NCBI GenBank assembly: GCA_021323535.1
Contig: JAJONO010000006.1
Location: 1 to 64,000, forward strand
DNA from: Bacteroidota bacterium
GTDB lineage: Bacteria; Bacteroidota; Bacteroidia; B-17B0; Aurantibacillaceae
DNA length: 64,000 bases
Direction of reading: 5' to 3'
Below the pieces are notes generated by a model that ran no database searches, was not told the origin of the DNA, and was given only the letters and a program-made list of their open reading frames with translations. The stretch's first letter is position 1; each line of letters begins with the position of its first letter. This document shows, piece after piece, positions 1 to 64,000 of the stretch. Both the position numbers and the translations under genes were made by a program.

Positions 1-50
1 GGGAAAATAGCTGAAATACCAATAAAATCAAGTAATACAGAGGATTTAAG

Positions 51-455
51 ATGCCTACAATATCGCAGTTAGTAAGAAAAGGACGTCATAAGGCGTCTAA
101 CAAGAGCAAATCGGCCGCTTTGGACTCATGTCCACAACGCCGTGGCGTATGTACCAAGGTGTACACTACTACGCCCAAAAAACCTAATTCAGCCATGCGT
201 AAAGTGGCGAAGGTGCGTTTAACCAACAAACAGGAGGTAATTGCTTACATTCCGGGTGAAGGACATAACTTACAGGAACACTCGATCGTTTTGGTTCGTG
301 GTGGTCGTGTTAAAGATTTACCAGGAGTTCGTTATCACATTGTTCGCGGTAGTTTAGATACTGCAGGTGTTGAAGGACGTAAACAACAACGTTCAAAATA
401 CGGGACAAAACGTCCTAAACCGGGTGCTGCTGCTACTCCGGCTAAGAAAAAATAA
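51..455 (+). CDS. rpsL: 30S ribosomal protein S12
   Basis: Ribosomal protein uS12, which lines the decoding centre of the small subunit. The 134-residue product carries the two invariant loops that contact 16S rRNA near the A site: PKKPNSA at residues 42-48 and VKDLPGV at 87-93. Both have the wild-type lysine, so no streptomycin-resistance substitution is visible. The last 15 residues form a low-complexity Pro/Ala/Lys tail typical of Bacteroidota S12. It is the first gene of the str group, 21 nt before rpsG, and the ATG follows a purine-rich AGAGGATTTAAG stretch. Identification is certain. Confidence 0.98.
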
Positions 456-476
456 TATTAAAGAGATTATAATAAA

Positions 477-944
477 ATGAGAAAAGCCAGAGCAAAAAAA
501 CGCGTATTGTTACCTGATCCTATCTATAATGATACATTGGTAACCCGTTTCCTGAATAACTTAATGTACGATGGAAAAAAGAACACAGCTTCTAATATTT
601 TCCATGAAGCGATTGCAGTAGTTGCTAAACGTACAAACGAAGATGGACTTGAAGTATGGAAAAAAGCGTTAGCTAACATTACTCCACAGGTTGAAGTTCG
701 TTCACGTCGTGTGGGTGGAGCTACATTTCAGATTCCTTCTGAAATTCGTCCTGACCGCAAAATATCAATGGGTATGAAATGGTTAATTCTTTATGCCCGT
801 AAACGTAACGAAAAATCAATGGCTCAGAAATTAGCCGGAGAAATCGTTGCTGCTGCTAAAGAAGAAGGTGCTGCTTTCAAAAAGAAGGAAGATGTACATA
901 AGATGGCTGAAGCAAACAAAGCATTTTCACACTTTAGATTTTAA
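477..944 (+). CDS. rpsG: 30S ribosomal protein S7
   Basis: Ribosomal protein uS7, a primary 16S rRNA binder that nucleates assembly of the 30S head. The 155-residue length and the start MRKARAKKR match the family. The conserved core [16 protein letters not shown] lies around residues 72-87 and the C-terminal [15 protein letters not shown] helix is intact. It sits between rpsL and fusA, with 8 nt to fusA, in the classical str order, so co-transcription is expected. Confidence 0.98.
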
Positions 945-952
945 TTGAACAA

Positions 953-3070
953 ATGAGCGACTTAAAATATACAAGAAACATTGGGATTGCAGCTCACATT
1001 GATGCTGGTAAGACCACATGTACTGAGCGTATCCTCTATTATACAGGTGTTACACATAAAATTGGTGAAGTACACGATGGTGCTGCAACAATGGATTGGA
1101 TGGCACAAGAGCAGGAGCGCGGTATTACCATTACTTCGGCAGCTACAACCTGTTTCTGGAAATACCGTAACAATAATTATAAGATCAATATTATCGATAC
1201 CCCGGGCCACGTTGACTTTACAGTTGAGGTGAACCGTTCGTTACGTGTATTAGATGGTCTGGTGTTTTTATTCTCTGCAGTTGATGGTGTTGAACCGCAA
1301 TCAGAAACAAACTGGCGCCTGGCTGATAACTACAATGTAACCCGTATCGGTTTCGTTAATAAAATGGACCGTCAGGGTGCTGACTTCTTAAACGTAGTTA
1401 AGCAAACCCGCGAAATATTAGGCGGAAACGCTGTTCCACTTCAGTTACCAATTGGTTCTGAAGAAAACTTTATTGGTGTAGTTGACCTGATCAACTTCCG
1501 TGGTATCGTTTGGAATGAAGAAGATAAAGGAATGACTTTTAAAGAAGTTCCTATTCCAGCCGATATGCTTGAAGAAGCTAAAGAATGGAGAGAGAAGATG
1601 CTGGAAGCAGTATCTGATTTTGATGATAAGATTATGGAGAAGTTTTTTGACGCTCCTGAGACTATTACTGAAAGAGAAGTATTGGACGCATTGCGTAAGG
1701 CTTGTGTTGCCAATAAAATTGTTCCAATGGTATGTGGTAGCGCCTTCAAAAACAAAGGTGTTCAAACCATGCTTGACCTTGTAATGGAATTAATGCCTTC
1801 TCCTTTAGACAAAGATGTAACAAGAGGAACTAATCCTGATACAGGAGAAGAAATAACCCGTAAACCAGATGTAAAAGAACCTTTTACAGCTCTGGCATTT
1901 AAGATAGCAACCGATCCTTTCGTTGGTCGTCTGTGTTTCTTCCGTGCTTATGCCGGTCGTCTCGACGCTGGTTCTTACGTATTAAATACACGTTCAGGAA
2001 ATAAAGAACGTATTTCCCGCATTTTCCAGATGCATGCTAACAAACAAAACCCTGTTGAATTTATTGAAGCAGGTGATATTGGAGCAGCAGTTGGATTTAA
2101 AGATATCCGCACCGGAGATACTTTATGCGATGAGAAAAATCCAATCGTATTAGAAGCAATGAATTTCCCTGAACCGGTTATCGCAATTGCCATTGAGCCA
2201 AAAACTCAGGGCGACCTTGATCGTTTAGGCGTAGGGTTAAATAAACTAGCTGAAGAAGATCCGACTTTCCGTGTTAAAACGGATGAAGATAGTGGTCAAA
2301 CTATTATCTCAGGTATGGGAGAACTTCACTTAGAGATCATCGTTGACCGTTTAAAACGCGAGTTCAAAGTGGAAGTTAACCAGGGTTCACCTCAGGTTGC
2401 TTACAAAGAGGCTATCTCTGGAACAATTGAACACCGTGAGGTTTACAAAAAACAATCAGGTGGTCGTGGTAAATTTGCTGATATCCGTGTTACTTTAAGT
2501 CCGGTTGATGCTGATTACGATAATTCAAAAGGAGATCTTCAGTTTGTTAACGAAATCACTGGTGGTAATATTCCTCGTGAATTTATCCCTGCTGTTGAAA
2601 AAGGATTTAAATCATCATTAGCTAATGGTGTTTTAGCCGGATACCCTCTCGTAGGATTGAAGGTTGTTTTAACTGATGGTTCTTACCACGCAGTTGACTC
2701 GGATGCTCTTTCATTTGAAATTTGTGCACGTACATGTTTCCGTGAAGCATTACCAAAATGTAAGCCTGTATTACTTGAACCAATCATGAAAGTTGAGGTT
2801 TTAACACCTGAACAAAACATGGGTGATGTAGTAGGCGACTTAAATCGTCGTCGTGGCCAGATCGAAGGTATGGACTCTAAAGGAAATGCACAGGTGATTA
2901 AAGCAAAAGTTCCACTTTCTGAAATGTTTGGATATGTAACTCAATTACGTACTTTAACATCAGGACGTGCAACGTCTACAATGGAATTCAGCCACTACAG
3001 TGAAGCTCCGAATAACATTGCACAGGATGTAATTGCTAAAGCAAAAGGAAAGAAAACTGAAAACGCTTAA
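953..3070 (+). CDS. fusA: Translation elongation factor G
   Basis: EF-G, the GTPase that drives tRNA-mRNA translocation on the ribosome. The GTP-binding motifs are complete: P-loop AHIDAGKTT at residues 14-22, DTPGH at 82-86 and NKMD at 136-139. Domains II-V follow; domain IV contains the [10 protein letters not shown] segment near 503. The 705-residue length is normal. It follows rpsG by 8 nt and precedes rpsJ by 33 nt. No tufA lies between fusA and rpsJ, the usual arrangement in Bacteroidota as I recall it. Several antisense open frames overlap it but show no protein-like features. Confidence 0.98.
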
Positions 3071-3103
3071 TATTAACAAACACTAAAAATACGTTCTTTT
3101 AAC

Positions 3104-3409
3104 ATGAGCCAAAGAATCAGAATAAAATTAAAATCATACGATTTCAACTTAGTTGACAAATCAGCTGAAAAAATCGTTAAGACTGTAAAAGCTACAGGAG
3201 CGGTGGTAAACGGACCAATTCCTTTACCTACTAATAAAAGGATTTTTACGGTATTAAAATCACCACACGTTAACAAAAAAGCACGTGATCAGTTCCAACT
3301 GTGTTCATACAAGCGTTTGTTAGACATTTACAGTTCATCTTCAAAAACTGTTGATGCTTTAATGAAGCTTGAATTACCTAGTGGTGTTGAAGTTGAAATT
3401 AAAGTTTAA
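3104..3409 (+). CDS. rpsJ: 30S ribosomal protein S10
   Basis: Ribosomal protein uS10 of the 30S head, which also acts with NusB in transcription antitermination in well-studied bacteria. The 101-residue product begins [20 protein letters not shown] and keeps the conserved PLPT and [10 protein letters not shown] segments. It opens the S10 group. A roughly 100-nt gap with a GC-rich hairpin separates it from rplC, longer than most gaps in this cluster. Confidence 0.98.
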
Positions 3410-3445
3410 CGGCAGGTAAGCAGTTAAGCTCAGGAAAATCAGAAC

Positions 3446-3470
3446 CCGCCTACGTTTAGACTTAGGGCGG
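3446..3470 (+). ncRNA. Hairpin in the rpsJ-rplC gap, candidate r-protein leader
   Basis: CCGCCTA (3446-3452) pairs with TAGGGCGG (3463-3470), leaving one bulged G, to form a GC-rich stem with a 10-nt loop. An A-rich stretch follows and rplC starts 40 nt downstream. There is no T-run, so it is not a standard terminator. Its place before rplC-rplD would suit an autoregulatory leader, but this is inferred from position and folding only. Confidence 0.35.
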
Positions 3471-3510
3471 ATAAAAAAAGAAAACAAGTAATAAATAAAT
3501 AACAAACAAA

Positions 3511-4134
3511 ATGTCAGGATTAATTGGTAAAAAAATAGGAATGACTAGCTTCTTCGATGCCAATGGCAAATACGTGCCATGCACAGTTATTGAGGCAGGT
3601 CCTTGCGTTGTTACGCAAGTAAAAACCAATGAAAACGACGGCTACACCGCAGTTCAATTGTCATTTGACGAGAAAAAAGAAAAACACACGTCATCTGCAA
3701 TGAAAAAACACTTTGAGAATGCTAAAACCACTCCAAAGCGTAAGGTTGTAGAATTCCGTCATTTTGAAGAGCAAAAAAACTTAGGCGATGTTCTTACAGT
3801 AGAACTTTTCGTTGAAGGTGATTTTGTTGATGTAATTGGTACAAGTAAAGGTAAAGGTTTCCAGGGTGTTGTAAAACGTCATGGATTCAGCGGGGTAGGT
3901 CACGCTAACAAATCACACGGTCAGCACGATCGCGAAAGAGCTCCTGGGTCATTAGGTGCTTCATCAGATCCGTCGCGCGTTATGAAAGGTATGCGTATGG
4001 CTGGCCGCATGGGCGGAAACCGTAAGAAGATCCAGAATCTTCAGGTAGTAAAAGTAATGGCAGACAAGAACGTGATCCTTATCAAAGGTTCGGTTCCTGG
4101 TGCTAAAGGGTCGTACGTTTTAATTGAGAAGTAA
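3511..4134 (+). CDS. rplC: 50S ribosomal protein L3
   Basis: Ribosomal protein uL3, an early-assembly protein near the peptidyl-transferase centre. The 207-residue product has the N-terminal [14 protein letters not shown] motif and the central loop [17 protein letters not shown] (about residues 110-126), including the conserved [11 protein letters not shown] region that extends towards the catalytic site. It ends 2 nt before rplD. Family and length are unambiguous. Confidence 0.98.
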
Positions 4135-4136
4135 TC

Positions 4137-4766
4137 ATGCAAGTAGAAGTATTAAACATAAGTGGTAAAAAAACAGCGAAGAAAGTTGATCTTACAGACG
4201 CTATCTTCAATGCTGAACCAAATGATCATTGTATCTATCTTGACGTAAAGCAGCATTTAGCTAACCAACGTCAGGGTACACACAAATCAAAAGAACGTGC
4301 AGAGATTGCCCGCACCACAAAGAAATTGAAACGTCAGAAAGGTACTGGCGGAGCTCGCGCAGGATCTATGAAATCACCTTTATTCATTGGTGGTGGTCGC
4401 GTGTTTGGTCCACGTCCCCGTGATTATTCTTTCAAACTGAATAAAAAAGTAAAAGCCCTTGCACGTATTTCGGCTTTAACTTACAAAGCAAAAGATAACG
4501 CAATCACTGTATTGGAAGACTTCAATTTTGAAGCTCCTAAAACAAAAAATTACGTTGATCTTATTAAGAATTTAAATTTATCTGACAAGAAAACCCTGTT
4601 AGTGTTAGGCTCAACAAATAAGAATGTTTATTTGTCTTCACGTAACATTCAGGGAGCAAAAGTGGTTAACGCATCTGACTTGAATACATACGATATTCTC
4701 AATGCAGAAAACCTTATCCTTGCTGAAAGTTCAGTTAAAGTAATTGAAACAATTTTAAATAAGTAA
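4137..4766 (+). CDS. rplD: 50S ribosomal protein L4
   Basis: Ribosomal protein uL4, whose long loop lines the nascent-peptide exit tunnel. The 209-residue product shows the conserved loop [21 protein letters not shown] (about residues 68-88) followed by GPRPRDYSF. It is packed between rplC (2 nt) and rplW (1 nt), which suggests tight translational coupling. No L4-type leader was recognised with certainty, although a hairpin precedes rplC. Confidence 0.98.
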
Positions 4767-4767
4767 G

Positions 4768-5058
4768 ATGGAAATTTTAATAAAGCCGATCATTACCGAA
4801 AAAATGTCTGCTCAATCCGAGAAGTTAAATCGCTATGGATTTGTAGTAGCAAAAACGGCTAATAAGTTAGAGATTAAAGCTGCTATCGAAAAAATGTATG
4901 GTGTGAAAGTTGACTCAGTTAACACTCAGCAATACGTTGGTAAAGTTAAAACCCGTAACACTACACGTGGTATGGCAGTAGGACGCGTAAACCGCAATAA
5001 AAAAGCGATCGTTACCTTAAAACAAGGTGAAGTTATCGACTTCTACGCAAGTGTATAA
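4768..5058 (+). CDS. rplW: 50S ribosomal protein L23
   Basis: Ribosomal protein uL23, located at the tunnel exit where trigger factor and SRP dock. The 96-residue product begins MEILIKPIITEKM, the family signature, and contains a YGVKVDSVNT segment in the second half. It starts 1 nt after rplD and is followed 20 nt later by rplB. Confidence 0.97.
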   Translation: MEILIKPIITEKMSAQSEKLNRYGFVVAKTANKLEIKAAIEKMYGVKVDSVNTQQYVGKVKTRNTTRGMAVGRVNRNKKAIVTLKQGEVIDFYASV

Positions 5059-5078
5059 TCAAGTAAAAGAAATTAAAA

Positions 5079-5903
5079 ATGGGATTAAAAAAATATAGGC
5101 CATTAACACCGAGTTTACGTTACAAGTTAACTGCGGATTTTGCTGAGATCACAGCATCAGAGCCTGAAAAAAGTTTAGTTAAATCAACTAAAAGATCCGG
5201 TGGCCGTAACAATAGCGGTAAAATGACCATTCGTTATATCGGTGGTGGCCACAAAAAAGCATTTCGTATTATCGACTTTAAACGCGATAAAGACGGAATC
5301 GAAGGAACTGTAAAAACTGTTGAGTACGATCCAAACCGTACAGCACGTATTGCCCTCGTTGTTTACAAAGACGGTGAAAAACGCTACATCATTGCTCCGC
5401 AAGGGTTACAGGTGGGCCAGAAAGTAATGTCAGGTAAAAATTCAGCTCCTGAAGTAGGAAACTGTTTATTGTTATCTGAAATTCCTTTAGGAACTATCAT
5501 TCACAATATCGAATTACGTCCTGGTCAGGGTGCGGCTTTAGCCCGCTCTGCAGGTTCTTACGCGCAGTTAACTGCACGTGAAGGAAAATATGCTGTATTA
5601 CGTATGCCTTCAGGTGAGGTTCGTATGATCCTTATTACTTGTAAAGCTACAATTGGTGCAGTATCAAATCCGGATCATAATCTGGAAGTGCATGGTAAAG
5701 CCGGTCGCCGCCGTTGGTTAGGCCGTCGCCCACGCAACAGACCAGTAGCTATGAACCCGGTAGATCATCCAATGGGTGGTGGTGAAGGCCGCGCTTCAGG
5801 TGGACATCCACGTTCACGTAAAGGGTTACCTGCAAAAGGATTCAAAACCCGTTACAAAGCAAAAGCTTCAAACAAACATATTATAGAAAGAAGAAAGAAA
5901 TAA
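5079..5903 (+). CDS. rplB: 50S ribosomal protein L2
   Basis: Ribosomal protein uL2, needed for subunit association and peptidyl transfer. The 274-residue product has the family C-terminal motif [21 protein letters not shown] (about residues 217-237), including the conserved histidine, and the N-terminal basic segment [20 protein letters not shown] 77-nt gap without an obvious structure precedes rpsS. Confidence 0.98.
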
Positions 5904-5980
5904 TAATTAACGTTTAATGGTTTCTGTGACTTCAAGCGTAATCGAGAAGAGGCAGGGATTTCAAAACTAAAAAAAGAAAA

Positions 5981-6250
5981 ATGGCAAGATCATTAAAAAA
6001 AGGCCCCTTTATCGACCACAATTTGTGGGATAAAGTTGAAAAAATGAACGCAGGCAATAAAAAGTCTGCGATCAAGACCTGGGCTCGTCGTTCAACTATT
6101 CCACCTGAGTTCGTAGGGCATACATTTGCTGTACACAATGGTGCTAAATTTATCCCGGTTTACGTAACCGAGAACATGGTAGGGCATAAACTAGGAGAGT
6201 TTTCGCCAACCCGAGTATTTAAAGGCCATGCCGGTCATAACAAGAAATAA
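5981..6250 (+). CDS. rpsS: 30S ribosomal protein S19
   Basis: Ribosomal protein uS19 in the 30S head, contacting the A-site finger of 23S rRNA. The 89-residue product begins [12 protein letters not shown] and contains the signature [21 protein letters not shown] near residues 57-77. It lies 8 nt before rplV in the standard S10 order. Confidence 0.98.
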
Positions 6251-6258
6251 TTAAGGCC

Positions 6259-6657
6259 ATGGGAAAAAGAAAAAGATTAGTTGCTGAAAAACGCAAAGAA
6301 GAAAATAAAACAACATACTTCGCAAAGTTAAACAACTGTCCTACATCGCCACGTAAAATGGCTCAGGTGGCTGATTTAGTTAGAGGAATGGATGTGTATA
6401 AAGCTTTAAACGTATTAAAATTCAATACACGTGAAGCTTCAGGACGCCTTGAGAAATTATTAAAATCGGCAATTGCTAACTACGAACAAAAAAGTAGCCA
6501 ACGCGCAGAAGAAGGAACACTTTTCGTAAAAGAAGTAAAAGTTGACAGTGCTGTTCAGGTGAAACGCCTTCGCACAGCTCCTCAGGGACGTGGATACCGT
6601 ATCCGCAAACGTTCAAATCACGTTACATTAGTTTTAGACACAAAAAATATTAAATAA
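6259..6657 (+). CDS. rplV: 50S ribosomal protein L22
   Basis: Ribosomal protein uL22, whose beta-hairpin reaches into the exit tunnel. The 132-residue product has a basic N-terminal extension of about 20 residues before the core [21 protein letters not shown]. The C-terminal hairpin region [17 protein letters not shown] is intact. Only 3 nt separate it from rpsC. Confidence 0.97.
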
Positions 6658-6660
6658 GAA

Positions 6661-7410
6661 ATGGGACAAAAAGTAAATCCAATAGGTATTCGTTTAGGTG
6701 TCATCAAAGGATGGGATTCGAACTGGTATGGCGGCAACGACTATTCAGAGAAATTAGTTGAAGACGAAAAAATCCGTAACTATCTGAAAGCTCGTTTAGC
6801 TAAAGGTAGCATTTCTAAAATCGTTATTGAAAGAACTCTTAAGTTAATCACTGTAACTATCAATACAGCTCGTCCTGGTATCATTATCGGAAAAGGCGGT
6901 AAAGAGGTTGATAAATTAAAAGAAGAGCTAAAAAAATTAACTAAGAAAGAAGTACAAATCAACATCTTCGAAATTAAACGTCCTGAATTAGATGCACGTT
7001 TAGTTGCGGATAGTATCGCTCGTCAGATCGAAGGTCGTATCTCTTTCCGCCGTGCAGCTAAAATGTCAATGGCTAGTACCATGCGCCTTGGAGCTGAAGG
7101 TATCAAGATTAAAGTGAGTGGCCGTTTAGGTGGAGCTGAGATGGCTCGTACAGAAGGTTATAAAGAAGGAAGAACTCCTTTACACACTTTACGTGCCGAT
7201 ATCGATTACGCAATCGCTGAAGCTCACACTTCATACGGACGTATTGGTATTAAAGTATGGATCTGCCGTGGTGAGGTTTTCGGAAAACGTGATCTTTCTC
7301 CTAACGGAAATGCCGCAAAAGAGAAAAAAGGCGGAAACGAAAGAAACAACGACAAACCAAGATTTGGTGGTGGGAACAAAAAAAGAGGTCCTAAAAGAGA
7401 AGAAAAATAA
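6661..7410 (+). CDS. rpsC: 30S ribosomal protein S3
   Basis: Ribosomal protein uS3 at the mRNA entry channel. The 249-residue product begins [20 protein letters not shown]. It has a type II KH domain with [11 protein letters not shown] around residues 74-84 and the C-terminal S3 domain with [15 protein letters not shown] near 152-166. The tail after residue 215 is a lysine/asparagine/glycine-rich extension, common in Bacteroidota. rplP follows after 27 nt. Confidence 0.98.
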
Positions 7411-7437
7411 TTTTTGAATTAGAAAAAATATAAGGTC

Positions 7438-7872
7438 ATGTTACAACCTAAAAGAACGAAATTTAGAAAATCGCAAAAGATGAAAATCAAAGGCAACGCT
7501 AAGCGTGGTCATGAACTAGCCTTTGGTTCATTCGGAATTAAAGCGATGGCAGAGTCACGTATGACTTCACGTCAGATCGAAGCTGCCCGTGTTGCCATTA
7601 CCCGCTTCATGAAACGTGAAGGTCAGGTTTGGATCCGTATTTTCCCAGATCGTCCGGTTACATCAAAACCAGCCGAGGTACGTATGGGTAAAGGTAAAGG
7701 AGCTCCTGAATATTGGATGGCTGCCGTAAAACCAGGTCGTATTCTTTTCGAAGCTGATGGTGTTCCATTAGCTGTTGCAAAAGAAGCATTACGCCTTGCA
7801 GCACAAAAATTACCAATTGTTACAAAATTTGTAGTTCGCAGAGACTACGTAGAAGCTGAAGCAAGTAAATAA
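7438..7872 (+). CDS. rplP: 50S ribosomal protein L16
   Basis: Ribosomal protein uL16, which helps position the A-site tRNA. The 144-residue product begins [15 protein letters not shown] and includes [21 protein letters not shown] (about residues 81-101), the loop that approaches the peptidyl-transferase centre. A 74-nt AT-rich gap precedes rpmC. Confidence 0.98.
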
Positions 7873-7946
7873 CTACAAATCAGTTAAATAATCCAAGTTT
7901 GATTGAACCGTTACTTTAATTAAACAAAGGCAAAACAAAGAACAAA

Positions 7947-8144
7947 ATGAAAAACAAAGAAATCGCAGGTTTATCTGATCAGGAACTGATCGAAAAGATA
8001 AAGGAAGAACAAGCTGGTTTAAACAAAATGACTTTGAACCATGCAGTTTCACCGGTTGAAAATCCGGCTAAAATCCGCTTAAACCGCAGGAACATTGCCC
8101 GTTTAAATACCGAAGTTAACAAACGTAAAAAAGCAGCGAAATAA
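7947..8144 (+). CDS. rpmC: 50S ribosomal protein L29
   Basis: Ribosomal protein uL29, a small coiled-coil protein beside the exit tunnel. The 65-residue product keeps the helix-turn-helix pattern with LSDQELIEKIKEEQ at the start and PAKIRLNRRNIARLNTEVNKR in the second helix. It lies between rplP and rpsQ (15 nt), the invariant position of rpmC in S10 groups. Confidence 0.95.
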   Translation: MKNKEIAGLSDQELIEKIKEEQAGLNKMTLNHAVSPVENPAKIRLNRRNIARLNTEVNKRKKAAK

Positions 8145-8159
8145 TTGCTGTAAATCATC

Positions 8160-8423
8160 ATGGAAAACACAGAAAGAAATTTAAGAAAAGAAAAAGTCGG
8201 AGTTGTTACCAGCAACAAAATGAATAAAAGCATTGTGGTTGAGGTTATGCGTAAAGTAAAACACCCGAAATACGGTAAGTTCGTAAACAAAACCAGTAAA
8301 TTCGTTGCTCACGATGAAAAAAACGAATGTAGTATTGGTGATACCGTTCGTATTATGGAAACACGTCCTCTTAGCAAAACTAAGAACTGGCGTTTAGTTG
8401 AAGTAGTTGAAAAAGTGAAATAA
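8160..8423 (+). CDS. rpsQ: 30S ribosomal protein S17
   Basis: Ribosomal protein uS17, an OB-fold primary binder of 16S rRNA. The 87-residue product begins with a short polar stretch and then [21 protein letters not shown], followed by [14 protein letters not shown] and the signature [21 protein letters not shown]. It is followed by rplN after 32 nt. Confidence 0.97.
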
Positions 8424-8455
8424 TAGATTGTTAATCGAAATAAAAAAATTAAGAA

Positions 8456-8824
8456 ATGATACAAAACGAATCAAGATTAACAGTAGCAGATAACAGTGGA
8501 GCCAAAGAAGTTCTTGTTATCCGCGTATTAGGCGGTACACGTAAACGTTACGCTTCAATCGGCGATAAAGTTGTTGTAACCGTAAAACATGCATTACCTA
8601 GCGGTAACGTAAAAAAAGGTACAGTTAGCAAGGCTGTAATCGTAAGGACCAAAAAAGAAATCAGCCGTCAGGACGGATCATACATCCGTTTCGATGATAA
8701 CGCTGTTGTTCTTTTAAATGCAACAGATGAGATGCGCGGAACACGTATCTTTGGTCCGGTTGCCCGTGAATTACGCGATAAGCAATTCATGAAAATTATT
8801 TCTCTTGCACCAGAAGTACTATAA
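8456..8824 (+). CDS. rplN: 50S ribosomal protein L14
   Basis: Ribosomal protein uL14 at the subunit interface. The 122-residue length is exact for the family. It begins [19 protein letters not shown] and ends in [20 protein letters not shown], both diagnostic. It opens the spc-type group and is followed 18 nt later by rplX. Confidence 0.98.
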
Positions 8825-8842
8825 CTAAAAGAAATTAAAGTC

Positions 8843-9163
8843 ATGTCAAAGATAAAATTAAAAAAAGGCGATACTGTAAAAGTGATCTCTGGCGAAGCAA
8901 GAGGTTCACAAGGAAAGATCGTTTCAATTGATACCAAAAAGATGCGTGCCATCGTTGAAGGTGTTAACATGGTTAGCAAAAGCGAAAAGCCAAATGCTAA
9001 AAACACCAATGGTGGTATTGTTAAGAAAGAAGGGTCTATCCATATCTCAAACTTAATGTTTGTAGATGGTGGAAAAACATCAGTTCGTTTAGGTAAAAAA
9101 TTAGATGAGAAAACCGGAAAAATGATCCGTATCTCTCGTAAAACTAAGGAGGCAGTTAAATAA
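8843..9163 (+). CDS. rplX: 50S ribosomal protein L24
   Basis: Ribosomal protein uL24, an assembly initiator with a KOW motif. [20 protein letters not shown] spans residues 5-24 and matches the KOW consensus. The 106-residue length is normal. Its stop overlaps the rplE start by 1 nt (TAATG), and its 3' end contains AAGGAGG, which can serve as a Shine-Dalgarno for rplE. Confidence 0.97.
9146..9152 (+). promoter_or_regulatory. Strong Shine-Dalgarno for rplE inside rplX
   Basis: AAGGAGG lies 10 nt before the rplE ATG, inside the last codons of rplX. Most genes in this window lack a recognisable Shine-Dalgarno, as is usual in Bacteroidota, so a full match may matter for rplE expression, or may simply reflect the Lys-Glu-Ala codons. 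Confidence 0.4.
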
Positions 9164-9729
9164 TGGCAACAACAACTTATCAACCTCGTTTAAAAGGTAA
9201 ATACAGGAACGAAATTGTTGAAAATCTTAAAAAGCAATTTCAGTATACTTCTGCAATGCAGGTTCCTAAACTCGAAAAAATTTGTATTAACCAAGGTGTG
9301 GGCGATGCAGTTTCTGACAAGAAAATGATCGAATCTGCTGTAAAAGAAATGACCACTATTACCGGTCAGAAAGCAGTTCCTACATACTCAACAAAAGATA
9401 TCTCGAATTTTAAATTACGTAAAGGTGTAGCTATTGGTGTTCGTGTAACACTTCGTGGCGATAAAATGTATGAATTCTTAGATCGTTTGATCGCTTCAGC
9501 ATTACCACGTATCCGTGATTTTAAAGGCGTGAATGATAAAGGATTTGATGGCCGTGGTAACTACACTTTAGGTGTTACTGAGCAAATCATTTTCCCTGAG
9601 ATCGATATCGATAAAGTGAGCAAAATTCAGGGTATGGACATTACTTTCGTAACGTCTGCAAATACCGATAAAGAAGCTCACGCTTTATTAACAGAATTTG
9701 GAATTCCATTTAAAAAGAAAGATAAATAA
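9163..9729 (+). CDS. rplE: 50S ribosomal protein L5
   Basis: Ribosomal protein uL5, which binds 5S rRNA and the P-site tRNA. The 188-residue product contains [18 protein letters not shown] (about residues 33-50), the [16 protein letters not shown] segment and [21 protein letters not shown] (about 123-143). It overlaps rplX and rpsN by 1 nt each, indicating coupled translation. Confidence 0.98.
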
Positions 9730-9998
9730 TGGCAAAAGAATCAATGAAGGCCCGTGAAGTAAAAAGGGCCAAACTTGTAGCAAAATACGCTGAAAAACGC
9801 GAACAACTTAAAAAAGAAGGTAAGTGGGATGAACTTCAGAAACTACCACGCAACTCTGCAAAAGTTCGTATGCGTAACCGTTGTAAATTAACAGGCCGTC
9901 CGCGTGGCTATATGAGCACATTCGGAATCAGCCGTGTTACTTTCCGTGATATGGCGCTTTTCGGACTCATACCGGGTGTTACAAAAGCCAGCTGGTAG
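9729..9998 (+). CDS. rpsN: 30S ribosomal protein S14, zinc-independent form
   Basis: Ribosomal protein uS14 of the 30S head. The 89-residue form lacks the CxxC zinc motif, so it is the long zinc-independent (C-minus) type. It has [21 protein letters not shown] near residues 56-76 and ends in the canonical PGVTKASW. In most spc operons rpsH follows closely, but here a 196-nt gap with its own promoter-like sequence intervenes. Confidence 0.97.
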
Positions 9999-10076
9999 TA
10001 TTTGCCAATGCCTTGAAGGCAAAGGAAGATAATCCACTGAAAATTGTAGACAAGAGGAAGAAAGTACAAAATAAAC

Positions 10077-10107
10077 TTGGAGGATTGGGTAAGTATTCGT
10101 ATATTTG
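10077..10107 (+). promoter_or_regulatory. Bacteroidota-type promoter before rpsH
   Basis: TTG at 10077-10079 and TATATTTG at 10100-10107 are separated by 20 nt and match the TTG / TAnnTTTG pattern of the Bacteroidota primary sigma factor. Transcription would begin near 10112, giving rpsH a leader of about 80 nt. This is an internal promoter in the spc group. A short inverted repeat (TTTGCC/GGCAAA, about 10002-10024) lies upstream of it. Confidence 0.65.
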
Positions 10108-10194
10108 CCCCCTCAAAAAAATAAATAATTGTTTAATATAATTATTTCAGCAGGTAAAGGCCTGATTTGAAGTAACATATAAACTTAAAAAAAC

Positions 10195-10449
10195 ATGACA
10201 GATTCAATTTCTGATTACTTGACTCGCGTTAGAAATGCGATCAAAGCTAATCACCGCATCGTGGAAGTTCCCCGCACATTAGAGCGCGTATCAAGCCCTG
10301 GTTTACGTAAGTATTCAGGTGCTACTACAATGCCACGTGTATTAAACGGATTAGGTATTGCCATCGTTTCAACTTCTAAAGGTGTTATCACTGATAAAGA
10401 AGCCAAGAAAATGAATGTTGGCGGCGAGATCTTATGTTATATTTCATAA
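10195..10449 (+). CDS. rpsH: 30S ribosomal protein S8 with internal N-domain deletion
   Basis: Ribosomal protein uS8, a primary 16S rRNA binder (helix 21). Family members are about 130 residues; this frame gives only 84. Residues 1-26 ([20 protein letters not shown]...VEVP) match the normal N-terminus, then the sequence jumps to [14 protein letters not shown] and the full C-terminal RNA-binding domain with [12 protein letters not shown] and GGEILCYIS. About 47 residues, the second helix and two strands of the N-terminal domain, are absent with the frame kept. No second S8 copy is present in the window. Either a real in-frame deletion or an assembly collapse. Start and stop are as expected, and rplF follows after 23 nt. 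Confidence 0.9.
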
Positions 10450-10455
10450 TTAAGT

Positions 10456-10463
10456 AAAGGAGG
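10456..10463 (+). promoter_or_regulatory. Strong Shine-Dalgarno before rplF
   Basis: AAAGGAGG ends 9 nt before the rplF ATG and is an almost perfect anti-Shine-Dalgarno match. This is unusual in this window, where start codons are mostly preceded by A-rich sequence only. Confidence 0.6.
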
Positions 10464-10472
10464 AAAATTAAC

Positions 10473-11027
10473 ATGTCACGTATAGGAAAAGCCCCAATTA
10501 CAGTACCATCAGGAGTAGAAGTAAGCATCGCTTCAGGTTTAGTAACCGTTAAAGGTTCTAAAGGTACATTAACTCAGAAAGTTGATACAGATATTACAGT
10601 TTCAGTAGATAACGGAGTGGTTTCATTAACCCGTCCAACTGACCAGAAACGTCACAGATCTCTTCACGGTTTATACCGTGCTCTTATTGCCAACATGGTA
10701 AAAGGAGTTAGCGAAGGTTACAAAACCGAGCAAGAGTTAGTGGGTGTAGGTTACCGTGCCTCAAACAAAGGTCAATTACTGGAACTTTCACTAGGATATT
10801 CACACAACATTACTTTTGAATTACCAAAAGAAATTAAAGTTACAACAACAGCAGAAAAAGGTGCAAATCCAAAAATTATTATGGAGTGTGCTGATAAGCA
10901 ATTGTTAGGACTTGTTGCTGCAAAAATTCGTAGCTTACGTAAACCTGAACCATACAAAGGAAAAGGTATTAAGTTTGCTAATGAGGTATTACGTCGTAAG
11001 GCAGGTAAATCAGCAGCTAAAAAATAA
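10473..11027 (+). CDS. rplF: 50S ribosomal protein L6
   Basis: Ribosomal protein uL6 near the sarcin-ricin loop and factor-binding site. The 184-residue product has two repeated L6 domains; the second contains VGVGYRASNKGQLLELSLGYSH (from about residue 90) and the signature RKPEPYKGKGIKFANE near 155-170. It is preceded by one of the few strong Shine-Dalgarno sequences in the window. Confidence 0.98.
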   Translation: MSRIGKAPITVPSGVEVSIASGLVTVKGSKGTLTQKVDTDITVSVDNGVVSLTRPTDQKRHRSLHGLYRALIANMVKGVSEGYKTEQELVGVGYRASNKGQLLELSLGYSHNITFELPKEIKVTTTAEKGANPKIIMECADKQLLGLVAAKIRSLRKPEPYKGKGIKFANEVLRRKAGKSAAKK

Positions 11028-11066
11028 TAAAATAAATTAGATAATCATCTTAAACATATTGCAGAG

Positions 11067-11423
11067 ATGGCACTGAATAAATTAGATAGAAGAACAAGAA
11101 TAAAATTCAAACTTCGTAAAAGAATTAAAGGAACGACTGAAAGTCCACGCCTGAACGTATATCGCAGTAACTCTGAAATCTACGCTCAATTGGTTGATGA
11201 CAAAGCAGGAAAAACCTTATTAGCTGTAGGCTCGGTTGAAAAAACGATCAAATCTGCAAAAGGAACCAAAATCGAAAAAGCGAAAATGGTTGGTAAACTG
11301 ATTGCTGAAAAAGCAGTTGCAAATGGTATCTCTTCAGTAGTATTTGACCGTAGCGGTTTCTTATACCACGGAAGAATTAAATCGTTAGCCGATGGTGCTC
11401 GCGAAGGAGGTTTAAAATTCTAA
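11067..11423 (+). CDS. rplR: 50S ribosomal protein L18
   Basis: Ribosomal protein uL18, a 5S rRNA binder in the central protuberance. The 118-residue product has the [24 protein letters not shown] core and the C-terminal [26 protein letters not shown] signature. It lies 39 nt after rplF and 13 nt before rpsE. Confidence 0.97.
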
Positions 11424-11436
11424 AAATATTAAAGTA

Positions 11437-11955
11437 ATGTCAAAAGAAGTAGTAAAACGCGTTAAATCAAGCGACATTGAATTAAAAGATAAATTAGTTG
11501 CCGTACAACGTGTAACTAAAGTTACCAAAGGTGGCCGTCACTTCAGCTTCGCTGCAATCGTTGTGGTTGGAAACGAAAAAGGAGTAATCGGGCAAGGTCT
11601 CGGTAAAGCCAATGAGGTAACTGATGCTATCACAAAAGGTATCGAAGATGCTAAAAAAAGCCTGGTGAAAGTGCCTGTATTAAACGGTACAGTTCCACAT
11701 CCACAGGAAGGTAAATTTGGTGGAGCACGTGTGTTCTTAAAACCTGCTGCTCACGGTACTGGTGTAATCGCCGGTGGTGCGATGCGTGCAGTATTAGAGA
11801 GCGTAGGGGTAACCGACGTATTAGCAAAATCAAAAGGTTCAAGTAACCCACACAACGTGGTAAAAGCAACCTTGGACGCGTTAATGAAAATGCGTGATCC
11901 TATCACTGTTGCTCAGCAACGTGGAATTAAATTAGACAAAGTATTCAACGGTTAA
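11437..11955 (+). CDS. rpsE: 30S ribosomal protein S5
   Basis: Ribosomal protein uS5 at the mRNA entry tunnel, important for decoding accuracy. The 172-residue product has the dsRNA-binding-like N-domain with [20 protein letters not shown] (about residues 27-46) and the C-domain [19 protein letters not shown] (about 106-124). rpmD follows 11 nt downstream. Confidence 0.98.
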
Positions 11956-11966
11956 TAGAAGCAATC

Positions 11967-12146
11967 ATGGCAAAAGTAAAAATCACTTTAGTTAAAGGTA
12001 CTTCAAAACGTACCCCGGTTCAAAGAGCAACATTAACTGCTTTAGGATTCAAAAGGTCATACCAGACTATCGAAAAGGATGTAAATCCTGCTATTCAGGG
12101 AATGATCAATCAAGTTAAACATTTATTAAAAGTAGAAAATATCTAA
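11967..12146 (+). CDS. rpmD: 50S ribosomal protein L30
   Basis: Ribosomal protein uL30, 59 residues. Translation of this short frame gives MAKVKITLVKGTSKRTPVQR near the N-terminus, then TLTALGF, and ends with MINQVKHLLKVENI, the hallmark pattern of bacterial L30. It sits between rpsE (11 nt) and rplO (3 nt), the standard place for rpmD. Confidence 0.95.
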   Translation: MAKVKITLVKGTSKRTPVQRATLTALGFKRSYQTIEKDVNPAIQGMINQVKHLLKVENI

Positions 12147-12149
12147 GTA

Positions 12150-12602
12150 ATGAAATTAAGTGGATTAAGACCTGCAAAAGGTTCCGTTAAAACAAACTTC
12201 CGCCGCGGTCGCGGTCAGGGTTCCGGTGGTGGTGGTACCGCTACACGTGGTCATAAAGGTGCCCAGTCGCGTTCAGGTCACTCTTACAAACGCGGTTTCG
12301 AAGGTGGACAGATGCCTTTACAGCGTCGTTTACCTAAGTTTGGATTTAAAAACATTAACCGTGTTGAATACCGTGGTATTAACCTTGATACTATCCAGAA
12401 ATTAGTTGAAAGCGCTAAAATCAGCGAAGTAACTTTTGATATACTTATTAAAAACGGTCTTGCATCTAAAAACGATGTTGTGAAAATCATGGGCCGTGGG
12501 GAGTTAAAATCAAAAGTAGATATTAAAGTTCACGCCTTCACAGCTTCTGCTAAAAAAGCAATCGAAGAAAAAGGCGGATCTGCAACTGAAGTAAAAAAAT
12601 AA
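12150..12602 (+). CDS. rplO: 50S ribosomal protein L15
   Basis: Ribosomal protein uL15, a late-assembly protein linking rRNA domains. The 150-residue product has the glycine/arginine-rich N-terminal arm RRGRGQGSGGGGTATRGHKG (about residues 18-37) and GFEGGQMPLQRRLPKFGF. It is followed by 52 nt of AT-rich sequence and secY. Confidence 0.97.
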   Translation: MKLSGLRPAKGSVKTNFRRGRGQGSGGGGTATRGHKGAQSRSGHSYKRGFEGGQMPLQRRLPKFGFKNINRVEYRGINLDTIQKLVESAKISEVTFDILIKNGLASKNDVVKIMGRGELKSKVDIKVHAFTASAKKAIEEKGGSATEVKK

Positions 12603-12654
12603 ACAGATACTTTAACCCTTAGGGAATAAAAAGACAACAAACACAAAGTAACTT

Positions 12655-13986
12655 ATGAAGCGTTTTTTAGACACACTTCGCAATATCTGGACGATTGAAG
12701 AGCTAAGGCAGCGTATTATTGTAACGATTGGCCTGGTTCTCATTTACCGTTTGGGTTCGTTCGTGGTTCTTCCGGGAATCAACGTTGACGAGCTTAACAG
12801 CGCCCGTAGTACAAGCGAAGCCGGTGGTCTTGTAAATCTTATTAACCTCTTCGCTGGTGGAGCGTTTTTACGTGCATCCATTTTCGGACTTGGTATTATG
12901 CCTTACATTACCGCATCCATCATTATCCAGCTTTTAGGAATGGCGGTTCCTTATTTCCAGAAACTTCAGAGAGAAGGCGAGAGTGGTCGTAAAAAGATCA
13001 ACCAGTACACCCGTTTCTTAACCATCGGTGTTACCGCGGTTCAGGCTCCAGGTTATATTGCTTCTATCAAATCAACTGCTCCTAACGCATTCACCGATCT
13101 TTCTACGCTCTGGTGGGTTCAATCTATCTTCATCCTCGTTACCGGAACTATGTTCGTAATGTGGTTAGGAGAGAGAATCACGGATAAGGGTTTAGGAAAC
13201 GGTATTTCTTTGATCATCATGATAGGTATCATTTCCCGCTTACCATTTGCATTCACATCTGAATTAAAAGGAAGAATGAGCGGCAATGGCGGTTTAATTA
13301 TATTCCTGATCGAATTAGTGATCTTATTGCTTGTCATTGTTGGAAGTATTATGCTCGTTCAGGGAACCCGACGAATACCGGTCCAGTTTGCCAAAAAGAT
13401 TGTCGGTAATAAACAATATGGTGGTGTTCGCCAGTACATTCCTTTAAAAGTGAACGCTGCCGGGGTTATGCCAATCATTTTTGCCCAGGCCATCATGTTC
13501 ATTCCTGCTGCTATCTCTGGTTTCTCTGGAAGCGGAGGAGGAATCTTCCAGGAAAGATATGGTTTCTGGTACAACTTTATTTTTGCGATCCTAATCATTC
13601 TTTTCACATACTTCTATACTGCGATTATGGTTAACCCTAACCAACTGGCCGACGATATGAAGCGTAATGGAGGATTTATTCCGGGTGTAAAACCAGGAAA
13701 GAAAACAGCTGAATTTATTGATCAGGTAATGAGCAGAATTACACTTCCGGGATCATTGTTCCTTGCCGGTGTAGCTATCATGCCTGCTTTTGCACAACAA
13801 TTGAATATTAACTCTGCCTTTGCAGATTTCTACGGGGGAACCTCATTGCTCATCCTTGTAGGTGTGGTATTGGATACTCTTCAACAGATTGAAACATACC
13901 TGTTAAACCGTCACTACGATGGTTTAATGAAATCGGGAAGGATTAAAGGTCGTGGTGCTAATGCCATGATGGTACAACAAGGTTAA
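12655..13986 (+). CDS. secY: Protein translocase subunit SecY
   Basis: Channel subunit of the Sec translocon in the inner membrane. The 443-residue product has about ten hydrophobic segments, the plug region after TM1, FGLGIMPYITASIIIQLL in TM2 (about residues 78-95) and the cytosolic loop NPNQLADDMKRNGGFIPGVKPG (about 326-347). infA starts 10 nt later; the map (methionine aminopeptidase) gene often found between secY and infA in Bacteroidota is absent here. Confidence 0.98.
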   Translation: MKRFLDTLRNIWTIEELRQRIIVTIGLVLIYRLGSFVVLPGINVDELNSARSTSEAGGLVNLINLFAGGAFLRASIFGLGIMPYITASIIIQLLGMAVPYFQKLQREGESGRKKINQYTRFLTIGVTAVQAPGYIASIKSTAPNAFTDLSTLWWVQSIFILVTGTMFVMWLGERITDKGLGNGISLIIMIGIISRLPFAFTSELKGRMSGNGGLIIFLIELVILLLVIVGSIMLVQGTRRIPVQFAKKIVGNKQYGGVRQYIPLKVNAAGVMPIIFAQAIMFIPAAISGFSGSGGGIFQERYGFWYNFIFAILIILFTYFYTAIMVNPNQLADDMKRNGGFIPGVKPGKKTAEFIDQVMSRITLPGSLFLAGVAIMPAFAQQLNINSAFADFYGGTSLLILVGVVLDTLQQIETYLLNRHYDGLMKSGRIKGRGANAMMVQQG

Positions 13987-13996
13987 GAGGAACTAG

Positions 13997-14215
13997 ATGG
14001 CAAAACAGGCAAATATTGAAATTGATGGAACTATCGTAGAAGCGCTTAGTAATGCCATGTTCAGAGTGGAGCTGGAAAACGGACACGTTGTAACGGCACA
14101 CATTTCTGGTAAAATGAGAATGCACTACATCAAAATTTTACCTGGTGATAAAGTAAGATTAGAAATGAGTCCATACGACCTCACAAAAGCAAGGATTTCA
14201 TTCAGATATAAATAA
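13997..14215 (+). CDS. infA: Translation initiation factor IF-1
   Basis: IF-1, a single S1/OB-fold protein that occupies the 30S A site during initiation. The 72-residue product contains [20 protein letters not shown] and [26 protein letters not shown], which are diagnostic. It directly follows secY and precedes rpmJ, separated by a short gap carrying a perfect inverted repeat. Confidence 0.97.
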
Positions 14216-14226
14216 AAACAAAGACA

Positions 14227-14251
14227 CACATGAAAGCTGAGTTTTCATGTG
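14227..14251 (+). ncRNA. Hairpin between infA and rpmJ
   Basis: CACATGAAA (14227-14235) and TTTCATGTG (14243-14251) form a perfect 9-bp stem with a 7-nt loop, 17 nt before the rpmJ ATG. There is no T-run. Possible roles are mRNA processing, attenuation, or occlusion of the rpmJ start region; the function is not determined. Confidence 0.4.
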
Positions 14252-14268
14252 AAAAAAGTAAATATAAC

Positions 14269-14385
14269 ATGAAAGTTAGAGCATCTATAAAAAAGAGAAG
14301 CGCGGATTGCAAAATCGTTCGCCGCAACGGAAAATTGTACGTTATTAACAAGAAAAACCCAAAATTCAAACAAAGACAGAAGTAA
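14269..14385 (+). CDS. rpmJ: 50S ribosomal protein L36
   Basis: Ribosomal protein bL36, 38 residues: [20 protein letters not shown], then [18 protein letters not shown]. It keeps one cysteine (position 14) but lacks the full CCCH zinc set of the zinc-binding form, so it is the zinc-independent type. It follows infA and precedes rpsM, as expected for the spc-alpha junction. Confidence 0.95.
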
Positions 14386-14391
14386 TTCTTC

Positions 14392-14399
14392 TATCTTTG
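14392..14399 (+). promoter_or_regulatory. -7 box before rpsM
   Basis: TATCTTTG matches the TAnnTTTG -7 consensus and lies 26 nt before the rpsM ATG, just after the rpmJ stop. No TTG is present at the expected -33 distance, so this is a weaker candidate for an internal promoter of the alpha-type group. Confidence 0.4.
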
Positions 14400-14425
14400 C
14401 AAACCTTTTTAAAACCTAGAAAAAG

Positions 14426-14803
14426 ATGGCACGTATAGCCGGTATAGATTTACCAAAAAATAAAAGAGGCATTATAGGATTAACCTATATCTTTGGTGTT
14501 GGTCCAAGCAGAGCCGCAAAAATTCTGAACCAAGCAGGTATTCACCACGATAAAAAAGTGAGCGAGTGGAGCGACGATGAGCAAAATGCCATCCGTAACT
14601 ACATTAACGCCAGCTTTAAGGTGGAAGGTGCTTTAAGATCTGAAGTTCAGTTAAACATTAAACGTTTGACCGATATCAATAGCTATCGTGGAAGCCGTCA
14701 CCGTAATGGGTTACCGGTTCGTGGTCAGCGCTCAAAAACTAACGCACGTACACGTAAGGGACGTCGTAAGACAATTGCCAACAAGAAAATGGCAGCTAAA
14801 TAA
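14426..14803 (+). CDS. rpsM: 30S ribosomal protein S13
   Basis: Ribosomal protein uS13 of the 30S head, contacting the P-site tRNA. The 125-residue product begins [21 protein letters not shown] and has the helix-two-turn-helix [12 protein letters not shown]. The basic tail [20 protein letters not shown] is intact. It is the first gene of the alpha-type group; rpsK follows after 24 nt. Confidence 0.98.
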
Positions 14804-14827
14804 TAATTAATAGATTCCGAATATAAA

Positions 14828-15238
14828 ATGGCAAAACAACAACAACAAACCACTACAGCTAAGGCAACATCGCGTAAGCGTACTGTAAAAGTTGAAGCGA
14901 GTGGGGAAGCTCATATCAATGCTACATTTAACAACATCATTATCTCTTTAACCAATATTTCTGGTCAGGTTATTTCCTGGAGCAGTGCTGGTAAAATGGG
15001 ATTCCGTGGTTCTAAAAAGAACACTCCTTACGCAGCTCAGATGGCAGCGCAGGATTGCGGAAAAGTAGCTTATGAAGCAGGATTACGTAAAGTAAAAGTG
15101 TTCGTAAAAGGACCAGGAGCGGGAAGAGAAAGTGCAATCAGAACAATTGCAGCTTCAGGAATCGAAGTGTCGGAAATCATGGATATTACTCCAATTCCTC
15201 ACAACGGTTGCCGTCCTCCAAAACGTCGTCGCGTATAA
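14828..15238 (+). CDS. rpsK: 30S ribosomal protein S11
   Basis: Ribosomal protein uS11 on the 30S platform. The 136-residue product has a Gln/Thr-rich N-terminal extension (residues 1-20), then [18 protein letters not shown] and [20 protein letters not shown], and ends with [12 protein letters not shown], the canonical C-terminus. The 146-nt gap to rpsD holds a large nested stem structure. Confidence 0.98.
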
Positions 15239-15260
15239 TAAAATAAATAAAAGCCGGTCA

Positions 15261-15358
15261 CGAAGCGAGTTTATTCTGCTTTGGGATTAGGAGCTGCTGA
15301 TCTACAGGATCTTCAGCTTAAATAATAACCCGGCCAAAGCAGATCAGAGATCGCTTCG
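15261..15358 (+). ncRNA. Nested-stem RNA element before rpsD, candidate S4 leader
   Basis: Three nested paired regions are visible. Outer: CGAAGCGA (15261-15268) with TCGCTTCG (15351-15358). Middle: TCTGCTTTGG (15275-15284) with CCAAAGCAGA (15334-15343), 10 bp perfect. Inner: AGCTG..GATC (15292-15302) with GATC..CAGCT (15308-15318). The element ends 26 nt before the rpsD ATG and has no T-run, so it is not a simple terminator. Leaders of r-protein genes bound by S4 are known in other bacteria, and a Bacteroidia S4 leader class has been proposed as far as I recall; membership here is inferred. Confidence 0.65.
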
Positions 15359-15384
15359 GCCTTAACAAAAAACAATTATTTAAA

Positions 15385-15990
15385 ATGGCAAGGTACACAG
15401 GCCCAAAATCAAAAATCGCGCGTAAATTCAAGGAGCCAATTTTCGGCCCAGATAAAGCGCTTGAAAAGAAAAATTACCCTCCGGGGCAGCACGGTCTTTC
15501 TAAAAAGCGTGCAAAACAATCCGAGTATGCTGTTCAGTTAATGGAAAAGCAGAAAGCAAAATACACTTATGGTATTTTGGAAAAGCAATTCGCTAAAATT
15601 TTCGACAAAGCAGCGCGCTCGCACGGAATTACAGGCGAAGTATTACTTCAACTGATCGAGAGCCGCTTAGATAACGTTGTTTACCGTTTAGGTATTGCGC
15701 CTAGCCGTCGTGCTGCGCGTCAATTAGTATCTCATGCACACATTACAGTGAATGGAAGCGTTGTTAACATTGCTTCGTTTACATTAAAAGCAGGAGACGT
15801 TATTGGAGTACGTGAAAAGTCACAATCTTTGGAAACCATAGTTAATTCTATTTCTGGAACAGTAAATAAATACCCATGGTTGGAATTCGACAGAAACTCT
15901 ATGAGCGGTAAGTTCATTAACCGTCCTGAGCGCTCACAGATCCCTGAGAACATCAAGGAACAACTGATCGTCGAGTTGTACTCTAAATAA
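15385..15990 (+). CDS. rpsD: 30S ribosomal protein S4
   Basis: Ribosomal protein uS4, the 5'-domain assembly initiator of 16S rRNA and often an autoregulator. The 201-residue product begins [21 protein letters not shown]. An S4 RNA-binding domain, [22 protein letters not shown], starts near residue 93. It has no zinc cysteines. The structured leader upstream suggests post-transcriptional control, perhaps by S4 itself. rpoA follows after 32 nt. Confidence 0.98.
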
Positions 15991-16022
15991 TAAATAAATT
16001 ACAAACTATATAAGCTTATAAT

Positions 16023-17015
16023 ATGGCAATTTTAAATTTCGTAAAACCTGATAAAGTTGTAATGATCAACTCAACTGAAACTACTGGTCAGTTTGAGTTC
16101 AGACCACTTGAGCCGGGTTTTGGTATCACAATTGGTAACTCTCTGCGTCGTATTTTATTATCGTCGCTTGAAGGTTATGCGGTTACCAGCGTGCGAATTG
16201 AGGGGGTTGATCATGAATTCTCAACCGTAAAAGGTGTTGTAGAAGACGTAACTGAAATTGTACTGAACTTAAAACAGGTTCGTTTTAAGAAACAACTGGA
16301 TAACCACGATAACGAAAAAGTTACCGTGCACTTTGCCGGAAGCGATAAATTCACAGCCGGAGATATCGGAAAATATGTAAACGGTTTCCAGATCCTTAAC
16401 CCGGATCTTGTAATCTTTAACTGCGATTCTTCTGTACGTTTAAAAATGGAACTTACAATCGAGCGTGGCCGCGGTTACGTTCCTTCTGAAGAAAACAAAT
16501 CGAACAGCGCTCCAAACGGAACCATTTTTATCGATTCGATTTACACGCCAATCAAAAATGTAAAATATACCATCGAAAACTATCGTGTAGAACAAAAAAC
16601 CGACTACGAGCGTTTGATCATGGATATCGTTACCGATGGCTCTATTCATCCGAAAGAAGCTTTAAAAGAAGCTGCTAAGATCCTTATCTTCCACTTTATG
16701 TTATTCTCAGACGAGAAAATCACTCTCGATACCGAAGAAAAACGTAACGAAGAAGAATTTGATGAAACAAGCCTTCACATGCGCCAGTTACTCAAAACCA
16801 AACTGGTTGATATGGACCTTTCAGTTCGTGCGTTAAACTGCTTAAAAGCTGCTGATGTTGAGACCTTAGGAGAACTTGTATCATTCAACAAAAACGACCT
16901 TTTGAAATTCCGCAACTTTGGTAAAAAATCACTTACTGAACTTGAAGACTTAGTACAGGCAAAAGGATTACAGTTCGGAATGAACGTATTAAAATACAAA
17001 TTAGATAAAGATTAA
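16023..17015 (+). CDS. rpoA: DNA-directed RNA polymerase subunit alpha
   Basis: RNA polymerase alpha subunit: dimerises and nucleates core assembly. The 330-residue product has the N-terminal domain with [20 protein letters not shown] (about residues 31-50). The C-terminal domain, [20 protein letters not shown], starts near residue 261, followed by [17 protein letters not shown], which contacts DNA and regulators. rplQ follows after a 75-nt gap that holds a heptad-repeat hairpin. Confidence 0.98.
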
Positions 17016-17026
17016 TAATAAATAGA

Positions 17027-17079
17027 GCCAAGAGGCAAGAATCAAGAAAAGTCTTGAATCTTCAATCTTGATTCCTGAA
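17027..17079. repeat. Heptad-periodic hairpin between rpoA and rplQ
   Basis: The left arm reads as 7-nt units of the form CAAGANN (17027-17047), the loop is AAAG, and the right arm (17052-17079) is the reverse-complement pattern TCTTGAATCTTCAATCTTGATT. AATCAAGA/TCTTGATT is a perfect pairing in one register. It resembles the elements at 42604-42677 and 45320-45366. No T-run follows, so it is not a standard terminator. Confidence 0.55.
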
Positions 17080-17090
17080 TCCATAAGAAA

Positions 17091-17552
17091 ATGAGACACG
17101 GAGATAAAATAAATAATTTAGGTAGAAAGACCGCTCACCGTCAGGCTTTATTAAGCAACCTGGCGTGTGCTCTTATCGAGAACAAGCGTATTTTTACCAC
17201 ATTGGCAAAAGCTAAAGCTTTACGTACTTATGTTGAGCCAATCATTACAAAAAGCAAAACCGACAGCACTCATAGCCGTCGTGTTGCTTTCAGTTACCTT
17301 GGAAATAAAGAAGCTGTAAGCGCTTTATTTAAAGATGTAGCAGGAAAAGTGGCTGACCGTAAAGGTGGTTATACCCGCATCATTAAAACAGGTAACCGTC
17401 AGGGCGACGCTGCTGAAATGGCAATGATTGAACTGGTTGATTTCAACGAGATCTACAACAGCAAAACATCTGCTGATACAACAGCTAAGAAAACTACCCG
17501 CCGTAGCCGCGCTAAAAAGAGCGATAAAGCTGGCGATGACAAAGCAGAATAA
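17091..17552 (+). CDS. rplQ: 50S ribosomal protein L17
   Basis: Ribosomal protein bL17. The 153-residue product begins [24 protein letters not shown] and includes the family segment [23 protein letters not shown] (about residues 94-116). The final 30 residues are a lysine-rich charged tail common in Bacteroidota L17. It is the last gene of the ribosomal cluster and is followed by a strong intrinsic terminator. Confidence 0.98.
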
Positions 17553-17569
17553 AATTCCATTCATATCAA

Positions 17570-17597
17570 AAAAAGGCCGCTATTTGCGGCCTTTTTT
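17570..17597 (+). terminator. Intrinsic terminator after rplQ
   Basis: AAAAAGGCCGC-TATTT-GCGGCCTTTTTT forms a stem of about 11 bp followed by a T-run, 18 nt after the rplQ stop. It closes the ribosomal gene cluster. Confidence 0.9.
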
Positions 17598-17656
17598 CGT
17601 TTTACGAAACTCCTTTTTGGCTTAATGTAATTTTTTTATTTCAGATCTGGTAATTC

Positions 17657-17664
17657 TAATTTTG
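17657..17664 (+). promoter_or_regulatory. -7 box before first small lipoprotein
   Basis: TAATTTTG matches TAnnTTTG and lies 29 nt before the ATG of the lipoprotein gene. A TTG is not seen at the ideal -33 position. An independent promoter is expected because the rplQ terminator lies just upstream. Confidence 0.45.
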
Positions 17665-17693
17665 CGCCATAATAATTAAAAAAAGATCTAAAA

Positions 17694-17912
17694 ATGAAAA
17701 AAGCCCTTTTAATCGCCTCAGTTACGACTGTACTCATGACCTCATGTAAAAAAGACTACACTTGCGAATGTTCATCAACCGGTGGTGGAACGACCAGTTC
17801 TGCCTCAGTTACTTTTCATGCTACAAAGAAAAAAGCTAAAGAATCGTGTAATGCCCAGGCTACCGCTTCCAGCGGTGGAACCACGGTTACAATGACCTGT
17901 GCGTTAAAATAA
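17694..17912 (+). CDS. Small Cys-rich lipoprotein (paralog 1 of 3)
   Basis: Unrecognised 72-residue protein with a lipoprotein signal peptide: MKKALLIASVTTVLMTSCKK, lipobox MTSC with Cys18 as the acylation site. The mature part has TCEC (residues 24-27), a third cysteine position near 52 and the ending CALK. Two proteins encoded just downstream share the layout: lipobox, KKD/RKD, TCxC, a Thr/Ser-rich middle, one Cys in a K/G-rich segment, and C(A/E)LK at the end. The four mature cysteines could form disulfides. It has its own -7 box and terminator. Function unknown. Confidence 0.8.
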   Translation: MKKALLIASVTTVLMTSCKKDYTCECSSTGGGTTSSASVTFHATKKKAKESCNAQATASSGGTTVTMTCALK

Positions 17913-17917
17913 TGCCT

Positions 17918-17944
17918 AAAAGCCGTTTAAAAGAACGGCTTTTT
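17918..17944 (+). terminator. Intrinsic terminator after lipoprotein 1
   Basis: AAAAGCCGTT-taaaag-AACGGCTTTT forms a 10-bp stem followed by T residues, 5 nt after the stop codon. Confidence 0.85.
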
Positions 17945-18002
17945 GCTTAAGACCACAGAAACACCCAAAAACCATTTGAATTTTAACAAATTATTAAGCT
18001 AT

Positions 18003-18020
18003 ACCCAGTTACGGGGATTT
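18003..18020 (+). promoter_or_regulatory. ACCC-N-GGGGATTT motif upstream of lipoprotein 2
   Basis: ACCCAGTTACGGGGATTT lies 14 nt upstream of the -33 TTG for the next gene. Three similar copies occur in other intergenic regions (30311, 32479, 39784). This is the most divergent copy, being 1 nt shorter between the C and G runs. Possible operator; the binding factor is unknown. Confidence 0.4.
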
Positions 18021-18033
18021 TTTTCCTTCTTAC

Positions 18034-18063
18034 TTGGTAAATTAAAATTAACACCTATCTTTG
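18034..18063 (+). promoter_or_regulatory. Promoter of lipoprotein 2-3 genes
   Basis: TTG at 18034-18036, a 19-nt spacer and TATCTTTG at 18056-18063 are an exact match to the Bacteroidota promoter pattern. The predicted leader before the ATG at 18092 is about 25 nt. Confidence 0.8.
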
Positions 18064-18091
18064 CCCCATTATTAACCAAAAAAACATTCAA

Positions 18092-18340
18092 ATGAAAAAA
18101 ATTTTATTAGTTGCAGCTGTTGCCTCTATGGCAATGGTTTCTTGCAAAAAAGACAGGACTTGTACCTGTACAACTACATCTACACCTTCTTCAGGTGCAG
18201 CTGTAACATGGACTGAAGAAGTAACAGTTAAAAAAGCTAAAAAAAGCGCTGCTATTGATGGTCAGTGCAGAGGGTATACACAGCAAACAACTGCTCCTGT
18301 AGCAGGAACAAAAACTGATGTAACTTGCGAGTTAAAATAA
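18092..18340 (+). CDS. Small Cys-rich lipoprotein (paralog 2 of 3)
   Basis: 82-residue paralog of the neighbouring small lipoproteins. Signal peptide MKKILLVAAVASMAMVSCKK with lipobox MVSC (Cys18). The mature part has RTCTCTTTS, a central WTEEVTVKKAKKSA segment, GQCRGYT, and the ending CELK. It shares a strong promoter with the third copy 28 nt downstream. Likely an abundant small envelope lipoprotein; function unknown and no domain recognised. Confidence 0.8.
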   Translation: MKKILLVAAVASMAMVSCKKDRTCTCTTTSTPSSGAAVTWTEEVTVKKAKKSAAIDGQCRGYTQQTTAPVAGTKTDVTCELK

Positions 18341-18368
18341 TTATTAATCGATTAAAAAATATTATAAA

Positions 18369-18611
18369 ATGAAAAAAGTATTATTTGTTGCAATGGTTGC
18401 TGGTTTAGCAATGGCTTCATGCAGAAAAGACAGAACATGCGAATGTAAAACAACTAGCGATGAGCCAGGATTTGTTTCTTCAACTTCAGTTACAACTTGG
18501 AAAGAATCTAAGAAAAGAGATGCAAGCAAAGGTTGCGTAAGCTACACTTCGAAAACTACTGCACCAGTTGCAGCTCAGTATTCTTACGGTGCAGATTGCG
18601 AATTAAAATAA
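18369..18611 (+). CDS. Small Cys-rich lipoprotein (paralog 3 of 3)
   Basis: 80-residue paralog. Signal peptide MKKVLFVAMVAGLAMASCRK with lipobox MASC (Cys18). The mature part has RTCECKTTS, TTWKESKKRD, KGCVSYTSKTTAPVA and the ending CELK. The last 35 residues align with paralog 2 more closely than with paralog 1, so copies 2 and 3 are the younger duplication. It ends before a bidirectional terminator. Function unknown. Confidence 0.8.
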   Translation: MKKVLFVAMVAGLAMASCRKDRTCECKTTSDEPGFVSSTSVTTWKESKKRDASKGCVSYTSKTTAPVAAQYSYGADCELK

Positions 18612-18629
18612 TCTAAGTTTTTAGATAAC

Positions 18630-18660
18630 AAAAAATCCCGGCCAAAATCCGGGATTTTTT
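18630..18660. terminator. Bidirectional terminator between lipoprotein 3 and hutI
   Basis: AAAAAATCCCGG-ccaaaat-CCGGGATTTTTT forms a 12-bp stem with an A-run on one side and a T-run on the other, so it can terminate both converging transcripts. It touches the hutI stop codon. Confidence 0.9.
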
Positions 18661-19910
18661 TATTTGTATACTTTTCCTTTTATAAGCACTTTATCTATAA
18701 GATCGCTACCAAATGCATATGGCAAAAACCCATAGCTGTTAATTTCCTTTGTAATAACTAAATTAGCCATTTTGCCGCTGGTTATTGTGCCAAGACGACT
18801 CTGAAGTTCTAAAGCGTAAGAAGTGTTTATTGTGACAGAATTTATGGCTTCCTCAGGAGTTAATTTATATTGAATACAAGCCAGGCTCATCATTAGTTTC
18901 ATGTTTCCACTTGGACTACTACCCGGATTATAATCGCTGGCAAAAGCAACAGGCAATCCGGCATCGATCATTTTTCTTGCCGGTGGCAACTGCAGGTTGA
19001 GAAAGAATGCCGCTCCAGGTAAAATAGTCGACATAACATCGCTTTTCTTCATCAATTCAATATCATGGTCGTTACAAAACTCAAGGTGATCCACACTTAT
19101 TGCTTCACATTCTACCGCTGCTTTAATTCCGTTACTATGACTCAATTGTTCGGCATGAACGCGCCCTTTTAAACCGTATTTTTTTCCTTCGAGCAAAATC
19201 TGTTTCGTTTCTTCAGCAGTGAAATATCCGTTCTCACAAAAAACATCGATATAATCGGCCAGTTTTTCTTTTGCGATTGCTGGAAGCATTTCGTTGATGA
19301 TAAGATCAAGATATCCTTTTTTGTTTCCTTTGAATTCAGCAGGAATGGCGTGCGCCCCAAGAAATGTTGCTTTTACAGGAATTAAATCAAGATCCTTAAG
19401 ACGTTTAATAACACGTAGAATTTTTAATTCACTTTCTGTATTTAATCCATAACCGCTTTTAATTTCTACTGCTACGGTTCCCTGTGAAATAACTTCGAAT
19501 AAACGTTGCTTCGACTGCTCAAATAATTCATCCTCGCTGGTCTCTCTTAATTTTTGCGCTGAGTTAAGAATTCCGCCTCCGCGTTTTGCAATTTCTTCAT
19601 AAGAAAGTCCATTGATCCTGTCAATAAATTCCTGCTCGCGATTGCCGGCATAGACAATATGTGTGTGACTATCCACAAAGCCAGGCATCACTATTTTTCC
19701 GTTGCAGTCAATTACTTCAAGATCCTTCCAGTCTGTGATTCCCGGAAATTCATCCATGCTTCCGAAATCGCTGATGATCCCATCGTCGCAGGCCAGCCAG
19801 GCGTTATCAATACAGGGAAGATTTTTCATTTCTTTTCCGCTCACCTTTTCAGGAGCATTTTCATAAACACTCACCAGGGTCTTTATATTTTTAAGAAGAA
19901 GTTTTTGCAT
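18660..19910 (-). CDS. hutI: Imidazolonepropionase
   Basis: Hydrolyses 4-imidazolone-5-propanoate to N-formimino-L-glutamate in histidine degradation. The 416-residue amidohydrolase has the metal motif DSHTH after MPGFV (near residue 80), the KSGYGLNTE substrate loop, HAEQLSHSNG with a metal histidine, and ASDYNPGSSPSG with the metal aspartate. No other hut genes lie nearby, so the pathway would be dispersed. It converges on the lipoprotein genes and shares their terminator. Confidence 0.95.
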   Translation of the reverse strand: MQKLLLKNIKTLVSVYENAPEKVSGKEMKNLPCIDNAWLACDDGIISDFGSMDEFPGITDWKDLEVIDCNGKIVMPGFVDSHTHIVYAGNREQEFIDRINGLSYEEIAKRGGGILNSAQKLRETSEDELFEQSKQRLFEVISQGTVAVEIKSGYGLNTESELKILRVIKRLKDLDLIPVKATFLGAHAIPAEFKGNKKGYLDLIINEMLPAIAKEKLADYIDVFCENGYFTAEETKQILLEGKKYGLKGRVHAEQLSHSNGIKAAVECEAISVDHLEFCNDHDIELMKKSDVMSTILPGAAFFLNLQLPPARKMIDAGLPVAFASDYNPGSSPSGNMKLMMSLACIQYKLTPEEAINSVTINTSYALELQSRLGTITSGKMANLVITKEINSYGFLPYAFGSDLIDKVLIKGKVYK

Positions 19911-19993
19911 GATTTAAAGTTGTGAAGATACTAAATCCTGATTAAAGAATTTTTTTCAAAAATACCCGCATTTTATCTTTAATGTTTTTATAA

Positions 19994-20026
19994 ATGTTAT
20001 AATACAACCTGTTTGTTTTATAACAT
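19994..20026. promoter_or_regulatory. Inverted repeat between hutI and aroC
   Basis: ATGTTATAA (19994-20002) and TTATAACAT (20018-20026) form a perfect 9-bp inverted repeat with a 15-nt spacer in the 273-nt divergent intergenic region. It is an AT-rich operator candidate for hutI or aroC. The rest of this gap shows nothing else clear. Confidence 0.35.
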
Positions 20027-20150
20027 ACTAATTGTATTGCTCACAAGCTTCTTTATTCGTCGTTTTGGTAATTAGAATCAAAATATAACCAAACGCAGAA
20101 GCATGTTCTGAGCGATCCCGATGTTATCTGGAGAAGAAACGTTTTGGCAA

Positions 20151-20179
20151 TTGGAATAAAGGTTTAATTCGTATTTTTA
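20151..20179 (+). promoter_or_regulatory. Candidate promoter of aroC
   Basis: TTG at 20151-20153, an 18-nt spacer and TATTTTTA at 20172-20179 (last base departs from TAnnTTTG). The -7 box ends 4 nt before the aroC ATG, implying a leaderless or nearly leaderless mRNA. Confidence 0.4.
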
Positions 20180-20183
20180 CATC

Positions 20184-21272
20184 ATGGCCGGCAATTCATT
20201 CGGAACACTTTTTAAACTGACTTCCTTTGGCGAAAGTCATGGTCCGGGAATTGGCGGTGTTATTGACGGTTGCCCCGCAGGATTAAAAGTTGATTTTGAG
20301 TTCATACAAAAAGAACTGACGAGGAGAAAACCTGGGCAGTCGCGCATTACAACACAGCGTAACGAAGAAGATACACTCGAGTTTCTTTCAGGAATTTTTG
20401 AAGGACAAACTACCGGAACACCTATTGCATTTATTGTAAGAAACGAGTATCAGAAACCTAAAGATTATTCTCATCTTAAAGATTCTTACAGACCAAGCCA
20501 TGCCGATTTTACATATGAAAAGAAATACGGCATTCGCGATTATAGAGGCGGGGGACGAAGCAGCGCAAGGGAAACTGTGGCAAGGGTGGTGGCTGGCGCA
20601 ATTGCAAAACTAATTCTGATACAAAATGGAATTTCGGTTTCCGCTTTTGTAAAACAGGTTGGAAAAATAAAAACAGAAAAGAATTTTAATCAGTTGGATC
20701 TTTCTAAAACTGAAAATACGATTGTCCGTTGTCCTGATGAAGCTGTTTCTGAAAAAATGATCTCACACATTGAAGAGATAAAAAAACAGGGCGATACGGT
20801 AGGGGGAATTATTCAGTGCGTTATCCTGGGAGCTCCTGTAGGGCTGGGAGAACCCGTATTTGACAAACTTAATGCAGCGCTCGGTTATGCCATGCTTGGA
20901 ATAAATGCCGTTAAAGGTTTTGAGATCGGGAGCGGGTTTAATTCTGTTAATTTTAAAGGAAGTGAGTTGAATGACTTGTTTCTGCCCTTCGACTCCGCTC
21001 AGGGCGACGGAACAACCAAAACTAATAACAGCGGAGGCATCCAGGGTGGAATCAGTAATGGCATGCCAATCTATTTTAATGTTGCGTTTAAGCCAGTTGC
21101 TACCATCATGCAAAAACAATCTTCTATCAATTCTAAAGGAGAAGAAATTATACTGGAAGGTAAGGGCCGCCATGACCCGTGTGTGTTGCCAAGAGCTGTT
21201 CCTATTGTGGAAAGCATGGCCGCGTTAGTGATTGCAGATTTTTTGTTGTTATCAAAATCAAACAAACTTTAG
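20184..21272 (+). CDS. aroC: Chorismate synthase
   Basis: Converts 5-enolpyruvylshikimate 3-phosphate to chorismate using reduced FMN, the last shikimate step. The 362-residue product has [18 protein letters not shown] near residue 13, [29 protein letters not shown] (from about 108) and [13 protein letters not shown] (about 281-293). Residues about 267-276 ([10 protein letters not shown]) are an insertion relative to the family; the DNA there is the REP-like palindrome CCCTTCGACTCCGCTCAGGG kept in frame, in a loop next to the active-site motif. The catalytic motifs remain intact. Confidence 0.96.
20985..21004. repeat. REP-like palindrome inside aroC
   Basis: CCCTTCGACTCCGCTCAGGG is a short imperfect palindrome that I recognise as a dispersed intergenic element in many Bacteroidota and some other genomes. 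Here it is translated in frame as part of a loop of chorismate synthase. No second copy was found in this window. Confidence 0.6.
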
Positions 21273-21276
21273 AACT

Positions 21277-21915
21277 ATGAAAATCTATGCTATTCCAGGT
21301 TTAGGCACAAATGGCGAGGTTTTTTCGAGATTAAAAGTACAGGGACATGAAATTGTATCACTGCACTGGCCCCGACCAACAAAAGGAATAACACTTGAAC
21401 ATTACGCATCTCTTTTCAAAGAACAGATCAATACCAAAGAGCCGTTTATCCTAATGGGCCTGTCTTTTGGAGGAATGCTTGTAGTGGAACTAAGCAAGCT
21501 GGTTTCGCCGCGGAAAACAATTTTAATTTCCAGTTGTAAAACAAGCGCCGATCTTCCAGGCATTGTAAAATTCATTCGTGTTATTCCAATTCATAAATTA
21601 ATTCCGGAAAAACTCTTTCGTTTTTTTCAATGTTATTGTGGAGCCATTATTGGTCTTGAAAAAGAGTTTCGTTTCGAATTAAGAGAAATGTTGGTGGATA
21701 TTCCATCTCATTATTTCAGAAATGTGATTCATTCCATTGCTCATTGGGAAAATGACGAAATTCCCGAAAACTGTATCCTTATTCACGGCACTAGCGATAA
21801 TCTTGTTCCTTTCAATAAGGAGAGAACAGATTATCCTATGGAAGGAGGCGAACACGCCATGATTTTTTCAAAAGCAGAGGAGGTGAGTAACATCCTGGAG
21901 AAAATACTCAATTAA
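21277..21915 (+). CDS. Alpha/beta hydrolase
   Basis: Small (212-residue) alpha/beta-hydrolase. The nucleophile elbow GLSFGG lies near residues 60-65, a likely acid Asp is in HGTSDNLVPF, and the likely catalytic His is in GGEHAMIF. It has no signal peptide, so it is probably cytoplasmic. I chose the ATG at 21277, giving MKIYAIPGLGTNGEVF, because the open frame upstream runs into aroC; this leaves 4 nt after the aroC stop and suggests coupling. The substrate cannot be predicted. Confidence 0.8.
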   Translation: MKIYAIPGLGTNGEVFSRLKVQGHEIVSLHWPRPTKGITLEHYASLFKEQINTKEPFILMGLSFGGMLVVELSKLVSPRKTILISSCKTSADLPGIVKFIRVIPIHKLIPEKLFRFFQCYCGAIIGLEKEFRFELREMLVDIPSHYFRNVIHSIAHWENDEIPENCILIHGTSDNLVPFNKERTDYPMEGGEHAMIFSKAEEVSNILEKILN

Positions 21916-21936
21916 CTGGCCGCATTTTGCGACCAG

Positions 21937-22548
21937 TTAAAAATCATCCTTATATCTCCACAGGTACATGCAGGCTAAAGTGCGGTAGGGTTTCCATCTT
22001 TCGGCAATGGTATCCATTTGGTTGTATAACTCTTTTTTATTGGAAGGGTTAATATTATAAAGTTTTTTAATTCCATTCTGAATTCCAAGATCATCTTTCG
22101 GAAATACATCCGGTCTTCCTAATGAAAACATCAGGATCATTTCCACGGTCCATCTGCCAACACCTTTTATTTCTACCAAATATTCAATAAGTTCATCGTC
22201 GGGTTTCGATTTGAGTTCGTGATAATCAAGGGTTTTATCAATGGAAAATTGAGCAATATTCTTGAGATATCCTGCTTTTTGAAAAGATAATCCAGCTGAG
22301 CGTAATTTTTCATCTTTCATTTTAAGAACCTGTTTCGGATGAGGATATCCGTCTTTGAACAATTCAAGAAATCTGCGAAAAATTGTATCTGCCGCTTTTA
22401 CTGATAACTGTTGACTCACAATTGAACGCATCAATGCAAAATACAGGTCGTCATTCTTACTCAATTTGAGAGTACCGATTTGCTTAATTGCTTTTTTAAG
22501 TTGTTTGTCCTTGTTCAGGTGTTCCAACTGTTTGCTCACCGCTGCCAT
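21937..22548 (-). CDS. DNA-3-methyladenine glycosylase II (AlkA-like, HhH-GPD)
   Basis: Base-excision repair glycosylase of the HhH-GPD superfamily removing alkylated bases. The 203-residue protein lacks the N-terminal domain of E. coli AlkA. It has SIVSQQLSVKAADTIFRRF (about residues 44-62), the helix-hairpin-helix VEIKGVGRWTVEMILMF (about 125-141) and the catalytic Asp in FPKDDLGIQNG (about 149-159). It is the last gene of the minus-strand run from surE and overlaps the preceding stop by 1 nt (TAATG). Confidence 0.88.
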   Translation of the reverse strand: MAAVSKQLEHLNKDKQLKKAIKQIGTLKLSKNDDLYFALMRSIVSQQLSVKAADTIFRRFLELFKDGYPHPKQVLKMKDEKLRSAGLSFQKAGYLKNIAQFSIDKTLDYHELKSKPDDELIEYLVEIKGVGRWTVEMILMFSLGRPDVFPKDDLGIQNGIKKLYNINPSNKKELYNQMDTIAERWKPYRTLACMYLWRYKDDF

Positions 22549-23753
22549 TATTCGTCCTTAAAGAAATTAAGTTTGCGCATATCAATGAGCTGAATGTTCT
22601 TGTAATAAAAATTGAGAATATCGGTGTATTTATATCCAAGCTTGCACATTTTCATTGCGCCTTCCTGGCACATACCAAGACCGTGACCATAACCTTTACC
22701 TTTAAAGATAACACTGTCTTTGTTGAGTTCGGAAATACTGAAGAATGTTGATTTTAACTGAAGATCGAGCCTTACATTTTTTAAAGGAACTTTTGTATTG
22801 CTACATTCGAGAAACACTTTACGTTCCTCCTGTTTAAAATTAAGAGCAATAAGTTTAGCGTCTTCTTTTTCGGTAGGATAATTATGTTTTAGTTTTAAAT
22901 AGGTGAGCCAGTCTTCGGTGAGCATTCTGCGTTCCCACTTTGAATTCGGCATTCTTACGCTGAAACTATCATTAATGCTTCGCAAATAATTGGTGCGCGA
23001 CCCCCAAACATCTTCGCTGTTGGCAGTTTGCCCCCCGCTGTTACTGTGAAACGCAGCAACGATCAGGTTAAGATTTTCATCTACTACTACTTTTCCTTTT
23101 GTTTCTTCAATAGCGTTGAAAATATTGAGGTCCTTTGGTTTGCCGTAATAGGCCTGGCAATGCACCTGGTCGCAAAGACTGAATCCCTCCAGTACATGTT
23201 TGTTGATGTGAGCAAGGGCAAATGTTCTTGCGAGAATAGCCTGTACCTTATAAAACTCCTGTGTTGATTTTGAACCCGCTTCCGCTTCTGTTACTCCGGC
23301 AATATAGTTATCGAGAATAGCCTCGTTGATAATACGAATGTATCCTTCGCTCACTCCAAAACTTAAATTGTTCTGATAGGTTCTTACTCTGCGGTCGGGG
23401 TTCAATAATTTTAATTTTACTTCTCCCAGATCTTCACCACTGAACTTTAAATATTTAAAATTTCCCAATGATTTATCGTTTTGTTTTAGTTCGATACTAT
23501 CGCCATGCAATACAAGCTTAAATATTGATTCACCTTTACTTTCTGCAATTAATTTTCCGTCGGCAACAAGTTTATACGTTCCGGCATTAACATTGAACTG
23601 AAGGGCGTTTACTTTAAGATGAGTAAAAATACGGATCTGCAGTGTTTCTGTAGGAAGAAAAAAAGAGGTTGTTACCGCGAAGGAGATCACGCAAAGAAAC
23701 AGAATAATGAATCTCTTTTTAAATGTATTTATTTTAATTTTTTGTCGCATCAT
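22548..23753 (-). CDS. SpoIID/LytB domain protein
   Basis: Putative peptidoglycan-active exported protein. The 401-residue product starts MMRQKIKINTFKKRF, followed by a hydrophobic signal segment. The SpoIID domain is clear: YIAGVTEAEAGSKSTQEFYK, LARTFALAH, HCQAYYG, FHSNSGGQTANSEDVWG and the terminal GKGYGHGLGMCQEGA. SpoIID is a lytic transglycosylase in spore formers; homologs in non-sporulating Bacteroidota presumably act on the cell wall. The start at 23753 overlaps the lpxB 3' end by 20 nt; a longer frame from 23786 would overlap more and lacks a better start. Confidence 0.85.
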   Translation of the reverse strand: MMRQKIKINTFKKRFIILFLCVISFAVTTSFFLPTETLQIRIFTHLKVNALQFNVNAGTYKLVADGKLIAESKGESIFKLVLHGDSIELKQNDKSLGNFKYLKFSGEDLGEVKLKLLNPDRRVRTYQNNLSFGVSEGYIRIINEAILDNYIAGVTEAEAGSKSTQEFYKVQAILARTFALAHINKHVLEGFSLCDQVHCQAYYGKPKDLNIFNAIEETKGKVVVDENLNLIVAAFHSNSGGQTANSEDVWGSRTNYLRSINDSFSVRMPNSKWERRMLTEDWLTYLKLKHNYPTEKEDAKLIALNFKQEERKVFLECSNTKVPLKNVRLDLQLKSTFFSISELNKDSVIFKGKGYGHGLGMCQEGAMKMCKLGYKYTDILNFYYKNIQLIDMRKLNFFKDE

Positions 23754-24861
23754 TATATAATTCCTTTGCCAGCCGTTCTGAAGCACCTGTTCCGCCGAGC
23801 ATTGATTTTAATTTATTATAGTTATCAAGAATTTCTTTTCTGTAAGCACTATCATTTAAAAGTTTGTTCAGTTCGGCTGAAATATTTTCAGAGGTGAGTT
23901 CGTCCTGTATCAGTTCTTTCACAATTGGTTTATCCATGATCAGGTTTGGCAAACCAATGTATTTAACATCCACCAGCATTTTGCCAATCTTAAATGATAA
24001 ACCTCCTGCTTTGTAACAAATCACTTGTGGCAGATCAAATAGTGCGCTTTCAAGGGTAGATGTTCCCGATTTAATAATTCCGGCTTCGGAATAATTCATG
24101 AGCTCATACGTTTGATTGAAAACCACTTTGATGTTGTATTTCGTTAACGGCTCATAATATTTTTTATCGAGTGTGTTAGCACCAGCTACTACAAACTGGT
24201 AATCTTTATATTTTAAAGTAACGTCCAGCATGATCTTTAACATGCGTTCAATTTCCTGCACACGGCTCCCGGGAAGAACAGCAATGATGGGTTTTTGTTC
24301 CAGGTTGTTTTTCGAAATAAATTCTTCGCGTGGTACAAGGTTTGGTTTTTTTTGTTCGATAGCATCGATTAAAGGGTGCCCAATAAAATAAACCTTAAGA
24401 TTACGTTTCTTCTGGTACCATGGTTCTTCAAAAGGGAGGATCACAAACATTTTATTCGTGTATTTTCTGATGGTCTCAACACGATTTTCTTTCCATGCCC
24501 AAACAGTAGGAGAAATGTAATAATCCACTTTAATACCCTGCTCCCAGGCCCATTTGGCCATGCGTAGATTAAAACCGGGATAATCGACAAGAACAAGGAG
24601 ATCGGGTTTAAATTCCAGAATATCTTTCTTTACTATTTTAAAATTTTTTTTGATGGTAGAAATGTTTTTGAGCACATCCACAAATCCCATGAAGGCCATG
24701 TTGCGAATGTGAATGGAAGCTTTTTTATTGGTGAGTTCTTCCATCAGTTGTCCGCCGGTAAATGCAAACTCAGCCTTTGGATCGAGTTTCAAAAGTTCTT
24801 TCATGCAATTGCTCGCATGAAGATCGCCGCTGGCTTCGCCTGATATAATGTAATACTTCAT
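23734..24861 (-). CDS. lpxB: Lipid-A-disaccharide synthase
   Basis: Condenses UDP-2,3-diacylglucosamine with lipid X to make the lipid A disaccharide at the inner membrane. The 375-residue protein begins MKYYIISGEASGDLHASNCM and contains VDYPGFNLRMAKWA, YISPTVWAWKENRV and VLPGSRVQEIERML, all family hallmarks. GTSTLESALF lies in the donor-binding half. It follows a small membrane-protein gene by 3 nt in the surE run. Confidence 0.96.
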   Translation of the reverse strand: MKYYIISGEASGDLHASNCMKELLKLDPKAEFAFTGGQLMEELTNKKASIHIRNMAFMGFVDVLKNISTIKKNFKIVKKDILEFKPDLLVLVDYPGFNLRMAKWAWEQGIKVDYYISPTVWAWKENRVETIRKYTNKMFVILPFEEPWYQKKRNLKVYFIGHPLIDAIEQKKPNLVPREEFISKNNLEQKPIIAVLPGSRVQEIERMLKIMLDVTLKYKDYQFVVAGANTLDKKYYEPLTKYNIKVVFNQTYELMNYSEAGIIKSGTSTLESALFDLPQVICYKAGGLSFKIGKMLVDVKYIGLPNLIMDKPIVKELIQDELTSENISAELNKLLNDSAYRKEILDNYNKLKSMLGGTGASERLAKELYNDATKN

Positions 24862-24864
24862 TTT

Positions 24865-25182
24865 TTAATCGAGGTCCGGTTCTAAAAAGTAGGTTACATA
24901 AGCAACAAGAGCAACGTAGGCAAGAACGCTTACAATGATGCCTTTACTGAAATGGTCTGTTTTCCATCTCAATCCTAAATAAAAAAGTAACAGATTTCCA
25001 ATACCGCACATCTTTATAACATTACTGAGAAGATGTCCGTTTATAAAGTATTTAGTAAATCTTACCGGAAAGCTTAACTGGTGATAAAAGAACAACCAGT
25101 AAAAAAAGTATATGATGAATGGGAAAAGCAGTCCCGCTGCTAATCCTATCCAGAATTTATCTATTCTATAAGTTGCAAACAT
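24865..25182 (-). CDS. Hypothetical small membrane protein
   Basis: 105-residue protein with three predicted membrane segments (residues about 12-32, 53-71 and 79-97), no recognised domain. Its stop is 3 nt before lpxB and its start overlaps the surE stop by 1 nt, so it is translationally embedded between surE and lpxB. An envelope-biogenesis role is plausible from context only. Confidence 0.75.
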   Translation of the reverse strand: MFATYRIDKFWIGLAAGLLFPFIIYFFYWLFFYHQLSFPVRFTKYFINGHLLSNVIKMCGIGNLLLFYLGLRWKTDHFSKGIIVSVLAYVALVAYVTYFLEPDLD

Positions 25183-25943
25183 TATTCAAAAGTTTTTAAA
25201 TCGTTAATGTATTTGTGAGCTGTCATATCGGCTTGTACAGGAACTACAGAAACGAATCCATTGGCCAGTGCCCATTCGTCGGTATCTGTAGCTTCGGGCT
25301 CAAAGTTGACAAATTCGCCGGTGAGCCAGTAATAATTTCTTCCGTAGGGATCCTGTCTTTCTTCAAAACGTTCCACCCAATTAGCTTTACTCTGGCGCAC
25401 CACTTTCACGCCTTTGATCTCTTTTTCGTTAAGCTTAGGAATGTTTACGTTGAGGCAAACGCCTTTGGGCATTTTGTTTTCAAGGGCCTTGGAAATTATT
25501 TGTGAAATATATTTTCCCGCTTGCGAAAAATCGGCATCAATACTGTAATCACATAAGCTGAATCCTATGCTTGGCGCGCCTTCCAGGGCCCCTTCCACGG
25601 CGGCGCTCATGGTCCCACTATAAATTACATTGATGGAGCTGTTACTTCCGTGGTTAATTCCACTAAGAACCAGATCGGGTTTTTTCTGCAGGATGTGATT
25701 CACTGCCATCTTCACACAATCAACCGGCGTCCCTGTACAGGAATATTCCATCAAGGCATTATGATAATTTGTTTTCTGGATGCGTATTGTGGAGTTAATG
25801 GTGATTGCATGCCCCATTCCGCTTTGCGCTTTATCGGGAGCCACCACCACAATATCACCAAATTGAGATGCTATACCTGATAGGAATTTAATTCCCGGGG
25901 CGTAAACTCCGTCGTCGTTAGTTACTAGTATCAGCGGTCTCAT
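25182..25943 (-). CDS. surE: 5'/3'-nucleotidase SurE
   Basis: Metal-dependent nucleoside 5'/3'-monophosphatase. The 253-residue product has the SurE motifs LVTNDDGVYAPGI (residues 5-17), VVAPDKAQSGMGHAIT near 34-49 and SGINHGSNSSINVIYSGTMSAA near 94-115, including the metal-binding Asp pair and Asn. It heads a five-gene minus-strand run (surE, hypothetical, lpxB, spoIID-like, alkA-like) with 1-20-nt overlaps or a 3-nt gap. Confidence 0.96.
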   Translation of the reverse strand: MRPLILVTNDDGVYAPGIKFLSGIASQFGDIVVVAPDKAQSGMGHAITINSTIRIQKTNYHNALMEYSCTGTPVDCVKMAVNHILQKKPDLVLSGINHGSNSSINVIYSGTMSAAVEGALEGAPSIGFSLCDYSIDADFSQAGKYISQIISKALENKMPKGVCLNVNIPKLNEKEIKGVKVVRQSKANWVERFEERQDPYGRNYYWLTGEFVNFEPEATDTDEWALANGFVSVVPVQADMTAHKYINDLKTFE

Positions 25944-26159
25944 GTCGTGTAATATTATCCTATAAAGCTAAGAGAAAGAATCGTTACAAAGATGATGACC
26001 CGGCGAACTTACTAAACATGGATTGTTAATTTATTTAACCAAAAATTTGATAAAAAATGCCATAATAGCAAGGGTTTCAGGGCATTTATGAAATTTTGTC
26101 ATTGGGAAATGGCATGGCATCTATGTTGATTGATCATAGTAAATAAATAAAAATAAACT

Positions 26160-26867
26160 ATGATATTCGACCCGATTTTATTGATCATTTCAGTGCTCTT
26201 CATGATCATTGGATTAATTGTAAGCGCGCAGCTGAAAAGCAGATTCAGGAAATATTCCCAGGAACGTTTAAGTTCGGGAATGAGCGGAAAGGAGATCGCT
26301 GAAAAAATGCTTCGTGATAATGGTATCTACGACGTAAAAGTTGTGAGCGTTGAAGGGATGCTTACCGACCATTACAATCCTGCAAACAAAACGGTAAACC
26401 TGAGCGACGATGTGTATCACGGGAGAACAGTTGCCGCTGCGGCGGTAGCTGCTCACGAATGCGGACACGCGGTGCAGCACAGCACAGCATATGCGTGGTT
26501 GACCATGAGAAGCAAAATGGTTCCGGCGGTTCAGATCGCAGGTACGCTTATGAGTTACCTCACCTTTGGTCTGGCGATTGCAGCATACGCCATGCCTCAT
26601 TTGCTTAATTCAATGCTGTTGGTTTTTATTGTATTGCAAAGCGCCATTACTTTATTTAGTGTTGTGACTTTACCAGTGGAAGTAGACGCTAGTCGCAGGG
26701 CGCTGGCCTGGCTCGATAATTCACGCTTAACACAAGGTTATGAGCACGCCGAAGCAAAAGACGCGCTTAAATGGGCGGCATATACCTATTTTGTAGCGGC
26801 TCTTGCTTCTATTGCCCAACTTGTTTATTTTATCTGGAGGTTTATGGGAAACCGAAGAGAAGAATAA
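26160..26867 (+). CDS. Zinc metallopeptidase, YugP-like membrane protein
   Basis: Membrane-bound putative zinc protease of the YugP family (COG2738). The 235-residue product has an N-terminal membrane segment (about residues 4-22), the HExxH-like motif AAHECGHAVQH (about 96-106) followed by a polar YAWLTMRSK, and three further hydrophobic segments. The family's physiological substrate is not known. It stands alone, with a 216-nt upstream gap in which I see only AT-rich sequence. Confidence 0.85.
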   Translation: MIFDPILLIISVLFMIIGLIVSAQLKSRFRKYSQERLSSGMSGKEIAEKMLRDNGIYDVKVVSVEGMLTDHYNPANKTVNLSDDVYHGRTVAAAAVAAHECGHAVQHSTAYAWLTMRSKMVPAVQIAGTLMSYLTFGLAIAAYAMPHLLNSMLLVFIVLQSAITLFSVVTLPVEVDASRRALAWLDNSRLTQGYEHAEAKDALKWAAYTYFVAALASIAQLVYFIWRFMGNRREE

Positions 26868-27024
26868 CCCTACGCAGGTTCAAAGTTGTTTAAAGAGGAT
26901 TAAATGGTTAAACCATTTTAAACTTTTAAACAACTTTAATCTTGAAGTGTAAATAAACGTTAAAGCAAATTTCGCTTATTAAATTCAACAAAAATTATTA
27001 CTTTTATACTCTAAAAATAAAACT

Positions 27025-27759
27025 ATGGATAACAATTATAGAGGTACCAACATCGACAACATCGAATACGCAACAGTTGTCGGTCAGAACAAATTATTAA
27101 GAGCATCTTTTTCATGGATGGCGCTCGCAATGGTAATTACAACTTTAACTTCTTTACTGTTTGCTTTCGTTCCAAACTTCACATCGGTCTTATATAATGT
27201 CGATATTGAAGGATATATGCGTCCTACAACCCTTGCTTACGTGATAATGTTTGCTCCGCTGGCTTTTATTCTCGCCCTTAACTTTGGGTTTAACAGAATG
27301 TCTTTCCCGGTTTTAATCGCGGTGTTCGTTTCTTTTGCTGCAATTATGGGAATCAGCTTAAGCTCAATTTTCTTTGTTTACACGGTAGGCTCAATCGTAA
27401 AAGTATTCTTTAGTACAACTGCACTTTTTGCCTTAATGGCAATTGCCGGATATACAACTAAAACAGACTTAACAAAATTAGGAAGCATTTTAATGATCGG
27501 TTTCTTTGGAATTCTGATCGCTTCATTGATCAATATGTTTATGCGTAGTCCTGGTATGGATTATGTGATCAGCATCATTGGTGTGATCGTTTTCACGGGC
27601 TTAACTGCATACGATGTACAAAAAATCAAACAATTAGGTGAAGATGCGGGAAGCTCAACACACACAAGTAAATTAGGTGTAATGGGAGCTTTAACGCTTT
27701 ACATGGATTTCATCAACCTGTTCATGTTCCTTCTTCGTCTTTTTGGAAGAAGAGATTAA
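27025..27759 (+). CDS. Bax inhibitor-1/YccA family membrane protein
   Basis: Seven-TM protein of the BI-1/YccA family; bacterial relatives interact with FtsH (YccA) or act as pH-sensitive calcium leak channels (BsYetJ). The 244-residue product has seven hydrophobic stretches and the TM6-7 segment GLTAYDVQKIKQL (about residues 192-204). ALTLYMDFINLFMFLLRLFG at the C-terminus is a family hallmark. It is monocistronic with its own terminator. Confidence 0.9.
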   Translation: MDNNYRGTNIDNIEYATVVGQNKLLRASFSWMALAMVITTLTSLLFAFVPNFTSVLYNVDIEGYMRPTTLAYVIMFAPLAFILALNFGFNRMSFPVLIAVFVSFAAIMGISLSSIFFVYTVGSIVKVFFSTTALFALMAIAGYTTKTDLTKLGSILMIGFFGILIASLINMFMRSPGMDYVISIIGVIVFTGLTAYDVQKIKQLGEDAGSSTHTSKLGVMGALTLYMDFINLFMFLLRLFGRRD

Positions 27760-27775
27760 TAAAAAAATATTTTTC

Positions 27776-27810
27776 AAAAAAGCCGGGATACAAAATGTTC
27801 CGGCTTTTTT
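27776..27810 (+). terminator. Intrinsic terminator after the BI-1 gene
   Basis: AAAAAAGCCGG and CCGGCTTTTTT form an 11-bp stem with a 13-nt loop and a T-run, about 17 nt after the stop codon. Confidence 0.88.
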
Positions 27811-27814
27811 TATA

Positions 27815-27917
27815 CATGTCCGACCCCTGAGCCTCCGCTAAAGCTTCAGCGGCACGCGGACGAGGGTCATAATGCATGTTTGGAACATGCTATACATGTT
27901 TGGCTCTTACGGAGTCA
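27815..27917. repeat. REP-like element, diverged copy upstream of the HTTM gene
   Basis: In this orientation it reads CGACCC (27821), a long insert, GGGTC (27864), then ATAATGCATGTTTGGAACAT, TATACATGTTTGG and CTCTTACGGAGTC. The order and words match the reverse complement of the two tandem elements at 62067-62375 (palindromes CGACCC/GGGTCG and GACTCCnnnGGAGTC). The insert contains a second near-palindrome CCGCTAAAGCTTCAGCGG (27835-27852). It overlaps the first ATG of the HTTM open frame. Confidence 0.6.
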
Positions 27918-29402
27918 GTTATTTCTTATCTTTATTGCATATTGTTTTTTCTCAAGAAAATATTCATCCGCTTTTCATGGAACTATGAACTGGATCTAAG
28001 AGCGCTTTCATTAATGCGTATTGGTATTGGAGCAGTTATTATTGCCGATCTTCTCATCCGTATGAGCGATCTTTCGGCGCATTATACCAACGATGGCATT
28101 TGGCCAACGCACCTTATTCATACCTTCGGATGGAGAACCGGGTTCTGGAGTCTGCATGAACTGAGCGGAAGTTTTGCCTGGACTCTTTTTTTATTCTGTA
28201 TTCATTTTGTCTTTGCCGTTTCCTTTTTACTTGGGTATAAAACAAAGATCTCCACTTTAATAGTATGGCTGCTTTATATTTCATTGCACAACCGTAACCT
28301 TTATGTTCAACAATCGGGCGACGATCTTTTGAGGCTTACCTTGTTCTGGGGGTTGTTTCTGCCATGGAACGCTTATTATTCGATCGATTCAAAGCATTTT
28401 TATTACGAACCCAAACAAAGGCATTTTGCTAATCTGGGTTACATGTTGCTGATCGCTTCTGTTTATTTTTTTACGGTGAATCTTAAATACAGTACAGAGT
28501 GGAGAGGTGAGGGTACAGCGATTTATTATGCGCTTAGTCTCGACCAGTTACGCTTGCATCCGGTGGGTGACTGGCTCTATGCTCATCCGGGATTAATGCA
28601 TGTTCTCACGCATGTGTTTTATTATGTCGAATTTCTTATTCCCGTTCTTATTTTGTGGCCCGCTAAGAAAGGGTATTTAAGGTTTCTTGCTTTTATTTTA
28701 ATTATGTTTCTTCATACAGGAATTGGCCTTACTCTATATGTCGGATTATTTTTTGTGATCAACATGGTTACTGCAATTGGATTGATCCCGGAAGTAATGA
28801 TGGATAAACTTGAAAATAAAATAAAGCTACTGCGTTACATCTCACGAGACGCCATCTTACGGACTACTTCAAGACGTCCGAAAAAGAAAATTAATTTAAG
28901 GGTCCTTGGAAATTCAGTTTGTGTTATTTCTATTGTCATTTGCCTGATCATAAATCTTGCGTCGCTCCGTTGGTTCAGTTATGAACTGAAGAAAGATCTC
29001 ATGATCCCTGTAAACGCTGTGCGCCTTGATCAATACTGGGGTATGTTTTCACCCAGCGTATTAAAACGCGATGGGTGGTTTGTATATCATGGGCTCGATT
29101 CTATTGGAAGACAGTGGGACCTTAGACTTAACCAGCCTTATGTAGATTACAAAAAACCAGAATCTGTGGTAGGAATGTACACCAGCGACCGTTGGCGCAA
29201 ATTGGCCGAGAATATGCAAAGAGAGAGCCAGACATTTTTGCGGCCGCTTTACTGCCGTTATGTTATCAAAAAGTGGAACAGGGAACATCCTGAAAAAAAG
29301 ATTGCTACCTTGAATTTAAAATATATGCAAAAAGAAAATCTCCCGGGTTATAAAACCGAACCGGTACAGGAAATTCTTTACAGCGTTTGCGATGGCCGTT
29401 AA
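27876..29402 (+). CDS. HTTM domain membrane protein
   Basis: Membrane protein related to vitamin K-dependent gamma-carboxylase (HTTM domain); bacterial function unknown. The frame is 508 residues. The family-like part starts at LDLRALSLMRIGIGAVIIADLLIRMSDL (residues 40-67), then HYTNDGIWP and at least seven membrane segments up to about residue 370, and ends in a soluble tail. The ATG at 27876 lies inside a REP-like repeat, so the true start is probably downstream, for example TTG at 27942 or ATG at 28014. It overlaps the next gene by 11 nt. Confidence 0.8.
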   Translation: MFGTCYTCLALTESVISYLYCILFFLKKIFIRFSWNYELDLRALSLMRIGIGAVIIADLLIRMSDLSAHYTNDGIWPTHLIHTFGWRTGFWSLHELSGSFAWTLFLFCIHFVFAVSFLLGYKTKISTLIVWLLYISLHNRNLYVQQSGDDLLRLTLFWGLFLPWNAYYSIDSKHFYYEPKQRHFANLGYMLLIASVYFFTVNLKYSTEWRGEGTAIYYALSLDQLRLHPVGDWLYAHPGLMHVLTHVFYYVEFLIPVLILWPAKKGYLRFLAFILIMFLHTGIGLTLYVGLFFVINMVTAIGLIPEVMMDKLENKIKLLRYISRDAILRTTSRRPKKKINLRVLGNSVCVISIVICLIINLASLRWFSYELKKDLMIPVNAVRLDQYWGMFSPSVLKRDGWFVYHGLDSIGRQWDLRLNQPYVDYKKPESVVGMYTSDRWRKLAENMQRESQTFLRPLYCRYVIKKWNREHPEKKIATLNLKYMQKENLPGYKTEPVQEILYSVCDGR

Positions 29403-30186
29403 TTTTCACCAGATAAAAAAATACATGTCGCATTTTTTTAGTGCGAAGCGTAAAGGTCACGCTGTGCATTCACCTTTTGCTTATAAACTCTGCGAAGAAG
29501 TTTTTTATAACACCAATAGTTTCTACGATTTTGAAACTCTGAAAGAAGTACGATTGTCATTGGCAAGAAACAAAACAGAACTGGTGATTGGAGATTTTGG
29601 AGCGGGATCAAAAACATTTAAAGGAAACAAACGAAAAGTGAGTGATATTGCCTCGAAAGGAATCAGCAGTTCGCTTCAAAGCGAATTGTTGTATAAACTC
29701 ATTAATTATCTGAGGCCTGCCACTATCATTGAGTTAGGAACCTCATTAGGATTAAACACGCTTTATCTTTCAATGGCCAATTCCAGGGCTAAAGTGTATA
29801 GTATTGAAGGTTCTGAAAGTCTTTTTGAATTTGCAACCAGCCTTTCCGCGAAAAATAAACTAACGAATTGCGAAATCATTCATGGGAAATTTGATGCTGT
29901 ATTGCCAGGGCTTCTTAATAAAATTAATTCGTTGGACCTTTTTTATGTTGACGGAAATCATACCTATGAAGCAACACTGAATTATTTTAATATGGCCCTC
30001 GAAAAAAGAAACACCGATTCAGTTTTTATTTTTGATGATATTTACTGGAGCGAAGGAATGACAAGGGCCTGGAACGACATCAGCAACAACGCGAAAGTTA
30101 CTTTAAGCATTGACGCTTTTTATTTTGGATTAGTCTTTTTTAAAACGGAAGTAAAAGAGAAAGTGCATCTTAAGATTTTGGTCTGA
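29392..30186 (+). CDS. Class I SAM-dependent methyltransferase
   Basis: 264-residue putative O-methyltransferase-like protein. The SAM-binding motif is IIELGTSLGLNTLYLS (about residues 114-129), followed by YSIEGSESLFEFA (acidic residue at the end of strand 2) and LFYVDGNHTYEATLNYF and FIFDDIYWSEGM further on, the Methyltransf_24 pattern. An N-terminal segment of about 100 residues (HAVHSPFAYKLCEEVFY) is typical of Bacteroidota members. It overlaps the HTTM gene by 11 nt. The substrate is unknown. Confidence 0.85.
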   Translation: MAVNFHQIKKYMSHFFSAKRKGHAVHSPFAYKLCEEVFYNTNSFYDFETLKEVRLSLARNKTELVIGDFGAGSKTFKGNKRKVSDIASKGISSSLQSELLYKLINYLRPATIIELGTSLGLNTLYLSMANSRAKVYSIEGSESLFEFATSLSAKNKLTNCEIIHGKFDAVLPGLLNKINSLDLFYVDGNHTYEATLNYFNMALEKRNTDSVFIFDDIYWSEGMTRAWNDISNNAKVTLSIDAFYFGLVFFKTEVKEKVHLKILV

Positions 30187-30310
30187 AAAAAGCGGGGAGA
30201 TCAGAAGGAACTAACGATTTTACTAATAATAAACAACATGAAACCTACCACCCCCCGCCATTATCTTATTTGCAGCGAAATAAAATTACTGTGAATTACC
30301 GCAATTTGTT

Positions 30311-30331
30311 TACCCCGTAATGGGGGATTTT
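30311..30331 (+). promoter_or_regulatory. TACCCC-N5-GGGGGATTTT motif
   Basis: TACCCC, GTAAT spacer, GGGGGATTTT: the best copy of a motif found in four intergenic regions of this window. Possible operator. The downstream gene is the receiver-like protein at 30602, but a nearer short transcript could also be the target. Confidence 0.45.
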
Positions 30332-30490
30332 ACTGAAAAGAGAGGTTAACCGCAAAAAAGAAACGGATGTCAAAATACATACCTGAACCTTTGTGAATTA
30401 TCAATTTTACTGGGTGTTGCAGTAGTAGAGCCTGTCATAAAAGACTCATCAGCTTCATGTATAAGCATTTAAATTAAATACTGAAACTTT

Positions 30491-30524
30491 AAACCGGGGG
30501 GTGTAAAAAAGCCGGTTTTGTTTT
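30491..30524 (+). terminator. Terminator-like hairpin before the receiver gene
   Basis: AAACCGG (30491-30497) pairs with CCGGTTT (30512-30518) across a 14-nt loop, followed by TGTTTTTG. It may end transcription from the methyltransferase operon or a small RNA. Confidence 0.5.
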
Positions 30525-30601
30525 TGTTTTAAGATAAAATGTTCTAACTTTAGTATGTTGCCTTGTACTAATCTGTTCCTGATCTATAAACCGCTTAAAA
30601 C

Positions 30602-31096
30602 GTGAAGAAGTTGGAAACAAAACAAGAGCCGATACGTGTTTTTCTTTTTCTTGAGGAAAACTCACCCAGAAAGATTTTTAAAGATGCCCTTCAACAGGTT
30701 CCTTTTGAAACGGAACTTTCAATATATTATTTCTCTGAATTAGTCGAAGCCATAGCTCCTGGTCAGCAATTACCCGATATTATTTTTATCAGTTGTAATC
30801 TACCTTGTTTAAAAGCAAAACGTTGTTTAATGGATATACGTAAGAGTACAAAACTTAAAGATGTACCGGTAATAATTTTTTCCAACTCTTCGTACCTTGA
30901 GGAAATTCATAAAGTGTATGACTGGGGTGCCAATTTGTATGTTCCAAAATCTGTTCTTATTAAGGAAAAAATCAAAACTATGGAAGCTGTTTTTGAAAAC
31001 AGATGGAGAAAAAATTTACTTAAACGTAATCGCTCGCGTTTTGTGTTGAGCGCGATTATGGACGAAGATCACCATCTTACCCGTCACGAGTCTTAA
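30602..31096 (+). CDS. Degenerate response-regulator receiver protein
   Basis: 164-residue stand-alone receiver-like domain with a GTG start. The fold pattern is clear: VFLFLEENSPRK gives the acidic pocket, PVIIFSNSS the Thr/Ser switch and NLYVPKS the conserved Lys. The phosphoacceptor position is Ser: IIFISCNLPCL instead of the usual LDxxMP-type. It therefore probably cannot be phosphorylated in the normal way and may act by protein interaction. A basic tail of about 35 residues (NRWRKNLLKRNRSRF) follows. It converges with and overlaps the next gene by 4 nt. Confidence 0.75.
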   Translation: MKKLETKQEPIRVFLFLEENSPRKIFKDALQQVPFETELSIYYFSELVEAIAPGQQLPDIIFISCNLPCLKAKRCLMDIRKSTKLKDVPVIIFSNSSYLEEIHKVYDWGANLYVPKSVLIKEKIKTMEAVFENRWRKNLLKRNRSRFVLSAIMDEDHHLTRHES

Positions 31097-32445
31097 TTAT
31101 TTTTATTAAGCCATTTTAGAATTTCGTCGGTAATCTTATAATTAAAATTTCCCTTAGCATACATTCCGTTTCTGAAATTTTCTACCGCTTCTTTGTAGGA
31201 GTTACTTTTCATCATAAAATGATCGAGGTCCTCTATTTGCACACGGGTGGCTGTTCCGGGGCGAGCGGCGTTAACGGTTTGTTCGATAAGAATGGGTTCA
31301 ATAGGCGCGCATTGTTCGTAATCGGTTCCGCCATTGATCACAAGCACAGGGCAATTGGTTTGTTCCCAGGATTGGGCCAGGTTTAGCGAATCAATCTGTT
31401 GCCAGAATTTCCAATGTCTTCCCCACATATTATTGCTTCCTGCTTTGTGTTCAAGTTCACTGGCTACAATGTTTTTATATTCGGGAATGTTATAGAGTTG
31501 TTCACGCGTTTTTTTCAGGACAAAAAATTCATAATATACTTTTTGGATCAACCGGATAAAATCTTCAGTTTGCTCGTAAGAATAATTGTCCAGTAAAGGC
31601 TTCTGCACACGATGCATTTCCAGGAGGAATTCACTCCATGGTCTGAATACAGTTCCAAATACCATCACACCTTTAGGTTTATGAAGTTTGGCAATTTCAG
31701 GTGCTATAACGCCTCCCATAGAATGTCCCCAGATGTAAAGTTTGTTCTTGTCCACAAAACTTAAATTCTCCATGTATTTATATCCGGCATCAAAACTCTG
31801 AATATCCGTTACAAGATCTGCTTCTGTGCAAGGCTCGCAACCATAACTATCGCCCATACCGGATTTTTCAATCGTTACAACAGCGTAACCATTTTTCAAC
31901 CATTCATTTATAAGTTTACCATTGTAGCCCGAGTTGTAATTTTCAATACTTCCACAGCCATATCCGGGAATCAATAGAATGCAGGGTACATTTGTTTCCC
32001 CCTGTCCGAGTGAATCGTTCAGGCGGGTTTTTGGTTTACGGGTAATGGTTCTTAATGCTCCTTTTTTAAAAGTCACCCAATCATATTGTACATCTGCAAT
32101 TTCAGAAATTTCAAACGGGCGCATCACACCTTTACCTTTTGCCGTCATTGTTTTTGAGCCACGTATCACTTTTACTTCAACAGGATCATCTGTCCGAATA
32201 GCTGAAGCCAACAAAAAGAATTCCTGCATATTTTTCACTTCTTTATTATTAAAGGAAATGATGATATCATTTTTCTTCAGCTTTAAAGAACTGGCTGTTG
32301 AGTTGGCGAAAACAGAATCAATCCTTATTCCTTTTTCTGAAGGCTTTCCAAGGATTCCTACAATGGCTTTACGTTTTGGACCTGGTATTGAAAACGCAAC
32401 CAGAGTAATCAATAAAAAAGCAGCTGTTATCCTGAGTTTAATCAT
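31093..32445 (-). CDS. Exported PDZ-alpha/beta hydrolase fusion
   Basis: 450-residue exported hydrolase. A signal peptide (residues 1-20) is followed by a PDZ-like domain (about 29-105: GIRIDSVFANSTASSLKLKKNDIIISFNNKEV) and an alpha/beta-hydrolase domain. The oxyanion region is LLIPGYGCGS, the nucleophile elbow GHSMGG (about 238-243), a probable acid lies in NGGTDYEQ and the His in LDHFM. The PDZ-hydrolase order is seen in other Bacteroidota S9-like esterases. Substrate unknown; periplasmic or surface location expected. Confidence 0.8.
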   Translation of the reverse strand: MIKLRITAAFLLITLVAFSIPGPKRKAIVGILGKPSEKGIRIDSVFANSTASSLKLKKNDIIISFNNKEVKNMQEFFLLASAIRTDDPVEVKVIRGSKTMTAKGKGVMRPFEISEIADVQYDWVTFKKGALRTITRKPKTRLNDSLGQGETNVPCILLIPGYGCGSIENYNSGYNGKLINEWLKNGYAVVTIEKSGMGDSYGCEPCTEADLVTDIQSFDAGYKYMENLSFVDKNKLYIWGHSMGGVIAPEIAKLHKPKGVMVFGTVFRPWSEFLLEMHRVQKPLLDNYSYEQTEDFIRLIQKVYYEFFVLKKTREQLYNIPEYKNIVASELEHKAGSNNMWGRHWKFWQQIDSLNLAQSWEQTNCPVLVINGGTDYEQCAPIEPILIEQTVNAARPGTATRVQIEDLDHFMMKSNSYKEAVENFRNGMYAKGNFNYKITDEILKWLNKNN

Positions 32446-32478
32446 ACATTAAAATTAATCCACACAGATTTTAGTTCC

Positions 32479-32500
32479 TTACCCCATAAAGAGGGATTTT
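32479..32500. promoter_or_regulatory. TTACCCC-N5-GAGGGATTTT motif
   Basis: TTACCCC, ATAAA spacer, GAGGGATTTT. It lies in the divergent 153-nt gap between the PDZ-hydrolase gene and the T9SS beta-propeller gene, both of which encode exported proteins. It is one of four copies in this window. Confidence 0.45.
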
Positions 32501-32564
32501 ATGTTAAAAAATTATGGAAGCTGCCACTTAATAAATAAAACTACCGGTATACTAAAAAAGGTTT

Positions 32565-32593
32565 TTGTTATCTTGTATTAAAATCTATTTTTG
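32565..32593 (+). promoter_or_regulatory. Promoter of the T9SS beta-propeller gene
   Basis: TTG at 32565-32567, an 18-nt spacer and TATTTTTG at 32586-32593 match the Bacteroidota pattern. The -7 box ends 5 nt before the ATG, implying a leaderless mRNA. Confidence 0.7.
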
Positions 32594-32598
32594 GTTTT

Positions 32599-34338
32599 AT
32601 GAAAACACAAATCATGTTCCGTTGTAAAATAGTATTGTTTATCCTTTTTACAATAAAATTCAGTCATCTTAAATCACAAACTACTTTGATCTGGGCGCAT
32701 CAACTCGGCTCGGTTTCGAATCAAAATCTGGCGTATGCAATGTCGGTTGACAATAACAACAATTACATCATTACCGGTAATTTCAACGGTACGTTTGATA
32801 TTGATCCGTCGCCCACCACGGTAAATCTTTCAACAGCGAGCGGAGATGGTTATGTAGCCAAGTTCAATTCATCAGGAAATTATGTATGGGCCTTTAACTT
32901 CAGTTCTTCCGGTTCTGATTATTCAGATGCCAATGACGTTAAAGCCGACGCGTTGGGGAATATATATGTTACCGGCGATTTTACCGGGACACTGGATTTT
33001 GATCCCGGAAGCGGAGTCAGCAATCTCACAGCCTCAGGAACTAAAGATGCTTTTATTGCCAAGTATGATGCTAATGGTAATTACGTTTGGGCATTTAATA
33101 TCGGTACTTCCTCTCAAAACAGTTATGGCAGTAAACTGGCTCTTGATAACAATGGAAATGTTTATGTAACCGGAGCTTTTGCAGGAACAGTAGACTTTAA
33201 TCCTTCGGCCTCCACAAATGCCCTTACAGCCACCAATGGAGATGCCTTCTTCGCGAAATATTCTTCTTCAGGAAATTATATTTGGGCATTTTGTTTCGGA
33301 AATGCTTCCGGAAATTGTTTCAATACCAATATTGATATTTTTGGGAATAATATAAAAATGACCGGTATTTTTTCAGGCACGCTTGATTTTAATACTTCAG
33401 CTTCAACTAATAATCTTACAGCAACTAATAACACAAGATTTCTTGCCAATTATGATCTTAATGCCAATTATGTGTCTGCTCAGACTTTTGAGGTAGGACC
33501 TGTGTTCATTTACGCTCTGGGAAATTCAATGGCTCATGATAATGCCGGAAATCTTTATATAGGGGGGCAGTTTTCAGGAACCATAGATTTCGATGCGGGC
33601 CCTGGGACTTCCACCTTAACTGCCCTTGGGTCTAACGATGTTTTTTTGATGAAACTAAGCAGCACAGGAAGTTTTATTTGGGTGAAGAATGTTACTTCAA
33701 GTACCGGAAATAATGATCTGGGTCAATCTGTCAAAACAGATCCTAATGGCGATGTATTTATAGCAGGAGGTTTTTCAGGAAATGCTGATTTTGATCCGTC
33801 CAGTTCTACGTTCACTCTTGCAGGTACAGGTTACTCTGATATCTATGTTGCAAAGTATACATCGGCCGGCAATCTTGCCCTGGTTTTTGAATTGGATAAT
33901 CCTTCACCACCCAGCAGCTCTTATTCAAATGTTTTTGGATTATACACTGATAATTCAGGCGACGTTGTTATATCAGGAGCATTCCAGGGATTTAATATTG
34001 ATTTTGATCCGGGACCCGGGGCTTTACCCTACAGCTGTGGAATGGCGTCCGATATTTTTATTGCGAAATATGCTACTTTACCTGTGGGACTTTCTGATTC
34101 AAAAACTTTATCCAATCAACGGATGTATCCAAACCCGACACAAGATGAAATTACTTTGGATCTGCAAGACCATCATAACCATCCTTTTGAAATTTCTGAT
34201 ATGACCGGAAGAATACTTAAAAAGGGCACCTTCAGAAATGAAACAAAACTTGACGTCAGCGATTTGCCTGAAGGTATTTATACAATAAGGATTTTTTCTG
34301 AAGGTGCTTCTGTTACTTCAAAACTAATTAAGAAGTAA
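32599..34338 (+). CDS. T9SS-secreted SBBP-repeat beta-propeller protein
   Basis: 579-residue exported protein. An N-terminal signal segment (residues about 9-27) is followed by repeats of about 50 residues with the motif GN(I/V)YVTG-F-GT-DF(D/N)P, an SBBP-type beta-propeller pattern. The last 75 residues are a type A T9SS sorting domain: MYPNPTQDEITLDLQ, then DMTGRILKKG, DVSDLPEGIYTIRI and the terminal KLIKK. It is predicted to be secreted through the outer membrane and anchored or released. The ligand is unknown. Confidence 0.85.
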   Translation: MKTQIMFRCKIVLFILFTIKFSHLKSQTTLIWAHQLGSVSNQNLAYAMSVDNNNNYIITGNFNGTFDIDPSPTTVNLSTASGDGYVAKFNSSGNYVWAFNFSSSGSDYSDANDVKADALGNIYVTGDFTGTLDFDPGSGVSNLTASGTKDAFIAKYDANGNYVWAFNIGTSSQNSYGSKLALDNNGNVYVTGAFAGTVDFNPSASTNALTATNGDAFFAKYSSSGNYIWAFCFGNASGNCFNTNIDIFGNNIKMTGIFSGTLDFNTSASTNNLTATNNTRFLANYDLNANYVSAQTFEVGPVFIYALGNSMAHDNAGNLYIGGQFSGTIDFDAGPGTSTLTALGSNDVFLMKLSSTGSFIWVKNVTSSTGNNDLGQSVKTDPNGDVFIAGGFSGNADFDPSSSTFTLAGTGYSDIYVAKYTSAGNLALVFELDNPSPPSSSYSNVFGLYTDNSGDVVISGAFQGFNIDFDPGPGALPYSCGMASDIFIAKYATLPVGLSDSKTLSNQRMYPNPTQDEITLDLQDHHNHPFEISDMTGRILKKGTFRNETKLDVSDLPEGIYTIRIFSEGASVTSKLIKK

Positions 34339-34340
34339 TT

Positions 34341-34718
34341 TCAACGTAATAAACTTATATTTCCTTTCATCTCTATTTCCTTAGTGGTAAAAAGCAATGC
34401 ATGCAGGACATAGAAATAAGTTCCGGGAGGGCAGGCTTTTCCTTTTGTTGTCCCGCCCCAACATTTTTTCTGATCGTTCGATTCGAAAATGAGAGTTCCC
34501 CAGCGATCAAAAATTTTTAGATCCATTTCTTTGATGCACTTTCCGTATACGCAAAACTGATCGTTTACACAATCACCATGAGCGTGAAAATAATCAGGAA
34601 TTAAAACTTCGCAACTATCTTTTATAATAGTATCCTGTGGCAAAGCTTCTTTAACAGTTTGTGAAAAAGAGGATAAAGAATTAAGTAAAACGAAAAGTAC
34701 AATAGCGATAAACTTCAT
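34341..34718 (-). CDS. Stand-alone CHU_C (T9SS type B) domain protein
   Basis: 125-residue exported protein that is almost only a CHU_C/gliding-motility C-terminal domain: signal peptide (residues 1-19), then IPDYFHAHGDCVNDQFCVYG, IKEMDLKIFDRWGTLIFES, CWGGTTKGKACPPGTYFYV and GNISLLR. In other proteins this module is a C-terminal secretion tag of large adhesins. Here no cargo domain is left, so it is either a remnant or a small secreted protein. It converges with the upstream T9SS gene by 2 nt. Confidence 0.8.
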   Translation of the reverse strand: MKFIAIVLFVLLNSLSSFSQTVKEALPQDTIIKDSCEVLIPDYFHAHGDCVNDQFCVYGKCIKEMDLKIFDRWGTLIFESNDQKKCWGGTTKGKACPPGTYFYVLHALLFTTKEIEMKGNISLLR

Positions 34719-34737
34719 CTTAACTAAGATAAAGAAT

Positions 34738-35871
34738 TTATTTAAGTTTTGTCAGTTTATCGGCTCCGTATGGCAAACCATCGAGATGGCCTGTAGAGAA
34801 AAATAGTATAACAATATCCGTGTTTTTAAGCTCTTCGTTAAGATCAAGCTCCTCAACAGGACCGCCTTTTTTAGAAGGATCAAAAGGGTTTGCTGTTTTG
34901 AAGTAATACAGAAAGTAGGTTTCTTTTGAAAACACTTTACCTGGTATCCATGTATTATTCAGGCCGTAAAAAAAACTATCTCCAATGATCATTACTTTTG
35001 GTTTTTCACAACTGTCGTTATTATGTTCGTATTCAATAGTTGGATAAGCTAATTTTTCGGTATTTACCCTGCGTAATAAATTCATTGCTTTTGTAATATC
35101 ATCATCGCCCAAACGGGCCGTATCACTTAGTTCAATATCTTTAATATGGAACGTGTTAACTTTTTTGCCCGTTTCAAAAGCAACTCTTCTCAGCAACGTA
35201 TCCAATGCAATATAGGCTCCGTAAGTTGTCCAGTGAACAGCGCCTTGTGTAAACAATGGATGTTCAGCTGTTGGTTTTAATTTTCTGAAATAACTGTCAT
35301 AATCCAGTAATGGAACCCCGGCTACTTTTAATTTTTTTTGATAATAGGTATAAAAATTCACGTCTTTTACCTGTGCGAGGTTTGTGTCTGGTAAAAACTC
35401 GGGATAAAAACTTTCTTTACATGGAGCAAAACATACAAGCAGCTTTACGTTCTTTGCTTTCAGAGATTCATTTAATTGGGTAATTGTTTTAAATACCGAA
35501 TCAGCGTATTTTTGTTTGAATGTTCTACCTGTATAATTCTGATAAAAGGTGTTTCCGTAGAGGTAATTATTCTTACCAAGAAAAACATCGTTTACATGAA
35601 GATCTTTATAAAACGAAAATTCGATTTCATTATTCAGTTTCACTAAAAAATTTCTGAATCCGAAATTCTCGTTAACAAAATCTTCTTTCTTTTGCTGATA
35701 GCGCCTGTTGAACCAGTTCTCAGGTGTGAGTACAGTGTCTTTCTTTATTTCATAAGAGCCATAAAGAATATCAGTTCTGTCAAAGATCCCGAATTTCTGT
35801 TCTAATAAGGGAATGAAGATCACGATCATGACCAGAACCAACATTACTATTTTTGATTTATTTCTCATCAA
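34738..35871 (-). CDS. AlgJ/AlgX-like SGNH acetyltransferase component
   Basis: 377-residue protein with an N-terminal membrane anchor (about residues 8-22) and an extracytoplasmic SGNH-like domain of the AlgX/AlgJ family. Visible features are ENFGFRNFLVKLNNEIEFS, FLGKNNYLYGNTFYQ and the nucleophile block VMIIGDSFFYGLNN (about 293-306); HWTTYGAYIAL supplies the His region. It overlaps the MBOAT gene by 4 nt. Together they would move acetyl groups across the membrane to a surface polysaccharide; the polymer is unknown. Confidence 0.8.
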   Translation of the reverse strand: MMRNKSKIVMLVLVMIVIFIPLLEQKFGIFDRTDILYGSYEIKKDTVLTPENWFNRRYQQKKEDFVNENFGFRNFLVKLNNEIEFSFYKDLHVNDVFLGKNNYLYGNTFYQNYTGRTFKQKYADSVFKTITQLNESLKAKNVKLLVCFAPCKESFYPEFLPDTNLAQVKDVNFYTYYQKKLKVAGVPLLDYDSYFRKLKPTAEHPLFTQGAVHWTTYGAYIALDTLLRRVAFETGKKVNTFHIKDIELSDTARLGDDDITKAMNLLRRVNTEKLAYPTIEYEHNNDSCEKPKVMIIGDSFFYGLNNTWIPGKVFSKETYFLYYFKTANPFDPSKKGGPVEELDLNEELKNTDIVILFFSTGHLDGLPYGADKLTKLK

Positions 35872-37295
35872 AACCTGAAATAAATAAAAGGATTAAAATC
35901 GGTAGCTGTTATTGATGCAAGTGATACGACGAAAATAAGCAGACTTACAACAACAAATGCTAATTGTGGAACATTACTTTTGTTATCATTAAAAAAAACA
36001 TAATCCTGTATTTTTTTTCCGAAAGGAAGAAGAATAAAAACTGAAAAAAAGATAGAAGCACCGAAGGCATAAACGTTTCGGGTATCGGTAGAAAAATCAA
36101 AACTAAAATTTGAAAAATCGAACATGTGTATTACATATCGCAACGCTTTGTCAAATGTTTCATGCCTGAAAAATACCCAGCCGATAGTAACAACAATAAA
36201 CGTAAATACAACGGAGAAGATTTTTCCTTTTTCAAGAAATTTTAAGAGGAACATTCTCTCAAGCACCAGCCAGAAACCGTGGTAAAGTCCCCAGATAATA
36301 AACGTCCACTCGGCGCCATGCCAGAACCCACTCAGAATAAAAACCAGCCAAAGGTTAAAATATAAACGAAGCTGAGATTTTACTTTATTGCCTCCTAACG
36401 GAATGTAGAGATAATTCTTCATCCACGAACCGAGGGTCATGTGCCATCGCCTCCAGAATTCGGTAATGCTTTTAGAAGTATAGGGGTTGTTAAAATTTTC
36501 GGGAAAATTGAAACCGAACATTTTTCCAAGGCCAATTGCCATATCCGAGTATCCTGAAAAATCGAAGTAGATCTGGAACGTATAACCTAAAGCACCCATC
36601 CAGCAATCAATTGTTGTAAGTGATTCAGGAGAAAGATAAAAATAAAAGTTAGCAAATTTTGCAAGCGCGTTTGCAATAAGTACTTTTTTTCCTAGTCCTA
36701 TTGCAAAACGACAGAAGCCATTAAGTATCATATCTACATTATAGGTTGCGAAACGTCCGGTCATTTGATCGGCAATTTCACTGAACCTGATAATTGGACC
36801 CGCAATGAGTTTCGGAAACAATAGTATATAAAGCTGGTATTGAAAAAAATTATTGAGTGGTTTGTGTTCGTTCCTGTATACATCAATTACGTAAGTAAGA
36901 CTTTCGAACGTATAAAAAGAAATCCCGATCGGCAGTATCACGTTCACCCAATGAATTTCGTTGGCGTCGAATTTTGATAGCAGATGATTGATGTTTTCTA
37001 TAAAGAAATTACAATATTTGAAATAGAAAAGAAGACCTACATTTAGCATTACTGATAAAATCAACAGGAGCTTCTTTCTTTTTTGAGCCCGGGATTGCCA
37101 CATGAATTGCACCAGGAAATAATCCAGAGTAGTGGTAAAAAGAATGACAAAAATAAAAAGAGGAGCACCCCAGCTGTAAAACGCGATGCTTGAAAGAAGT
37201 AAAAAAATGTTCTTTGCTTTATGCGGTAATACAAAGTACAGTAAAAGAACTACCGGTAAAAAGTAAACCAGGAATATAGAACTGCTGAATAACAC
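35868..37295 (-). CDS. MBOAT family O-acyltransferase (AlgI/PatA-like)
   Basis: 475-residue multi-spanning O-acyltransferase. About ten membrane segments are visible. The family motifs include SIAFYSWG near residue 36, LPIGISFYTFESLTYVIDVYR (about 121-141), FWRRWHMTLGSWMKNYLYIPLGG (about 279-301) and the catalytic His region LSGFWHGAEWTFIIWGLYHG (about 318-337). It is translationally coupled to the AlgJ-like gene. A role in acetylation of a surface polymer is inferred from the pair. Confidence 0.9.
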   Translation of the reverse strand: MLFSSSIFLVYFLPVVLLLYFVLPHKAKNIFLLLSSIAFYSWGAPLFIFVILFTTTLDYFLVQFMWQSRAQKRKKLLLILSVMLNVGLLFYFKYCNFFIENINHLLSKFDANEIHWVNVILPIGISFYTFESLTYVIDVYRNEHKPLNNFFQYQLYILLFPKLIAGPIIRFSEIADQMTGRFATYNVDMILNGFCRFAIGLGKKVLIANALAKFANFYFYLSPESLTTIDCWMGALGYTFQIYFDFSGYSDMAIGLGKMFGFNFPENFNNPYTSKSITEFWRRWHMTLGSWMKNYLYIPLGGNKVKSQLRLYFNLWLVFILSGFWHGAEWTFIIWGLYHGFWLVLERMFLLKFLEKGKIFSVVFTFIVVTIGWVFFRHETFDKALRYVIHMFDFSNFSFDFSTDTRNVYAFGASIFFSVFILLPFGKKIQDYVFFNDNKSNVPQLAFVVVSLLIFVVSLASITATDFNPFIYFRF

Positions 37296-37362
37296 AATGT
37301 TGAAAGTAAATGTAATTATTTTATTACATGCTTCAACAAGGAAGGATTAAAAGCCTGTGCTC

Positions 37363-39735
37363 TTATTTGCCTTCTTTAGCTTTCTGCATTGGATTGCCTC
37401 CGGTGCTTTGTCCGCGACCGGTTGCTGCTTTCGCTTTGTACAGCTCAAATTTCGAAGGTTCGCTTTTTATGTTCCAGGTATTGTTCTTCTCGTTAATGTC
37501 GGCTGTTTCTTTATAGGGATCGAGTAGGATGGAGGTTACCTTTTTTGTCTTTAAGAATGTTTTATGAATTTCCTTTTCGTTTTTTCTCCACACATAAACA
37601 TGTAAACGTTCAATTTCGGTGCTGCCATCTGAGTAGTTCCATTGAATGATGACCGGCATTACCGAGCCACCCTTGTTAGAGAATTTGATCTCGTAAACAT
37701 AATTGCCATTGAATTTTGCGAATGTGGAATCAGGAATTTCCTCGAGACCTTCATTACGGTTTTTAATTTCGCGCATTAAAGGAGGATTTGGTTTGTAGTG
37801 GTAATAAAAATCACGAAGAGTGGTATCAATATCCACCATAGCTTTTAAACCACTTTCCCTGTTTCTTACTTTGGTAATGTATTCATATCCTAAAGGTTGT
37901 TTCAGGAAAGAATAAACAGTATCCATCTGCACTTTTACTTTTTGTCCTTTTACAATCTGGTAAGCTTTCACTGTATCAACCGAAATATCTACAGGGTCGG
38001 TATCGTAGAACCAGCTTCTCCAGAACCAATCCAGATCAACCGCGCTTGCGTCTTCCATGCTTCTGAAAAAATCTGCAGGCTCCGGATGTTTAAACGCCCA
38101 TCGGTTGCAATATTGTTTAAACGAGAAGTCGAATAATTCACGGCCCATTACTGTTTCTCTCAGAACCGTTAAAGCTGTTGCCGGTTTTCCATAAGCATTG
38201 GCTCCGAAATTGTTAATGTTTTCGCTGTTTACCATAATAGGTTCAAGCTGGTTTTTAGGGAGACGGAAATAATCCACCATTTTATGAGCAGGGCCGCGTT
38301 GCGATGGATAATTATAATCCCATTCCTGTTCGGTAAGAAATTGCACGAATGTATTCAATCCTTCATCGAGCCAGGTCCATTGACGTTCATCACTGTTGAT
38401 GATCATCGGGAAGAAATTGTGCCCCACTTCGTGAATGATCACAAGTATCATCCCGTTCTTGGAGCCTTCGGTATAGGTGCCGTCTTTTTCTGTTCTTCCG
38501 AAGTTGAAGCAGATCATTGGATATTCCATTCCGTTAGCGGCTTCAATACTTTGTGCCACAGGATACGGATAATCGATCGTATATTTTGAATAGGTTTTGA
38601 TGGTATGCGCTACAACTTTTGTAGAATACTTTCGGTATAATCCATAAGCTTCTTTGCCATAAAAGCTCATGCACATTACTTTTTTTCCTCCAACAGTAAT
38701 TGGCATAGCATCCCAGCAATATTTACGTGAGCTTCCCCATGCAAAATCGCGAACGCTATCGGCTTTAAATATCCAGGTTTTTGTTGCGCCGTTCAATCCT
38801 GTTTTTTTCTTTTCAGCATCAACCGCGTCTGCCAGTAAACCAATTTCCACTGGTTCTTTAGCAGTTTGCGCTTTCTGCCATCTGCCTAATTGCGCAGGGG
38901 ATAATACCTGAGCGTAATTCTGACATTCACCGGTTGAACAAACAAGGTGATCGGCCGGAACTGTCATTTTTACTCTGAAATTTCCGAAGGCGAGAGCAAA
39001 TTCACCACGACCTAAAAACTGTTTGTTTTGCCAGCCATGAAAATCGCTGTACACACACATTCTCGGATACCATTGTGTGAGTGTAAATAAATGATTTCCG
39101 TCTTCTGGAAAGAACTCATAACCACCACGACCACCATACTCAATACGGTTGATCATTTTATAGTGCCATTTGATCCTGAATTTTACTTTTCCTTTTGAAG
39201 CAAGCGGTTTTGGAAGATCGATACGCATCATGGTTTCGTTGATGGTATATTTGAGGGCGTTCCCTTTTTCATCGGTAACAGCGTCGATCTTATCTCCGAG
39301 CCCAGCCAGTTTTTCTTTGGTATTCATTCCTTTAAGATCCTTTTCAGTGAAAGGTTCGTTAAGGTGATTTTCTTCAATACCATGAACAAAAGAATTAGGA
39401 TCGTGCTGGTTCTCGTCGAGCTGAAGCCATAAATAATTTAATGCATCGGGAGAGTTATTGTGATAGGTAACAGTTTCGGTTCCTATAACAGAAAGATTTT
39501 TTTCATCGAGTGTAACATCAATATCGTAATCGGCCTTTTGCTGCCAGTATTTGCCTCCCGGTGCGCCTGAAGCGGTACGGTATTCGTTTGGTGTTGGAAG
39601 AATAGTACCAAGCTGTTCGAATTTATTTCCGTGATTCGATTGGGGATTATTTTGAATATTCTGCGCGAAAAAAATATTACCGCAAAATGAAAGGATCGAA
39701 ATAAAAAGAGCTTTGTTATAATTGAAAGGCTTCAT
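37363..39735 (-). CDS. M1 family metallopeptidase
   Basis: 790-residue exported gluzincin aminopeptidase-like protein. A signal peptide (residues 1-24) is followed by the M1 catalytic domain: the substrate motif ANGMEYPMICF (GAMEN-like), zinc site HEVGHNFFP and, 18 residues later, the third ligand in WLDEGLNTF. The C-terminal 300 residues carry no recognised second enzyme. It is divergent from a DUF6702 gene, a neighbour pair common in Bacteroidota. An envelope or extracellular protein-degradation role is likely. Confidence 0.9.
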   Translation of the reverse strand: MKPFNYNKALFISILSFCGNIFFAQNIQNNPQSNHGNKFEQLGTILPTPNEYRTASGAPGGKYWQQKADYDIDVTLDEKNLSVIGTETVTYHNNSPDALNYLWLQLDENQHDPNSFVHGIEENHLNEPFTEKDLKGMNTKEKLAGLGDKIDAVTDEKGNALKYTINETMMRIDLPKPLASKGKVKFRIKWHYKMINRIEYGGRGGYEFFPEDGNHLFTLTQWYPRMCVYSDFHGWQNKQFLGRGEFALAFGNFRVKMTVPADHLVCSTGECQNYAQVLSPAQLGRWQKAQTAKEPVEIGLLADAVDAEKKKTGLNGATKTWIFKADSVRDFAWGSSRKYCWDAMPITVGGKKVMCMSFYGKEAYGLYRKYSTKVVAHTIKTYSKYTIDYPYPVAQSIEAANGMEYPMICFNFGRTEKDGTYTEGSKNGMILVIIHEVGHNFFPMIINSDERQWTWLDEGLNTFVQFLTEQEWDYNYPSQRGPAHKMVDYFRLPKNQLEPIMVNSENINNFGANAYGKPATALTVLRETVMGRELFDFSFKQYCNRWAFKHPEPADFFRSMEDASAVDLDWFWRSWFYDTDPVDISVDTVKAYQIVKGQKVKVQMDTVYSFLKQPLGYEYITKVRNRESGLKAMVDIDTTLRDFYYHYKPNPPLMREIKNRNEGLEEIPDSTFAKFNGNYVYEIKFSNKGGSVMPVIIQWNYSDGSTEIERLHVYVWRKNEKEIHKTFLKTKKVTSILLDPYKETADINEKNNTWNIKSEPSKFELYKAKAATGRGQSTGGNPMQKAKEGK

Positions 39736-39783
39736 AAGAGATTATTGGGTGAGATAAAAGTAAATATAAAAGGTATGATAGTG

Positions 39784-39804
39784 TTACCCCTTTTAGGGTG
39801 AAAA
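39784..39804. promoter_or_regulatory. TTACCCC-N5-GGGTGAAAA motif
   Basis: TTACCCC, TTTTA spacer, GGGTGAAAA in the divergent gap between the M1 peptidase and DUF6702 genes, about 50 nt from the former ATG. It is one of four similar sites in the window. Confidence 0.4.
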
Positions 39805-39838
39805 CGTCGAGTTACGCTTTTACATCGACCATTTTAGA

Positions 39839-39846
39839 TATCTTTG
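39839..39846 (+). promoter_or_regulatory. -7 box of the DUF6702 gene
   Basis: TATCTTTG is an exact TAnnTTTG match and ends 6 nt before the ATG at 39853, implying a leaderless or nearly leaderless mRNA. No clear TTG is seen at -33. Confidence 0.5.
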
Positions 39847-39852
39847 CAGGAG

Positions 39853-40356
39853 ATGAGATTCTTTCTACGGTTAATTGTCCTCACACTGTTTCTGTTCTCT
39901 TTTAAAGGGAGCCATCCGTTTTATCTTGGGATTACCGAGATGAAATATAATTCAAAAGAGAAGATCATGGAAACAACTTTCAAATTATTTACCAACGACC
40001 TGGAAGATGCTTTGAAGAAAATCTATAAAACAAAAATTGATCTTATTAATGGAAAAGATAAGGCTGCGATCAACACAATACTGACCAATTATCTGAACCA
40101 GCATTTTAAAGTAAATTGGAATGTAAAACCTGAAAAACAATTTTTTGATTTTATTGGATTTGAACATGAATCGGAAGCAATATGGATATACGTTCAGTAC
40201 CCTGCGCCGGAATCTCCAAAGTTTTTGGAAATCGAAAATACCTTGCTCTACGATTATCTTTCTTCGCAAACCAATATTGTTCATGTCGATGTGAACGGCG
40301 TTAAGAAAAGCTCAAAGGTTTCCAATCCGGAGAAGAAGCTGGTGTTTGAATTCTAA
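39853..40356 (+). CDS. DUF6702 family exported protein
   Basis: 167-residue exported protein of the Bacteroidota DUF6702 family. A hydrophobic signal segment (residues about 3-18) precedes the family-like HPFYLGITEMKYNSKEKIMETTFKLFTNDLEDAL, DLINGKDK and a central domain. I chose the ATG at 39853 rather than the upstream in-frame TTG because the latter overlaps the -7 box. It lies beside the M1 peptidase. Function unknown. Confidence 0.75.
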   Translation: MRFFLRLIVLTLFLFSFKGSHPFYLGITEMKYNSKEKIMETTFKLFTNDLEDALKKIYKTKIDLINGKDKAAINTILTNYLNQHFKVNWNVKPEKQFFDFIGFEHESEAIWIYVQYPAPESPKFLEIENTLLYDYLSSQTNIVHVDVNGVKKSSKVSNPEKKLVFEF

Positions 40357-40420
40357 TCATTTTAGCTGTGCCGGCTCCGAAGCTTTAGCGCACGCTGGAT
40401 TTTCTCGGATTTCGTTAATC

Positions 40421-40450
40421 AATCTGCGTAAATCTGTGTAGTCTGCGGCT
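40421..40450. repeat. Near-decamer tandem repeat
   Basis: Three 10-nt units (AATCTGCGTA, AATCTGTGTA, GTCTGCGGCT) followed by AAAAAAATCTG. I recognise AATCTGCGTAAATCTG as a dispersed intergenic word in many bacterial genomes; its role is unknown. Confidence 0.5.
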
Positions 40451-40653
40451 AAAAAAATCTGTATGGTTAACAACCGGTTAATAACCTGTGTGCAACCTTT
40501 TTATATCCCGGCACGTTAGAATAAGTGAGTGATCGTCCTATAAAAGTGAGTGAAACAGTCCTTTTCGGGTCTGGAATGTCAAAGAATATAGTAAAAAACC
40601 TTAAAAAAACTATCTATGTTAATAACTTTAGGTCCAAATCGGACTTATGGGGG

Positions 40654-40683
40654 TTGCATTTCTCTAAAAAAAGACAATCTTTG
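40654..40683 (+). promoter_or_regulatory. Promoter of the M23 peptidase gene
   Basis: TTG at 40654-40656, a 19-nt spacer and AATCTTTG at 40676-40683 (one mismatch to TAnnTTTG). The ATG is 17 nt downstream. Confidence 0.65.
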
Positions 40684-40699
40684 CAAAATTCAAATCCAA

Positions 40700-41677
40700 A
40701 TGAAAAGGTTAATTTTCATATTATCAATCAGTTGCATCGGCTTTTTATCGGCCGGAGCCACTACCTTTTCTGTTAAGGATGAGAAAAAACCTGGTGATGA
40801 CAAAAAGGCGAAAGCCAAACGTGAAGACACCACCAAGCAGGTTGTTAATTGTGAGACCCTTACGAGTAATTCCGAGGACGAGGCGATAGATACCGCCCAG
40901 ATTCTGTTTCCAAGCCACGATCTTTATGCAAGCTGGGACACTTCACGAGCACATCCTTATAATTTTAATGAAGCTTTTAAGGACGACAGCGTTCTTCTTG
41001 TTCTTACTCATCCTGAAGATTGTGGTTTTTCAATGCCTGTAAAAGGTGGAATTACCAGTGATTTTGGCTGGAGAAGATACCGTCCGCATTACGGAACCGA
41101 CATTGACCTTGAAACAGGCGACTCGGTTGCTGTGGCTTTCGATGGCATGGTTCGTATGGCCAAATACTATTATGGTTACGGAAATTGCATTATTGTAAGA
41201 CACGCCAATGGCCTTGAAACGGTTTACGGACATTTATCTAAAATTATGGTAGAGCCTGGTCAAACGGTGGTTGCTGGTTCGGTAATAGGACTTGGTGGAA
41301 ATACAGGTCGCTCGTTTGGGAGCCACTTACATTTTGAAATGCGTTATTTAGGGCAGGCTTTAGATTCTGAAGACTTTGTAGATTATTCGAAAGGCTGCCT
41401 CAAATCTAATACGTTCGTTTTAAGAAAAGCCGATGTTGAACATAAATATGATCTAAGGGCCCTTCGTTCTCGTCATAAAAGAGACGTTGGTCTTGCAAGA
41501 GCGTCAGGTAAAGGTAAAGCCGGTGGCAAAGCTGTAAAAGGAGTTTATAGAGTGCGCCAGGGCGATACGCTTGGAGCGATTGCAAAACGTAATCACACCA
41601 CAGTGAAGGCAATCTGTAAAAAGAATGGTTTAAAACCTACATCGGTTCTCCGCTTGGGGCAAAAACTTAAAATTTAA
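40700..41677 (+). CDS. M23 metallopeptidase with LysM domain
   Basis: 325-residue exported murein hydrolase. A signal peptide starts at MKRLIFILSISCIGFLSAGA; the upstream in-frame ATG at 40616 precedes the promoter and was rejected. The M23 (lysostaphin-like) domain has GGITSDFGWRR, HYGTDIDLETGD with the first zinc His/Asp, and the HLHFEMR zinc motif. The C-terminal 45 residues are a LysM domain (YRVRQGDTLGAIAKRNHTT). Predicted to cut peptidoglycan cross-links in the periplasm. It converges with the LRR gene with an 11-nt overlap. Confidence 0.88.
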   Translation: MKRLIFILSISCIGFLSAGATTFSVKDEKKPGDDKKAKAKREDTTKQVVNCETLTSNSEDEAIDTAQILFPSHDLYASWDTSRAHPYNFNEAFKDDSVLLVLTHPEDCGFSMPVKGGITSDFGWRRYRPHYGTDIDLETGDSVAVAFDGMVRMAKYYYGYGNCIIVRHANGLETVYGHLSKIMVEPGQTVVAGSVIGLGGNTGRSFGSHLHFEMRYLGQALDSEDFVDYSKGCLKSNTFVLRKADVEHKYDLRALRSRHKRDVGLARASGKGKAGGKAVKGVYRVRQGDTLGAIAKRNHTTVKAICKKNGLKPTSVLRLGQKLKI

Positions 41678-42521
41678 TCTCGCATCCTGGAAGCAGGATC
41701 TTTAACTTTTCAATTTCTTCAAGGCTCATTGGATTTCCTCTCAGGTCAAGCAACGTAAGATTTTCAAGATGACAAATACTGTCAGGAAGTTTCTCGATCT
41801 TATTACCTCTTAATGATATGAAACGAAGCTTTGGTGCTTTGTAGATATCGAAAGGAATCTGCGAAAGTGGATTGTTCTCGATAATGAGGATCTCAAGATT
41901 CTGGAGTCGTTCAAAATGCCTGGTTACGTAATGCGTGTTTGTATTGGAAAGGTTCAGGTAGTTTAACGATGGAAGTTTGAATAATTGTTTCGGAAAACTG
42001 TCCATCACACAATTTTCAATGGCTACATCTTTCAGGTTTTTAAGAAAATGCATGGTATTAGGAAGCTTCAGCGTGTCGTCGGTATTACCAAATTTTAATG
42101 TCTGAAGTTTACTAAGGAACGCGATCTGAGCAGGAATACTGTCAATTTTTGTGTGCTGAAGTTCGATGTAATGTAAATTATAAAACGGTTTGAGGTTGGG
42201 GGGAAAAGTGCTGAACTGGTTATTATAGGAAGCAAAATAAATGAGATTAAAAAGGGCGTCAAAGTTCTTTGGATACTCGGTTACCTCATTTGTACTAAGC
42301 TTAAGCGCCTGAAGATCGGTGAGTTTATAAATTTTATTGTAGAGTTTTGGTTCCAGCTTTTTAAAACTAAGATCCATTTTATAGATTTTCTTTTCAATGT
42401 CTATGGCTTTCTTAAGTTCGGTATGAACCTCGCTGCCCATTGGTCCGTATTTATCAAACTCCTTTTGCGAAACAGCTACTAAAGGCAGGATGGCGGAGGC
42501 AAGGATGATAAGGTGTTTCAT
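41667..42521 (-). CDS. Leucine-rich repeat protein
   Basis: 284-residue exported LRR protein. A signal peptide (MKHLIILASAILPLVAVSQ) is followed by about seven LRRs of 22-24 residues (for example LKFGNTDDTLKLPNTMHFLKN and LRFISLRGNKIEKLPDSICH). No enzymatic domain follows; the protein ends in a partial repeat. A surface or periplasmic ligand-binding role is possible. It is encoded on the strand opposite to the M23 gene and next to gldB. Confidence 0.75.
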   Translation of the reverse strand: MKHLIILASAILPLVAVSQKEFDKYGPMGSEVHTELKKAIDIEKKIYKMDLSFKKLEPKLYNKIYKLTDLQALKLSTNEVTEYPKNFDALFNLIYFASYNNQFSTFPPNLKPFYNLHYIELQHTKIDSIPAQIAFLSKLQTLKFGNTDDTLKLPNTMHFLKNLKDVAIENCVMDSFPKQLFKLPSLNYLNLSNTNTHYVTRHFERLQNLEILIIENNPLSQIPFDIYKAPKLRFISLRGNKIEKLPDSICHLENLTLLDLRGNPMSLEEIEKLKILLPGCEIKF

Positions 42522-42603
42522 TGAAAAATATCTCCATACAAAAACGGATTTTTTAAGTAAAGAGACAAGTTATTTTATTAACATCATCGAGTTACTTGAA
42601 TCA

Positions 42604-42677
42604 GATTCAAGAACCAAGAGCCCAGATCCAAGTCAACTCGACTAATGACTTGATTCTAGTTTCTTATCTCTTGATTC
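42604..42677. repeat. Heptad-periodic long hairpin between LRR and gldB genes
   Basis: Arms of 31 nt (42604-42634 and 42647-42677) flank a 12-nt loop. Each arm is a series of 7-nt units, GATT-CAAGAAC-CAAGAGC-CCAGATC-CAAGTC on the left and the similar reverse complement on the right (about 22 of 31 positions pair). Both flanking genes are on the minus strand. There is no T-run. Similar elements lie at 17027-17079 and 45320-45366. Confidence 0.6.
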
Positions 42678-42678
42678 T

Positions 42679-43695
42679 CTACGGCCGGTATTTGCTCTTA
42701 TTCAGAATTTTTTGCAGATCCTTCTCGGCCATGAGCTGTTCGAGTGTAACATCGTTATTTTTCATGTAGCTTCTTACGATCTGCAAGCCTATCCACATGG
42801 CAATCCTCGGAGGACATTCTTTACTGATGACACCTGTAAATGGACCGGGGTCTATCAATTCATGAATACCGCGTATGTTGTTTTCGTAGAGCCTGTTTTT
42901 CTCTGCAAAGTAACTCCAGAGGTTTTTTTCATATTTCTGACAATAATTAAACTGAATCGTAGAGTAGTTTAACAACAAAGTATCGTGGTGCTGCGGTAAC
43001 AGGGCGTTAACGGCGTAATAGATCTTTCCGTAAAAAATAGTGTGATGCAATAATGTATTTACAACAGAATCGGAATTATCAAACTCGGTCACCATCCAGC
43101 CAAATGCGAGACCAGGTACAATATAATTGTGATTCATGTATCTTGTCTGGTATTGTGGAAGTTTAAGCATCTGGTAATACACACAGGTATCGCCCAAATA
43201 CATATCGAGACCGAGAACTAGGGAAGTATCGAGGTAGGCCCAGGCGTAATTCCAGCCGGTAAGGCAGGTGATAAGGCGTTTGGGTAATTTACGGTTGGGG
43301 AAATGATGTTTGAAACGTTTTACACAATTGTTGAGTTCGGGTTCAATTTCAGAAATCAATTCCGGCGTATAATATTTTTTTACTTGTGCATAACAGCCAA
43401 GAATATCGCGATCGTGTGTAAAGTTCACTATTGCCGGTTTATAAAGAGAATCGCGGCTTCCCCGTCTGTTAAGGAAAGTCGAAATGTAGTGGTCGTAAAA
43501 AGATCCGTAACGGTCGAGTATTTTTTCGGTAACAGAGTCTACGTTATTCTGGCCAATCGTAAAAACGTCTTCTTCAAGACGCATGACTTTAAGCGGCTCA
43601 GTATTAATATTGGAAATGTCGACATCAAGTTTATTCTCCCTGCATGACGTTAATAATAAAATTGCAATTAAACCTGAAAGAACTCTTTGCATCAT
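42679..43695 (-). CDS. gldB: Gliding motility lipoprotein GldB
   Basis: Lipoprotein needed for gliding and T9SS function in Flavobacterium. The 338-residue product starts MMQRVLSGLIAILLLTSCRE with lipobox LTSC. The pattern RLEEDVFTIGQNNVDSVTEKI, MYLGDTCVYYQML and NHNYIVPGLAFGWMVTE, and the end segment GPFTGVISKECPPRIAMWIG match GldB. I chose the ATG at 43695 because the longer open frame runs through the divergent promoter. gldC, often adjacent, is not here. The protein implies gliding or T9SS activity in this organism. Confidence 0.85.
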   Translation of the reverse strand: MMQRVLSGLIAILLLTSCRENKLDVDISNINTEPLKVMRLEEDVFTIGQNNVDSVTEKILDRYGSFYDHYISTFLNRRGSRDSLYKPAIVNFTHDRDILGCYAQVKKYYTPELISEIEPELNNCVKRFKHHFPNRKLPKRLITCLTGWNYAWAYLDTSLVLGLDMYLGDTCVYYQMLKLPQYQTRYMNHNYIVPGLAFGWMVTEFDNSDSVVNTLLHHTIFYGKIYYAVNALLPQHHDTLLLNYSTIQFNYCQKYEKNLWSYFAEKNRLYENNIRGIHELIDPGPFTGVISKECPPRIAMWIGLQIVRSYMKNNDVTLEQLMAEKDLQKILNKSKYRP

Positions 43696-43715
43696 ACCGT
43701 AAATTTTTATATTTG
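43687..43715 (+). promoter_or_regulatory. Promoter of the beta-barrel protein gene
   Basis: TTG at 43687-43689, an 18-nt spacer and TATATTTG at 43708-43715. It overlaps the gldB start codon on the other strand; the ATG of the barrel gene lies 24-27 nt downstream. Confidence 0.7.
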
Positions 43716-43738
43716 TAAAATTAATCTTTAAAAAATTG

Positions 43739-44611
43739 ATGATGAAAAAGTTTTTATTCACGGTTGCATCAGTATTAATACTTGCAGGAGCAAGTGCACA
43801 AGAGAAAGATAAGGGCGATGATTTTGACAAAAAGTTCCGTTTCGGGCTTAGAGTAACTCCTCAACCAACATGGTACACTTCCAGCCAGACCAACAATAAA
43901 CCTTTTGGATCAAAATTTGGTTTTGGTTTCGGATTGAACCTTGAATTCAGGTTATCGAAAATCGTTGCTTTTTCAACTGGTATTGGTGGTGATTTTGAAG
44001 GAGGACATCAGTCATTCAGATACGATCCATCCAACAATTATGTGGTTAATTATTTCATGAATAATGAAAACGGTTTTATTGAGCCAAAAACAGATCAAAC
44101 CAATGCGGAACTTACAAAAGATGGAGCAACCGGTTACCTTTTAAAGGAAAGAACCATTAAATCTTCTTATGTTACCCTGCCTGCTTTATTAAAATTATCT
44201 ACTGCGGAATATAGCGGGTTTAAGTATTTTGGTATGTTTGGGGTTGAACTTGGTATGATGTATAAATGTACAGCGACAGACACTTACTACGAATCTTACA
44301 AGTATAATGCAGTGGGTTCGGTAACTGCTACTGCCGGAGAATCTGAGCAAGCCGACATTAACATCATGAAAGATGCCATTCCGGTGAGAGCTGGCCTTAA
44401 CGTGGGCCTTGGAACCGAATACAGAATTGGCGGCTCTACTTCTGCTTTTATGAATATCAACTTTTTCAGGTCCTTTACTAACCTTATGAAGTCTAATTCA
44501 AAATACCTCGTTTCTAATATCGATGCGTCAACAGGAGCGAACAAATACACATTTGTTAAACAAAACCTTGTTGGAAGCGCCATTAGAATCAATATTGGTA
44601 TTCTTTTCTAA
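43739..44611 (+). CDS. Outer membrane beta-barrel protein (OMP_b-brl family-like)
   Basis: 290-residue exported protein with a signal peptide (MMKKFLFTVASVLILAGASAQ). The remainder has alternating hydrophobic/aromatic strands (RFGLRVTPQPTWYTSS, FGFGFGLNLEFRLSKIVAF, GLNVGLGTEYRIGGSTSAFMNINFFRSF) and ends in the strand SAIRINIGILF, all typical of an outer-membrane barrel of the PorT/OMP_b-brl_2 type. ATG at 43739 or 43742 are both possible. It is divergent from gldB. Substrate unknown. Confidence 0.75.
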   Translation: MMKKFLFTVASVLILAGASAQEKDKGDDFDKKFRFGLRVTPQPTWYTSSQTNNKPFGSKFGFGFGLNLEFRLSKIVAFSTGIGGDFEGGHQSFRYDPSNNYVVNYFMNNENGFIEPKTDQTNAELTKDGATGYLLKERTIKSSYVTLPALLKLSTAEYSGFKYFGMFGVELGMMYKCTATDTYYESYKYNAVGSVTATAGESEQADINIMKDAIPVRAGLNVGLGTEYRIGGSTSAFMNINFFRSFTNLMKSNSKYLVSNIDASTGANKYTFVKQNLVGSAIRINIGILF

Positions 44612-44639
44612 AAAGTATACTTGGTTTTAATGAGAAGAT

Positions 44640-44674
44640 CGCCCTGTAGTTTATGCTATGGGGCGCTTTTTTTT
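44640..44674 (+). terminator. Intrinsic terminator after the beta-barrel gene
   Basis: CGCCCTGTAG (44640-44649) pairs with CTATGGGGCG (44656-44665), 10 bp with two G-U pairs, followed by CTTTTTTTT. Confidence 0.85.
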
Positions 44675-44771
44675 GGTCTAAATTGACCGTTTTTATCGAA
44701 AAAACGACTAAAAACGTCTATTTTCTTTAAAAATCACTCCAAAAAACACTTTTTTAAATGAAAAATACCAT

Positions 44772-44779
44772 TACTTTTG
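44772..44779 (+). promoter_or_regulatory. -7 box before accB
   Basis: TACTTTTG matches TAnnTTTG and lies 28 nt before the accB ATG. No TTG at the ideal -33 distance was found. Confidence 0.45.
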
Positions 44780-44807
44780 CCACACTAACTAAAAACTATC
44801 TATTAAC

Positions 44808-45302
44808 ATGAAATTAAATGAAATTCAGGATCTTATTAAGTTTGTTTCAAAGAGCGGAGTAAGTGAGGTTGAATTGGAGACAAAAGAGATCAAAATTGTG
44901 ATCCGTACTCCTAAAAATGCCCCGGTTGTAATGCAGGCGGCGCCTGTAATTACGGCAGCTCCTATAACTACGCCGGTTAGCCACGTTCAGCCTGTAACCA
45001 CTCCTGTTTCTGAAAATAAGACTCCAGTAAACTCTAATAATAACGCCTCTGAGGATTCAAAATACGTTACCATTAAATCGCCAATGATTGGTACATTCTA
45101 TCGCTCGGCTGGTCCCGATAAACCTGCATTTGTTAATGTTGGCGACGAGATCGGAACAGGTAAAACTGTTTGTATCATTGAAGCCATGAAATTGTTCAAT
45201 GAAATTGAAAGCGATATAAAAGGTAAAATCGTAAAAGTATTGGTGAACGACGCTACCCCGGTTGAGTACGACCAGCCACTGTTCTTAGTTGATCCATCGT
45301 AA
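44808..45302 (+). CDS. accB: Biotin carboxyl carrier protein of acetyl-CoA carboxylase
   Basis: Carries the biotin that shuttles CO2 between biotin carboxylase and carboxyltransferase in fatty acid synthesis. The 164-residue product has the N-terminal KLNEIQDLIKFVSKSGVSEVELE, a Pro/Thr/Val-rich linker (about residues 47-84) and the biotinyl domain with the modified Lys in IIEAMKLFNEIESD (about 125-138). accC follows after 98 nt, with a heptad hairpin in between. Confidence 0.96.
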   Translation: MKLNEIQDLIKFVSKSGVSEVELETKEIKIVIRTPKNAPVVMQAAPVITAAPITTPVSHVQPVTTPVSENKTPVNSNNNASEDSKYVTIKSPMIGTFYRSAGPDKPAFVNVGDEIGTGKTVCIIEAMKLFNEIESDIKGKIVKVLVNDATPVEYDQPLFLVDPS

Positions 45303-45319
45303 TTAAGTAATGATAAATT

Positions 45320-45366
45320 TTGAATGTTAAATGTTAAATGACAAGCTCATTTACATATTCATTCAA
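45320..45366. repeat. Heptad-periodic hairpin between accB and accC
   Basis: Left arm TTGAATG-TTAAATG-TTAAATG (45320-45340) and right arm whose reverse complement reads TTGAATGAATATGTAAATG (45348-45366), loop of 7 nt. The arms pair well and show the same 7-nt period as the elements at 17027 and 42604, with a different heptamer. Confidence 0.55.
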
Positions 45367-45400
45367 CATTTCTAATTTATAACTTTTAATTTCTAAAAGC

Positions 45401-46741
45401 GTGTTTAAAAAAATATTAATAGCCAATCGCGGCGAGATAGCCCTACGTGTCATTCGCACATGCCGTGAAATGGGAATAAAAACAGTAGCGGTTTATTCTA
45501 CGGCTGATAAAGACAGTCTTCATGTTAAGTTTGCCGATGAAGCCGTGTGTATTGGTCCGCCACCAAGCAAAGACAGTTACCTTAATATGGCTAACATCAT
45601 TGCGGCCGCCGAAATTACAAACGCTGATGCTATTCATCCCGGCTACGGTTTCTTAAGTGAAAACGCTAAGTTTAGTGAGATTTGCCGTCAGAACAAGATC
45701 AAATTCATTGGAGCAAGTCCTGAAATGATCAATCAGATGGGAGATAAGAGTAATGCAAAAGCAACCATGATTAAAAATGGGGTGCCTTGTGTGCCAGGAT
45801 CTGATGGGTTGTTGGAGAGCGCCGACCAGGGTAAAGAACTTGCAAAAAGCATTAAATATCCTGTTATTATTAAAGCTACCGCAGGTGGTGGTGGTAAAGG
45901 GATGCGCATTATCTGGAAAGAAGAAGATTTTCAGGGAGCGTGGGATAGTGCCACTGCAGAGGCTTCTGCCGCTTTTGGTAACGGAGCCATGTACATGGAA
46001 AAATATATCGAAGAACCCCGTCATATCGAAATTCAGATTGTTGGCGATTCGCATGGAAAAGCCTGTCATCTTAGTGAAAGGGATTGTTCGATCCAACGCC
46101 GTCACCAGAAATTAGTAGAGGAAACACCTTCACCGTTTATGACCAAAGAACTTCGTGATGCTATGGGAGAAGCTGCTATTAAAGCCGCTCTGGCTATTGG
46201 TTACGAAGGAGTAGGTACGGTTGAGTTTTTGGTGGACAAACATCGCAACTTCTATTTCATGGAAATGAATACACGTATCCAGGTAGAACATCCTATTACA
46301 GAAGAAGTAATTAATTACGATCTTATCCGCGAACAGATCTTAGTTGCCGCCGGTGTTCCAATTTCAGGAAAAAATTATTTCCCGGAATTGCATGCCATCG
46401 AATGCCGGATTAATGCCGAAGATCCTTTCAAAAATTTTGTCCCGTCACCTGGAAAAATTACAACACTTCATACGCCGGGCGGACATGGTGTACGTGTAGA
46501 TTCGCACGTTTACAGTGGTTATACTATACCACCAAATTATGATAGCATGGTTGGAAAGTTAATTACTGTTGCACAAACACGTGAAGAGGCCATTGCAAAA
46601 ATGCACCGTGCGTTAAGTGAGTATGTGATCGAAGGAGTAAAAACTACAATTCCATTTCACCTGAAACTCATGCAGAACGAAGATTTCAAAAAAGGAAATT
46701 ACACTACTAAGTTTTTAGAAACCTGGGACTTTAAAAACTAA
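45401..46741 (+). CDS. accC: Biotin carboxylase subunit of acetyl-CoA carboxylase
   Basis: ATP-grasp enzyme carboxylating biotin on AccB. The 446-residue product uses a GTG start ([19 protein letters not shown]). It has the BC N-terminal domain, the ATP-binding glycine loop [13 protein letters not shown] (about residues 156-168), the catalytic region [19 protein letters not shown] (about 284-302) and the C-terminal domain ending in ETWDF. It forms an accB-accC pair, with the carboxyltransferase genes elsewhere. Confidence 0.96.
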
Positions 46742-46764
46742 TTCCAGCTTATCAATAAATGAAC

Positions 46765-46798
46765 AAAGGAGGTTGTTAAATAAACAACCTCCTTTTTA
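46765..46798 (+). terminator. Intrinsic terminator after accC
   Basis: AAAGGAGGTTGTT (46765-46777) pairs perfectly with AACAACCTCCTTT (46783-46795), a 13-bp stem with a 5-nt loop, followed by TTA TT. Confidence 0.9.
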
Positions 46799-46827
46799 TT
46801 TTGTATGGTATCATTGTGTCCTTTTAA

Positions 46828-47469
46828 ATGAACCAGAAAAAATATGATGTAAAAGCTTCTTCTGAATTGGAAGAATACTACTTTACATGTTCAGGTAAAA
46901 ACGGGAATGTTTTAAAAGTGATTCAATATGTTCCTGTTGCCGGAAATATTTATAATCTGGCATTTGGTGTGTCGCTTTCTAACGGCCGCATTGATGACAA
47001 AGTGGTTTCAAATAATGGGGACATGAATAAAACCCTTGTTACTGTAGCAACTACCGTACTTGATTTTACGGATAAAAATCCCGATGCTTTAATTCTTGCA
47101 CAAGGTAGCACAGCTGCCAGAACTAGATTGTACAGGAAAATGATTTGTTTAAACCTGGAAGAGATCTCAGAAAATTTTATGGTGTTTGGAAATAAGGATG
47201 ATGTATGGGAACCGTTTGTAAGTAATTCTAATTATAAGGCGTTCTTGGTGAAGCGAAAAATAAAAATTAATTTTGGAGAAGTACGGGAAGTACAAGAAAA
47301 ATTTGAACTTATGAAAACTAAAAAAGTAATTACGCGCAAAACAATGGGTATGAATGTTACTATTGATCCTGCCCTTGATCAATTTTCAGGAGTAATATTA
47401 TTTAAAGAAAAAGTAGAAGCTGCTAAACAATTGCTAAAAACCTCCCCGGTTCCCAAAGAGCTTATCTAA
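46828..47469 (+). CDS. DUF6934 family protein with C-terminal extension
   Basis: 213-residue protein. The N-terminal 140 residues have the DUF6934 pattern as I know it: YYFTCSGKNGNVLKVIQY, YNLAFGVSLSNGRIDDKVVSNNGD, TVATTVLDFTDKNPDALILAQGSTAARTRLYRKMI. The last 52 residues, from MKTKKVITRK, look like a separate small module (NVTIDPALDQFSGVILFKEKV). No signal peptide, so cytoplasmic. It has its own terminator. DUF6934 proteins are often in small isolated cassettes; function unknown. Confidence 0.7.
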   Translation: MNQKKYDVKASSELEEYYFTCSGKNGNVLKVIQYVPVAGNIYNLAFGVSLSNGRIDDKVVSNNGDMNKTLVTVATTVLDFTDKNPDALILAQGSTAARTRLYRKMICLNLEEISENFMVFGNKDDVWEPFVSNSNYKAFLVKRKIKINFGEVREVQEKFELMKTKKVITRKTMGMNVTIDPALDQFSGVILFKEKVEAAKQLLKTSPVPKELI

Positions 47470-47493
47470 TTTATAAATTAACGCATTAAATTT

Positions 47494-47529
47494 AAAAAGC
47501 GCCCTAAGTCTAACTTAGAGCGCTTTTTT
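47494..47529 (+). terminator. Intrinsic terminator after the DUF6934 gene
   Basis: AAAAAGCGC-c-CTAAG and CTTAG-a-GCGCTTTTT form a stem of about 14 bp interrupted by one mismatch, followed by TTTTTTT. Confidence 0.85.
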
Positions 47530-47700
47530 TATCTTCTGAGCATTGACTGAATGCTAAGAAGATGTTTGTTTTTATTATTTGCCTTACAATACCGGGTTAA
47601 AAATGCGTGCCAATCCATACCAACGGATTTTTAAGTAAGGATCCGGTTTTTCGCCCATGAGTTTCCACAGCCTGTGTAATTATGGATCAAAAATGGGGAT

Positions 47701-48402
47701 TCAATTCTTCTGGCGAATTAGTTGATCGAGTGTGCCTTTATAAGTTCGCCCGATAGGAAGCTTTACAGAACCCAACTCTGCTTCCGCTGCATTATAAGCC
47801 GTAACTTTTTCAAGATTTACAATAAATGATTTGTGAATACGTACAAAGCCAGGTTCATGTAAAAAATTTTCAAGTTCACCGATCTGAAATTTTGTAACTA
47901 TGTTTTTATCGCCCGTATGAATTTTAACATAATCCTTAAGACTCTCGATATAAACAATCTCATCTGCAAAAACTTTTACCTGCTTTTTATCTACATTAAA
48001 AAAATAAAAGGGTCTTTCTTTTTGCTGATCAACTATAATGGATTGCGACCGTTCATTTACTTTATGCACAGCCTGTAGAAAGCGTGTAAACTCAATTGGT
48101 TTCAGAAGGTAATCCACCACGTTGAGGTTAAACCCATCCAAAGCGTATTGGTGATAAGCTGTTGTAAGTATAATGTGATAATTCCCTTTCAATGTTTTAA
48201 TGAAATCTAATCCGTTAACTTTTGGAAGATTAATATCAACAAACAGCACATCTATTTTTGAAGTGCGTAATTTTTCTGTTGCCGAAAACACATCACCGCA
48301 AATGCCCACCAGATTAAGCCCCGGAAGCTGCCCGATATAATCTTTGAGCACTTCTGCTGCAAGAGGTTCATCTTCTATGATCAAACAGTTCATGTGTTGC
48401 AA
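47701..48402 (-). CDS. LytTR-type response regulator
   Basis: 233-residue DNA-binding response regulator. Receiver: NCLIIEDEPLAAEVL acid pair, phosphoacceptor Asp in DVLFVDINLPKVNG (about residues 53-66), Lys in VVDYLLKPIEF. LytTR domain in the C-terminal 95 residues: DEIVYIESLKDYVKIHTGDKN, then FVRIHKSFIVNLEKV. It overlaps the sensor kinase by 35 nt, a tight pair. The regulon is unknown. Confidence 0.9.
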   Translation of the reverse strand: MQHMNCLIIEDEPLAAEVLKDYIGQLPGLNLVGICGDVFSATEKLRTSKIDVLFVDINLPKVNGLDFIKTLKGNYHIILTTAYHQYALDGFNLNVVDYLLKPIEFTRFLQAVHKVNERSQSIIVDQQKERPFYFFNVDKKQVKVFADEIVYIESLKDYVKIHTGDKNIVTKFQIGELENFLHEPGFVRIHKSFIVNLEKVTAYNAAEAELGSVKLPIGRTYKGTLDQLIRQKN

Positions 48403-49438
48403 AAGAGTTGAGATCGATATCTAAATGTAAGGAGAAAATTCCGTTGTTTTTTTGATACGTGAATTTGTATTTGTTATACAGCAACTGGAGCTGGCGCTCA
48501 ATATTTTTCAATCCAATTCCTGTTGTAGTTTCACTTACCGAGCTTTCTGAGACCGGATTTGTACTGTACACTAAGAGCTTTTTATTAATGAGCCGGATTT
48601 CAAACCGTATAACCGAATCCAGGTCATTGCCATGCTTGTAGGCATTTTCCACCAGCGGGAGAATTAAAAGTGGTGCTATCTCTTCATGATCATTCTCAAT
48701 TTGCTTGACAAGTTCGAATTTTATACGATCACTAAAACGCAAGTTCTGCAACTGAATATAATCTTCAATCACTTTTAACTCTTTACTCAGAAGCACTGTT
48801 GAGGTGCCGGCTTCGTAAAGCATATATCGCATAATGCCAGATAATCTCATTACGGCGTCAGCGGTGTGGATGGAATTAGTTCGCGAAAGCGCGTAAATAC
48901 TATTAAGTGTGTTAAACAAAAAATGAGGATTGACCTGTGATTTGAGATGTTGTATCTCAGAACGTAGTTTTTCCTGCAATAGGATCTTTTCATTTTCAAC
49001 AGCGTTCATTCGAAGTTTGTATAGTTTAATGGCCACTGCCACACCGGCAATCTGCATTAATTCAAGCAGCGAATAAAAATAACGGGCAAGGAGTTTCAGA
49101 AAATCAAGGTTTGGCGGATTGTTATGCGTAATAAAAGGCCATATAATAAAATGCATGGTCAGGCGCATAAGCAATGTTCCAAACAAAACGGAAACGAAAG
49201 AGTAGAGAAGAAGCGTGATCTTATTTTTAGAATGGATAAAGACCGGGATCACGTAATACAGGATCGTGTAAACTGTTATCATTTTCACGGTCAATAGTAT
49301 TAATTGCGAAAATAAAACTTCCAGAAAAATTTCCCAACCCGGATGTTTTGAGAATGATTCGGAAAGATAGAGATCATTAAAAATGCAAACTGAAAAATAG
49401 GCGAGCCAGAATGCAATGTGCCACAGAATACGTTTCAT
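48368..49438 (-). CDS. LytS/YehU-type sensor histidine kinase
   Basis: 356-residue histidine kinase. Four membrane segments occupy residues about 1-150. The His_kinase block has the phosphoacceptor in VNPHFLFNTLNSIYALSR, followed by the ATPase N-box PLVENAYKHG and G-box TGIGLKNIERQL. I chose the ATG at 49438 (MKRILWHIAFWLAYF); an ATG 6 codons upstream is possible. It pairs with the LytTR regulator that overlaps its 3' end. The sensed signal is unknown. Confidence 0.88.
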   Translation of the reverse strand: MKRILWHIAFWLAYFSVCIFNDLYLSESFSKHPGWEIFLEVLFSQLILLTVKMITVYTILYYVIPVFIHSKNKITLLLYSFVSVLFGTLLMRLTMHFIIWPFITHNNPPNLDFLKLLARYFYSLLELMQIAGVAVAIKLYKLRMNAVENEKILLQEKLRSEIQHLKSQVNPHFLFNTLNSIYALSRTNSIHTADAVMRLSGIMRYMLYEAGTSTVLLSKELKVIEDYIQLQNLRFSDRIKFELVKQIENDHEEIAPLLILPLVENAYKHGNDLDSVIRFEIRLINKKLLVYSTNPVSESSVSETTTGIGLKNIERQLQLLYNKYKFTYQKNNGIFSLHLDIDLNSFATHELFDHRR

Positions 49439-49615
49439 TATCCGAAAGTTAATCAAAAAACACTTTTTCCTTCTAAGCTTAATACCAACGGTAATTTGTT
49501 ACCTCCAAACAGCATCAACGACACTTAATATTAAAGAAACAGTAGTTGGTTAGTAAAAACAGGTAACGAAAATACTTTCCTGAAAAAAATCCTGAAGGCG
49601 ACTTACATTTGAATT

Positions 49616-51364
49616 ATGAAGAAATTTATTCTGTCACTTTCATTTTGTTACGCTGGATTTATCCACGCCCAGTATTTTACAAAAATAACAAGCGGCCCTT
49701 TGGTTAATACGCCGGGAGATTCGCGTAGTGTAAACTGGATAGATGTGAACAATGATGGCAACGTAGATTGTTTTATAAGCAATGGGCCAAGTGGTGGACA
49801 AAATAATTCCCTCTTCCTTAACAATGGCTCCGGAAATTTTATTGCTGTGACCAACGATTCTATTGTACTGGATGGAAAACCTTCGGACGGGGCAACGTTT
49901 GGCGATATAGATAATAATGGAAGCATGGATGCTTTTGTGGCAAACTGGTACAACGTTAATAACCTGTATTATGAAAACAACGGCTCGGGACAATTTACCA
50001 AAATAAATTCCCAGATCATTTCAAATGACGCGGGCTACTCTGAAACAGCAGCCTGGGGCGATTACGATAACGATGGTTATCTTGATCTTTACGTAACCAA
50101 CAGTGCAGGAGCAAAGAAGAATTACCTCTATAAAAACAATGGTAATAATACGTTTACGAAAATCACTTCAGGATCGCACGTAAATGATGCGCTTTCTTCA
50201 AGAAGTATTAACTGGACAGATATGGATAATGATGGCGACCTTGATCTGTTTGTAACCAATGAAGGTTCGCAGAACGAAAATATTTACCGTAACGATGGAG
50301 GAGGAACATTTACCAAACTAACTTCCGGAGCTTTGGTGAATAACGCACTCAGCACCATGAGCGGCAGTTGGGGAGATTATGATAACGATGGCGACCTGGA
50401 TGTTTTCCTGGCGAACGACGGAAGTTATAATTCGCTTTTCAGGAACGATGGTAATTTTAATTTTACAAAAATTTTAAGTGACACCGTTGTAAAAACTCCG
50501 TCACGCTCTTTCAGCTCGGGATGGAGCGATGTGGATAATGATGGCGACCTTGATCTTTTTGTTACCAACGCTTTTGCAACCATCAATGTAAAATGGCTCA
50601 ACTTTTTTTATCTCAATAATGGCGACGGTACCTTCACAAGAAACAGCTCCGATATTATTGCCGCAGATTCGGCATGGAGTTATGGCTGCGCCTTTGGCGA
50701 TTATGATAATGATGGTTTCGAAGATCTCGCTGTGGCCACCTGCAGATATATGGGAGTTGATCGTCCGGATTTTTTATATCACAATAATGGAAATTCAAAC
50801 AAATGGACCACTATTAAATTAACAGGAACCATTAGTAACAAAGCTGCAATTGGAACCAAGGTGAGGGTTAAAGCCGTTATTAATGGTGCGCCTGTATGGC
50901 AACTGCGTGAAATATCTTCGCAGAGCGCGTATTGCGGACAAAATGATATACGGGCTCATTTCGGGTTGGGAAATGCAACAGTAATTGATTCAATAAAACT
51001 GGAGTGGCCATCTGGAATTGTGGAAACATATATCAACATAAATATAAACCAGTTCCTGAATTATGTGGAAGGTCCGGGTGTTTTTGTAAAAGAGAACCAT
51101 TCATTGAAAGAAGAGTTGTTGGTTTATCCCAATCCATCAGTTGGTGTCATTACAATTTCGCTCCCTAACGGTGAATTTAAATCGTCGCACAAAATTACCG
51201 TTCTTACGCTTACCGGAAAAGTTGTGTGCGAATTTAATACAACAGCATCCAAACAAATTCAATTGAATACAAAAAAATATAATTTATCGACAGGAGAATA
51301 CCTATTGAATGTTACAGGTGACGAAAAACACTTCACTAAAAAAATAATTATTGCCAAGGATTAA
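49616..51364 (+). CDS. T9SS-secreted FG-GAP/VCBS protein with ASPIC/UnbV domain
   Basis: 582-residue secreted protein. Signal peptide (residues 1-18), then FG-GAP/VCBS repeats of about 47 residues with the Ca-binding motif DxDNDGDLDLF (for example DMDNDGDLDLFVTNEG). ASPIC/UnbV domain around residues 400-480 (AAIGTKVRVKAVINGAPVWQLR, HFGLGNATVIDSIKLEWPSG). The last 85 residues are a type A T9SS tail (VYPNPSVGVITISLP, STGEYLLNVTGDEK, FTKKIIIAKD). Extracellular adhesion or polysaccharide-binding is possible. Confidence 0.85.
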   Translation: MKKFILSLSFCYAGFIHAQYFTKITSGPLVNTPGDSRSVNWIDVNNDGNVDCFISNGPSGGQNNSLFLNNGSGNFIAVTNDSIVLDGKPSDGATFGDIDNNGSMDAFVANWYNVNNLYYENNGSGQFTKINSQIISNDAGYSETAAWGDYDNDGYLDLYVTNSAGAKKNYLYKNNGNNTFTKITSGSHVNDALSSRSINWTDMDNDGDLDLFVTNEGSQNENIYRNDGGGTFTKLTSGALVNNALSTMSGSWGDYDNDGDLDVFLANDGSYNSLFRNDGNFNFTKILSDTVVKTPSRSFSSGWSDVDNDGDLDLFVTNAFATINVKWLNFFYLNNGDGTFTRNSSDIIAADSAWSYGCAFGDYDNDGFEDLAVATCRYMGVDRPDFLYHNNGNSNKWTTIKLTGTISNKAAIGTKVRVKAVINGAPVWQLREISSQSAYCGQNDIRAHFGLGNATVIDSIKLEWPSGIVETYINININQFLNYVEGPGVFVKENHSLKEELLVYPNPSVGVITISLPNGEFKSSHKITVLTLTGKVVCEFNTTASKQIQLNTKKYNLSTGEYLLNVTGDEKHFTKKIIIAKD

Positions 51365-51909
51365 TTTTTCCTTAAGAGTTTAAAGGAAAACACTTTCAGG
51401 TAAATTATTACAGCAACAATACCAATAATTATTCCAACCACATTGGTAAGTGTTACAAACATACCTACGAACATAACGGCCAGGCCACCCAGCAGCATTT
51501 GTTCAGAATAATAAACCAGTTCCATGGCTTTTAGACTATTAATGTCGCGCGAATATTTGTAGAGCTCCTTGTCAATGCTAACCTGCGCCACAACTATCCA
51601 AACAAACGCGGCTTTAAGAATTAATAAGCCAATGCTGTTAATGAACGGATGATCGCAGGATTCGATTGGAATAAAGATGGAATAAAATTCAGGAACGAAG
51701 ACATAAACAATGATCATAAGGCAAAATAAAAAGAAGATGATCTTGAAGATCGTATCAATGCGTTTGAATCGCTGGTAGCTTACTTTATTTTCAATGTCGT
51801 CATATTCCTTCATCCTGAAAAAACGACGCATCCATTTCCATAAAAAAGTGATGAGTACAAACGCTACTAAAAACGCGGGTAAATATGTCTGTAAAGAATG
51901 ATCGTTCAT
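51361..51909 (-). CDS. Hypothetical membrane protein, partner of MMPL transporter
   Basis: 182-residue protein with four membrane segments (about residues 10-28, 54-72, 88-108, 136-178). No domain recognised. Its start codon overlaps the stop of the MMPL transporter gene (TAATG), so translation is coupled, and its 3' end converges with the T9SS gene. It may form a complex with, or accompany, the exporter; this is inferred from coupling only. Confidence 0.7.
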   Translation of the reverse strand: MNDHSLQTYLPAFLVAFVLITFLWKWMRRFFRMKEYDDIENKVSYQRFKRIDTIFKIIFFLFCLMIIVYVFVPEFYSIFIPIESCDHPFINSIGLLILKAAFVWIVVAQVSIDKELYKYSRDINSLKAMELVYYSEQMLLGGLAVMFVGMFVTLTNVVGIIIGIVAVIIYLKVFSFKLLRKN

Positions 51910-54236
51910 TAGCTTTCAACAATATCTTTTTTAGTAATAGAATTACTTAATGAAATAAGAATTGATGGTAGCAGAATTAAATTGGTACACATAGATACTA
52001 AAAGCGTTAATGAAATTAAAACACCCAAAGCAACCGTTCCTCCGAAATCGGAAGCGATAAAGATACTGAAGCCACAGAACAAAATAATGGCTGTGTAGAT
52101 CATGCTTATTCCTATATCATTTACACAAACAGAAATGGCCTTAGCGATAGAAGAAGTTTTATTTTTCTTAAGTTCCTGCCTGTATCGGGTCAGAAAATAG
52201 ATTGTGCCGTCGGAGGCAATACCAAACGCAATGCTGAAAATCAGAATGGTGGAAGGTTTGAAACGTATATCCATAAAACCCATAACGCCTGCCGTTATCA
52301 CCAAAGGGATAAGACAAGGCAATTTCGAAAGCAAAATAATACGGATAGAACGGAACAACGCCAATCCAACCAAAGTAATAAGAACGATTTCTATAATGAA
52401 ACTTTCAAATAAATTGGAAAGAAGATAATCGTTGCTTTTTAAAAACACCAGGCTATGTCCGGTGAAAGAAACTTCGGCTTTTGTATCCCTGAACAACGAA
52501 TCAATTCTCGGTTGTAGTTTAGCCATTAAAATTTTCGATTCACGGGATCCAATATCGGCCATGTAATAGCTAACCCGTGTAATTTGTTTTGCTGTGTCAA
52601 TGTAAGAAGTGAACCTGTTCTCTTTTCCTTTCACAGCGTCTTTATAATCCACCAGTTTTCCAAGATCATCAATTCCAGGAATTCTGAAAAATTTGGGAGC
52701 ACCACCGCGGTAAGCCTGGTAAACAGATTTAATACCTTCATTAACAGAAATAGGTTTTGTAAATACCGGATATTCCGCCATAATTCTTTCCAGCGCTCGT
52801 ATCTTGTATATAACCTTCGCATTGTCGGCAAAAACACCGTTCCGTTTTTTTGTATCAATAACGATCTCAAAAGGAAGAACGCCTTTAAAATGTTTTTCAA
52901 AGAATTTAAGATCCGTATAGGCTTTATCCTTTTCCGGAATGTCATCCACCACATAACCAATGACGTTGATCTTTGTCATACCAAAAATGCAAATTGCGGT
53001 AATAACTCCGGTAACTATGTAAACTTCCTTACGTTTGTTCTGTGAGAAATGATCCACTAATGCAATGACTTTACGAATTCGTTTTGCTTCGAGGTGACGA
53101 ACCTGTTTATTATCCGGTGTTCCTAAAAAACTAAGAATAATAGGAACAAGAACGAGTGTGATCAGGTAAGTAAGCATCACATTAATGGAAGCTACAATTC
53201 CGAATTCAACAAGAAGTTCGCTGCTGGTAAAATAGAGTACGGCAAATCCGATTGCAGTGGTTACGTTGGCCAGAAAAAGAGTAGGGCCCATGCTCTCGAT
53301 CATTCTTCCCAACGCTTTTACTTTGTTTTTGTACCTGGCAAATTCGCTGTGATAACGATTAATAAAGAACACGCAATTCGGAATTCCAATTACTATGATG
53401 AGTGGCGGAATAAGTACAGAGAGGATGGTGAGTTTATAACCACATAATTGAATGGTTCCAAACACCCATACAACGCCAATCAAAACAATGAGAAGTGAGT
53501 AAAGTGTTACCGGAATGGAGCGGAAAAAGATCCAGAGAATAATGGCGGTTACGAGAACGGCAAGCAACAAGAACAATTTCATTTCGCCTGATACTTTTTT
53601 CATCATAGCGGAACGGATGTAAGGGAGTCCCGAAAAATGCGGTTCAACATTGGTGGCTTTTGTAAATTTGTTGGCGTAGTAATCAATAGAATCTACGATC
53701 ATTAAGCGGTCCTTTGAATTCAGCGCTTTGTCGTTGAATGTAATGGCAAGCCGGGTTGAATTATCGGCAGAGTTAAAGATCAGTCCTTCATAAAGTGGCA
53801 GCTCTGAAATCTTTTTCCGGAGAGAATCAATTTCTGTTTGATTAAGCGTTGTTTTTTTATTGAGTGTACTGATCGAAAATTTTTCGAGGGAATCGTTAAA
53901 CTTTACCTCATACGCATTGCTGATAGAAAGCACCTCTTTGATTCCAGGAATACGATTTATTCTATGTGTGAGTTGTGCCCAGGGATTAAACACTTTTTCC
54001 TTAAATACTTCCGGCGATTGAATACCGATCACCATCACGTTCCCATCTTCGCCAAATAGTTTTTTAAACTTATCGTAAGATGCATACTCAGGGTCCTTTG
54101 GCGGAAGAATCTTGGCGAAATTATAAGAAAGTTCAATTTTGGACGCACGCCAGCCAAAGAAGGCTGTAAGGAGAAAAACACCTCCAAGATAAACAAAGCG
54201 GTTTCTAAGAATAGATCGTGTAAGAGCGGCCCACAT
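51909..54236 (-). CDS. MMPL/RND family transporter
   Basis: 775-residue exporter of the MMPL/RND superfamily with about 12 membrane segments and two extracytoplasmic loops, each starting after the first TM of a half (YIRSAMMKKVSGEMKLF, then SLLIVLIGVVWVFGT and LSVLIPPLIIVIGIPNCVFFINRYHSE). The second half has SIAFGIASDGTIYFLTRYRQEL. I start at the ATG at 54236 (MWAALTRSILRNRF), since the longer frame from 54275 crosses a repeated intergenic sequence. Substrate may be a lipid or hopanoid. It is followed by the coupled small membrane protein. Confidence 0.85.
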   Translation of the reverse strand: MWAALTRSILRNRFVYLGGVFLLTAFFGWRASKIELSYNFAKILPPKDPEYASYDKFKKLFGEDGNVMVIGIQSPEVFKEKVFNPWAQLTHRINRIPGIKEVLSISNAYEVKFNDSLEKFSISTLNKKTTLNQTEIDSLRKKISELPLYEGLIFNSADNSTRLAITFNDKALNSKDRLMIVDSIDYYANKFTKATNVEPHFSGLPYIRSAMMKKVSGEMKLFLLLAVLVTAIILWIFFRSIPVTLYSLLIVLIGVVWVFGTIQLCGYKLTILSVLIPPLIIVIGIPNCVFFINRYHSEFARYKNKVKALGRMIESMGPTLFLANVTTAIGFAVLYFTSSELLVEFGIVASINVMLTYLITLVLVPIILSFLGTPDNKQVRHLEAKRIRKVIALVDHFSQNKRKEVYIVTGVITAICIFGMTKINVIGYVVDDIPEKDKAYTDLKFFEKHFKGVLPFEIVIDTKKRNGVFADNAKVIYKIRALERIMAEYPVFTKPISVNEGIKSVYQAYRGGAPKFFRIPGIDDLGKLVDYKDAVKGKENRFTSYIDTAKQITRVSYYMADIGSRESKILMAKLQPRIDSLFRDTKAEVSFTGHSLVFLKSNDYLLSNLFESFIIEIVLITLVGLALFRSIRIILLSKLPCLIPLVITAGVMGFMDIRFKPSTILIFSIAFGIASDGTIYFLTRYRQELKKNKTSSIAKAISVCVNDIGISMIYTAIILFCGFSIFIASDFGGTVALGVLISLTLLVSMCTNLILLPSILISLSNSITKKDIVES

Positions 54237-54372
54237 ATTGGCTTTTAATCCGCAAGAACCAAAAAACACCAGCAAGAACCAAGTATATTTAAGTATTCTA
54301 ATACAATTCTAATAAGCGTTAAAAAAAGTAAACATTATCTTAGCCAAAGAGGAATACCTTTAACTTAAAGCT

Positions 54373-55050
54373 GTGAAGATTCTTATTGTTGAGGACGAGG
54401 AAAAAGTAGCAAGTTTCATTAAAAAAGGCTTGGAAATGAACCATTTTGAGGTGGAACTGGCCGATAATGGCTCGCTGGCGGTTACCAGAGCGATTTCCGG
54501 CAATTTCGACGCCATTGTCATGGATGTTAACATTCCTCTTATTAACGGATTTGACGCCACAAAAATGCTCAGGGAGCAGGAAATAAAAACCCCTGTCCTT
54601 CTTTTAACCGCTCTGGGTACTATCAGTGATAAAGTGCATGGATTTGATGTTGGGGCGGATGATTACCTCGTAAAGCCTTTCGAATTTGAAGAATTGCTGG
54701 CCAGGATAAAGTCCCTTATCAAACGCGCCAGGGTTGAGCCCTTGCTTGACAAAGTGCTTAAAGTGGCCGATCTTGAAATGAATGTTGATGCCAAAATAGT
54801 GAAGCGGGCAGGGCAGCAGATATCTCTTACCGCCAAGGAATTTATGCTCCTGGAATACATGCTCAGAAATAAAGGAAAAGTTTTATCACGCTCGGATATT
54901 GCAGAAAAGATTTGGGATATTAATTTTGATACCGGAACCAATGTGATTGATCTCTATATTTTTTATTTGAGAAAAAAGATCGATAAAAACTACAGCAAAA
55001 AATTAATTCATACCCAGGTTGGAATGGGCTATGTGTTGAAGGAAGAGTAA
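54373..55050 (+). CDS. OmpR family response regulator
   Basis: 225-residue OmpR/CusR-type regulator with a GTG start. Receiver: ILIVEDEEKVASFI, phosphoacceptor Asp in FDAIVMDVNIPLINGFDA (about residues 47-64), TALGT and DDYLVKPFEFEELLARI. Winged-helix domain with LTAKEFMLLEYMLRNKGKVLSRSDIAEKIWD and a C-terminal GMGYVLKEE. It overlaps nothing and is followed after 1 nt by its histidine kinase. Confidence 0.93.
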   Translation: MKILIVEDEEKVASFIKKGLEMNHFEVELADNGSLAVTRAISGNFDAIVMDVNIPLINGFDATKMLREQEIKTPVLLLTALGTISDKVHGFDVGADDYLVKPFEFEELLARIKSLIKRARVEPLLDKVLKVADLEMNVDAKIVKRAGQQISLTAKEFMLLEYMLRNKGKVLSRSDIAEKIWDINFDTGTNVIDLYIFYLRKKIDKNYSKKLIHTQVGMGYVLKEE

Positions 55051-55051
55051 A

Positions 55052-56419
55052 ATGCAGATACGTACGCGGCTCACGATCCGCTTCAGCATTATTGTTTCGG
55101 TTATTCTTATCCTTTTAGGGGTATCCATCTATTATTTTTTCTCCGACTACCGCGAAAAAAAATTCAACAAGCGATTAAGAGAAGAGGCGCTCACTACCGC
55201 TAAATTATACAGCGATGTTGATGAAGTAACGCCCTCCTTACAAAAGATCATCGACGAAAATGCTGAAAACAACCTTCCCGAAGAACGCGTTCTGTTATAC
55301 AACTTAAACAATAAGCTGCTTTATACCAACACCGAAATGCATGACGCAGGAATTTCTGCCGATATTCTTGAAAAGGTAAAACAGGAAAAAGAAATTAAAT
55401 ACAATATTGCCGACCATGAAGCCATTGGGATATTCTTTAAGGGAAAAGCAGGTTATTTTGTGGTGGTGGCCATGGCGTTTGACGAAGACGGACTTCACAG
55501 CCTGGAATATCTCCGTTATTTACTGATCACAGCTGTGCTTGGAGCCATTGCTGTTACAGCCTTCGCCGGTTTTTTATTCGCGAGACAGGCGCTCGATCCT
55601 ATATCGGATGTGGTAAAGCAGGTGGATAAGATCACCGTATCCAATTTAAATTTAAGGGTAAATACCGGGAACGGCAGCGACGAAATTGCCCAGCTCGCTA
55701 TTAAATTCAACAAAATGCTTGAACGTTTAGAGGCCGCGTTTGTCATGCAGCGTGGCTTTGTATCTAACGCCTCACATGAACTACGTACTCCGCTTACAGC
55801 TATTACCGGGCAAATTGAAGTGGCTATCATGAACCAGAACCTGAACACTGAAGCAAAAGAAATTCTTGGATCGCTTCTTGAGGACATCAAACAACTGAAT
55901 AAGTTATCGAATGGTTTACTTGATCTGGCTCAGGCAAACCTCGATATTTCTGAAATTAAACTGGGAACGGTTCGTATTGATGAAGCGCTCGGATTAGTTA
56001 GGGCCGAACTTATGAAACGGAACAAAGATTACAAGGTGGAACTTAATTTTTCGGAGTATCCTGATAATGAGGACTGGCTCACCGTAAGCGGGAATGAGCA
56101 ACTGATTCGTTCGGCGTTGATGAACACCATTGAAAATTCGTGTAAATACAGCGCAGATCATATTGCGAACGTGGCCCTATCGTTTGATAAAACAACTATC
56201 AGGATAAAGATCAGCGACCATGGAATAGGTATTAGTGAAAACGATCTTAAAAATATATTTGAGCCTTTTTTCAGGGCCGCCAATGTTAAAAACCTGCCGG
56301 GCCATGGTATAGGTTTAACACTTTCAAAAAAGATCATTGATATGCACCAGGGAAATATTAGCCTTCAATCCGAACCTGGAAAGGGAACCATCGTGGAAAT
56401 TATTCTCCCACACATTTAA
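55052..56419 (+). CDS. HAMP domain sensor histidine kinase
   Basis: 455-residue sensor kinase. TM1 (residues about 9-29), periplasmic domain (30-150), TM2 (about 160-178), HAMP with RQALDPISDVVKQVDKITV, HisKA with the phosphorylated His in NASHELRTPLTAITGQIE (about 240-257), and an ATPase domain with NTIENSCKYSAD, DHGIGISENDLKNIFEPFF and GHGIGLTLSKKII. It forms a pair with the OmpR-type regulator 1 nt upstream. The CusS/ArlS-like class is common, but the signal is unknown. Confidence 0.92.
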   Translation: MQIRTRLTIRFSIIVSVILILLGVSIYYFFSDYREKKFNKRLREEALTTAKLYSDVDEVTPSLQKIIDENAENNLPEERVLLYNLNNKLLYTNTEMHDAGISADILEKVKQEKEIKYNIADHEAIGIFFKGKAGYFVVVAMAFDEDGLHSLEYLRYLLITAVLGAIAVTAFAGFLFARQALDPISDVVKQVDKITVSNLNLRVNTGNGSDEIAQLAIKFNKMLERLEAAFVMQRGFVSNASHELRTPLTAITGQIEVAIMNQNLNTEAKEILGSLLEDIKQLNKLSNGLLDLAQANLDISEIKLGTVRIDEALGLVRAELMKRNKDYKVELNFSEYPDNEDWLTVSGNEQLIRSALMNTIENSCKYSADHIANVALSFDKTTIRIKISDHGIGISENDLKNIFEPFFRAANVKNLPGHGIGLTLSKKIIDMHQGNISLQSEPGKGTIVEIILPHI

Positions 56420-56503
56420 TTCTAATTGTATTCTAATTCATGCCCTTTTATTTATACCTAATTTTAAAATGAGGCCGTGAATTCATGTGTTGTGTCGGTC
56501 TTA

Positions 56504-56580
56504 AAAAAGGAGCCGGGTAAAGCCATACAGGTTTTTTCAGTAATGAATTTTGTTTTTAAGATAAAGGCCCGGCTCTTTTT
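56504..56580 (+). terminator. Long-loop stem after the histidine kinase
   Basis: GAGCCGGG (near 56510-56517) pairs with CCCGGCTC (56568-56575) across about 50 nt, flanked by an A-run and TTTTT. It can terminate the kinase transcript or form part of a regulatory RNA. The remaining part of 56420-56700 shows nothing else clear. Confidence 0.5.
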
Positions 56581-56703
56581 GATAATTTTTTCCGCATTCT
56601 GAGGAGATCGCTTCAAATTATTGAATAAGTAAGACGGATCAACTATTTGATTATTAATGAATTACACATGTGTTTCGAAAAAGGTACGCTTTTTGCAATA
56701 TTA

Positions 56704-56838
56704 GTGGTATAGAACTCACCACAAACCGACATCAAAAGCATAAGCAACGATGGGATACGGTTAAAATAAAATTGGGTAGTTACACCAAACTAACCATAAT
56801 CAGAAGCTACTATCAGAGATAGTGGCTTTTGATTTTTA
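56704..56838 (+). ncRNA. Candidate sRNA ending in a strong terminator
   Basis: Three consecutive hairpins lie in the gap before the TonB-like gene: GTGGT (56704-56708)/ACCAC (56718-56722); GG-g-TAGTT/AACTA-a-CC (about 56774-56795); and a 13-bp terminator stem AGAAGCTACTATC (56802-56814)/GATAGTGGCTTTT (56818-56830) with a 3-nt loop and ATTTTTA. The first hairpin has no promoter that I can name, and no protein frame fits. Alternatively it is the 3' end of the kinase transcript. Confidence 0.45.
56802..56838 (+). terminator. Intrinsic terminator of the candidate sRNA
   Basis: A 13-bp stem with two G-U pairs and a 3-nt loop, followed by GATTTTTA. It lies upstream of the chosen start of the next gene, supporting a start at 56942 rather than at the ATG at 56822. 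Confidence 0.75.
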
Positions 56839-56941
56839 TACAGGTTCCTCAAAGAAATTAAAAATCCACTGTTTAATTCTTTCGGTGATACTTGTTATGA
56901 AAAGAAATTATTTCTTTAATATTACCGGAAATAAATCAAAA

Positions 56942-58084
56942 ATGAGAGGAATAAAATTCTTACTTGGGTTATTCTTGTTAGCAGGATGCTTTCCCATAGA
57001 AGCACAAAATGCAACAACTTATGATGACCTTGTATTTGAAGAGGATTCAATAACAAGTACGTATAAACCAAACGGAAAAAATTTCGTTTATATTAAATCC
57101 AAAAAAGGATCAGGTGGAATGACAAAATCCGGAAAAGTGGATTCTATTTCATCGCTCGTTATTAACGAGATCGTTTTGGTATTTACCGAAACAAATGCCG
57201 GCGAACTCGCGGAACGTGCACAGGAGAACCAGGAGCGCTGGGAAAACCTGTTACAGGCCCACCCGCAGATCTTCCAATTCAGCACTTCTTATAAAAGTCT
57301 TTGTCAATGCAACTACGCAGGCAATGCCGAAGCTTTTAAACAGGCGCAGGGCTTTTATATTTATTACAGCAAACCTGAGCCTCCTAAAGTAGAAACACCA
57401 AAAGTAGAAACTACAAAAACTAATGAAGTGGCCACTACCGAAAAATCGAAAAGTAAATCCAAAGAAAAGGAAGATGAGCCCGTAAAGGAAAAGTCTAAAG
57501 AGAAAGAAAAATCGAAAGAAAAGGAAAAAGAAGTAACAAAAACCAAAGAAAAGGAAAAAGAGAAAGAAGATGAGAAAGAGGATGCAACTCCTGTAACGGA
57601 AGGTCCGGCTACAACCACCACCATGTCGGAAAACGATTTTAAAGCGAAGAAAAAAGAAGGATACAGTAAACCAAAAAGATCAAAAGACCTTAAAGCCTGC
57701 CGTCCCCCGTGCTATGAAGGTGGCGACGAAGATCTGAACAACTTCTTTAAATCAAGCATTACACTTACCAAAAAACAAAGACGTCATAGTAAATCACTTG
57801 TTTCGCAGGTAACATTAATGTTAAACTTCGATGGCTCAATTAAGAAAGCTATGGTTACCGGAACAAACGAAGAGCTTAATGTTTTAGTTTCGGCAGCTAT
57901 TAAAAACATGAATCTTTGGAACCCTGCTGTGAAAGGCGGAGTAACCATAAAATCACAGGTGAAAATGACATTAAAGTACGACAAGGAAACAAAAGGAATG
58001 AAACCTTTTGAAATGATGATCACGCCTCGTCCGAATCCTAAATGCACAAAGTGTATTAGTGATGCGGAGATATTTGGGGAGTAG
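56942..58084 (+). CDS. Periplasmic TonB C-terminal-like protein with charged linker
   Basis: 380-residue exported protein. I start at 56942 (MRGIKFLLGLFLLAGCFPIEAQ signal peptide). A globular N-terminal part (residues about 25-140) is followed by a Lys/Glu-rich low-complexity linker (about 145-215) with repeated KSKEKE units. The last 130 residues resemble a TonB C-terminal domain: CYEGGDEDLNNFFKSSI, LVSQVTLMLNFDGSIKKAMV, NMNLWNPAVKGG. It has no N-terminal TM helix that would fit a normal TonB, so it is probably a periplasmic adaptor. Function unknown. Confidence 0.65.
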   Translation: MRGIKFLLGLFLLAGCFPIEAQNATTYDDLVFEEDSITSTYKPNGKNFVYIKSKKGSGGMTKSGKVDSISSLVINEIVLVFTETNAGELAERAQENQERWENLLQAHPQIFQFSTSYKSLCQCNYAGNAEAFKQAQGFYIYYSKPEPPKVETPKVETTKTNEVATTEKSKSKSKEKEDEPVKEKSKEKEKSKEKEKEVTKTKEKEKEKEDEKEDATPVTEGPATTTTMSENDFKAKKKEGYSKPKRSKDLKACRPPCYEGGDEDLNNFFKSSITLTKKQRRHSKSLVSQVTLMLNFDGSIKKAMVTGTNEELNVLVSAAIKNMNLWNPAVKGGVTIKSQVKMTLKYDKETKGMKPFEMMITPRPNPKCTKCISDAEIFGE

Positions 58085-58105
58085 AAATTTAATTTAAAAA
58101 TAGAG

Positions 58106-58138
58106 AAGCCATAAGATATTAATCTTGTGGCTTTTTTC
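58106..58138 (+). terminator. Intrinsic terminator after the TonB-like gene
   Basis: AAGCCATAAGAT pairs with ATCTTGTGGCTT (12 bp, one G-U), 4-nt loop, then TTTT. Confidence 0.85.
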
Positions 58139-58234
58139 TTGCCCGCATTTTTCCACTTATAAAATAATTTAAGGGGAATACTCAAGATGTTCTGCCAAAT
58201 AACAGAAAGAATTTTTTTGGAATCTTTTCGGCTT

Positions 58235-58242
58235 TACTTTTG
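58235..58242 (+). promoter_or_regulatory. -7 box of the S74-T9SS gene
   Basis: TACTTTTG matches TAnnTTTG and lies 17 nt before the ATG. The nearest TTG (58217-58219) gives only a 15-nt spacer, so the -33 element is uncertain. Confidence 0.4.
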
Positions 58243-58259
58243 AAAAAAAAAATAAAACT

Positions 58260-59228
58260 ATGAAAAAATCCATTTTAACTCTGGCATTCGCTGCCTCACT
58301 TATTTCTGTAAAAGCACAGATCAAATTATGGCCAGGAGGGGTCAATTCGTATGGAACTTTGAGTGCACCACCTTCTGGTGTAAAACATCTTATAGGAGGA
58401 AGCGTTACATTTGATGCCTGGACCGATGTAAAACTTGACTGGAATAGTGGTTATTGTTGTGGAACGCCCGTACTATATCCTGAAAATGATTGGTATTTTC
58501 AATTAGGAACTTCATCAAAATATCTTGGAGATGCATTCATTAATCATATTTCGACACGTGTAAGCATTACGTTTACCAGTGACCGTACTTTAAAACAAAA
58601 CATCAATTACGATATCAATACGTTGGACAGACTCCTAAAGCTTAAACCGGCATCGTATAACTTTAAACCAACCCTTGTAAAAAGTGCTCCCGAACAAGTT
58701 CAGAATAAGATTGCCAGTACAAAGGAATATGGATTGATAGCGCAGGAAGTGGCCCCTATTTTCCCTGAGTTAGTAGAAAAAGATTCCATTACAGGCTTAA
58801 TGGGAATTAAATATGTTGAGTTTATTCCTATGCTCATAGATGCAATCAAGATCCAGAATGACAAAATTGAAAATCTTACCAAACTGGTAAATGCTAATTC
58901 GTCAAACGGAACACTTGATCAGTCTTCAACGAACAGAACGCAAAACCCTTCGGGCGATAATATCACAAAAAGCTCTTCTCTGGCGCAGAACAAGCCGAAT
59001 CCGTTCAATACCGAAACAACCATCGAATATAGAGTGACTAATTCCGTATCTGACTGTAAGATCATTATTTTTGATATGAATGGTAAGCTCATTAAAACAT
59101 ACAAGATCCGCGCTAATGAAAACAGTCTTGTAATTAAGGCGAATGAGCTAAACCAGGGAATGTATTTATATTCTCTCGTTGTGGACAATACTGAGATAGA
59201 TACTAAAAAAATGATTATAACTGAATAA
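58260..59228 (+). CDS. S74 intramolecular chaperone protein with T9SS tail
   Basis: 322-residue secreted protein. A signal peptide (residues 1-19) and a small N-terminal region lead to an S74-like chaperone domain: TSDRTLKQNINYDINTLDRLLKLKPASYNF (about residues 103-132), EYGLIAQEVAPIFPELV and GIKYVEFIPMLIDAIKIQNDKIENLTKL. Such domains fold and self-cleave phage tail spikes. Its ending (NKPNPFNTETTIEYRV, IFDMNGKLIKTYKI, LNQGMYLYSLVVDN) is a type A T9SS tail. The GH16 gene follows after 4 nt. Possibly an adhesin that folds through its S74 domain. Confidence 0.8.
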   Translation: MKKSILTLAFAASLISVKAQIKLWPGGVNSYGTLSAPPSGVKHLIGGSVTFDAWTDVKLDWNSGYCCGTPVLYPENDWYFQLGTSSKYLGDAFINHISTRVSITFTSDRTLKQNINYDINTLDRLLKLKPASYNFKPTLVKSAPEQVQNKIASTKEYGLIAQEVAPIFPELVEKDSITGLMGIKYVEFIPMLIDAIKIQNDKIENLTKLVNANSSNGTLDQSSTNRTQNPSGDNITKSSSLAQNKPNPFNTETTIEYRVTNSVSDCKIIIFDMNGKLIKTYKIRANENSLVIKANELNQGMYLYSLVVDNTEIDTKKMIITE

Positions 59229-59232
59229 TACC

Positions 59233-60261
59233 ATGAAACAAATAACATATTCTCGTGTATTTACAGTTGTACTAGCTGTATTTGCGCTTAAGGGCTTTGC
59301 TCAGTTGCCCGCAAATGATGCCTCCTGGCAACTTCAAAAACAGGATAATTTCAATTCTTATAATTCTGCCGACTGGCATGCTACTTACTCCTGGGGGAAT
59401 ACCAATAACGGATTAGAATGGAATGATCCGGCAAACCTTCTGTACAATAGCGGTTGGTTAGAAATCAAATGCGAAAAACTTACAACACCTATCCCATGTA
59501 CAGGATGTACTTATTCACAATATTACTACAAAAGCGGAGCTATATTTTCAAAGTTCCAATATAAATATGGCTATTATGAAATATCTGCAAAGCTTCCGGT
59601 TGGCAGAGGCTTATGGCCTGCTTTCTGGGAATTAGGCATTGGTCCTGCTGCTTCTCCATGCAATTATTATAATGAAATTGATATTGCAGAAAATGGCGGA
59701 GGACAATCGATCAGTGGCCAGGAAATGGGATTTAATATGCACCATAAAGCTCCTCCGGCCTGCACATGGTGGAGCCTGAGCGGAGGAACAATTCCTCCAG
59801 GTGTTGTAGTTGGCGACATTACACAGGAACATAAATATGCTGCTTTGTGGGAGCCTGGAAAAGTAACTTACTTTTTTGATGATAATCCTATAAGAGTAGT
59901 TGAAGATGCTGTTCATGTTCCAAGCAACCCTTTGAGCACCATCATTAACTTTGCGGTTGATCCGTGGACACAGCCTGATGCCAGCACTAATTTTCCTGCT
60001 TACTTTAAAATCAATTATTTAAACATCAGTCAGCTGAAACAGGATTGCAGCACCAACGAAAACATCTGTACATTTAACAAGAGTACTTATAATTATGCGG
60101 TAAAAAAATCGGTAACCATAAGTGGTTGTTCCAACACGATTAAAACCAGCGATGAAGTTAAATTCTACGCTACCGACTATATTCTTTTGGATTCGGGACT
60201 TGAATTGCAGGCAGATGGTACTGGTACCTTCCTGGCTTATATGACGCAATGTCCTAATTAA
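59233..60261 (+). CDS. Glycoside hydrolase family 16 protein
   Basis: 342-residue exported beta-glucanase-like enzyme (laminarinase or related). Signal peptide (residues 1-23). The GH16 core includes WHATYSWGNTNNGLEWND, KFQYKYGYYEISAKLP, GLWPAFWELGIGP and the catalytic signature NEIDIAENGG (Glu-x-Asp-x-x-Glu, about residues 153-162). The C-terminal 75 residues are a Bacteroidota module (VKFYATDYILLDSGLELQAD). It is 4 nt after the S74-T9SS gene. Substrate cannot be fixed; beta-1,3-glucan is one guess. Confidence 0.85.
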   Translation: MKQITYSRVFTVVLAVFALKGFAQLPANDASWQLQKQDNFNSYNSADWHATYSWGNTNNGLEWNDPANLLYNSGWLEIKCEKLTTPIPCTGCTYSQYYYKSGAIFSKFQYKYGYYEISAKLPVGRGLWPAFWELGIGPAASPCNYYNEIDIAENGGGQSISGQEMGFNMHHKAPPACTWWSLSGGTIPPGVVVGDITQEHKYAALWEPGKVTYFFDDNPIRVVEDAVHVPSNPLSTIINFAVDPWTQPDASTNFPAYFKINYLNISQLKQDCSTNENICTFNKSTYNYAVKKSVTISGCSNTIKTSDEVKFYATDYILLDSGLELQADGTGTFLAYMTQCPN

Positions 60262-60290
60262 AAAGTACTATATTAGATTTATATTATTGA

Positions 60291-60324
60291 GGAAGGCGGA
60301 ACAATAGTTCTGCTTTCCCTTTTA
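60291..60324. terminator. Bidirectional terminator between GH16 and era
   Basis: GGAAGGCGGAAC pairs with GTTCTGCTTTCC (12 bp, two G-U pairs), loop AATA, then CTTTT. It touches the era stop codon. Confidence 0.75.
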
Positions 60325-61194
60325 ATACCCGAAATTCTTTAAACGGTTATCGCTGTTTCGCCAGTCTTTATCTACTTTTACAAACAACTCGAGATAAACC
60401 TGCTTTTGAAAAAATGCCTCCAGATCTTTTCTCGCAGCTGACCCGGTTCTTTTGAGAGCTTCACCTTTGTTACCAATGATAATGCCTTTCTGACTATCGC
60501 GCTCAACAAGAATATCGGATTGTATACGAATGATATTCTCTTCTTCTTTAAAAGTGTTCACGATTACTTCAACACTATAAGGAATTTCTTTTTTGTAATT
60601 GAGAAGAATTTTTTCGCGAACGATCTCACTCACAAAAAAACGCTCGGGTTTATCTGTAAATTCGTTTTTATCGTAAAATGCTTCACCGGGTGGTAGAAGA
60701 TCCTGTATTCGTTCCATGACTTTATCAAGATTAAACTTTTCAAGAGCAGAAATAGCAATGATTTCAGCTGAAGGAAGTTTTTCTTTCCACTCCAGGACCT
60801 TTTCTTCTAGTTTTTCCTGTGTCGCAATATCAACTTTGTTTATAAGGAGTAGGATAGGGGTTTTGGATTTCTGAAGTTTTTTAAGATAAGATTCTTCGAG
60901 TTGTATATCTTCGAAAATGTCAGTGATTAGAAGAAAAAGATCCGCGTCGGTAAAAGCGGTAACTACAAAGTGCATCATTTTTTCCTGCAGTTTATACAGA
61001 GGTTTAATGATCCCTGGCGTATCGCTGAAAACGATCTGGTAGTTTTCGCCGCTCACAATGCCCATGATACGGTGGCGCGTGGTTTGGGCCTTAGAAGTAA
61101 TGATACTGAGGCGTTCGCCCACCAAAGCGTTGAGCAGTGTGGATTTTCCCACGTTTGGGCAGCCTATTATGTTGACAAATCCGGCTTTGTGCAC
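60322..61194 (-). CDS. era: GTPase Era
   Basis: GTPase that binds 16S rRNA 3' end and supports 30S maturation. The 290-residue product has the G1 motif GCPNVGKSTLLNAL (about residues 11-24), DTPGI, NKVD and a C-terminal KH domain with IGNKGEALKRTGSAARKDLEAFF (about 246-268). Length and motifs are normal. It is on its own on the minus strand. Confidence 0.96.
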   Translation of the reverse strand: MHKAGFVNIIGCPNVGKSTLLNALVGERLSIITSKAQTTRHRIMGIVSGENYQIVFSDTPGIIKPLYKLQEKMMHFVVTAFTDADLFLLITDIFEDIQLEESYLKKLQKSKTPILLLINKVDIATQEKLEEKVLEWKEKLPSAEIIAISALEKFNLDKVMERIQDLLPPGEAFYDKNEFTDKPERFFVSEIVREKILLNYKKEIPYSVEVIVNTFKEEENIIRIQSDILVERDSQKGIIIGNKGEALKRTGSAARKDLEAFFQKQVYLELFVKVDKDWRNSDNRLKNFGY

Positions 61195-61317
61195 GATATA
61201 TCTTGTTTATTTAATTAATGAATAGGATAGGGCGGACGAGATTAGTTTTCACAAAGGTAAGAATATTCTACTTTAACAACAGGGATTCGCCAGGGAGATT
61301 CTATTAGGTATTTGTGT

Positions 61318-62016
61318 TCAACAGATCATCAATAATCTGTTCTGTCCTGATTTTTCGATTGGTGCACGGTGAAGGCAAGGGAGAACTTTACTTTCAGGAT
61401 GGTCAACCGCCAACCTCCATAAGTTACCAAGGCCAAGGCTTATTGGATGCGCATCAGGTTTAGCCTGATAATGCAGATCAAGGAAATGTTCACTTAAGAA
61501 TAATTCAAAACCTTCATCTGTTCCATGATATTGTTTTTTAAGCTCATCACGTATTTCAGGAATGAGCACTTTCTTTATGCCTTGAGAGTTGGGCAGTATT
61601 TCGCTCGGCTCGCCATAATAGGTGCATAAATAGGTATCGGTTGGTACAGGAGAGCGATCTACATGAAAAGAATACACATCGGTTGGAAAAAACGGGTTGT
61701 CATCATCTCTATCATAGTACCTGATCACATTAAGGCTTGGCGATGCGCCATGATCTTTCAATAACTTCATATCATTCAAAAGAATATCACGGGCAAGTTG
61801 TCCCTGTTCGCTCAAATGAAGTTCATAAAGTTCGTCCGGCTCAACTACCGTTATATTTCCATTTAACTCTACCTTTTTCACAATCTCTGAAAAATCACCT
61901 GTTAGTTTACGGGTCCAGCACATTGCATTAATTTCTCTATGAAATGGTGTTGAAATAAGGTCCTGAAAATTCGTGACACAGTGAATTTGATTACTGTAAT
62001 GAGGCAGATCTGTCAT
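61318..62016 (-). CDS. DUF1826-like protein
   Basis: 232-residue cytoplasmic protein. The central segment FHVDRSPVPTDTYLCTYYGEPSE and the end CLHRAPIEKSGQNRLLMIC resemble the DUF1826 pattern (FH-D, RL-CTYLGPGTEW, H-R-P). The spaced H-x-D and H could bind a metal, as in 2-oxoglutarate/Fe(II) enzymes, but this is only a pattern. It is alone, with REP-like repeats downstream of its start. Function unknown. Confidence 0.6.
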   Translation of the reverse strand: MTDLPHYSNQIHCVTNFQDLISTPFHREINAMCWTRKLTGDFSEIVKKVELNGNITVVEPDELYELHLSEQGQLARDILLNDMKLLKDHGASPSLNVIRYYDRDDDNPFFPTDVYSFHVDRSPVPTDTYLCTYYGEPSEILPNSQGIKKVLIPEIRDELKKQYHGTDEGFELFLSEHFLDLHYQAKPDAHPISLGLGNLWRLAVDHPESKVLPCLHRAPIEKSGQNRLLMIC

Positions 62017-62066
62017 AATGGTAATAAAAGTAGGAAATCATTTGCCAAAAGTAGTAGCTAATCTTC

Positions 62067-62204
62067 TGTCAATTGTATTACATGACTCCGTAGGAGTCAT
62101 ACATCTGTAGACAATGTTACCATAGATAATCGCGACCCCAGAGCGGGTCGAATGTGAATTACGAGATGGGTTAGCTGCGTTGATCCAGGATGAAGGCTGG
62201 AACT
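62067..62204. repeat. REP-like element, tandem copy A
   Basis: A 138-bp unit with two palindromes: ATGACTCCGTAGGAGTCAT (62084-62102) and CGACCC-cagagc-GGGTCG (62135-62152), then GAGATGGGTTAGCTGCG, TGATCCAGGATGAAGGCTGG. It is nearly identical to copy B, 170 bp downstream. I recognise the first palindrome as a dispersed Bacteroidota repeat. Confidence 0.8.
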
Positions 62205-62236
62205 CAAAAGAACCAGCCTCGCTATTTTAATTTATC

Positions 62237-62375
62237 TCTGTCAATGGTTCGCATGACTCCGTAGGAGTCAAACATCTGTAGACAATGTTACCATAGATAA
62301 TCGCGACCCCAGAGCGGGTCGAATGTGAATTACGAAACGGATTAGCTGCGCTGATCCAGGATGAAGGCTGGAACT
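62237..62375. repeat. REP-like element, tandem copy B
   Basis: A 139-bp unit, about 90% identical to copy A by eye, carrying the same two palindromes. It is followed by a hairpin AAAGCCTTCGG/CCGAAAGGCTTT (62388-62415) with a bulged A and then by a 19-nt copy of the tRNA 3' end. Confidence 0.8.
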
Positions 62376-62387
62376 GCCACAAATCGA

Positions 62388-62415
62388 AAAGCCTTCGGTA
62401 TTTCCGAAAGGCTTT
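62388..62415. terminator. Hairpin within the repeat cluster
   Basis: AAAGCCTTCGG pairs with CCGAAAGGCTTT (one bulged A), loop TATTT. T-rich sequence lies on both sides, so it could terminate in either direction. Confidence 0.45.
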
Positions 62416-62429
62416 CTGCTTTTGTTTTG

Positions 62430-62495
62430 TGGTAGCGGGAGATGGATTAGCTCCGCTGATCCTTTACAGGAGCTGGAACTCAACAGAACCAGCCT
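62430..62495. repeat. Partial repeat with tRNA 3'-end copy
   Basis: TGGTAGCGGGAGATGGATT (62430-62448) is identical over 19 nt to the tRNA 3' end with CCA (62598-62616, reverse strand). The sequence then departs from tRNA and continues as AGCTCCGCTGATCC and GCTGGAACTCAACAGAACCAGC, matching the ends of repeats A and B. It is a third, truncated copy that joins a tRNA fragment to the repeat. Confidence 0.65.
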
Positions 62496-62561
62496 CGCTC
62501 ACGCGAGACTGTTTTTTTATTTGTCTCTGCGGCTTGCAAGCGAGCTTGCGCCTTGATCCAA

Positions 62562-62593
62562 ATAAAAAAACCGCCAGCTTTTAGCTGGCGGTT
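62562..62593 (-). terminator. Intrinsic terminator of the tRNA transcript
   Basis: On the minus strand, AACCGCCAGCT-aaa-AGCTGGCGGTT is a perfect 11-bp stem followed by a T-run, 4 nt after the tRNA CCA end. Confidence 0.9.
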
Positions 62594-62597
62594 CTGT

Positions 62598-62672
<75 letters not shown>

Positions 62673-62935
62673 CTATAGTCTGAAAATTAAAAGGCTTTGA
62701 TTAAGAAGCGGTGTTAATTTTAGGTGGCGCAAAGATATGTTTAGTTTCCCTCTTAACCAAATAAATCTTATCAACATGTCACAAAAGTTCACAAAAGCCC
62801 TGTTATCGCGTGTTGCAGGGGGTATGTTGGTGTCACCAAGATTGAGTTTTATTCGTTTGTGGGCCATGAAACCATCAGTTGTTAGCGGCCTGTAACCAGA
62901 TAAATATAAATATCTTTAGGGAGCAATGTGATAAA

Positions 62936-63493
62936 ATGAAGTCCATCTTTCATAAATACAAAGGGCTTTTACCTTTAATAGTCTTATTAGGATTTTGTAT
63001 TAATAATGTCGCGATTGCGCGCTTGCCTTTGATTGCAGAAAACACCTACGTTGTTTTGAATTACAAACATTACCTGGCGATAATTTTTGTGATAGCGAGT
63101 CTTATTACCTTTTTTACTTACAGGAAACTTTATAAATACTTTCTTTTAACTACACTTGTCTCTGGTACATTTGAACTTATTAATTTTGTGCCTAATAGGG
63201 CAAGTTTTTCTAATATTAGTTTTCATATTACTCCTGTTCTTGTTGGTTTGTTTACTATGCTGCTTTACCTCGAGAGGTTTAAAAGAAAGCCTACAGACAG
63301 TTCAGGGCAAGAGTTTGAAAAAATTGATGTCAATCATGAAGCGATTTTGAAATCAGAGATTGAAAATTTTAAGTTGAAGTTCAAAAACCATTCTGCCGAA
63401 ACTTTAACCGAAATTTGTTCTGATAAACGTTATTCACTTGTAGCGAAAGAAGCGGCGAAGCAAGTGTTAGAAGAAAGACAGACAAAGAATTAA
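62936..63493 (+). CDS. Hypothetical membrane protein
   Basis: 185-residue protein starting at ATG 62936 (MKSIFHKYKGLLPLIVLLGF). Four membrane segments (about residues 11-28, 44-60, 68-86, 92-112) are followed by a soluble, coiled-coil-like tail (KSEIENFKLKFKNHS). I prefer 62936 over the upstream ATG 62879, which lies next to the tRNA. A TATCTTTA -7-like box is at 62910-62917. No family recognised. Confidence 0.65.
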   Translation: MKSIFHKYKGLLPLIVLLGFCINNVAIARLPLIAENTYVVLNYKHYLAIIFVIASLITFFTYRKLYKYFLLTTLVSGTFELINFVPNRASFSNISFHITPVLVGLFTMLLYLERFKRKPTDSSGQEFEKIDVNHEAILKSEIENFKLKFKNHSAETLTEICSDKRYSLVAKEAAKQVLEERQTKN

Positions 63494-63500
63494 TTCGCTT

Positions 63501-63860
63501 TCATTTTATAAGCATCTCCACTGCTTCCTCTTTCGATTTAACAAACCCAACCTGCTTCCCTTTATTACTTTCAAAAATAAAATCTTTCAGGCTCTGACTT
63601 TGGATATTACTGAAATCGCCAACAATAGCTAATCTTACCCGGTAATTCGAAAACTTCTGTAAAATTTCTCCTGCGAGTTTTGTTTTAAGGTCGAAGAATT
63701 CAGGTGTTATATTTTTCTTATAAAGAATGATCTTATCAAACCCATCATAATATAAATTTCCCAGTAGATCTGTGGCGTCTTCGAGAGTTGAAATAACAAG
63801 TGTTTCAGAAAGAACTTCCACGATTTTTGTGTTGTTTATTTCGAGAGTATTGATTTGCAT
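63501..63860 (-). CDS. DUF4180 domain protein
   Basis: 119-residue protein matching the DUF4180 pattern: ISTLEDATDLLGNLYYDGFDKIILYKKNITPEFFDLKT, FSNYRVRLAIVGDFS, SLKDFIFESNKGKQVGFV. Cytoplasmic, no signal. It lies 15 nt downstream of another minus-strand gene that enters the window from the right. Function unknown. Confidence 0.8.
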   Translation of the reverse strand: MQINTLEINNTKIVEVLSETLVISTLEDATDLLGNLYYDGFDKIILYKKNITPEFFDLKTKLAGEILQKFSNYRVRLAIVGDFSNIQSQSLKDFIFESNKGKQVGFVKSKEEAVEMLIK

Positions 63861-63875
63861 TACAGTTTGACCGTG

Positions 63876-64000
63876 TTATTCAACCTTGTAATTCACACTT
63901 ACACCGGCGAGCTGCTTATCCAGTCGTTTCATGTAATCGTTCCAGAATGTATTGGAATTACGATTATCTAACCGCGCCATGTGTTTTGTCATATTTTCAT
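63876..64000 (-). CDS. Partial gene at window edge
   Basis: The minus strand carries an open frame ending at 63876, with MTKHMARLDNRNSNTF, then WNDYMKRLDKQLAGVSVNYKVE as its last residues. It continues past the window end, so the product cannot be named. It is 15 nt upstream of the DUF4180 gene on the same strand and may share its operon. Confidence 0.5.
   Translation of the reverse strand, partial: ENMTKHMARLDNRNSNTFWNDYMKRLDKQLAGVSVNYKVE

Follow-up and report, generated by a model that had tools for sequence, protein, structure and literature searches.

Ribosomal protein uS8, encoded by rpsH, is described as crucial for folding of the 16S rRNA central domain (PMC10931766), and rpsH is called an essential gene in a Tn-seq study of Mycobacterium abscessus (PMC8262987). 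The N-terminal domain of S8 is reported to have the layout alpha-beta-alpha-beta-beta (PMC4176348). In the Bacillus S8-RNA aptamer complex described in the same source, the C-terminal domain makes about twice as many RNA contacts as the N-terminal domain and, through Ser107, the single base contact, while the N-terminal domain, too, reaches the RNA through K31, K56, and Q57. Among the titles and beginnings of abstracts that we searched, we found no report of a bacterial S8 with an N-terminal deletion.

We analyzed a stretch of DNA of 64,000 nucleotides (the window), in which rpsH lies in its normal position in the spc operon, between rpsN and rplF. A preliminary description had reported an S8 frame of 84 residues carrying an in-frame gap without a stop or frameshift, and this was borne out by the open reading frame (ORF) at 10195-10449 on the forward strand. 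When aligned with 64 S8 proteins from relatives, the encoded protein lacks one block of 48 residues, corresponding to residues 27-74 in 132-residue numbering; the large internal gap that had been described is thus confirmed in the sequence, although the first count of about 47 residues was not exact. In the nucleotide sequence this corresponds to 144 nt missing between 10272 and 10273, where ...GAAGTTCCC is joined directly to CGCACATTA.... The features of the locus are as follows.

9729..9998, forward strand: rpsN (uS14), 89 aa, length as in relatives.
10195..10449, forward strand: rpsH (uS8), 84 codons and a stop, with 144 nt missing in frame (alignment, profile match).
10195..10272, forward strand: N-terminal part kept, residues 1-26, presumed helix 1 and strand 1 by homology (alignment; S8 domain layout as given in PMC4176348).
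10272..10273, no strand: junction, 48 codons absent, residues 27-74 of 132-aa relatives (alignment).
10273..10446, forward strand: C-terminal part kept, residues 75-132 of relatives, including the STSKG loop, predicted by homology to bind RNA (alignment; RNA contacts of the aptamer complex as given in PMC4176348).
10473..11027, forward strand: rplF (uL6), 184 aa, length as in relatives.

The 64 aligned proteins came from 70 relatives' loci, of which 6 were missed by the motif used, and two genomes were counted twice (L025/L055 and L031/L056). Their lengths vary little (132 aa, n = 55; 131 aa, n = 7; 133 aa, n = 1), and the single protein of 127 aa is cut by a contig end. Both retained parts match these relatives closely, in agreement with the earlier statement that the first 26 residues and the C-terminal domain are well conserved. 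The truncated protein is treated differently by two family models. Its score against Pfam PF00410 is well above the cut-off (78.4 versus 24 bits), with a match that covers only profile positions 70-125, whereas its score against NCBIfam NF001109 falls below (107.7 versus 119 bits).

The sequence of the C-terminal RNA-binding domain, with its STSKG-type loop, is present, and the N-terminal alpha-beta-alpha-beta-beta domain is incomplete by the 48 absent residues. Set against the described domain layout, helix 2 and strands 2 and 3 would be lost, and the complete C-terminal domain would follow directly on helix 1 and strand 1. By homology, the equivalents of K31, K56, and Q57 would all fall in the missing part. 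In such a protein, binding to helix 21 of 16S rRNA could survive, while the N-terminal half would probably not pack properly. Single-sequence structure prediction of the 84-aa protein gave a mean pLDDT of 42.7, too low to be informative.

We looked for similar truncations in related genomes with three PF00410 searches, which overlap in part. Among 100 genomes, including this one, 89 had a match, and in all 88 others the match began at profile position 1 and reached at least position 121 of 126. Within the genus (40 genomes), 36 had a match, and the 35 other than this one were full length, spanning positions 1-125; the 4 of 39 other genus genomes without a match are incomplete or fragmented (60 to 91% complete), and L6 was not found in them either. 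In a phylum-wide sample of 392 genomes, drawn evenly with a requested completeness of at least 95%, there were 383 matches, 382 of them in the 391 other genomes. The weakest E value among these 382 was 2.5e-35, compared to 1.7e-21 here, so that none scores nearly so low; for the weaker matches, the conclusion that they are not truncated alike is drawn from the E value, because their coordinates were not listed. The deletion is therefore shared by no relative searched. Aligning rpsH of relatives had been proposed in the preliminary description, which named an intact gene there as evidence against a minimal S8, and intact rpsH is what the alignment found.

There were 20 genomes without an S8 match (11 from the 100-genome search and 9 from the phylum search), and none of them had a match to L6, the next gene. 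We therefore regard the region as missing or unreadable in these assemblies, which makes them uninformative about S8, and we rejected them as natural losses of S8 alone. A 21st genome included in the L6 check (G345) matched both proteins. The nine phylum-search assemblies with neither match (e.g., G122 and G175) are rated 95 to 100% complete. When the truncated S8 was used as the query against 20 genomes of the class, including this one, 17 of the 18 other matching genomes aligned in two blocks, as expected for full-length genes; the remaining one (G079) aligned in one block and has a full-length S8 in the 100-genome search. A search of genome_contigs, which may omit records of this genome or a very near one, with a degenerate pattern for the same junction returned 11 stretches; tblastn of full-length S8 against them gave only three chance-level hits (E = 4.1, 6.4, and 7.0). 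Separately, in a genome of the same family (G045), contigs break inside rpsH, one ending at profile position 121 (L068) and another starting at position 67 (L069). The fragment at the contig start is additional to the S8 match counted above for this genome, whose rpsH is split by the contig break.

The gap also has no counterpart among the neighboring genes compared. Of 30 proteins encoded from rpsL to rplQ and compared with six relatives' stretches, S8 alone has a large gap, 48 residues in all six comparisons. For the other 29, the largest gap total was 9 residues, in alignments of S3, with 0 to 2 in the rest. Upstream genes have fewer comparisons in this set, because one stretch starts at L22 (L088), another starts within the EF-G gene (L089), and a third cuts S12 (L087). 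The earlier impression that the other ribosomal proteins are normal thus holds for internal gaps in the 29 genes compared; the tail of L17 is shorter here (153 aa versus 154 to 168 aa in relatives). When the comparison was extended to the window and the 40 kb that follow it, which make up the first 104 kb of the contig, 35 ORFs, some of them spurious frames, had a homologue with at least 55% identity in the stretches fetched from relatives. Two were flagged, S8 and, for coverage, an antisense frame within rplO; only S8 had an internal gap of at least 6 residues against every such homologue. A Pfam scan of 40 chosen ORFs between 18.6 and 63.9 kb revealed no obvious internal loss, which is a weak check because 5 of the 40 lack a family and several of the others match only in part. 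The scan also identified domains of type IX secretion and gliding, which suggest that the organism belongs to the Bacteroidota.

The spacer between rpsN and rpsH (9999-10194) is longer here than in 11 relatives (196 nt versus 114 to 158 nt), and the extra part appears to adjoin rpsN. We considered an insertion at this site as a sign of rearrangement and rejected it: the assembly contains the spacer sequence only once, and the part nearest rpsH is similar in relatives. The -7 element of Bacteroidota-type promoters is TAnnTTTG. At 10100-10108 the spacer contains TATATTTGC, which resembles this element and suggests a putative internal promoter before rpsH. The word TAnnTTTGC occurs in all 11 spacers that were parsed from the 37 relatives with S8 found.

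Apart from the gap, the gene looks unchanged. Compared with 37 relatives (35 from the genus and 2 from the family), none of the 84 retained residues is one unseen in relatives, while L5, S14, L6, and L18 of this genome have 1, 2, 1, and 1 unseen residues, respectively. The power of this test is low, since full-length relatives themselves have a median of zero unseen residues in S8, and it suggests neither decay nor adaptation. Relative to the per-base consensus of the 37 relatives, 32 of the 84 retained codons differ, 23 synonymously and 9 not. One of these 9, at residue 34, is an artefact of the consensus, whose composite codon reads Arg where relatives mostly have Ser. With no unseen residue and 23 of 32 differing codons synonymous, the retained piece looks like part of a full-length S8. 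An old minimal S8 appears to be a poorer fit to this than an artefact or an event of very recent date.

We consider a wrong join in the draft assembly the probable and leading cause of the gap in rpsH, and we do not regard the 144-nt gap as an established feature of a living lineage. Two pieces of rpsH would have been joined without the unique segment between them, for instance during gap closing or through a chimeric read, and the organism itself would then carry a normal rpsH of about 132 codons. Because the gap is seen in no relative searched and the rest of the gene looks untouched, an assembly fault or a very recent mutation is likelier than a new kind of ribosome. We place the fault in the assembly, and not in the cell, by inference. 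Several observations speak against this. The gap is an exact multiple of three without other damage, which an artefact would achieve about one time in three and which shifts the odds roughly threefold toward a real event; no second fault of its kind was found among the 35 ORFs of the first 104 kb; and a flanking repeat that could cause repeat collapse is not seen in relatives. The lack of unseen residues counts only weakly in its favor, as the median full-length relative has none either. A wrong join is nevertheless favored because, in our judgment, the absence of the gap from readable relatives, the essential role that S8 plays, and the fact that the genome is a draft outweigh the argument from the reading frame.

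The nature of the junction narrows the mechanism. Among the 37 relatives, 30 have no nucleotide in common between the two breakpoints at the junction and 7 have 1 nt, and the longest word shared within 15 nt of each breakpoint is 3 to 5 nt in 35 of them and 7 nt and 8 nt in one each, about the length found in shuffled sequence. There is thus no direct repeat flanking the gap beyond chance in these relatives, from which the missing letters of the organism itself may differ. This argues against repeat collapse, which we judge unlikely, and not against a wrong join; of the two readings offered in the preliminary description, a minimal S8 and an assembly collapse, an artefact is favored, but not in the form of a classical repeat collapse. 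Slippage between repeats as the cause of the gap is likewise unlikely. A 13-nt word and an 11-nt word close to the junction each occur once more in the window, at 63812 (reverse strand) and 50922 (forward strand), in different surroundings. Two mechanisms remain: a wrong join, made during gap closing or through a chimeric read, and an illegitimate deletion that took place within the cell.

The second of these, a real in-frame deletion of very recent origin, whether fixed in the strain that was sequenced or carried by a sub-population, is the foremost alternative to a wrong join, and we think it unlikely without being far-fetched. Such a deletion can leave the 0 to 1 nt shared at the junction in relatives, and it agrees with the exact frame, the lack of a similar gap nearby, and the single rpsH in the assembly. 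The C-terminal domain, which has the larger share of RNA contacts in the aptamer complex (PMC4176348), is complete, and a short S8 might, as a tentative proposal, still dock on helix 21 of 16S rRNA through this domain, to which helix 1 and strand 1 would be fused. On this reading, the cell would live with slower 30S assembly. Against all this, the loss would extend to helix 2, strands 2 and 3, and the N-domain RNA contacts, the deletion was seen in no genome searched, and S8 is regarded as essential in the study cited above (PMC8262987). That the 30S subunit works with an 84-residue uS8, created by a single recent deletion and retaining only helix 1, strand 1, and the C-terminal domain that binds helix 21, is in our view improbable. 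If it does, most of the N-terminal domain of a universal protein would be dispensable, and the organism would be a natural experiment on the share of uS8, a primary binder of 16S rRNA, that a ribosome requires.

We hold it highly improbable that a minimal uS8 is long established in this lineage and compensated by changes in 16S rRNA or neighboring proteins. The open, in-frame ORF is compatible with this reading, and we found nothing more specific for it. Neither an unusual length nor an internal gap is seen in S5, S17, S12, or S14; the partner proteins S5, S17, and S12 are 85 to 97% identical to those of relatives, and PF00333 finds one S5, in its usual place. A search for 16S rRNA, where compensating changes would lie, gave no match in the assembly, and the same search also failed in 5 of 14 control genomes. 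With none of the 84 residues unseen, nothing suggests a long-established minimal S8, although the test is weak, and full-length S8 in the 35 matching genomes of the genus also stands against it. The minimal-S8 reading of the preliminary description thus gained no support, whether from the relatives searched or, in this weak test, from signs of co-adaptation in the retained part. Finally, a split gene with the missing segment encoded elsewhere, or a second full rpsH, is scarcely credible and was rejected, as the rpsH of the window is the only PF00410 match in the whole assembly and the missing 48-aa segment, copied from a relative as the query, had no significant match there (best E = 0.66), and its only refuge would be loss into the gaps of this 141-contig draft (5,312,254 bases; estimated completeness, 97.5%).

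If the gap is an artefact, as we judge more likely, it cautions that a universal protein found truncated in one draft assembly calls for read-level verification, and that genes shortened in this way can fall below the curated cut-off of their family. Compared with bacterial uS8/rpsH as represented by PF00410 and NF001109, the gene here has the same placement between rpsN and rplF, with residues 1-26 and a C-terminal part closely similar to those of relatives, and it differs in lacking residues 27-74. The best match among solved structures is uS8 of PDB 7jil (chain m), which we take to be from a Flavobacterium ribosome. Residues 2-28 and 25-83 of the protein encoded here align with residues 3-29 and 73-131 of that chain, whereas the solved chain has the intervening segment.
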